From the NCBI GenBank assembly GCA_043822065.1, contig JBDRCC010000004.1, forward strand, positions 1-23,487: a DNA stretch of 23,487 nt, in the 5' to 3' direction. The position numbers and the translations under genes are program-made. Source of the stretch: JBDRCC01 sp043822065 [NCBI: archaeon] (GTDB lineage: Archaea; Undinarchaeota; CAZHTU01). Shown here piece by piece: positions 1 to 23,487 of the stretch (position 1 is the first letter of the stretch; each line of letters begins with the position of its first letter). Under the pieces are notes generated by a model. The model was not told the DNA's origin and did no database searches. It saw nothing but the letters and a program-made list of their open reading frames with translations.

Positions 1-1
1 C

Positions 2-406
2 GGCAGGGAGCTCATAACAACCGCAGCCCTAGTCGGCAGCATAATGTGCATCCTTGCGCTGTTCACGTTCTGGTGGTATGGCTTTGGCATTAAGGCGCAG
101 ACCATGGCGTTCACCCTGCTGGCAGTAATGCAGCTGTTCAACGCCCAAAACTGCAGGAGCGAGAAGTCGCTGTTTTCAATAGGCCTGCTTAAGAACCGAA
201 AGCTAGTCTGGGCAATACTAATTTCATTCCTCCTCCAGCTTGCCGTGGTCTACCTGCCGCCGCTCCAGGTGGCGTTCCACACGACAGCTCTCAGCCGTAT
301 GGAGTGGGGCTGGATATTCCTGATGGCATCCACGGTAGTCGTCGCCATGGAAATCAAGAAGATGCTCGCTAGGAAAGCCGGTTCAGGCGCTCAAGAGGGT
401 CAGTAA
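2..406 (+). CDS. P-type cation-transporting ATPase, C-terminal fragment
   Basis: This is the last part of an ion-pumping P-type ATPase; the gene begins left of the window and reads in the frame starting at base 2. What remains is the C-terminal membrane domain: a helix ending FTFWWYGF, a helix containing MQLFNAQNCRSEKSLF, a helix around LVWAILISFLLQLAVVYLPP, and a last helix before a basic end (KKMLARK). The NA-N-x-x-SE pattern and the PPLQVAF-x5-L-x3-W block match the C-terminal domain of Ca2+/Na+-type (P2) pumps as I know it. Where SERCA has the site I glutamate of helix M8, the aligned residue here appears to be Gln, so ion specificity cannot be taken as Ca2+. The 3' end overlaps the convergent DUF63 gene by 24 bases. 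Family assignment is firm; substrate is unknown. Confidence 0.88.
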   Translation, partial: GRELITTAALVGSIMCILALFTFWWYGFGIKAQTMAFTLLAVMQLFNAQNCRSEKSLFSIGLLKNRKLVWAILISFLLQLAVVYLPPLQVAFHTTALSRMEWGWIFLMASTVVVAMEIKKMLARKAGSGAQEGQ

Positions 407-1246
407 AAGGTTTCTCGTGCCCGGGGCAATGCCCAGCGTGAATATAGCAAAATAAAGCAGGCTCCGCTCTGTCTTGTCTTCCACGTCCCTAAGCATGTAG
501 ACCACAAGCGGGACTACGGCAAGCTTCAGGGCAAACATGACGAATGGCCCGAACAGGCCTATCAGGAAGTTCGGAAGGACGTGCTTCTCCCAGAAGCCGT
601 AGAACTGTATCCCGACAAAGGTGGTTGAAGCATCGTACAAGTGGGTTGCGACAAGCACGAACGGGATTTTCTGCTTGAGGTAGCCGCATATCGGGTACTG
701 CTTGAAGTTCTCTATGAAGTAGTAGTACGCGCCTATGAAAGTGAAGCTCAGGAAGCCGACTGCGACCGGGGCGAACGGGCTCCAGCCAACGCTTCCCTGC
801 TGGCGGATTGTGTAGAAGTACAGGTTAAAGCTTGCAAAAGTCAGCACCCCGAGGCCAAGGAGGGTCTTGTAAGCCTCAATCTTTTTGTATTTCTTCAGGT
901 AGGCTGCGATTACGACCGAAAAGAGGGCTGGCACGAAGACGAGGAAATACGTTCCCGGCGAAACCATCGGGGAAAACTCAATTGAGCGGTATATTGGGAT
1001 GAAAAGCTTCGGGAAGTACCCAACATCGGTCATCACCCGGATGCTCACGCCGAGGAATATGAACGGCAGCATTCCAAGGTAGAACTTCTCGTCGAGGTCG
1101 ACATCCAGCCGCTTGAGAAATTTGTACAGTGGGACTAAGACCGCCACCAGGATAAGCCCGTAGACTGCAGTGTTGTATATGTTGTACGCGCCCGACAGGT
1201 ACTGGGGCTCGACAAAGTACTTGTACACGAAGTTCTCAACCGACAT
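383..1246 (-). CDS. DUF63 family integral membrane protein
   Basis: A 287-residue polytopic membrane protein with roughly seven or eight hydrophobic segments. The region near residues 195-255 (HLYDASTTFVGIQFYGFWEKH, then a hydrophobic run and VVYMLRD) has the look of the archaeal DUF63 family, as does the N-terminal block around KFLKRLDVDLDEKFYLG and FLGVSIRV. The function of the family is unknown; it is largely restricted to archaea. The start follows the stop of the Mre11-like gene by only 19 bases with no clear TATA between, so the two are probably co-transcribed. There is no recognisable Shine-Dalgarno site. The 3' end overlaps the P-type ATPase gene on the other strand. Confidence 0.85.
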   Translation of the reverse strand: MSVENFVYKYFVEPQYLSGAYNIYNTAVYGLILVAVLVPLYKFLKRLDVDLDEKFYLGMLPFIFLGVSIRVMTDVGYFPKLFIPIYRSIEFSPMVSPGTYFLVFVPALFSVVIAAYLKKYKKIEAYKTLLGLGVLTFASFNLYFYTIRQQGSVGWSPFAPVAVGFLSFTFIGAYYYFIENFKQYPICGYLKQKIPFVLVATHLYDASTTFVGIQFYGFWEKHVLPNFLIGLFGPFVMFALKLAVVPLVVYMLRDVEDKTERSLLYFAIFTLGIAPGTRNLLLTLLSA

Positions 1247-1265
1247 TGTGAACTGCTAATTTCTC

Positions 1266-2363
1266 TTAGCTTATGAAACTTTCGCCAACAATGCGCTTTC
1301 CCGCGTCCTCAAGCTTTCCGTCGAGGAGAAGCTGGAATATCTCATCCGGGTCCTCGCCAAGGTAGGACTCGAGCAGCTCAATGCCCTGCTCCCGGATCGG
1401 GCGCTGGCTTGCCTCCCGCTTTTCTGCCTTTGCCTTCTGCCCTGCCAGCTCGTTTGAGACTGAAAGGAATGCGCCCTTCGCTGCCGCGCGGTGCAGCTGG
1501 GCTACGTCGACATCTGATGGCGAGTACCCCTTGCAGAGGGACCCAGTAAGCTTCAGCTTCATCAGGCAGCCGCTTTTGGAAGCGGATTCGATATATTCCT
1601 TTGCCTCCCTCACAACCTCAGAAGGCGACGCGCCGTCGAATTTCAGTATCTTGTAGAAGAATTCCCTCTGAGTCTTCAGGGGAACTGACTCGAATTTTTC
1701 AGGGGGCTCGTAGAACCAGACCCTTTTCGGCTCGGTCTCGGCGCTCTTCAGCTGGGTCCGTATGGTGCTGCCGGGGCAGAGAATGTGCGGCTTGCCCGTT
1801 TTCAGGTCTGACCAGTGGATATGCCCGCAGACAACGAGGTCAAAGCCCTTCGGCAGGTCGGACAGCTCAAGCGCAGCCGGCTCATATGGGTTGTAGATGT
1901 ACTCCTTCAGGCTCTGATGGATGACAAGGATGTTTATGTCGCCGTCCGGCTTCGGGTTCCATTTGTCCAGGACCACCTTTGCATACCGGTCAGGGACGCC
2001 GGACATCCCGTAAACCTTGACGCTCCTGCCGTCGATATGGTGCTCAGACGCGGAGCAGTGGAGGCACTTGAGGAATGCCGCATGCTCTATGACCTGGACT
2101 GGGTTAACGTACTCCTTTATCCTGCGCTCGTGCGTCCCCCAGACTGCGATGATTGGGGTGTCTATTTTTTCGAACATTCGCAGGGCTCTGGCAGTAACCT
2201 CCTGGCGCGGCGTCCTGGAATCGAATATGTCGCCTGCAAGGATTATGAGGTCTGCGCCGGATGCTAGCTGGAGCGCCTCCTCCGCCTGCCTGAACGAGTC
2301 CTCTCCGCGCGGGGCGTCGAACTGGTAGCCAAGGTGGAAGTCGGACGTGATAGCTATCCGCAT
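1266..2363 (-). CDS. Mre11/SbcD-like calcineurin-type metallophosphoesterase (DNA repair nuclease subunit)
   Basis: A 365-residue protein with the metallophosphoesterase motifs in order: SDFHLG (D8, H10), GDIFDS (D45), GTHE (76-79), VIHQ (H149) and GHIH (180-183), followed by CPGST. This is the layout of the Mre11/SbcD nuclease, which with the Rad50 ATPase processes double-strand break ends. The third motif is normally GNH(D/E); here the metal-bridging Asn is Thr (codon ACG), which is unusual. The C-terminal 120 residues, with a charged helical stretch and DPDEIFQLLLDGKLEDAG near the end, could be the capping and Rad50-binding part. No rad50, herA or nurA lies nearby. A TATA-like ATATATC about 25 bases upstream of the ATG suggests a leaderless transcript. 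Phosphoesterase class is certain; the Mre11 role is likely. Confidence 0.85.
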   Translation of the reverse strand: MRIAITSDFHLGYQFDAPRGEDSFRQAEEALQLASGADLIILAGDIFDSRTPRQEVTARALRMFEKIDTPIIAVWGTHERRIKEYVNPVQVIEHAAFLKCLHCSASEHHIDGRSVKVYGMSGVPDRYAKVVLDKWNPKPDGDINILVIHQSLKEYIYNPYEPAALELSDLPKGFDLVVCGHIHWSDLKTGKPHILCPGSTIRTQLKSAETEPKRVWFYEPPEKFESVPLKTQREFFYKILKFDGASPSEVVREAKEYIESASKSGCLMKLKLTGSLCKGYSPSDVDVAQLHRAAAKGAFLSVSNELAGQKAKAEKREASQRPIREQGIELLESYLGEDPDEIFQLLLDGKLEDAGKRIVGESFIS

Positions 2364-2405
2364 AAGTGGTGTATGGCTGCGGGAGATATATGGTTTTTGC
2401 AGGAA

Positions 2406-2918
2406 TCAGCCCAGCTGGAAGAGCTTCTCGGCCGTTGCCTGGCCTGAAACGACAGTAATCTGCACCACGCCGTAGCCGGTGTAGCCGGTCTGCAGTATCG
2501 CGCTCTCGCCCTTCTCCAGCTTTTCCGGAACTTGATTTAGTACCTGGACGTCGGCGCCGTTTATTGCTACTGCGAAGTCCGTTAGTGCCAGCTGCCCGGT
2601 GTTTGTGACTGCGATGAGCATCCTTCCCTCTGAGTCCTTGGAAACCGCGGCGACGTCTATGCTCCAGGCAATGTCCTTGACTGCGAGTATGACTGAGTCA
2701 ACAGATGAGTCCAGCTTGACGTCCTCTGCCGCAGGGGAGAGCATCCCACCGAGCAGGGGCACCGCCTTAAGCTCCGGCATGCCGCCGACAATCATGAAGC
2801 TTGCTACAAGGACCAGCGCCATGAGGATGAGCCCTTTGACAAAGTCCTTGAGGATTTTCGTCCCCGTGTAGATTACAACGAGGAGGAGCACAATGCCAAG
2901 AATAGCTTGGAGTTCCAT
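2406..2918 (-). CDS. Two-helix membrane protein with exported beta-rich domain
   Basis: A 170-residue protein that I do not recognise. Two hydrophobic segments lie at about residues 5-18 and 28-45, separated by a short KILKDFVKG loop. The remaining 110 residues are polar and look like a beta-sandwich (ILAVKDIAWSIDVAAV, RMLIAVTNTGQLALTDFAVAING, GYGVVQITVVSG), reminiscent of CARDB or archaellin-like extracellular folds; this is inference from the strand pattern only. A TATA-like ATAAAAAG lies about 25 bases upstream. It is followed on the same strand by the Mre11-like gene after 42 bases that contain that gene's own TATA-like element. Confidence 0.72.
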   Translation of the reverse strand: MELQAILGIVLLLVVIYTGTKILKDFVKGLILMALVLVASFMIVGGMPELKAVPLLGGMLSPAAEDVKLDSSVDSVILAVKDIAWSIDVAAVSKDSEGRMLIAVTNTGQLALTDFAVAINGADVQVLNQVPEKLEKGESAILQTGYTGYGVVQITVVSGQATAEKLFQLG

Positions 2919-2952
2919 GAAAGGTATATCGCCTGCAGCTTTTTATCGTTTG

Positions 2953-3168
2953 CTAGTATCCCTCGAATTCCTCATTGAGGCTGCGGACGTACTCGTCAGA
3001 CTCCTGCACCTCATCGTGGAGAAACATCTCCGTCGAGAGCTCGCCGTCCCGCACCGATACTATAAACTCGCGCGAACAGCTCTCGCACTGGACAAGGCGC
3101 CTGGTGCCTTCGTCAATCGCCCCAAGGTGCTTGTCAAACCCGCAGTCAGGGCATGGAACGAACCGCAT
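2953..3168 (-). CDS. Small zinc-ribbon protein
   Basis: A 71-residue protein with an N-terminal zinc ribbon: CPDC at residues 6-9 and CESC at 28-31, with the basic and hydrophobic strand residues usual between and after the two knuckles. The C-terminal half is acidic (DEVQESDEYVRSLNEEFE). No catalytic domain is present, so it may be a nucleic-acid or protein-binding factor; the function is unknown. The gene appears leaderless, with TTATATA on the minus strand about 25 bases upstream of the ATG. It is divergent from the neighbouring Cys-rich gene at 3246. Confidence 0.72.
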   Translation of the reverse strand: MRFVPCPDCGFDKHLGAIDEGTRRLVQCESCSREFIVSVRDGELSTEMFLHDEVQESDEYVRSLNEEFEGY

Positions 3169-3190
3169 GATATGGCGTACCTAAGAGGCA

Positions 3191-3224
3191 TATATAAGTT
3201 TTTTGATTGGGAAGGATTAAATAC
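3191..3224. promoter_or_regulatory. Divergent archaeal TATA boxes
   Basis: TATATAA at 3191-3197 (read on the minus strand) lies about 25 bases from the ATG of the zinc-ribbon gene ending at 3168. TTAAATA at 3218-3224 lies about 25 bases before the ATG at 3246. Both spacings fit leaderless archaeal transcripts, and they argue against the longer plus-strand start at 3207, which would lie upstream of its own TATA box. Confidence 0.55.
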
Positions 3225-3245
3225 AGATTCGCACAAAGTACGTCC

Positions 3246-3533
3246 ATGACGCTGCAAACAGAATTCGATGCTAAGAAAAGGGAGCTCAGGGACCTCTGCA
3301 GGCAGTGCAACGGCAAGGACAAGGCGCGCGAGGCCCAGAGGAAAGCAGAGGCAATCCGTGATGGCTACAACAAGTACCACGAGGCTGTGGGAAAGTGGAA
3401 CAAAAGCAGCTGGGAGCTTTATTACGAGGCGGCAGTGAAAATATGCAGGGAGTGCGAGAAGACGTCACTTAAGCACATTCACAACAAGGGAGTCTACGCC
3501 TCCTCATTCAGGGAGCACTTTTCGCAGTTCTGA
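3246..3533 (+). CDS. Small helical protein with two CxxC pairs
   Basis: A 95-residue, highly charged and mostly helical protein. It has CRQC at residues 18-21 and CREC at 67-70, followed by H77 and H79, so it could bind zinc between the two ends of a helical hairpin. I do not recognise the family. The ATG at 3246 is preferred to an upstream ATG at 3207 because the TATA-like TTAAATA sits between them at leaderless spacing. The 3' end overlaps the convergent membrane-protein gene by 30 bases. Confidence 0.7.
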   Translation: MTLQTEFDAKKRELRDLCRQCNGKDKAREAQRKAEAIRDGYNKYHEAVGKWNKSSWELYYEAAVKICRECEKTSLKHIHNKGVYASSFREHFSQF

Positions 3534-4022
3534 TTTGCGGTACCTTTCCCGCTGGCCGAGGTTCTTCTGGATGTCGTAGTTCTTCTTAAGAGCCTTCCAC
3601 TCCATGTATTTCGTGTTGGCGAATATTGCAATCCAGATTTTCGCGACGACGAACGAAGAAAAGATATAGATGTGCATTGGGTTTACCCCGAAGTTCCACA
3701 GGAGTATCGTGAAAAGCGCAGGCAGGATGTTCGACTCCGAGACCATCCTTGGCACTATCCCAATCAAGGCAAACGGCACGATTGCCAGAACCCCTCCGAC
3801 GACAAACGCAGTTACCGGCTCCGCGCCGAAGTGAAGCATGAGAAGGGTGACTGCAGAGCAGTAAACGGAATTCCGGTTTATGAAAACCGTCCTCGACGGA
3901 ATCATCTGCACTATAACGGAAAACAGCAGCGCCCACTTGAACGACTCCGGCCCGAGGAAGACATAGAAAACCGTGAAGTTAAGCAGGTGCAGTACTAGGT
4001 TTGCTGCGATGAAGAGCGACAT
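3504..4022 (-). CDS. Polytopic membrane protein of unknown function
   Basis: A 172-residue protein with about four to five hydrophobic segments (residues 3-22, 28-42, 50-66, 70-90 and 100-135) and a basic cytoplasmic tail of about 35 residues (KALKKNYDIQKNLGQRERYRKSELRK). No motif identifies a family. A TTATAAAC element on the minus strand at 4043-4050, about 25 bases upstream of the ATG, indicates a leaderless transcript starting just after the tRNA gene. It overlaps the convergent CxxC gene by 30 bases at the 3' end. Confidence 0.7.
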   Translation of the reverse strand: MSLFIAANLVLHLLNFTVFYVFLGPESFKWALLFSVIVQMIPSRTVFINRNSVYCSAVTLLMLHFGAEPVTAFVVGGVLAIVPFALIGIVPRMVSESNILPALFTILLWNFGVNPMHIYIFSSFVVAKIWIAIFANTKYMEWKALKKNYDIQKNLGQRERYRKSELRKVLPE

Positions 4023-4059
4023 AAGGATAGATTGGGCGGATTAGTTTATAAGATTTGGG

Positions 4060-4152
4060 TGGCGGGCCTGGGGGGATTTGAACCCCCGACCTAAGGTTGT
4101 TTCCCTTAGTCGGTAGGAAACCTTCGCTCTATCCAAGCTGAGCCACAGGCCC
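4060..4152 (-). tRNA. tRNA-Arg (anticodon CCT) with a 15-base intron and encoded CCA
   Basis: The minus strand folds into a complete cloverleaf. The acceptor stem is GGGCCTG with CAGGCCC, the D stem GCTC with GAGC, the anticodon stem AAGGT with ACCTT, and the T arm GGGGG-TTCAAAT-CCCCC. The discriminator is G and the CCA end is encoded at 4060-4062. The anticodon loop is 22 bases long. Removing 15 bases after position 37, the canonical archaeal site, leaves TT-CCT-AA with anticodon CCT at 4115-4117. A20 in the D loop agrees with arginine identity. A weak TATA-like GATATACT lies about 30-40 bases upstream. Confidence 0.93.
4099..4113 (-). other. tRNA intron at position 37/38
   Basis: The 15-base insert lies after A37 of the tRNA-Arg. 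TTCCT on the 5' side can pair with AGGGA of the intron, giving a short central helix next to the anticodon stem with bulges at both splice points. This is the bulge-helix-bulge arrangement cut by archaeal splicing endonuclease. The exact boundaries assume the canonical 37/38 site. Confidence 0.8.
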
Positions 4153-4213
4153 GTGCCACACAGGAAGGTCTCCGTAGGCAAGTAGTATATCAGGTTGTTT
4201 TTATTCTTTATGC

Positions 4214-4507
4214 CTAACCAAAGATTGCGCCCAGTCCGGCGTTGGCGGATTCTTCGTCAGCCAGTATCTTGGCGAGGATGTCCTTTGCGTTCTTCGCCTC
4301 GGGGGCTATTGGCTTGAGCTCCGCCGCAAGCTTCTTCACTAGTGCGTCTTCTGCCTTGTAGGTCAGGTAAAGCCCGCTGTCGCTGAAACCGAGGGACTTG
4401 GGGTCCTTGAAGTCGTAGCTCCCCCTAAAGTAACCCTTCTCGAGCGGGTCGAGGACTGCCTTGACTTTTTCCTTGTCTGCCGCATTTATTAAAAATACTG
4501 TTTCCAT
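4214..4507 (-). CDS. Hypothetical 97-residue soluble protein
   Basis: A small, Lys/Asp/Ala-rich protein with no membrane segment. It begins with a strand-like METVFLINAAD followed by a helix (KEKVKAVLDPLE), a central FRGSYDFKDPKSLGFSDSGLYLTYKA block and a C-terminal helix pair ending GLGAIFG. I do not recognise the family. A TATTTAAT element about 25 bases upstream of the ATG supports the start. It lies between the tRNA gene and the divergent purine-salvage operon. Confidence 0.65.
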   Translation of the reverse strand: METVFLINAADKEKVKAVLDPLEKGYFRGSYDFKDPKSLGFSDSGLYLTYKAEDALVKKLAAELKPIAPEAKNAKDILAKILADEESANAGLGAIFG

Positions 4508-4522
4508 TTTTTATCTTATACA

Positions 4523-4547
4523 ATTAAATACTACCTTATTTTATACT
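4523..4547. promoter_or_regulatory. Divergent TATA boxes for the 97-residue gene and the purine-salvage operon
   Basis: ATTAAATA at 4523-4530 gives TATTTAAT on the minus strand, about 20 bases from the start at 4507. TTTATACTA at 4539-4547 is about 25 bases before the plus-strand ATG at 4569. The plus-strand element lies after the possible upstream start at 4461, which therefore cannot be used from this promoter. Confidence 0.55.
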
Positions 4548-4568
4548 AATCGGCTGATTTTTCGAGAA

Positions 4569-5252
4569 ATGGTTAAAAAATTCAAGGTAAGCCTGAGGTC
4601 TTGGGAGAATATCTGGGAGCTTTCAAGGAAGCTTTCCAGCAAGATAATCGACTCCAGGTACAAGCCTGACGTGATAATCGCCCTTGCGAGGGGCGGCTTC
4701 GTCGTCGCGAGGAACCTATGCGACATGATGTACATAAAGGACCTGGTCAGCCTGAAGGTCGAGCATTGGGGCATCACGGCTACGCCCGACGGGCAGGCAG
4801 TCCTGAAGTACCCGTTTGACATGGATCTTAGCGGGAAAAAGGTCCTCGTTGTCGATGACATAACAGACACTGGTGAGAGCCTGCGGGTGAGCGTCGAATA
4901 CGTCAAGTTAAAAAATGCCAAGGAAGTCAGGTCTGCGACTTTGCAGTACATAACATCCTCGTCATTCAAGCCGGACTACTTTGTAGAAGAGATAACTGGC
5001 AAGGACTGGGTCTGGGTGTTGTACCCGTGGTGCTACACAGAGGATATGTGCAATCTCATCGGGAACATCCTTGAAGAAGGAAAGGCGCACCTTGACCACA
5101 TCTGCGCCGGGCTTGAGGAGCACTACGAGATAAAGGTGGACAAAAAAGCGCTTGAGGCGATAATGCTTGAGATGGAGAGGCGTGACATCGTAGAGAGGAT
5201 TGAGGAAAAAGTCCTCCATTGGCAGAAAAAGGGCGGGGGCAAGAAGGAATGA
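4569..5252 (+). CDS. Purine-type phosphoribosyltransferase with C-terminal helical extension
   Basis: A 227-residue type I phosphoribosyltransferase that would join a free nucleobase to PRPP. The PRPP-binding loop is VLVVDDITDTGES at residues 92-104 (acidic pair D96-D97), and ALARGGFVVAR at 39-48 is the pyrophosphate-binding loop. The domain resembles the archaeal COG2236 group of purine transferases. The C-terminal 65 residues (DMCNLIGNILEEG onward) are helical and end in a Lys/Gly-rich tail; they may form a small winged-helix-like extension. The gene heads an operon whose next member starts at ATGA over its stop codon. Context suggests salvage of adenine or hypoxanthine released from methylthioadenosine; base specificity cannot be read from sequence. 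Confidence 0.85.
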   Translation: MVKKFKVSLRSWENIWELSRKLSSKIIDSRYKPDVIIALARGGFVVARNLCDMMYIKDLVSLKVEHWGITATPDGQAVLKYPFDMDLSGKKVLVVDDITDTGESLRVSVEYVKLKNAKEVRSATLQYITSSSFKPDYFVEEITGKDWVWVLYPWCYTEDMCNLIGNILEEGKAHLDHICAGLEEHYEIKVDKKALEAIMLEMERRDIVERIEEKVLHWQKKGGGKKE

Positions 5253-6097
5253 TAGGGATAATCGGCGGGAGCGGAATATACAGCCTCGACGTAAAAAAGC
5301 ACAAGGATGTGCAGGTAAGCACTCCATTCGGGAAGCCCTCGGGCAAGGTTAGGACTGGCACGATTGCGGGGAAAAAGGTCGCGTTCATCGCAAGGCACGG
5401 CGATGGGCACATACATTCACCGTCGAACCTGAACTACAGGGCGAACATTTTCGCACTCAAGAAAATCGGGGTAACCAAAATCCTTTCGGTCCAGGCAGTG
5501 GGGAGCCTGAAAGAGGGCATTATGCCGCTCGACATCGTAATCCCGAACCAGATAATTGACAGGACAAGGCTCCGGGCTTCGACGTTCTTTGACAAGGGCA
5601 TCGTCACTCACGTATCGTTTGCAGACCCGTTCTGCAGTGAGCTGTCCGGGCTGCTGAGCGGGACGAGCAGGCAGCTTGGGTACCAGACGCACCCGAACGG
5701 GACATACCTCTGCATGGAGGGGCCGCAGTTCTCAACGCGGGCTGAGTCGAAAATGTACCAGTCCTGGGGTGCATCGATAATCGGCATGACCGCAGTCCCG
5801 GAAGCCAAGCTTGCTAGGGAGGCTGAAATGTGCTACGCCTCGGTTGCGACAGTTACAGACTATGACGTCTGGAAGGAGCGCATGGAGGACGTCTCTGTCG
5901 AAATGATTATTGAGAACGCCAAGAAGAATGAGGCGGCGGTTATCAGGGTGCTGGAGGCAGTTATCCCGAAAATAAACGCTGACGCGGACTGCACCTGCCA
6001 CCACGCGCTTGCCGGCGCAATTATGACTGATCCTAAGATGGTTCTAAAGAAGGTAAAAGCCGACCTTAGGCCCCTTATCGGGAGGTATTTGAAATGA
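5249..6097 (+). CDS. mtnP: S-methyl-5'-thioadenosine phosphorylase
   Basis: A 282-residue purine nucleoside phosphorylase of the MTAP family, which splits methylthioadenosine with phosphate into a purine base and methylthioribose-1-phosphate. Visible motifs are IGIIGGSGI at 2-10, ARHGDGH at 48-54, EGPQFSTRAES at 157-167 and IGMTAVPEA at 178-186. The base-selecting stretch is TDYDVW at 203-208, with Asp in the positions that contact the adenine amino group in human MTAP; 6-oxopurine enzymes usually have Asn there. A CxC motif (CTC, 248-250) matches the redox motif described in hyperthermophile archaeal MTAPs. The ATG at 5249 overlaps the stop of the phosphoribosyltransferase (ATGA), so the in-frame upstream ATG at 5219 is unlikely. 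Confidence 0.9.
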   Translation: MIGIIGGSGIYSLDVKKHKDVQVSTPFGKPSGKVRTGTIAGKKVAFIARHGDGHIHSPSNLNYRANIFALKKIGVTKILSVQAVGSLKEGIMPLDIVIPNQIIDRTRLRASTFFDKGIVTHVSFADPFCSELSGLLSGTSRQLGYQTHPNGTYLCMEGPQFSTRAESKMYQSWGASIIGMTAVPEAKLAREAEMCYASVATVTDYDVWKERMEDVSVEMIIENAKKNEAAVIRVLEAVIPKINADADCTCHHALAGAIMTDPKMVLKKVKADLRPLIGRYLK

Positions 6098-7404
6098 GTG
6101 ACATAACAATAAAAAATGCCCTGATTCTGACCCAGAACTCGAGGCGCGAGGTTTTTGAGAAGGACGTCCGGATAGAGGGAAACAGGATAGCTGAGGTCGG
6201 GAAGAACCTCTCAAAGAGCGGGTACGTCATAGACGCCAAGGGCAAGCTGCTCATACCTGGGCTTGTAAACACGCACTGCCATGCGTATATGGCGATGCTG
6301 CGCGGATATGCGGAGGACATGGAGGTCGAGAAATGGCTTTCCGAGAAGGTCTGGCCGATAGAGGCCATAATGGTCAAGGACAAAAAAGCAGGGAAGCTCG
6401 GCACCCACCTGTCGTGCCTTGAGATGATACGGAGCGGGGTGACGGCATTCGCTGACATGACCATGTACTCAGACTCGACAGTGCCGTCCGCGGTTAAGGA
6501 AGTCGGAATGCGCGGCTTCCTCGGCTACGGCATGGCTGACCTCGGGAACAAGCAGAGGATTGAGTCAGAGCTCAAGGGCACTGAGAAGTTCATCTCCGCG
6601 ATAAAGGAGCAGAAGACTGACAGGATAAAGCCGGTCATCTCGCCGCACTCGGTTTACACCTGCTCGGAGGAGACGCTCAAAAAGACAATCGAGCTCTCGG
6701 AAAAATACAAGGCGCCGATGCAGATTCACTGCGCTGAGACCCGGAAAGAGGTATACGACTGCAAGAAGCGGACTGGCAAGAGGCCGCTCGACTACCTCAA
6801 GTCGATTGGCATGCTGAAGCCGGAGACAATCCTGGCGCACTGCGTCTGGCTGACAAAGGCTGAAATAAATACCCTGGCCGGGGCGGGGGCAAGCGTCTCC
6901 TACAACCCGACTAGCAACCTCAAGCTCGCATCCGGAGGGCTCAGCCCGGTCCCGGAGATGCTTGAAGCCGGCGTAAACGTCAGCCTTGGGACTGACGGGC
7001 CTGCCAGCAACAACAGCCTGAACATATTCTTTGAGATGAAAATCGGCTCGCTCGTGCAGAAGAACTTCAGGTGGAACCCGGAAGTAATGCCTGCCCAGAG
7101 CATGTTCGACATGGCGACGCTGAATGGGGGAATGGCATTCGGGTACAAGAACTCCATCGAGAAGGGAAACCCTGCGGACCTTGTCCTGCTCGAAAGAGGC
7201 CCTGGCATGACGCCGCTGTACGACCCGATGCTTTCGCTAGTCTACTCAAAGCAGTATGTCCAGACCACGATAATCGACGGCGAGATTGTGATGGAGAATA
7301 TGGAGATAAAGACCCTCAACGAGCAGAAGCTCCTGGCCGAAGCGCAGGAAGTTGGCATGAGGCTGGTCGCGCAGAAGACGAAGAAGATGCGGGATATCAA
7401 ATAG
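6094..7404 (+). CDS. mtaD: 5-methylthioadenosine/S-adenosylhomocysteine deaminase (amidohydrolase)
   Basis: A 436-residue metal-dependent amidohydrolase of the MTA/SAH deaminase (ATZ/TRZ) group. The beta-barrel metal ligands are visible: HCH at residues 61-63 in PGLVNTHCHAYMAMLRG, H212 and E215 in IHCAETR, H249 in LAHC, and D301 in LGTDGPASNN. PHSVYTC at 184-190 contributes a substrate-side His. The family deaminates MTA, SAH or 5'-deoxyadenosine to the inosine forms. The start overlaps the phosphorylase stop (ATGA), so it is the third gene of the salvage operon. Its 3' end overlaps the convergent dph6-like gene by 8 bases. The exact preferred substrate is unresolved. Confidence 0.9.
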   Translation: MSDITIKNALILTQNSRREVFEKDVRIEGNRIAEVGKNLSKSGYVIDAKGKLLIPGLVNTHCHAYMAMLRGYAEDMEVEKWLSEKVWPIEAIMVKDKKAGKLGTHLSCLEMIRSGVTAFADMTMYSDSTVPSAVKEVGMRGFLGYGMADLGNKQRIESELKGTEKFISAIKEQKTDRIKPVISPHSVYTCSEETLKKTIELSEKYKAPMQIHCAETRKEVYDCKKRTGKRPLDYLKSIGMLKPETILAHCVWLTKAEINTLAGAGASVSYNPTSNLKLASGGLSPVPEMLEAGVNVSLGTDGPASNNSLNIFFEMKIGSLVQKNFRWNPEVMPAQSMFDMATLNGGMAFGYKNSIEKGNPADLVLLERGPGMTPLYDPMLSLVYSKQYVQTTIIDGEIVMENMEIKTLNEQKLLAEAQEVGMRLVAQKTKKMRDIK

Positions 7405-8062
7405 CCTTAATAATTTCCAGCCAGCCGGAATCCTTCTCCCAGTGCTTGACTGACTCCTTTATCTGGATTGGCCTCCTGAAAATAGGCCCGTCGACGACGA
7501 GGGTCTCGAATTCTCCGCCTTCCCCAGCGGGGTTGATCCCGTGCTTCTTGTAAAGGCCTTTAAGGTCGCGGATTGTTTTCCCGTCAATCTCCCTGCCGAG
7601 CCAGGACTCGTCAAGCCCCTGGGCGGCGACGGCAGTTATTACCATCTTGAAGCCGGAGGCGACCAGCTCGTGGAGCAGGCGTACCTGGTCCTTGTGCCAG
7701 AGGGGGCAGTAGCTCTTGAGCCCGACCTCGTAGCAGATGCGCTCAATCCTGGTCTTCTGGTATTCAGACCATACCGCGCCTGCAACGACCGCGTCTATCT
7801 GGTCCTTGACAGTCGAGATTGCAGAGCGCAGGTCCTCGAGCTCCTCCTCCTTCACGCCCTTGGATGCTGTCTGGATTATCGGAAGCCCCATGGCCCGCGC
7901 CTGGAGGTTGGTCAGGGCGACATTCGGGGTGTGGTACATGTAGGAGTGCGGGTTTTCAGGGAGGATTGTCACCAGGTAGACCGGCTCCCAGCCCTGCTGG
8001 AGGTAGTAGTAAATGCAGTAGGTGGAGTCTTTCCCGCCTGAGAATAGGGTGGCGAATTTCAT
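7397..8062 (-). CDS. dph6: Diphthine--ammonia ligase-like ATP pyrophosphatase (Dph6 family)
   Basis: A 221-residue PP-loop protein. SGGKDST at residues 8-14 is the ATP pyrophosphatase loop, and AGEGGEFETLVVDGP near residues 178-192 is the signature of the Dph6/COG2102 family. Family members perform the last step of diphthamide formation on elongation factor 2, using ATP and ammonia. ALTNLQARAMGLPI and CPLWHKDQ are also typical. The length agrees with archaeal single-domain members. Its ATG overlaps the stop of the upstream membrane-anchored gene (ATGA), so the two are translated together. Family is firm; the diphthamide role is by homology. Confidence 0.88.
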   Translation of the reverse strand: MKFATLFSGGKDSTYCIYYYLQQGWEPVYLVTILPENPHSYMYHTPNVALTNLQARAMGLPIIQTASKGVKEEELEDLRSAISTVKDQIDAVVAGAVWSEYQKTRIERICYEVGLKSYCPLWHKDQVRLLHELVASGFKMVITAVAAQGLDESWLGREIDGKTIRDLKGLYKKHGINPAGEGGEFETLVVDGPIFRRPIQIKESVKHWEKDSGWLEIIKAI

Positions 8063-8520
8063 GAGATTGTAAATTCTTTTATGTCCCTCGCAAGGTACTC
8101 CTCAGAAGTCAGGTCGTCATTCTTCAGCTCGACGATTGCCTTGAACTGCTGGTTCCCGTCAAGCCGTATCTGGTATGTGTTCTGGAAGGTGCCCTTCTTG
8201 TCGAACTGCTCGTGGGTGTTGACCCACTTGTGAGGGAGGACTATGAGGTGGTATTTGTCCCGGTCGTCAGGGAGGATGACCTCCGGCGCATTTGCAGGCA
8301 GGATGTCGACCGTCAGGTAGGAGGGGTATATCTCCGAGTCCCACTCGACGCGGATTCCGACCACGGCCGCGTCAGCGGTCCGGTTGTAGTTCAGGACGTC
8401 GGCGTTAGTTATTGTGATCGAAACAACAGGCTCTGCCTTCGGCATAATGCCGTAGACTGCCAAAAGGAGTACAACGATGCCAGCAGCGAGGTAGGGATAA
8501 TGCTTCTTTTTTATCTTCAT
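8059..8520 (-). CDS. N-terminally anchored extracellular protein of unknown function
   Basis: A 153-residue protein with a basic start (KIKKKHYPY), one hydrophobic segment at about 10-26 and an exported domain of about 125 residues. The exported part alternates strands such as VVSITITNADVLNYN, AAVVGIRVEWDS and AIVELKNDDL, so a beta-sandwich is likely. I do not recognise the family. The ATGA overlap with the downstream dph6-like gene implies translational coupling, although the functions look unrelated. A hairpin followed by a T-rich stretch separates it from the upstream 65-residue gene. Confidence 0.68.
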   Translation of the reverse strand: MKIKKKHYPYLAAGIVVLLLAVYGIMPKAEPVVSITITNADVLNYNRTADAAVVGIRVEWDSEIYPSYLTVDILPANAPEVILPDDRDKYHLIVLPHKWVNTHEQFDKKGTFQNTYQIRLDGNQQFKAIVELKNDDLTSEEYLARDIKEFTIS

Positions 8521-8562
8521 CTTAAAAAATAAACGTAGAAGAAGCAGGATTGTACCTGCTTC
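8521..8562 (-). terminator. Hairpin plus T-tract, minus strand
   Basis: GAAGCAGG (8541-8548) and CCTGCTTC (8555-8562) form a perfect 8-bp stem with a 6-base loop. On the minus strand it is followed by TTCTACGTTTATTTTTTAAG before the ATG of the next gene. This suits termination after the 65-residue gene. The T-rich stretch might also act as a weak promoter element for the gene below. Confidence 0.5.
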
Positions 8563-8579
8563 CCCTGTTAACCGCCAGT

Positions 8580-8777
8580 TTAAGCCTTCTTAAGCAGAGG
8601 CAGACCGGTCTTTTTGCTCTCGATTACCTTTCGCCCAGCGGGAACTGCATCGAGCGGACCGCCGTTCGAAGTCTTCGGCTTTATTGTCTTCGCAAAGTAG
8701 TAAAGCGTTGTCTTCGGGGTATCCCTGAAGTGGAGATAATAGGTCTGTCCCTTTTTGTTTTTGTAGGTGAATACCAT
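8580..8777 (-). CDS. Conserved small basic protein
   Basis: A 65-residue, Lys-rich, strand-forming protein: VFTYKNKKGQTYYLHFRD, then TTLYYFAKTIKP and a C-terminal PAGRKVIESKKTGLPLLKK. I recall very similar small hypothetical proteins (pattern xYYL...YYFAK...xGxxVxExKxTGLPxLKK) from bacterial and archaeal candidate phyla, but the function is unknown. The start is well supported: AGGAGG at 8785-8790 on the minus strand lies 7 bases before the ATG. The gene stands alone between two hairpins. Confidence 0.72.
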   Translation of the reverse strand: MVFTYKNKKGQTYYLHFRDTPKTTLYYFAKTIKPKTSNGGPLDAVPAGRKVIESKKTGLPLLKKA

Positions 8778-8784
8778 TTGAAAA

Positions 8785-8843
8785 CCTCCTTAATTCTGCC
8801 GAAACTATATCCTGGAAGTATATGAAGCTTTCTATATCCTGGA
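8785..8843 (-). promoter_or_regulatory. Shine-Dalgarno site and repeated TATA-like elements
   Basis: AGGAGG at 8785-8790 is a near-perfect ribosome binding site for the 65-residue gene. Upstream, CTATATCCTGGA occurs twice on the plus strand (8805-8816 and 8832-8843, 27 bases apart). On the minus strand each copy carries a TATA-like ATATAG. The distal copy would give a leader of about 30 bases that includes the ribosome binding site. Confidence 0.4.
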
Positions 8844-8909
8844 TTTGCAATAAATTCCGGCTTTTCCCTCGAGAAATTAAGCTGGCAGAGCTGGCGCTGG
8901 AGGTTATGG

Positions 8910-8930
8910 AAGTCCAAGAAAAAAGGACTT
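8910..8930 (-). terminator. Possible terminator after the TRAM gene
   Basis: On the minus strand AAGTCC and GGACTT flank TTTTTTCTT, a 6-bp stem with a T-rich loop that begins within the stop codon of the TRAM gene. Archaeal RNA polymerase can stop at such T-tracts without a hairpin, so the loop itself may be the signal. Confidence 0.35.
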
Positions 8931-9315
8931 AAACTTCGAACTCTTCTTCCCCAGGTGCGGCTGCGGGCGCGTCTGCAGGCTCTGACGCATCAGGGTCGTC
9001 TGCAGCGGGCTCGTCTCCGGATGGCTCTTCGGCAGATTCCCCAGCGCCTTCCTCGGCGCCGCTTTCTGCTGCGGGCTCTGACGAGGCTGCACCAACGGAT
9101 TCGCCGATGGCGAATTTCCTGAGGACGCGGGTTATTTTTACCTTAACCTTTTCGCCCTTCTTAGTGTTTGGAACAAAGATGACGAAGCCCTTCACGCGGG
9201 CAATGCCGTCGCCTTTTATTCCGACTTCTTCGATGATGACATCATATTCACCATCTACCTTTACCGGCTTTTCATAGGACTGCCGGAAACCTTCACCTTC
9301 ACCGTAATTTTCCAT
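8929..9315 (-). CDS. TRAM-domain RNA-binding protein with acidic disordered tail
   Basis: A 128-residue protein. Residues 17-70 (VKVDGEYDVIIEEVGIKGDGIARVKGF, then VPNTKKGEKVKVKITRVLRKFAIGE) form a TRAM domain, an OB-type fold that binds tRNA or other RNA and acts as an RNA chaperone in several archaea. After residue 75 the sequence is a low-complexity tail of Ala, Glu, Pro, Ser and Asp with almost no hydrophobic or basic residues. Stand-alone archaeal TRAM proteins are usually only about 60-75 residues long, so the tail is an addition. GGAGG at 9325-9329 on the minus strand lies 9 bases before the ATG. The gene is divergent from the ssDNA-binding protein gene. Confidence 0.83.
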   Translation of the reverse strand: MENYGEGEGFRQSYEKPVKVDGEYDVIIEEVGIKGDGIARVKGFVIFVPNTKKGEKVKVKITRVLRKFAIGESVGAASSEPAAESGAEEGAGESAEEPSGDEPAADDPDASEPADAPAAAPGEEEFEV

Positions 9316-9358
9316 GTAACTATTCCTCCGTAAATGAAGTGATATAGTATAATCTCCT

Positions 9359-9437
9359 CTTTTTAAAAGATTTACGAAAGTAAAAAATGGTTGCCTGCGC
9401 AGAAGTTATGCGCAAAAACCCAGAACCCTTATAAATA
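9359..9437. promoter_or_regulatory. Divergent promoter region with paired TGCGCA sites
   Basis: CTTTTAAAAA on the minus strand (9359-9368) is a candidate TATA box for the TRAM gene. TTATAAATA at 9429-9437 is the TATA box for the ssDNA-binding gene, whose ATG at 9469 is preceded by a GTGAT ribosome-site-like stretch. Two copies of the palindromic hexamer TGCGCA lie at 9396-9401 and 9409-9414, 13 bases apart, between the two TATA boxes. They could be an operator or a short hairpin. Confidence 0.5.
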
Positions 9438-9468
9438 ATCCATTACTAACAGTTCGAGAGTGATCTAA

Positions 9469-9879
9469 ATGTTCATATCAGACTTAAAAGAAAGCATGAC
9501 AAATGTCGAGCTCAGCGCAAAGGTTGTCGAGCTCGGGCAGGTAAGGAACGTGAACACGCGGTTCGGGCCCAACAAGGTTTCTGACGCCATAATCGAGGAC
9601 GACACAGGCAAGGTCAAGCTGACCCTCTGGGGAAACGACATCGAGAAAATCAAGGTCGGCGACAAGCTGAAGTTAACCGGCGGGTATGTCAAGTCCTGGC
9701 AGGGCGAGCTCCAGGTAGGGGTTACCCGGAACGGGGCAATGGAAGTAAACGCCGAAAGCGGCGCTGCGGCACCCGGCAAGGCGGCAAAGCCGAGTGGAAA
9801 GCCTGCCGCAAAGGGAAAGCAGGCAGAACCTGAAGAGGAGCCGGACTACGTTTCTGAGGAAAGGCTCGAAGACGCTTGA
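9469..9879 (+). CDS. Single-OB-fold ssDNA-binding protein with acidic C-terminal tail
   Basis: A 136-residue protein. Residues 10-95 form one OB fold of the archaeal RPA/SSB type: ELSAKVVELGQVRNVNTRFG, SDAIIEDDTGKVKLTLWG, IKVGDKLKLTGGYVKSWQGELQVGV. The aromatic residues (F32, W54 and W77 by my count) are placed for base stacking. A Lys/Ala/Pro/Gly linker of about 30 residues follows, then an acidic end (PEEEPDYVSEERLEDA). This layout matches the crenarchaeal SSB and, in general form, bacterial SSB, where the acidic tail recruits partners. The gene has its own promoter and is followed by the antiporter gene with a separate TATA box. Confidence 0.85.
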   Translation: MFISDLKESMTNVELSAKVVELGQVRNVNTRFGPNKVSDAIIEDDTGKVKLTLWGNDIEKIKVGDKLKLTGGYVKSWQGELQVGVTRNGAMEVNAESGAAAPGKAAKPSGKPAAKGKQAEPEEEPDYVSEERLEDA

Positions 9880-9883
9880 TAAG

Positions 9884-9894
9884 ATTTATTAATA
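9884..9894 (+). promoter_or_regulatory. TATA box of the antiporter gene
   Basis: ATTTATTAATA lies about 25 bases before the ATG at 9914, just after the stop codon of the ssDNA-binding gene, so the antiporter transcript is probably leaderless and independent. Confidence 0.5.
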
Positions 9895-9913
9895 ACGGGG
9901 ACATTCTCTCTGC

Positions 9914-11614
9914 ATGAACCCAACGTTCATAGTCGACTTAGGAGTACTTTTTATCGCCGCAACTGTGCTGGCGTACATTGCCTCGGCATTCCGCCAGCCG
10001 CTCATTCCGGCGTATATTATCGCAGGCATAATCATCGGGCCAATCGGGCTCGGGCTGATAAGCAACCCGCAGGACATAGGGACGCTCGCAGAGCTCGGGA
10101 TTGCATTCCTTCTTTTCATCACCGGCATGGAAATCGAGCCGCGCCTCCTGAAGAACATGGGCGCCTTCACTGCGATAGGCGGGCTGCTCCAAGGGGCAGT
10201 AACATTTGTTATGGGATTTGCAATAGGCACATTCTACAATTTCGGCTACCTGCCCTCTATTTACCTCGGTCTCATTGCAACTTTCTCTTCGACGATGGTC
10301 GTTGTAAAGCTCCTTTCCGACAAGAACGAGCTTTCGACCCTCCACGGCAGGATAATGGTTGGCTTCCTCCTTATGGAGGACGTAATGGCGGTTCTCGCCC
10401 TTTCCCTTCTGGGCAGCCTCGGCAACCTTGATGTAGCACACATCGGCTTTGCATTAATCAAGGGGCTCGGGCTGATATCAATGGCCATAGTCTCTGCAAA
10501 ATACGTGCTCCCGACTATTTTCAGGTTTGCGGCAAAGTCGCAGGAGCTTTTGTTCCTGACAGCAGTCGCAATGATGCTCTTCTTTTCGTGGCTGTCGATG
10601 AACCTCGGCTTCTCGATTGCGATAGGCGGGTTTGTTGCCGGCCTCGGGCTCGCGGCTTTCCCGTACAACCTTGAGATAATAGGCAGGGTGAGGTCGCTGA
10701 GGGACTTCTTCGCTACGATGTTCTTCGTAGCCCTGGGGCTCCAGTTCCAGCTCACTGGGCTGGAGGGCATGCTGATGCCGGCAGTCCTGCTGATACTTTC
10801 AGTGATAGTCATCGGGCCGCTTGCAAGGATGATATTGTGCGACGTATACGGCTATGAGATAAGGACATCCTTCCTAGTCGCGGGCGGGATGGCGCAGGTA
10901 AGCGAGTTCGGGCTCATAATAGCGATGTTCGGCTACTCTATGGGGCACATAGGCCTTCCGGTCTTCACGCTCACGACAATAGTCGCGTTGGTGACAATAA
11001 CAATGACGTCCTACTTCCTTGAATATGACCAGGAGATTTACGCAAGGGTTGCAAAGCTGCTGACCCACGTCATAAAGATATCTCCGCGGAAGAGGAAGCG
11101 GAAGGAGGCGGTTGAGCCCACCCAGCTGAAGGACCATATAGTAATCTTCGGGTTCGGCAGGGCTGGAAAGCGGGTGGTCAACGCCCTCCGCGGGCAGAAC
11201 CTAATCGTCGTCGACTACGACCCTGAGCTGATTAAGGAGCTCATGGTCGAGAAGATACCCTGCATGTACGGGGACATGGGGAACATAGAGGTGCTCCACA
11301 GGCTGAACCTGCCTGCGGCAAGGATGGTCATATCCACCGTGCCGTCTGAGGACGACAACCTGCTGCTCCTTGAGGTTGCAAAGGGCCCGATAGTAATCGC
11401 AAGGGCGCACTCGATTGAGGACGCCCTCTCGCTCTACGACGCCGGGGCGGACTACGTCATAATGCCGACATTCCTCAGCGGGGAGATAATAGGCCAGTAC
11501 GTAACAAAGTATTTCCACAAGAGAATGGACCTGCGCGAGCTGAAGCACCGGCACATACGCGAGCTCAAGAAGGAGTACGAAAGGGAGATACTAGACAGGT
11601 TCGGCAAGATTTGA
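9914..11614 (+). CDS. CPA2-family monovalent cation:proton antiporter with RCK_N domain (KefB/C-like)
   Basis: A 566-residue protein. Residues 1-375 carry about 12-13 membrane segments of the CPA2 exchanger fold, with PLIPAYIIAGIIIGP (29-43), FLLFITGMEIEP (65-76), FSSTMVVVKLL (124-134) and the ion-binding segment LLMEDVMAVLAL (152-163). A basic linker (PRKRKRKEAVEP) leads to an RCK/TrkA-N domain at 408-525, with the dinucleotide-binding motif IVIFGFGRAGKRVV and an acidic VVDYD strand end. Such proteins exchange K+ or Na+ for protons and are gated by nucleotide binding. The usual QD (Kef) or DD (NapA) pair is ED (155-156) here. No separate RCK_C domain is seen. The stop codon abuts the stop of the convergent small gene. 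Confidence 0.9.
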   Translation: MNPTFIVDLGVLFIAATVLAYIASAFRQPLIPAYIIAGIIIGPIGLGLISNPQDIGTLAELGIAFLLFITGMEIEPRLLKNMGAFTAIGGLLQGAVTFVMGFAIGTFYNFGYLPSIYLGLIATFSSTMVVVKLLSDKNELSTLHGRIMVGFLLMEDVMAVLALSLLGSLGNLDVAHIGFALIKGLGLISMAIVSAKYVLPTIFRFAAKSQELLFLTAVAMMLFFSWLSMNLGFSIAIGGFVAGLGLAAFPYNLEIIGRVRSLRDFFATMFFVALGLQFQLTGLEGMLMPAVLLILSVIVIGPLARMILCDVYGYEIRTSFLVAGGMAQVSEFGLIIAMFGYSMGHIGLPVFTLTTIVALVTITMTSYFLEYDQEIYARVAKLLTHVIKISPRKRKRKEAVEPTQLKDHIVIFGFGRAGKRVVNALRGQNLIVVDYDPELIKELMVEKIPCMYGDMGNIEVLHRLNLPAARMVISTVPSEDDNLLLLEVAKGPIVIARAHSIEDALSLYDAGADYVIMPTFLSGEIIGQYVTKYFHKRMDLRELKHRHIRELKKEYEREILDRFGKI

Positions 11615-11800
11615 TTACTTCATTATCCGGTAATACATCCTTGCCTTCGCCCTGAGCTTCCGGTTTTTCACATTGAACGCGCACTTGTCGCAGGTCTTGA
11701 CCCGGACGTCGCCAAGCCGCCTGCAGGAAACCCAAACCTCGTCAGAATCCGGCCTGACTGTACATTCCGTCTCAAGTAGATAATTACAAAGTTTTACCAA
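11615..11800 (-). CDS. Small Cys-rich protein, probable TTG start
   Basis: The reading frame is open from 11878, but the upstream part crosses promoter-like sequence. I prefer the TTG at 11798-11800, preceded on the minus strand by GGGGGT seven bases away and by TTTATATA at 11840-11847 as a TATA box. This gives 61 residues with four cysteines (ETEC, WVSC and CDKC), spaced as a possible zinc site, and a strongly basic C-terminus (KNRKLRAKARMYYRIMK). The family is not recognised. The stop codon lies directly against that of the antiporter gene. Coding status is likely but unproven; the longer 87-residue form is the alternative. Confidence 0.45.
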   Translation of the reverse strand: MVKLCNYLLETECTVRPDSDEVWVSCRRLGDVRVKTCDKCAFNVKNRKLRAKARMYYRIMK

Positions 11801-11839
11801 TTTGTTACCCCCGATTAGTGGTAATCTATGTGGGGCTTG

Positions 11840-11876
11840 AACTATATAAACCTTCTGGAGGAGATATATATATCTC
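11840..11876. promoter_or_regulatory. Divergent TATA boxes with a 16-bp perfect palindrome
   Basis: TATATAAA at 11840-11847 serves the minus-strand small gene. GAGATATATATATCTC at 11861-11876 is a perfect 16-bp palindrome centred about 25 bases before the ATG at 11895. The TATA box of the coiled-coil gene is therefore embedded in it. A regulator binding the palindrome would block TBP directly. Confidence 0.5.
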
Positions 11877-11894
11877 AAGGTACAATACTAAACC

Positions 11895-13817
11895 ATGCAA
11901 AGCCCCAAGGACCTGGAAAAGGCCCTGCTTGCTGTTGAGAGGGACATCAAGGAGGAGGAGGGCGTACTGAAGAAGTGGGAGAATAGCCTCCGCGCACTTT
12001 ACCAGCTGCGGCAGAATAAAGAGATTAATACGCCAGAAAAAGCTTTCGACTTCATAGTGTACCTCGACATCATGCCTGTCTTGCAGTTTATCAGAGAGGC
12101 TGTCGAGGGGCACAGGAAGAAAGTACCGGACATAAACCCGCAACTGATTGAAATCGGCATCAACTCGCTAAAGGACGCCATGAGGAAATTTTTTAGCGTG
12201 CATTACCAGAGCACGGCGAAACGGGTTCATGGCAAGACGTATTCGAGCTATTACCTCAGCGCAGAGCATGGCACTGGTGCGGTGCTCTTAGGGGCGGTTG
12301 AAGGCGCAGGCTATCCAAAAATTTCATACTACTATACCATGCTAAGCGATGAGGACTTAGAGTTCTACGGGATAATTTACAAAAAAGCTTTAGAGGACTT
12401 AATGGAGGGCAGGGAGAACGCGTTCTTTGGCCTGCCGCCGAAAGTAAGGGGAAATGAGCGTATACGGAAAAGGATAGAGCCAGTCGCGCAGAAATTCCTT
12501 GAATGCCTTATGTCGGACGAGCCGGAGAAGGAATTTAAGACTGGAATAGCTAAAACTGAGAGGACTCTAAACGAGCTGCGCAAGGAGAAGAAAAGGCTGC
12601 AAAAGGCGAACGACCGTGCAGAGGAACGGATAAGGGTTGCCCAGATAGAAGCGCTTGGAGAAAAGCGCCGGACAGTATTAGGGCTTCACAAGAAATTGCT
12701 GGAGGATGAGCCGGATGCAAAGCTCCAGGAGGGAGTAGACAAGGCAACCGAGGAGCAACTTGACGAATGGATAGCGGACTTGAGAAAAAGAGTTTTTAGC
12801 TATGCAGCCATAAAAGACGCGGCTAAGGAGCATGAGAAGAAAAAAGAGGAGCTAAACGAGCTGCGAAAGCGTGCCAAGGAAGCGAACGCAACAGCTATTG
12901 CTGAAATGTGCCACGCCATCGCTACGTCACTGGCAGGGGGCGAGATAAGCACAAGTGAACTTGACCTTGTCGTGTCCACAACCACCGTCGACCTGAACAC
13001 CCTTCTCCGCAAGAGGGATGAGCTTCTGGAGGAAATAGCTGGCCAGCGGGACCTGTGGGAAGTGCAGAAGAGAAATAGGATGGCCACGGCGCAGCACTAC
13101 ATTGACCGCCTTGAAAAGGCAGAAAGAAGCATTAAAAAGAACCTCGTGAAGGACACCCTACGGAGCGCGGCCGCCGAGATAGAAAAGGTAGCGAACGCCC
13201 TTTACAGGACAAAGGACTTCCTCAGGTGGTACAACCGCCTGCTGGCATCCGTACGCGATTACCCCCTATTGAATGCCTACCTGAAAAACGCGCCAAAACT
13301 CATGGCTGAAGAAAAGTTCGATGATGTAGAGGAGCTTGTCAACCGCATCATGCTGGTATTGGACAACGCGCCAAACATGTCTGAAAACGAAAAAGGGCGG
13401 CTGCTTTCGCTGGCATCCGACCTCAGGCTCGACGCGTTTGCCTCGGAATTCAAAAAAATGGAAAAGAGGATGGCGGAAGCTGAGACGGACCCGACGGAGC
13501 AGGAGATACGCAGTTTGAAGAAAGACCTCAACATCGTGACATGGTCTGATGAGAGGATAGCCGAAAGGATGGACTCCGTATTCTACGCCATGGGGGAGTC
13601 CGGCAACGGCAAGCGGGAGTTCGAGCGCCTGCTGAAGACGCGGAGGTGGAGGAACCCGGCAACGCACAGGGCAAAACACATATTCGAGGCGCTTTACAAT
13701 GTCAGGGTCACCGTTGCGGGCGGCACGGGCGGAGAATTAGTAGTAGCCCTGGACTCGTCGCAGGTTGGCAGGCTGAAAGACTTCTTGGAACTGTACGACA
13801 AGATAAAAGGCAGGTAG
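11895..13817 (+). CDS. Large coiled-coil protein of unknown function
   Basis: A 640-residue soluble, highly charged, mostly helical protein that I do not recognise. An N-terminal helical domain (1-110) leads to a more globular block at about 110-200 (GKTYSSYYLSAEHGTGAVLLGAVEGAGYPKISYYYTML). Long Lys/Glu-rich coiled coils follow at about 215-270, 305-335 and 365-420. Then comes a helical region with WYNRLLASVRDYPLLNAYL near 445, and a small C-terminal domain (MGESGNGKREFERLL, RVTVAGGTGGELVVALDSSQVGRL). No Walker A motif, hinge or signal peptide is seen, so it is not an SMC protein. Its TATA box lies in a perfect palindrome, suggesting regulation. Codon choice is somewhat less GC-biased than in the neighbours. 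It may be a structural or scaffold protein; this is inference only. Confidence 0.82.
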   Translation: MQSPKDLEKALLAVERDIKEEEGVLKKWENSLRALYQLRQNKEINTPEKAFDFIVYLDIMPVLQFIREAVEGHRKKVPDINPQLIEIGINSLKDAMRKFFSVHYQSTAKRVHGKTYSSYYLSAEHGTGAVLLGAVEGAGYPKISYYYTMLSDEDLEFYGIIYKKALEDLMEGRENAFFGLPPKVRGNERIRKRIEPVAQKFLECLMSDEPEKEFKTGIAKTERTLNELRKEKKRLQKANDRAEERIRVAQIEALGEKRRTVLGLHKKLLEDEPDAKLQEGVDKATEEQLDEWIADLRKRVFSYAAIKDAAKEHEKKKEELNELRKRAKEANATAIAEMCHAIATSLAGGEISTSELDLVVSTTTVDLNTLLRKRDELLEEIAGQRDLWEVQKRNRMATAQHYIDRLEKAERSIKKNLVKDTLRSAAAEIEKVANALYRTKDFLRWYNRLLASVRDYPLLNAYLKNAPKLMAEEKFDDVEELVNRIMLVLDNAPNMSENEKGRLLSLASDLRLDAFASEFKKMEKRMAEAETDPTEQEIRSLKKDLNIVTWSDERIAERMDSVFYAMGESGNGKREFERLLKTRRWRNPATHRAKHIFEALYNVRVTVAGGTGGELVVALDSSQVGRLKDFLELYDKIKGR

Positions 13818-13835
13818 CCAAAGAACGGCAACCGA

Positions 13836-14177
13836 TTAAGCCATGAACTTCAGGATTTGGGCGACCATCACAATTATCAGCGCCACGCCCATCAGGGGCA
13901 CGAGCGCATTCGTGAAGATATAGCCGAATGATATCCCGCCCGGGATTATCCCGCGGACGACATACCACGCAGTTACCACCGCGATTATGAACGACGGCAC
14001 GGCGACTATGGTCAGGTAGTCGGTTTTTATGACTGTGAACAAAAGGACCATCAGCCCGAGGAATATGCATGAGAATGCCAGAAGGAAAGTCGGTATCTTG
14101 TCCATCAGGAAGTACTTGGCGTAAGCCGAGGTCCCGGTGCTGTAGTATATAACGAACAGCGGCAATATTGGGATCAT
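13836..14177 (-). CDS. Small four-helix membrane protein
   Basis: A 113-residue hydrophobic protein with about four membrane segments (residues 2-14, 28-50, 54-74 and 85-110) and very few charged residues. No family is recognised. A TATTTATA element on the minus strand at 14201-14208 lies about 25 bases upstream of the ATG, so the transcript is probably leaderless. The gene sits between and opposite to the two large coiled-coil and TPR genes; a link with them is not shown. Confidence 0.65.
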   Translation of the reverse strand: MIPILPLFVIYYSTGTSAYAKYFLMDKIPTFLLAFSCIFLGLMVLLFTVIKTDYLTIVAVPSFIIAVVTAWYVVRGIIPGGISFGYIFTNALVPLMGVALIIVMVAQILKFMA

Positions 14178-14200
14178 GCTTGGATATAGGCATCTTGGCG

Positions 14201-14234
14201 TATAAATACCTTTTGAACCGGAAGAATTTTAAAT
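14201..14234. promoter_or_regulatory. Divergent TATA boxes
   Basis: TATAAATA at 14201-14208 (minus-strand TATTTATA) is about 25 bases from the start at 14177. TTTTAAAT at 14227-14234 is about 25 bases before the ATG at 14257. Both spacings fit leaderless transcripts and support those starts. Confidence 0.55.
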
Positions 14235-14256
14235 CCCACCCTGCAATAGTAGTACC

Positions 14257-16080
14257 ATGAAAGGAAGAATGCCGGCAGTCTACAGTGTAATGGTAATCAA
14301 TATCCTTAGGACCAACGGGGTCATTCTTCCTGAGAAAGTATTCGAAAAGCAGTGCTATGAGCTTGGAATAATAGCTTATGAGCTCAATTACGAGGAGATT
14401 AAGCCGCTAGCTGAACGGCTGAAGAAAATCTGCAACGGCATTACCTCGCCAGGGGCACCTGAGCGGATTTACAGGGAGATGACGAAGATACAAGAGCTCC
14501 CGGAGGACACCATTGCGATACCGCTTGAAAAGGAGGAGAAGAACCTTATAGGGACTGCACTAATTGCGATTTTTGAGGATGAAAACCTCCAGCCTGCGGA
14601 AGGGTGGGGCGAGCAAGCCTGCAAGGCGGTCGGGGGAAGCACCCGGGATTTCCCGGCAGCGAAGCTTGGGGCGCTGGCAGTTGAGGTGCAAAAGAGGGTA
14701 AAGGGAATAATCGGCAGTGAGCGCGCGGGAGCGGCCAGGCGACGGGTGCAGAACCTCGTAGACGAGATGAGCCAGCTGAACGAGTGCGAGAGCGCAGGCA
14801 ACACCCTTTTTGAAAGGGGCGGAGCACCAAATTTTGAAAAAGCGCAGCAGTTCTACGACGATGCATTAGAGCTTGCGGAGCGGGTTGAGAAAAAATTAGG
14901 TTCAAGGAGGAAGATTTCTGGGATAAACCGGAAGAAAGCCAAGGTCTGCGCAAGACAGAATGACCGGAAGGGTGCCAAAAAGGCGGCAGACGCGGCCTGG
15001 GAAGTTGCAAAAAATACCAACGACGACTTCGAGCTGGCAGAGGTCCTGATAACAAAGGCGTACACAGTAGAGCGGCTAGGCGGGGAGGACCGGGAGCTTG
15101 AGCGCGCGGAGGGCTATCTGAAGGATGCTGCAGGCTACCTGGGAAAGCTCAAGGGCAACGACTTGAAGCAAGCGACCGCGGACTGGCACCTAATTTACGG
15201 GAATATATGCATAGCGCTAAAGCGTGACGCCGACGCCATAAAGCATTTCAGGGAGAGCGAGGACCTTTTCAAGGAGTTTGGGAACACGGAGGGCTTGGCG
15301 AAAGCCTACAACAACATTGGAGCCACATACTCGTATATGCAGGAAGGGTCGGATGCAGAGATAATAGAAAACCTCGAGAAAGCCATAGACTGGTACAAAA
15401 AGGCGATAGACCTAAGGGAGGCTGAAAAGAAGTATTTGGATTTCCTGCCGGGGAATTATGTAAACTTAGGCTCTGCCTACGCGGAAATAGCGCGCAGGAT
15501 AAAGGGAAAGGAGTCATACACCAACATCAAGAACCCGCTTAGAGAAGCCGAAAAAGCCTATGCCACGGCAGAGAAGCTTATGCGGGACAGGAAGCTCCAG
15601 GTGTTGAACGTCAAAGCAGGCATCTTTAGGCTCGGAGGCACGATAAGCGCACTTAAGGGGGACTGGAGAAACGCCAAGAGCGGCTATGAAAAGGCCATCG
15701 CTTTACAGCTAGAGGGCTCAACCGACAGGATGTTCCTCGGGGAGCTCTACTTCAGCTACGGCGAGCTGTGGGTTATGCGGGCAATGGGGGAGTTCGAGGT
15801 CAAGCCAATAGAGGCGCTGGAGTCTGTTTTTGAGGATGTCTTGAAAAAGTCAATAAGTGTATATGATGACATCGGCTCGGAAGACAAAGCCAACCTCAGC
15901 AGGGCAATGCTTGCAAAGGGCTATGAGGTTGTGGCTACTAAGATGCTCAAGGCGCGCGCGACTGACTTTACGCTCACTGGAAAGGCGAAAGAACGCCTTG
16001 AAAAAGCGCTAGAGCTGTTCGAAAGAATCAAGGATTCTGAAGGTGCAGAGCGGATAAGGAAATCCCTAAAGGAATTGTAA
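14257..16080 (+). CDS. TPR-repeat protein with unassigned N-terminal domain
   Basis: A 607-residue soluble protein. Residues 1-165 form an unassigned helical domain (VMVINILRTNGVILPEKVF near the start, KLGALAVEVQKRVKGIIGSE near 140). From about 175 to the end the sequence is a helical superhelix with recognisable tetratricopeptide repeats: GNTLFERGG...FEKAQQFYDDALELAE near 181, IYGNICIALKRDADAIKHF near 315, AYNNIGATYSYMQ...IDWYKKAIDL near 350, GNYVNLGSAYAEIA near 398 and SALKGDWRNAKSGYEKAIAL near 463. Such domains bind partner proteins, so an adaptor role is likely; no enzymatic motif is visible. The gene is leaderless by TATA spacing. It ends at a symmetric hairpin shared with the convergent gene. 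Confidence 0.85.
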   Translation: MKGRMPAVYSVMVINILRTNGVILPEKVFEKQCYELGIIAYELNYEEIKPLAERLKKICNGITSPGAPERIYREMTKIQELPEDTIAIPLEKEEKNLIGTALIAIFEDENLQPAEGWGEQACKAVGGSTRDFPAAKLGALAVEVQKRVKGIIGSERAGAARRRVQNLVDEMSQLNECESAGNTLFERGGAPNFEKAQQFYDDALELAERVEKKLGSRRKISGINRKKAKVCARQNDRKGAKKAADAAWEVAKNTNDDFELAEVLITKAYTVERLGGEDRELERAEGYLKDAAGYLGKLKGNDLKQATADWHLIYGNICIALKRDADAIKHFRESEDLFKEFGNTEGLAKAYNNIGATYSYMQEGSDAEIIENLEKAIDWYKKAIDLREAEKKYLDFLPGNYVNLGSAYAEIARRIKGKESYTNIKNPLREAEKAYATAEKLMRDRKLQVLNVKAGIFRLGGTISALKGDWRNAKSGYEKAIALQLEGSTDRMFLGELYFSYGELWVMRAMGEFEVKPIEALESVFEDVLKKSISVYDDIGSEDKANLSRAMLAKGYEVVATKMLKARATDFTLTGKAKERLEKALELFERIKDSEGAERIRKSLKEL

Positions 16081-16093
16081 AAAAATAGAAGTA

Positions 16094-16111
16094 GCCGGCT
16101 TTTCAGCCGGC
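16094..16111. terminator. Bidirectional terminator hairpin
   Basis: GCCGGCT (16094-16100) and AGCCGGC (16105-16111) form a perfect 7-bp stem with a TTTC loop between the convergent TPR and helical-repeat genes. An A-rich run (16080-16090) gives a T-tract after the hairpin when read on the minus strand. Confidence 0.5.
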
Positions 16112-16125
16112 GTTGATTCAGTAAA

Positions 16126-16929
16126 TTATTTCGCTGCTTCTACGATGCCGCCGCCACCGAGAGGCACTGCCTCAACGATGCCGCCGCCACCGAGCAATAC
16201 TTGCTCACGAATGAGCTGCTCACGGCCTCCGAAGCTAATTACAAGCTGGTCTAGCCGAACAGAATCAAATCCTGCAACAAGCATGATATCCCTGGCTGCT
16301 TCAGCAGTATAGCCTCGGCAAATGTTGGCAATCATGACATCTTCAGGAAGGAACATTCCTTCTCTTACTGCCAGATTTAGCCTCGCCTCGCTCCAGCCTA
16401 TAGCTTCCATTGCCCGCATTACGTCAAGAGCCCTGAACTGGGCGTCATTCATTTCTCGGGCAATTTGGGCGTCCTTAAGCACAAGTGCCCCTTGAGCCTC
16501 AAGAACCTCTAAAGCAGAGTAGCCTCCATCTTTCATCAAGCGGATGGCTTTGCCGTTGTTCCAGCTTCGGCTTTTCATGGCTTTTCCGATATCCTCGGAC
16601 TTGATGCCTTCGCGCTTTATCGCCTTAGCCATTGCCTTGTCGCTTACTGGAAGGACCTCAACTGCCTTGAGGACCTCTTCTGCCTTTGCGGCTTCCTCAA
16701 GGACTACCCCTTCCAGAAGAACGTCCTGAACAACTTCCTGCACAAGCTGTGTGTCTTTCTCTACTGCAATTTCCTCCCTAGCAAGCTCAGTTGCAAGAGA
16801 TTCCTGGGCCAAAACTGCAAATCCAGTTGGGCCAGCTGCATAGTCTCCAGCAGGTGCTGACATAAAAAGGCCAACAACTGCCACTATTGCTACCGCCCCG
16901 ATGACGGTAATCAAAAGTTTTTCATCCAT
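16126..16929 (-). CDS. Membrane-anchored extracellular helical-repeat protein
   Basis: A 267-residue protein. A short MDEK start and one hydrophobic segment (about 5-24) anchor or export it; APAGDYAAGPTGFAVLAQ follows, a linker style I have seen in archaeal surface proteins. Residues 40-90 are an acidic helix. Residues 95-235 are a helical array with GYSALEVLEAQG (136), GWSEARLNLAVREG (178) and GYTAEAARDIMLVAG (206) as recurring units. The C-terminus is a tandem repeat, LGGGGIVEAVP then LGGGGIVEAAK. The family is not recognised. Expression is probably high: there is a TATA box, a short leader and GGAGTGA six bases before the ATG. It is adjacent to two small hydrophobic proteins and the filament operon, so a surface role is plausible. 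Confidence 0.75.
   Translation of the reverse strand: MDEKLLITVIGAVAIVAVVGLFMSAPAGDYAAGPTGFAVLAQESLATELAREEIAVEKDTQLVQEVVQDVLLEGVVLEEAAKAEEVLKAVEVLPVSDKAMAKAIKREGIKSEDIGKAMKSRSWNNGKAIRLMKDGGYSALEVLEAQGALVLKDAQIAREMNDAQFRALDVMRAMEAIGWSEARLNLAVREGMFLPEDVMIANICRGYTAEAARDIMLVAGFDSVRLDQLVISFGGREQLIREQVLLGGGGIVEAVPLGGGGIVEAAK
16142..16194 (-). repeat. Tandem 33-bp repeat unit encoding LGGGGIVEA
   Basis: ACGATGCCGCCGCCACCGAG (plus-strand sense) begins at 16142 and again, identically, at 16175, 33 bases later. The result is two 11-residue copies at the C-terminus of the helical-repeat protein. The perfect 20-base identity suggests recent slippage or duplication. Confidence 0.8.
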
Positions 16930-16935
16930 TATTTA

Positions 16936-16998
16936 TCACTCCTATACCCTACACGTGTAAGTGTGGTGTGAAAATATATTGTTAAAGGGGGTATATAA
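16936..16998 (-). promoter_or_regulatory. Promoter and leader of the helical-repeat gene
   Basis: The minus strand has TATATA within 16992-16998 as TATA box, giving a leader of about 35 bases. GGAGTGA at 16936-16942 is the ribosome binding site. The leader contains TACACGTGTA (16950-16959), a perfect 10-bp palindrome that could be an operator or hairpin. A second AT-rich element (AATATATT near 16974) could be an alternative TATA box. Confidence 0.5.
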
Positions 16999-17053
16999 GC
17001 TTAAAAAGATTTGTCCGGAAAAAATGCGGAGATACACCTTACCGTAGGATATT

Positions 17054-17089
17054 AAAAAAATAAGAAAGGGAGCTGCTTACACAGCCCCT
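17054..17089 (-). terminator. Intrinsic-type terminator after the 105-residue membrane protein gene
   Basis: On the minus strand AGGGGCTG and CAGC-T-CCCT form a stem with one bulged base and a 6-base loop (17067-17089), followed at once by TTCTTATTTTTTT. It lies just after the stop at 17092 and would isolate this gene from the helical-repeat gene downstream. Confidence 0.6.
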
Positions 17090-17091
17090 AT

Positions 17092-17409
17092 CTATACAAA
17101 GGCTACGACTTTGCCGACGCGCCAGAGTACCCAGCTTGTAAAGACAAGCCCGGAACCGATAGCGACATCACTAGCGGTAACCAGTGCGGAGAATCCGCCC
17201 GGAAGGGTTATGCCAGTGGTCAGCAACAGGTATGCAGCAGATGCAGAGATCAGGAAGACCATTACGGCCTGCCCGGTCGGTATGCCCGCGAACTTGGCCA
17301 GCACGATGAATACCACCGCGAAGACAAGTATGTATAGCGGGACGTTGAATGCAACAAAGTTTGTTGCAACCGCGTCAACTGCATTTATTATCGCTGTGTA
17401 AAGCGCCAT
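17092..17409 (-). CDS. Small three-helix membrane protein, possible filament subunit
   Basis: A 105-residue, strongly hydrophobic protein with three membrane segments at about 22-42, 48-68 and 78-100. A small-residue-rich loop (AKFAGIPTGQAV) lies between the first two, and there are only three lysine or arginine residues. No family motif is certain. Small, highly expressed hydrophobic proteins beside pilus ATPases can be VirB2/TrbC-like filament subunits, but channel or accessory roles are equally possible. High expression is suggested by a consensus TATA box (TTTATAAA), a hairpin at the 5' end of the leader, GGGGTGA seven bases before the ATG and a strong terminator. Confidence 0.72.
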   Translation of the reverse strand: MALYTAIINAVDAVATNFVAFNVPLYILVFAVVFIVLAKFAGIPTGQAVMVFLISASAAYLLLTTGITLPGGFSALVTASDVAIGSGLVFTSWVLWRVGKVVAFV

Positions 17410-17416
17410 TTGTTTT

Positions 17417-17489
17417 TCACCCCTTGGTGTTTAATACCACTATTAGGTGGTAACACACACCAGTTATAGGGTATTTTGATGTTTATAAA
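17417..17489 (-). promoter_or_regulatory. Promoter and nested-hairpin leader of the three-helix protein gene
   Basis: TTTATAAA at 17482-17489 is the TATA box; transcription would start near 17460. The first 36 bases of the leader form a nested inverted repeat: GGTGT...ACACC outside and ACCAC-CTAATA-GTGGT inside, with a symmetric 5-base internal loop (17426-17461). GGGGTGA at 17417-17423 follows as ribosome binding site. The fold may protect the 5' end or act as an operator. Confidence 0.6.
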
Positions 17490-17517
17490 TCTTTCGCTAA
17501 TCGGTTTATAAGTAGGA

Positions 17518-17856
17518 TTATCCGCCGCCGTGTATCATCGGCTTGACGACGGTCAGGGCGATTACGATGAAGGTCACTGTCCTGTTCTGGCAGAACATCT
17601 GAACCCCTGCCATCAGGATGAGCATGCCCAAAATCTGGACGGGGAGCTTCTTCGCGCCCATGTAGACCGAGAGCCCTACAACTGTGACTATGATGATTAC
17701 CATGCTGGTGTTGAAGACGCAGATTCCCTGGAGCCTGGCGCCGACATGGAGCGAACCGAGGAATCCCCCGCCTGCCGTGTACGGCGAGGGCGGGTTGAAT
17801 GCCAGCAGTGGCACTGCAAGCAAAAGGAACATCAGAGGTATTATCAGCTTTCGCAT
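17518..17856 (-). CDS. Small membrane protein with signal peptide, VirB2-like topology
   Basis: A 112-residue protein. Residues 1-19 (MRKLIIPLMFLLLAVPLLA) look like a cleavable signal peptide. A Gly-rich polar stretch (FNPPSPYTAGGGFLGSLHVG) follows, then hydrophobic helices at about 49-68, 74-90 and 93-106, with a short basic GAKKLPVQ turn between the first two. Signal peptide, exposed segment and two helices joined by a basic turn is the outline of VirB2/TrbC-type conjugative pilins and of the archaeal DNA-import pilins related to them. I infer similarity from topology only. Two cysteines (C46 and C89 by my count) may pair. TTTAAATA about 25 bases upstream gives it its own promoter. Confidence 0.7.
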   Translation of the reverse strand: MRKLIIPLMFLLLAVPLLAFNPPSPYTAGGGFLGSLHVGARLQGICVFNTSMVIIIVTVVGLSVYMGAKKLPVQILGMLILMAGVQMFCQNRTVTFIVIALTVVKPMIHGGG

Positions 17857-17880
17857 GTTAAACTTTCTATGTCTTTTGGA

Positions 17881-17888
17881 TATTTAAA
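17881..17888 (-). promoter_or_regulatory. TATA box of the signal-peptide membrane protein gene
   Basis: TATTTAAA on the plus strand (minus-strand TTTAAATA) lies about 25 bases from the start at 17856 and just after the stop of the zinc-finger gene. It implies a leaderless transcript independent of the filament operon. Confidence 0.55.
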
Positions 17889-17893
17889 CCTTG

Positions 17894-18007
17894 TCAGTGC
17901 TTGAAGCAGGGGTGGGTTGCGTAGCAAGCCCTGCAAAGCTGCGCCCCGCAGACCATGCAGGTGACTACCGCGGCTTCCTTGCTGCACGATTGGCAAATCA
18001 TCTTCAT
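17894..18007 (-). CDS. 37-residue B-box-like zinc-finger protein
   Basis: A very short gene that reads MKMICQSCSKEAAVVTCM, then VCGAQLCRACYATHPCFKH. Of 37 residues, seven are Cys and two are His. The spacing C-x2-C-x8-C-x2-C-x4-C-x2-C-x3-H-x-C-x2-H closely resembles a B-box or cross-brace zinc finger that holds two zinc ions. The ATG overlaps the stop codon of the upstream pilin-like gene (ATGA), so it is the last translated member of the filament operon. A cytoplasmic protein-protein or assembly-control role is possible. The Cys/His pattern and the coupled start make real coding very likely despite the size. Confidence 0.72.
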   Translation of the reverse strand: MKMICQSCSKEAAVVTCMVCGAQLCRACYATHPCFKH

Positions 18008-18399
18008 GGGTAGATGTATATCTGCGGCTGTGTTACGGAAAACCCATCTGATATTTTAGTCTTTCCATTATCCAGCTCGAGCGAGAATGAAACGCTTGAG
18101 GGGCTTATGGAGTAGTTCATGGCGAACTGGCAGTTCCTTTCAGCCATCCTCTGCCCGAAGTAGGCTTCCAGCTCGCCGAGGTTTGATTCCAGCCGCTGGT
18201 AAAAGTCAGATTGGCTCGAGCTCTGGGAGTAGGATATTTCAACCGCCCGGAGGCACTCCTGCTCTATGTTGCTGAGGACCATGCCAACGTCGTCCGCTTC
18301 GCCGGAGTACTCGTGCAGGTAGAGCTGGGAGAAGAAAACTGCCAGCAGGAACATTGCGGCGAATATCGTGCTTACCAGGTAGAACTGCGCCCTTACCAT
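18004..18399 (-). CDS. Pilin-like protein with class III-type signal
   Basis: A 131-residue protein with a short N-terminus, MVRA-QFYLVSTIFAAMFLLAVFF. A basic residue followed by Ala and then Gln and a long hydrophobic helix is the form of archaeal prepilin signals, with likely cleavage after A4. The exported domain has a charged helical half (GMVLSNIEQECLRAVEISYSQ, LGELEAYFGQRMAERNC) and a strand-rich end (SVSFSLELDNGKTKISDGF). C49 and C93 (approximate) may form a disulfide. It overlaps its upstream neighbour by 7 bases and its downstream neighbour by 4. It is probably a minor pilin. Confidence 0.75.
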   Translation of the reverse strand: MVRAQFYLVSTIFAAMFLLAVFFSQLYLHEYSGEADDVGMVLSNIEQECLRAVEISYSQSSSQSDFYQRLESNLGELEAYFGQRMAERNCQFAMNYSISPSSVSFSLELDNGKTKISDGFSVTQPQIYIYP

Positions 18400-18752
18400 A
18401 TTGCCACCCTAACCTCGGTAGGCTCGAAGGTGTCAGCCAGCCCGACGACAAAGTAGGAAACGGTTGCGGAAGAGCCAACTACTGCAGGCCCGTAAGCGTC
18501 CACGCTGAGGGAATTCCGTATCTCCACCCGGAAGTGCCTGCTGATGCAGGGGTCCAGCTCGGCGTAAAGCCCCTCTGCGGAAGGCTCCGGGAAGACGTGC
18601 GCCCTCAGCCTGCCGCTCATGTCAAGGGACTGGAGCGCATCGTATGCGTCGGTGGTATCTATGCTTGAGTACGCTGGCACCACGAATATTGAAAGGAATG
18701 CTATGAGGAAGATGCCAGCGATTGCCGCCTCTATCGTCTGTATCATCACCAC
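18393..18752 (-). CDS. Pilin-like protein
   Basis: A 119-residue protein. MVMIQTIEAAIAGIFLIAFLSIFVV gives a single N-terminal hydrophobic helix with a lone Glu at residue 8, in the place of the conserved early Glu of type IV pilins (fifth residue if cleaved after M3), although no basic residue precedes it. The rest is an exported domain with strands (FRVEIRNSLSVDA, SATVSYFVVGLADTF, TEVRVAIW). It overlaps the beta-helix gene by 7 bases upstream and the next pilin-like gene by 7 bases downstream. It is probably a minor pilin or pseudopilin; the family is not recognised. Confidence 0.72.
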   Translation of the reverse strand: MVMIQTIEAAIAGIFLIAFLSIFVVPAYSSIDTTDAYDALQSLDMSGRLRAHVFPEPSAEGLYAELDPCISRHFRVEIRNSLSVDAYGPAVVGSSATVSYFVVGLADTFEPTEVRVAIW

Positions 18753-19879
18753 ACCTCCACGATTACGCTTGACGTCTCGTTCCCAGCTACCGCGAGCCGC
18801 CCTGCTGAGTAGACGTTCCCGCTGGGGAAGCCTGCAGTCCGCGTGTCGGCGCCGCTGAAGTATGACACAACCCTAAAATTCCTTCCTTCGAGTGAGAGTT
18901 CGCGCGCCAGGTCCCCTTCAGATATGGAGGTAATGTTGTTTAGGTACCCCATGTCAAGCGTGCCGGTCTTGCCCAACAGAACGATTTCGTCAAACCCTAC
19001 TTCCTCAAGGTTATAGGCGACGCCACAGAGGGAGACGTTCTGGCCCATCCGATACCTTCCTGCGCGGATGAACTCTGCTGAGTCTGATATCCAGACGCCC
19101 CGCAGGTTCTCCGAGAGCGGCTCAACTATGAATTTGTAGGTGCAGTCTGCGGGGGAATACGCCCCTGTGTAGAGGGTTGAGTACTCTGACAGCTCTTCCG
19201 GCAGGGTGAATCCAGACACTTCCAGCTGGCATTCCCCGCTCCCGCCTTGGCCGCCTCCGCCGCCTGGCTCGTTGCAGAAGTTTGTGTTGCCGCTGACGTC
19301 GTTGCCTTCTGCCTCTGCGACAGTAGTGTCGCAGTCTGCCTTTAGGTTGCCGTCGATGGTGTTTCCGGTGACATAGAGTGTGCCGCCCCTAAACTCAACG
19401 TTCCCGTCGACATAGTTGTCCCGTATGTAGTGTGTTTGCGAGCTGTCCGACCATACCTTCACGTTCCCGTCGACGGAGCTCTCATTTACCTGCAGGGAGC
19501 CGCCACGCACCTCGACATTGCCGTCAATCGTGCTCGACAGAATGGTGAGCAGCCCGCCGTTCACTTTGACGTTGCCATCTACCTCGCAGTCCTGGATGAG
19601 GACGTTCTTGTCTGAAAGCATGATATTGTGGTTTATGGTTTCCCCGATGTAGACGACGTCATACTCGATCTCCGGCTGGCAAGACTCCGCAGGGTAGTCC
19701 AAGGCGAGCTGGATTGATACCCGGTCAACCTCTGCATTTGCTAAGAGTATGCCTGCTGCGGCTTCTGCCTGCGGGCTGATGTCCGCCCGTTCGAAGAACG
19801 CAATCGGGTAGAAAAAGGCATACATCAGGACTGCGACAAAGAGCGCAAACGAGAGGACGAAGTCTATTGCTGTTTTCAT
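18746..19879 (-). CDS. Pilin-like surface protein with a beta-helix domain
   Basis: A 377-residue protein in four parts. Residues 1-29 are a pilin-like N-terminal helix (MKTAIDFVLSFALFVAVLMY). Residues 30-90 are helical, then strands. Residues 92-202 contain six repeats marked DGNV, DGNV, DGNV, DGNV, DGNL and SGNT at 101, 119, 137, 158, 176 and 195, a period of about 18 residues. The pattern is that of a right-handed parallel beta-helix, similar to bactofilin-like rungs. A Gly-rich linker (PGGGGGQGGSGE, 205-216) leads to a C-terminal beta-rich domain (217-377) with several possible N-glycosylation sites. Position between the platform protein and two minor pilins suggests a tip or adhesin subunit of the filament. 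The domain combination is one I have not met. Confidence 0.82.
   Translation of the reverse strand: MKTAIDFVLSFALFVAVLMYAFFYPIAFFERADISPQAEAAAGILLANAEVDRVSIQLALDYPAESCQPEIEYDVVYIGETINHNIMLSDKNVLIQDCEVDGNVKVNGGLLTILSSTIDGNVEVRGGSLQVNESSVDGNVKVWSDSSQTHYIRDNYVDGNVEFRGGTLYVTGNTIDGNLKADCDTTVAEAEGNDVSGNTNFCNEPGGGGGQGGSGECQLEVSGFTLPEELSEYSTLYTGAYSPADCTYKFIVEPLSENLRGVWISDSAEFIRAGRYRMGQNVSLCGVAYNLEEVGFDEIVLLGKTGTLDMGYLNNITSISEGDLARELSLEGRNFRVVSYFSGADTRTAGFPSGNVYSAGRLAVAGNETSSVIVEVW
19276..19579 (-). repeat. Coding repeats for six beta-helix rungs
   Basis: The stretch encodes residues 101-202 of the beta-helix protein, with DGNV-type turns every 18, 18, 21, 18 and 19 residues. At DNA level GTTCCCGTCGAC-like words recur (plus-strand sense) but the copies have diverged, so this is an old protein repeat and not a recent tandem duplication. 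Confidence 0.75.
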
Positions 19880-19880
19880 T

Positions 19881-20702
19881 TTAGCCGAACGTGAACCATG
19901 CGAAGGCGGCGGCGGCCATCGACATCAGGATGAAGGAGTGCATCAGCCCTGCTTTGTAGTTGGATTCGCTCAGCCTGCCGGTTATGAGCCCGGTGAAGAA
20001 GGCCTGTATCAGGGCGATGTGAAGGAAAAGGTTGGGGGGTATCTGCGCCGGCGATAGGAACTCGCTTGTAACTACAAGCGGCATGAGGAACTTCTGCAGG
20101 GTTCCGAGGACGACGAGGAATATTATGAAGATGATGTAGTTTGTCACGAGGTAGCCCCGGAACCTGGACTGGACCTCCTTCTCAAGCTCGCCAATCGTCC
20201 TTGCCATCCTCGCGATGCTTAGGAAAATCTCCGAGATGTCCCCGCCGGCTTCGTTTGCCTCGCGGACTATCTGGACTATCTGAGAAATCGCCTTGTCGTT
20301 GATCCTCTTCGAAAAGCTCTCGAGCGCCTGGGTGACTGTCTTCCCGAGCATGAGCTGGTTGTTTATCCGCCGGATTTCGTCGTTGAGGTAGCCATAGTCC
20401 TCGCTTGCGGACGCCTTGATTGCGGCGATCAGGGGCATGCCGGCGCGGCGGGCCTCGGCAATGTCCCTTAGCAGGAGCGGGAACTCCTCAGAGATTTTTT
20501 TCTTGCGGAGGTGCACGAAGTAGAGCATCACCGAAACCGGCGCTATAAGGATTAAGCCGGCGAGGACGAGCAAGTAGGTGAAGACCTTTCCTGGATAGAA
20601 GCCGACAACGGCTATGGCTGAGATGACAGCCGCAAGGGCGACGCTGGAAAGGACTACGTGCAGGTTCCTTCCGGCAAGCCATTCCGCCCTCGGCTTTTTC
20701 AT
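19881..20702 (-). CDS. Type II/IV secretion platform protein (TadC/GspF family), second copy
   Basis: A 273-residue inner-membrane platform protein with a T2SF domain. Two N-terminal helices (about 16-35 and 40-62) are followed by the cytoplasmic helical bundle: EFPLLLRDIAEARRAGMPLIAAIKASA at 78-104, LGKTVTQALESFSKRI and IVREANEAGGDISEIFLSIA. Two or more C-terminal helices close the protein (LVTNYIIFIIFLVVLGTL, FLHIALIQAFFTGLITGRL, ILMSMAAAAFAWF). It would form the membrane base on which the ATPase assembles pilin-like subunits. Its start overlaps the stop of the first platform gene by 4 bases. Paired TadB/TadC-type platforms are usual for Tad and several archaeal pilus systems. Confidence 0.9.
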   Translation of the reverse strand: MKKPRAEWLAGRNLHVVLSSVALAAVISAIAVVGFYPGKVFTYLLVLAGLILIAPVSVMLYFVHLRKKKISEEFPLLLRDIAEARRAGMPLIAAIKASASEDYGYLNDEIRRINNQLMLGKTVTQALESFSKRINDKAISQIVQIVREANEAGGDISEIFLSIARMARTIGELEKEVQSRFRGYLVTNYIIFIIFLVVLGTLQKFLMPLVVTSEFLSPAQIPPNLFLHIALIQAFFTGLITGRLSESNYKAGLMHSFILMSMAAAAFAWFTFG

Positions 20703-21556
20703 TTTATCTCCTGGAGGATGATGAGGAATATCAGATTCAGTACCGGGAGCACAAAGTAGACGAGGAACTTCATTACCATGTCAATCTGCATGCCTGCCAG
20801 CTGGGACCAGACCATGCTCATTGTCGACAGCCCGACGAACACCAGGAGCGGGCCGCCGATTAGGACGACGGAGTATGTCTCAGCTATTATGTTCAGCTTG
20901 TCCGAGATTACCCTCTGCTCAATCTTAAAGTCGGTTACTGCGCTTTCTGACGACTCGTAGAAAAACGCCTTGAGGTTGCCGCCGGAGCGGATGACTGCGT
21001 TGAGGCTGAGCAGGAGCTCCGCAAACCGCTTTGAGGGGGTGGAGCGGGCGACGCGCTTCATGGCAGTGGTAAGGTCCACGCCGAAGGAGTCTATGTAGTG
21101 CTGGACTTTCCTCGACTCGACAGTCAGCTCGCCGTAGTCAGTTTTCGCAAGGAGCCTGAAAATCGATGCCGGCGCGACGCCTGATGAGGCTATGGTCGCG
21201 GCGTGCATCATCGCAAAAGGCAGGTTCCGGTCAATGTCATTCGCCCGCCTCTTGGCGCGTGAATACGGGTATATTAGGAACACAAGGTAGGACAGCACGC
21301 CGATAAAAACCCCGCATATTGCGGAGAACAGCACCGCGAAGAACCCGACCGTCGCGTAAAGCAGTGGGAAGCTGAGGATTAGCGAGACCATCCCGATAAG
21401 GAATGACGTCAGCAGGGCGAGGGAGAGGTAGATCTCGAGCAGCATCTGGATGTTCGCCTGCCGGATGTCCCGCTTTAGGTTTGCGTACTGAGTAGCGTGC
21501 CTCTTCGCAGTCTTTCCAAAAATCCTGCGCGAGAGCGCCACATACTGAGGTATCAT
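20699..21556 (-). CDS. Type II/IV secretion platform protein (TadB/GspF family), first copy
   Basis: A 285-residue platform protein. Hydrophobic segments at about 38-62 and 65-96 precede the T2SF helical bundle: IDRNLPFAMMHAATIASSGVAPASIFRLLA (113-142), STPSKRFAELLLSLNAVIRSGGNLKAFF and IEQRVISDKLNIIAETYSVVLIGGP. Two C-terminal helices follow. The RSGGNLKAF block corresponds to the EAGGDISEI block in the partner platform protein, showing the two are related. The start overlaps the ATPase stop (ATGA) and the end overlaps the second platform gene, so all three are translationally coupled. Confidence 0.9.
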   Translation of the reverse strand: MIPQYVALSRRIFGKTAKRHATQYANLKRDIRQANIQMLLEIYLSLALLTSFLIGMVSLILSFPLLYATVGFFAVLFSAICGVFIGVLSYLVFLIYPYSRAKRRANDIDRNLPFAMMHAATIASSGVAPASIFRLLAKTDYGELTVESRKVQHYIDSFGVDLTTAMKRVARSTPSKRFAELLLSLNAVIRSGGNLKAFFYESSESAVTDFKIEQRVISDKLNIIAETYSVVLIGGPLLVFVGLSTMSMVWSQLAGMQIDMVMKFLVYFVLPVLNLIFLIILQEIK

Positions 21557-23028
21557 TTGGCCTGGGTGTGGACTTCCTCCATTGATAGGTGCCTGTCGAG
21601 CGTGCCCTTTCTGTACTTGTCAAGCAGCTTTGCAAACTCAACGAACTCCAAGTCCCCGCGGGAGAACATCTTCTCGAGCGCCTCCTTCTTCCGTTTCAGC
21701 TCCTTCTTTATTTCGCTGTCAGTGACGCCCTTCTTGGAGGCGAGCTTCCGTATAAGGCGGGACTCCCTGCCTGAGTCGAATGTGTCGCTCACCGGCGACC
21801 AGCGGTAGACGTCCTGGAATATCGGCTTCCCGCTCTTCTGGTCGATTGCCTCAACCTCGTCAATCTCCTTTACCCGCCGCGCCCACTTGTTTTTTATCCT
21901 GCTCTGCTCAACGATTATCGCGATGTCAAGGACGCTCACAAGGTCTGCGCTGAGGTTTATCGGCGACGTCGTGAGCCTTTGGATTGCTGAGTCAAGCGAG
22001 TCCGCGTGCATCGTGCCCATCGAGGCGTGCCCTGACGCCATCCCCTGGAACAGGACGCTTGCCTCCTCGCCCCTGACCTCGCCGACGATGACGTAGTCCG
22101 GGCGCTCCCTGAAGCTCTCCTTCAGGAGGTCAAACATGCTGACCTCGCCGTACTTCCTGCCGCTCTCGTCCGGCGGGCCGAAGCCAGTCCGCGAGGTCGC
22201 AGGCACCCAGTTGGTGTGCGGGAGGTTGAGCTCACGGGTGTCCTCTATGCTGACAATCTTCATTTCCTTGGGGATGAAAAGCGAAAGCGTGTTCAGGAGC
22301 GTCGTCTTGCCCGTCGCGGTCCCGCCGCAGATCAGGATTGACGACCGGTTCTCAATCGCCTCCCAGAGGTAGGCGAGCATCTCGGTGTCCAGCATGCCTG
22401 ACGAGACCAGGTGAGACGGAGTGAGCGGCTTCTTCCGGAATTTCCTAATGGTGAATGTCGAGCCGCGGGTGGTTACCTCGTTACCGTAGCTCGCCTGCAC
22501 CCTTGAGCCGTCCGGAAGGCGCCCGTCCATGAGCGGCTCTGCGACTGAGATGTACCGGTTGCAGCGCTGGGACACCATGACGACAAACGAGTTCAGCGCG
22601 TCCTCGTCGTCAAAGTGGAGGTTTGTCTTGAGGGTCCCAAAGTCCCTGTGGTTGATGAATATCGGAATCTTCAGCCCGTCGCATGATATGTCCTCTATGA
22701 ACGGGTCCTGCATGAGCGGCTCGATTATCCCGAGCCCCGTGAAGTCGCGGAACAGGTAGTAGAGGTACATGTCCATCCGCTCCTTCGGGATGGCAAGGCC
22801 GAGCTCGCCGACGATGCGCATGATTTCGGAGTTTAGCTGCTGCCTTGCGGAATTCGCATCCTTGATTGCCAGCAGGTTTATCTCGGTCAGCTCGACTACC
22901 GCCTCCTTTATCTGGTCGATGGTTTTTTTGTCCCAGTCAGTCAGCTTCGGCTCCTCCACGAGGTAGTGGCTGCGCTCAGGGTAAATCTTTGCCTGCGCAA
23001 ACTTCGGGACGAGCGGATAGCTATGCAT
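21553..23028 (-). CDS. Type II/IV secretion (pilus assembly) ATPase, VirB11/TadA/GspE family
   Basis: A 491-residue ATPase that powers filament assembly or secretion. The N-terminal domain spans about 30-190 (IIEPLMQDPFIEDISCDG at 101-118 is typical). The RecA-like domain shows Walker A GGTATGKT (235-242), Asp box IEDTRELNLPH (261-271), Walker B DYVIVGEVRGEEA (311-323) and His box GHASMGTMHAD (333-343). The last 100 residues form a charged helical tail (KKELKRKKEALEKMF). All catalytic residues are present. The gene sits upstream of two platform genes in the same operon and overlaps the preceding pilin-like gene by 8 bases. Archaellum, pilus or secretion use cannot be told from the ATPase alone; the neighbours favour a Tad-like pilus. 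Confidence 0.94.
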   Translation of the reverse strand: MHSYPLVPKFAQAKIYPERSHYLVEEPKLTDWDKKTIDQIKEAVVELTEINLLAIKDANSARQQLNSEIMRIVGELGLAIPKERMDMYLYYLFRDFTGLGIIEPLMQDPFIEDISCDGLKIPIFINHRDFGTLKTNLHFDDEDALNSFVVMVSQRCNRYISVAEPLMDGRLPDGSRVQASYGNEVTTRGSTFTIRKFRKKPLTPSHLVSSGMLDTEMLAYLWEAIENRSSILICGGTATGKTTLLNTLSLFIPKEMKIVSIEDTRELNLPHTNWVPATSRTGFGPPDESGRKYGEVSMFDLLKESFRERPDYVIVGEVRGEEASVLFQGMASGHASMGTMHADSLDSAIQRLTTSPINLSADLVSVLDIAIIVEQSRIKNKWARRVKEIDEVEAIDQKSGKPIFQDVYRWSPVSDTFDSGRESRLIRKLASKKGVTDSEIKKELKRKKEALEKMFSRGDLEFVEFAKLLDKYRKGTLDRHLSMEEVHTQAK

Positions 23029-23374
23029 TTTCTATTACTACGGTGTTTTTCCCCTCCCTGAGGTTAAAATTTCCCATGTTTATATTGGTTTCTCTCTCGA
23101 GTGTGCTGTCGCCTGAAACGCACTGGACAACATTCCAGCGGACGAGTATTGTGTAGCCGCCCTGCGGAAGGTCAATTGAGTATTCAGTCCGGTCAAATTT
23201 TGAGTAAGCGGAGTACGCCTCTGTGAGCTCGGACACCACCTTTGGGAGGACAATGTCGCACGGCTCCTTTGAGACCTTGCGCTCAAGCCCTGCGAAAAGC
23301 GTGAACGCGAACATCATTATCACGACCCCGAACAGGACGATGAACACGTGGTCGAGGATTGCCCTAGAATTCAA
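23021..23374 (-). CDS. Pilin-like protein, TTG start
   Basis: A 117-residue protein with the prepilin-like start MNSRA-ILDHVFIVLFGVVIMMFAFTLF: basic residue, Ala, an acidic residue soon after, and a long hydrophobic helix. The exported part has an amphipathic helix (LPKVVSELTEAYSAYSKF) and strands (GYTILVRWNVVQCVSG, GKNTVVIENA). Two cysteines (C39 and C85 by my count) may form a disulfide. The start codon is TTG at 23372-23374; a stop codon two codons upstream and the lack of any ATG before the helix leave no alternative. GGTGGTG just before serves as ribosome binding site. The gene overlaps its neighbours on both sides. Confidence 0.75.
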   Translation of the reverse strand: MNSRAILDHVFIVLFGVVIMMFAFTLFAGLERKVSKEPCDIVLPKVVSELTEAYSAYSKFDRTEYSIDLPQGGYTILVRWNVVQCVSGDSTLERETNINMGNFNLREGKNTVVIENA

Positions 23375-23487
23375 CTTTCACCACCCCGCCAACATTGCTT
23401 ACCCCCACGCTAACCTTTCCGCTCCTCTGCCCCGAGCCGGAAATGTCGAAATTGTAGAACAAAAAAACCTCCGTCGCTATTCCATCC
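23364..23487 (-). CDS. C-terminal fragment of an unidentified operon protein
   Basis: The last 40 residues of a gene that begins right of the window. The visible part (DGIATEVFLFYNFDISGSGQ, then SGKVSVGVSNVGGVVKVEF) is strand-rich, polar and Gly/Ser/Val-rich like an extracellular beta domain. Its stop lies 11 bases inside the next gene, the TTG-started pilin-like gene, so it belongs to the filament operon. It is probably another exported subunit; nothing more can be said. Confidence 0.6.
   Translation of the reverse strand, partial: DGIATEVFLFYNFDISGSGQRSGKVSVGVSNVGGVVKVEF

What the first reader, a model, noticed from the sequence alone, without database searches (positions are those of the whole stretch)
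18746..19879. Pilin-like protein carrying an 18-residue-rung beta-helix and a second extracellular domain
The sequence shows a pilin-type N-terminal helix joined to six regularly spaced DGNV/DGNL/SGNT turns (18, 18, 21, 18, 19 residues apart), a Gly-rich linker and a separate beta-rich domain. Bactofilin-like and right-handed parallel beta-helices have rungs of this length. A beta-helix delivered on a pilin stem inside an ATPase/platform operon suggests a new filament tip or adhesin class. The fold and role are inference.
Basis: partly seen in the sequence, partly recalled or inferred. Interest (0 to 1): 0.66.

Follow-up and report, generated by a model that had tools for sequence, protein, structure and literature searches.

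The report
Pilin-like protein carrying a beta-solenoid
A pilus operon of an uncultured archaeon encodes a pilin-like protein with a predicted stack of short beta-strand coils beside its membrane anchor, probably a binding module shown on the pilus; bacteria have comparable "modular pilins", so the principle is known, though this archaeal combination may be new.

Summary
The gene is real, on the minus strand (19879 to 18746, 377 aa). Shuffles never exceeded a chain of two. AlphaFold2 on one sequence predicts a beta-solenoid (residues 70-206 alone: pLDDT 92, pTM 0.86). The solved structure with the lowest rmsd is Thermus bactofilin (1.7 A over 95-96 residues). The gene is fifth of seven tightly packed genes with a pilus ATPase and two TadC halves. 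In related archaea the matching place holds a small pilin. Among 21 such proteins none has a DGN chain, one carries a LamG and one an FG-GAP module. Best reading: a modular, ComZ-like pilin-like protein that displays a ligand-binding solenoid. Bacterial modular pilins, and ComZ with a solenoid inserted in a pilin, are published, so this is a new variant, not a new class. Against: the canonical prepilin motif is absent, its best stem matches (L013, L018) were not seen beside pilus genes, and residues 217-377 have no usable model. Topology, filament entry, tip position and ligand are inferred.

The parts
18746..19879 (-). P0001, 377 aa pilin-like protein with beta-solenoid
   Evidence: ORF and translation
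19790..19876 (-). N-terminal hydrophobic helix, residues 2-30
   Evidence: helix in the model; 19-residue hydropathy mean above 1.4 for windows starting at residues 1-14
19271..19657 (-). predicted beta-solenoid, residues about 75-203
   Evidence: models; fold matches; DGN periodicity
19232..19267 (-). Gly-rich linker, residues 205-216
   Evidence: sequence
18749..19231 (-). C-terminal region, residues 217-377, fold unknown; ends in ...VIVEVW, like many pilin A proteins
   Evidence: low pLDDT; no Pfam match; weak C-terminal match to the pilin A profile
19881..20702 (-). TadC half 2 (T2SSF, 63.5 bits)
   Evidence: Pfam
20699..21556 (-). TadC half 1 (T2SSF, 47.6 bits)
   Evidence: Pfam
21553..23028 (-). 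pilus/secretion ATPase, ArlI/GspE2-like
   Evidence: Pfam T2SSE 121.2 bits; closest solved structure 2oap; NCBIfam FlaI model 387.6 bits, under its cut-off of 550
23021..23374 (-). 117 aa pilin-like protein before the ATPase
   Evidence: weak similarity to the gene at the same place in L001 (3 of 1000 shuffles reach it) and L003 (9 of 1000)
18393..18752 (-). 119 aa pilin B-like protein
   Evidence: similarity to L175 (2 of 1000 shuffles), weaker to L164 (19) and L179 (41)
18004..18399 (-). 131 aa pilin C-like protein
   Evidence: similarity to pilin C of L164 (0 of 1000 shuffles), L175 (7), not L169 (151)

Best explanation
P0001 is a modular, minor pilin-like subunit of an archaeal type IV filament. 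A hydrophobic N-terminal helix anchors it in the membrane and could pack into the filament. A rigid beta-solenoid of about seven short rungs follows the helix and is joined by a Gly-rich linker to the C-terminal region, so that the solenoid would stand out from the filament. As a bulky, probably rare subunit encoded directly after the platform genes it is most likely at or near the tip, where a solenoid face binds a ligand, such as a glycan or protein on a partner cell. Shown here: the gene, the repeats, the operon. Predicted: helix and solenoid. Inferred: extracellular side, entry into a filament, tip position, rarity and ligand binding.
For: Operon with ATPase and two TadC halves, genes overlapping by 4-8 bases or one base apart. 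Solenoid model pLDDT 92.4, pTM 0.86. Rungs show recurring hydrophobic positions, an Asn at the same turn place in each, and an outward position reading K-E-K-E-K (that it faces outward is inferred). Downstream pilin C-like gene homologous to that of the L164 pilus operon. Stem (residues 5-103) similar to the start of L013 (0 of 1000 shuffles) and L018 (1 of 1000). In the corresponding place other archaea have modules on pilins: LamG in L172 (3.1e-19) and FG-GAP in L174 (3.5e-42). Precedent: ComZ and modular pilins.
Against: No canonical prepilin site, whereas 15 of 19 relatives compared have one near the start. The pilin A profile matches P0001 only weakly (probability 9.8%; E 0.001 in a set of ten sequences), and P0001 does not match L165 (151 of 1000 shuffles) and only weakly L169 (17 of 1000). 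Its best stem matches lie in stretches where no TadC gene was seen. The window ATPase groups with archaellum-type ATPases and L152 rather than with the ATPases of L001-L003 and L068. No homologue carrying both stem and solenoid was found. Nothing here shows expression, assembly or binding.
Confidence: 0.55

Rival explanations
1. ComZ-like DNA receptor: the solenoid-bearing pilin-like protein catches DNA for uptake or exchange instead of binding a cell surface.
For: ComZ has the same general architecture, sits in a pilin locus and binds DNA although its solenoid shows no clear positive patches (passages of PMC6561018).
Against: The solenoid here is acidic (net charge about -12 over residues 75-203). 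ComZ's DNA-binding lysines lie between its domains and have no identified counterpart here. LamG in related pilins points to glycan or protein ligands.
Confidence: 0.13
2. Self-association module: solenoids of neighbouring filaments or cells stack end to end, as bactofilins polymerise, and bundle pili or make cells stick to each other.
For: Bactofilin filament structures have the lowest rmsd (6rib, 1.7 A), and a self-associating bacterial protein (4kh3) ranks second in both fold lists. Bactofilin is the best Pfam match (E 1.2e-4).
Against: The Pfam score (22.7) is under the family's cut-off (27.9). A shared fold shows no function. The solenoid is tied at both ends to other parts of the chain, which could cap it.
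Confidence: 0.13
3. Not a filament subunit: a membrane-anchored surface or assembly protein that shares the operon and an anchor helix but never enters the filament.
For: No canonical prepilin site (read). Best stem matches L011, L013 and L018 were not seen beside TadC genes.
Against: Position between TadC2 and two pilin-like genes, where other archaea keep a pilin. ComZ, which has a pilin fold, was also missed by a pilin motif program.
Confidence: 0.13
4. The solenoid is an AlphaFold2 artefact; residues 75-203 are disordered or fold otherwise.
For: AlphaFold2 gives confident but unrealistic solenoids for perfect repeats of random sequence (abstract of PMC11795689); both models here used a single sequence. 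Five Asp stack at one turn position.
Against: The repeats are imperfect, with a 21-residue rung. Hydrophobic residues recur at the same rung positions and the K/E position alternates in sign. Pfam Bactofilin matches the sequence independently of the model, under cut-off.
Confidence: 0.06

Closest known systems
ComZ of Thermus thermophilus (PMC6561018; abstract and passages read)
   Same: Pilin-like stem plus a beta-solenoid within one chain; N-terminal hydrophobic helix (5-27 in ComZ, 2-30 here); not recognised as a pilin by its N-terminal motif; encoded among pilins
   Different: ComZ's solenoid is about 380 residues and inserted between the last two strands of the pilin sheet; here about 130 residues of regular 18-21-residue rungs directly after the helix. 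No ComZ chain appeared in the sequence search of solved structures at E up to 10, and none is among the fold rows shown, which excludes nothing
Modular pilins such as PilB and PilC of Streptococcus sanguinis (PMC8179133; passages read)
   Same: A bulky module not specific to pili carried by a minor pilin; a lectin module in PilC resembles LamG seen in archaeal relatives
   Different: The published census used a bacterial N-terminal motif and the word archaea does not occur in the paper's text; there the pilin module comes first with the extra module after it and a canonical signal, absent here
Bactofilin (PF04519; structures 6rib, 6ria, 2n3d)
   Same: Solenoid fold with rungs of similar length; rmsd 1.7-2.4 A over 86-99 residues
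   Different: Score under the Pfam cut-off; here attached to an N-terminal membrane helix in a pilus operon, while bactofilins are known as cytoplasmic polymers (recalled)
LamG- or FG-GAP-bearing pilin A proteins of related archaea (L123, L124, L125, L172, L174)
   Same: Pilin-like start with an added module; L172 and L174 come from ATPase/TadC operon regions
   Different: Another module; in L123 and L125 it sits near the C-terminal end of the pilin domain, here near the N-terminal end. L123-L125 were not shown to lie beside TadC genes

Membership tests
Type IV pilin (class III signal) | N-terminal prepilin peptidase site of the [KR][GA]Q type before the hydrophobic helix | tested here: not met
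   Start reads MKTAIDFVLS; 15 of 19 relatives compared have such a site near the start. A relaxed site cannot be excluded. So it is called pilin-like, not a canonical pilin
Type IV pilin (class III signal) | N-terminal hydrophobic alpha-helix | tested here: met
   Helix 2-30; hydropathy
Type IV pilin (class III signal) | Incorporation in a filament | not testable with these tools
   Needs filament preparation
Archaeal pilin A family (profile A4, built here) | Significant match to the family profile over the pilin domain | tested here: inconclusive
   hhalign probability 9.8%, 25 columns of the helix; hmmsearch E 0.001 in ten sequences, helix and C-terminal end only
Modular pilin | Pilin module joined to a module not specific to pili | tested here: inconclusive
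   Solenoid module predicted; pilin module supported by helix, gene position and stem similarity to L013/L018 only
[quoted passage not shown]
   Order here is helix, solenoid, linker, C-terminal region, but the C-terminal region has no usable model
ComZ | Sequence similarity to ComZ | tested here: inconclusive
   Not among the four chains listed at E up to 10; phmmer misses distant relatives
Bactofilin PF04519 | Score over the curated cut-off | tested here: not met
   22.7 bits for the domain, 15.4 for the whole protein, cut-off 27.9
Bactofilin PF04519 | Bactofilin-like solenoid fold | tested here: met
   6rib Z 12.9-13.2, 1.7 A over 95-96 residues; tied in Z with pectate lyases and 4kh3; on a predicted model
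Bactofilin PF04519 | Polymerisation | not testable with these tools
   Needs protein

The most novel reading that the evidence does not exclude
The gene after the split TadC pair is a module-acceptor slot of DPANN-type archaeal pili, in which LamG lectin-like domains, FG-GAP propellers and, here, a bactofilin-like solenoid are swapped in as tip receptors that decide which partner cell or surface is bound. The solenoid version would be an archaeal, short-rung counterpart of ComZ that arose independently, perhaps from secreted bactofilin-like proteins.
Probability: 0.25. Interest if true: 0.68.

Novelty: new variant of a known kind. Interest (0 to 1): 0.45.

Why it matters
How small host-dependent archaea recognise partner cells is largely unknown, and their pilins are hard to annotate (a passage of PMC9563170, tells of genomes with TadA, TadB and TadC but no annotated pilins). 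A recognisable gene place in which binding-type modules are exchanged would let pilus specificity be guessed from sequence and tested with purified modules. It would extend the modular-pilin idea, surveyed with a bacterial motif, to archaea.

Tried and rejected
Tried without gain: no whole genome is held for the window. Pattern scans found no relatives with the single ATPase in genome contigs or in viral contigs. PHROGs gave three weak matches, best E 0.0024; plasmids one weak match (E 0.02); phages none. Foldseek had no match at E up to 0.001 in PDB or among viral models, so the fold claims rest on VIA-align, a second look at Foldseek's own candidates. Two early scripts failed to find the ATPases in the first 20 regions (in 18 of 20, in 20 of 20, through a wrong option); one search repeated this properly.

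Searches with the full protein, misses included: 0 of 4 genomes (E up to 1); 8 of 156 (E up to 0.1; each covers only part of the protein); 4 of 40 (E up to 0.1, partial, one with stops); 1 of 342 (E up to 1e-4, L011 again); 1 of 19 (in a different repeat protein without a pilin-like start); 0 of 6; 1 of 87 (in a 393 aa secreted-looking protein). Genomes overlap between calls, and single-sequence searches can miss diverged copies. The solenoid alone matched 9 of 392 genomes of the Archaeoglobus phylum; several of these are secreted-looking solenoid proteins, none a recognised pilin. Pfam Bactofilin in the 156-genome phylum: 4 genomes at E up to 0.001, 1 over the cut-off. I did not settle the window's phylum. 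In a 34-sequence ATPase tree (FastTree, no support values printed) the window falls with L152, L156, L160 and archaellum-type ATPases, apart from L001-L003 and L068.

Selection told: the 21 slot proteins come from 44 regions (L001-L003, L068, L073-L092, L162-L181) and were picked by eye. The other 23 regions had no pilin that I recognised in that place, were cut short or held other systems. In L164, L170, L174 and L175 the pilin is not the first gene after TadC2, and in L179 TadC2 was not detected. L169, L176 and L178 are longer than usual with no module named by Pfam, so an unrecognised module there is possible; the DGN test sees only this repeat type. Of the first set of 20 regions only L068 was kept; many of the rest have a KaiC-like gene after the ATPase and no readable pilin. 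L123-L125 come from 16 regions fetched because the open frames were long.

Rejected: pectate lyase (fold only, no sign of a catalytic site looked for or found); KdpC similarity of the C-terminus (E 0.12); LiaX (19.9 bits against a cut-off of 350). Print: no paper describing an archaeal solenoid-bearing pilin appeared; these are word searches of open-licence papers, mostly seen as listings.

Full report
Observation. The ORF lies on the minus strand from 19879 to 18746 and encodes 377 residues. Its ATG follows the TadC2 stop codon by one base. DGN/SGN turns start at 101, 119, 137, 158, 176 and 196. In 20,000 shuffles the longest chain was 2, and the lag-18 self-similarity exceeds 2,000 shuffles.

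Structure. AlphaFold2 on the single sequence gives a helix at 2-30 and strands of a solenoid from 75 to 201; residues 25-73 and 204-377 are mostly under pLDDT 50. Residues 70-206 alone have mean pLDDT 92.4 and pTM 0.86. VIA-align puts Thermus bactofilin (6rib_A, Z 13.2, 1.7 A over 95 residues), 4kh3, 4wa0 and family 3 pectate lyases within 1 Z of each other; with the domain alone a family 3 pectate lyase is first (1ee6, Z 13.4, 3.0 A over 134) and 6rib has Z 12.9, 1.7 A over 96. Bactofilin is thus closest by rmsd, over fewer residues, but tied in Z. Handedness was not measured; right-handed is inferred from the top matches and from the poor fit (rmsd about 11 A) of left-handed acyltransferases such as LpxA (the handedness of those families is recalled). 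Pfam Bactofilin matches the domain under its cut-off (22.7 against 27.9 bits). AlphaFold2 is known to invent solenoids for perfect repeats (abstract). Here the repeats are imperfect; in the five rungs tabulated, three positions are hydrophobic in all five, Asn is constant at one turn position, and one position reads K-E-K-E-K. A stack of five Asp at the turn is the odd feature.

Genomic setting. Seven genes run on the minus strand from 23374 to 18004, overlapping by 4-8 bases or one base apart: 117 aa pilin-like, ATPase, TadC1, TadC2, P0001, 119 aa and 131 aa pilin-like. ATPase and both TadC halves are over their Pfam cut-offs. In related archaea several operons read ATPase, TadC, TadC, then a small pilin A, pilin B (a start such as GFxxxLEAV) and, in some, pilin C (a start such as KGQFYI). 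The window's 131 aa gene is similar to pilin C of L164 (0 of 1000 shuffles), less to L175 (7) and not to L169 (151). Its 119 aa gene is similar to pilin B of L175 (2), less to L164 (19) and L179 (41). The stem of P0001 is similar to L013 (0) and L018 (1), weakly to L169 (17) and not to L165 (151). L013 and L018 were not seen beside TadC genes. A pilin A profile built from 11 members matches in 148 of 156 genomes of the phylum from which it was mostly made, but matches P0001 only weakly. The window ATPase groups with archaellum-type ATPases, L152, L156 and L160, not with those of L001-L003 and L068; L152 belongs to the operon of L164. So the place of P0001 as 'pilin A' rests mainly on gene order.

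Module exchange. Of 21 slot proteins picked by eye from 44 regions, none has a DGN chain. Sixteen are 145-211 aa long. L172 carries a LamG domain (3.1e-19) and L174 an FG-GAP propeller (3.5e-42). Three more pilin A members carry LamG (L123 8.1e-12, L124 2.6e-28, L125 7.2e-8) but were not shown to lie beside TadC genes. L185 has a pilin-like start, read by eye, and a NosD-type stretch under its cut-off (9.9e-5), which may be another beta-helix pilin. Secreted-looking bactofilin-like solenoids exist in archaea (L143, L148 over the Pfam cut-off), so a donor is conceivable.

Mechanism. The helix enters the filament, the solenoid is held out as a rigid arm, and the protein decorates or caps the tip and binds a ligand. 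Shown: gene, repeats, gene order. Predicted: helix and solenoid. Inferred: topology, filament entry, tip, ligand. The missing prepilin motif (15 of 19 relatives have it) is a real objection, though ComZ was also missed by a pilin motif program.

Known work. ComZ (PMC6561018, abstract and passages) has a large beta-solenoid inserted in a pilin fold, is argued to sit at the tip and binds DNA. Modular pilins (PMC8179133, passages) show 264 architectures in a census based on a bacterial motif. In the archaeon Mia14 some LamG-like proteins are linked to type IV pilus loci (PMC5498576, passages). Archaeal pilus systems were surveyed in PMC4858521 (abstract and passages), where the term beta-helix does not occur. 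The principle is known; the archaeal, bactofilin-like version was not found in my paper searches.

Verdict. A new variant of a known kind, of moderate interest; the bold reading is an exchangeable receptor slot on archaeal pili.

Noticed in passing
L123:583-1839, L124:1291-2511, L125:930-2123, L172:2321-3832, L174:1367-3166: Archaeal pilin A-like proteins with LamG (four) or FG-GAP (one) modules.
   Followed up: partly
L185:195-1478: Pilin-like start followed by a NosD-type stretch (E 9.9e-5, under cut-off), upstream of a short pilin B-like gene: possibly another beta-helix pilin.
   Followed up: partly
L011:1495-2181, L013:1087-1914, L018:1495-2154: About 220-aa pilin-like proteins without a canonical prepilin site, whose stems are most like P0001; L013 and L018 lie beside a membrane protein that looks like an archaeosortase (label recalled).
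   Followed up: partly
L081, L086, L087 (pilin B genes); L178:3221-5758: Pilin B proteins of 370-850 aa with large middle regions that Pfam does not name in those tested (L081, L086, L178).
   Followed up: no
window 4060-4152: tRNA-Gly (TCC) gene 93 bases long, longer than usual, perhaps with an intron.
   Followed up: no
window 17092-17856: Two small hydrophobic proteins (112 and 105 aa) just downstream of the operon, with no family over cut-off; possible extra pilus or secretion parts.
   Followed up: no
L139, L140, L142: DGN-type repeat proteins in genomes of the Archaeoglobus phylum; L139 is 946 aa with no Pfam match.
   Followed up: no
L168:2160-3575 (reverse strand of the locus): A large enzyme gene that looks like RuBisCO (recalled) directly follows a TadC pair.
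   Followed up: no
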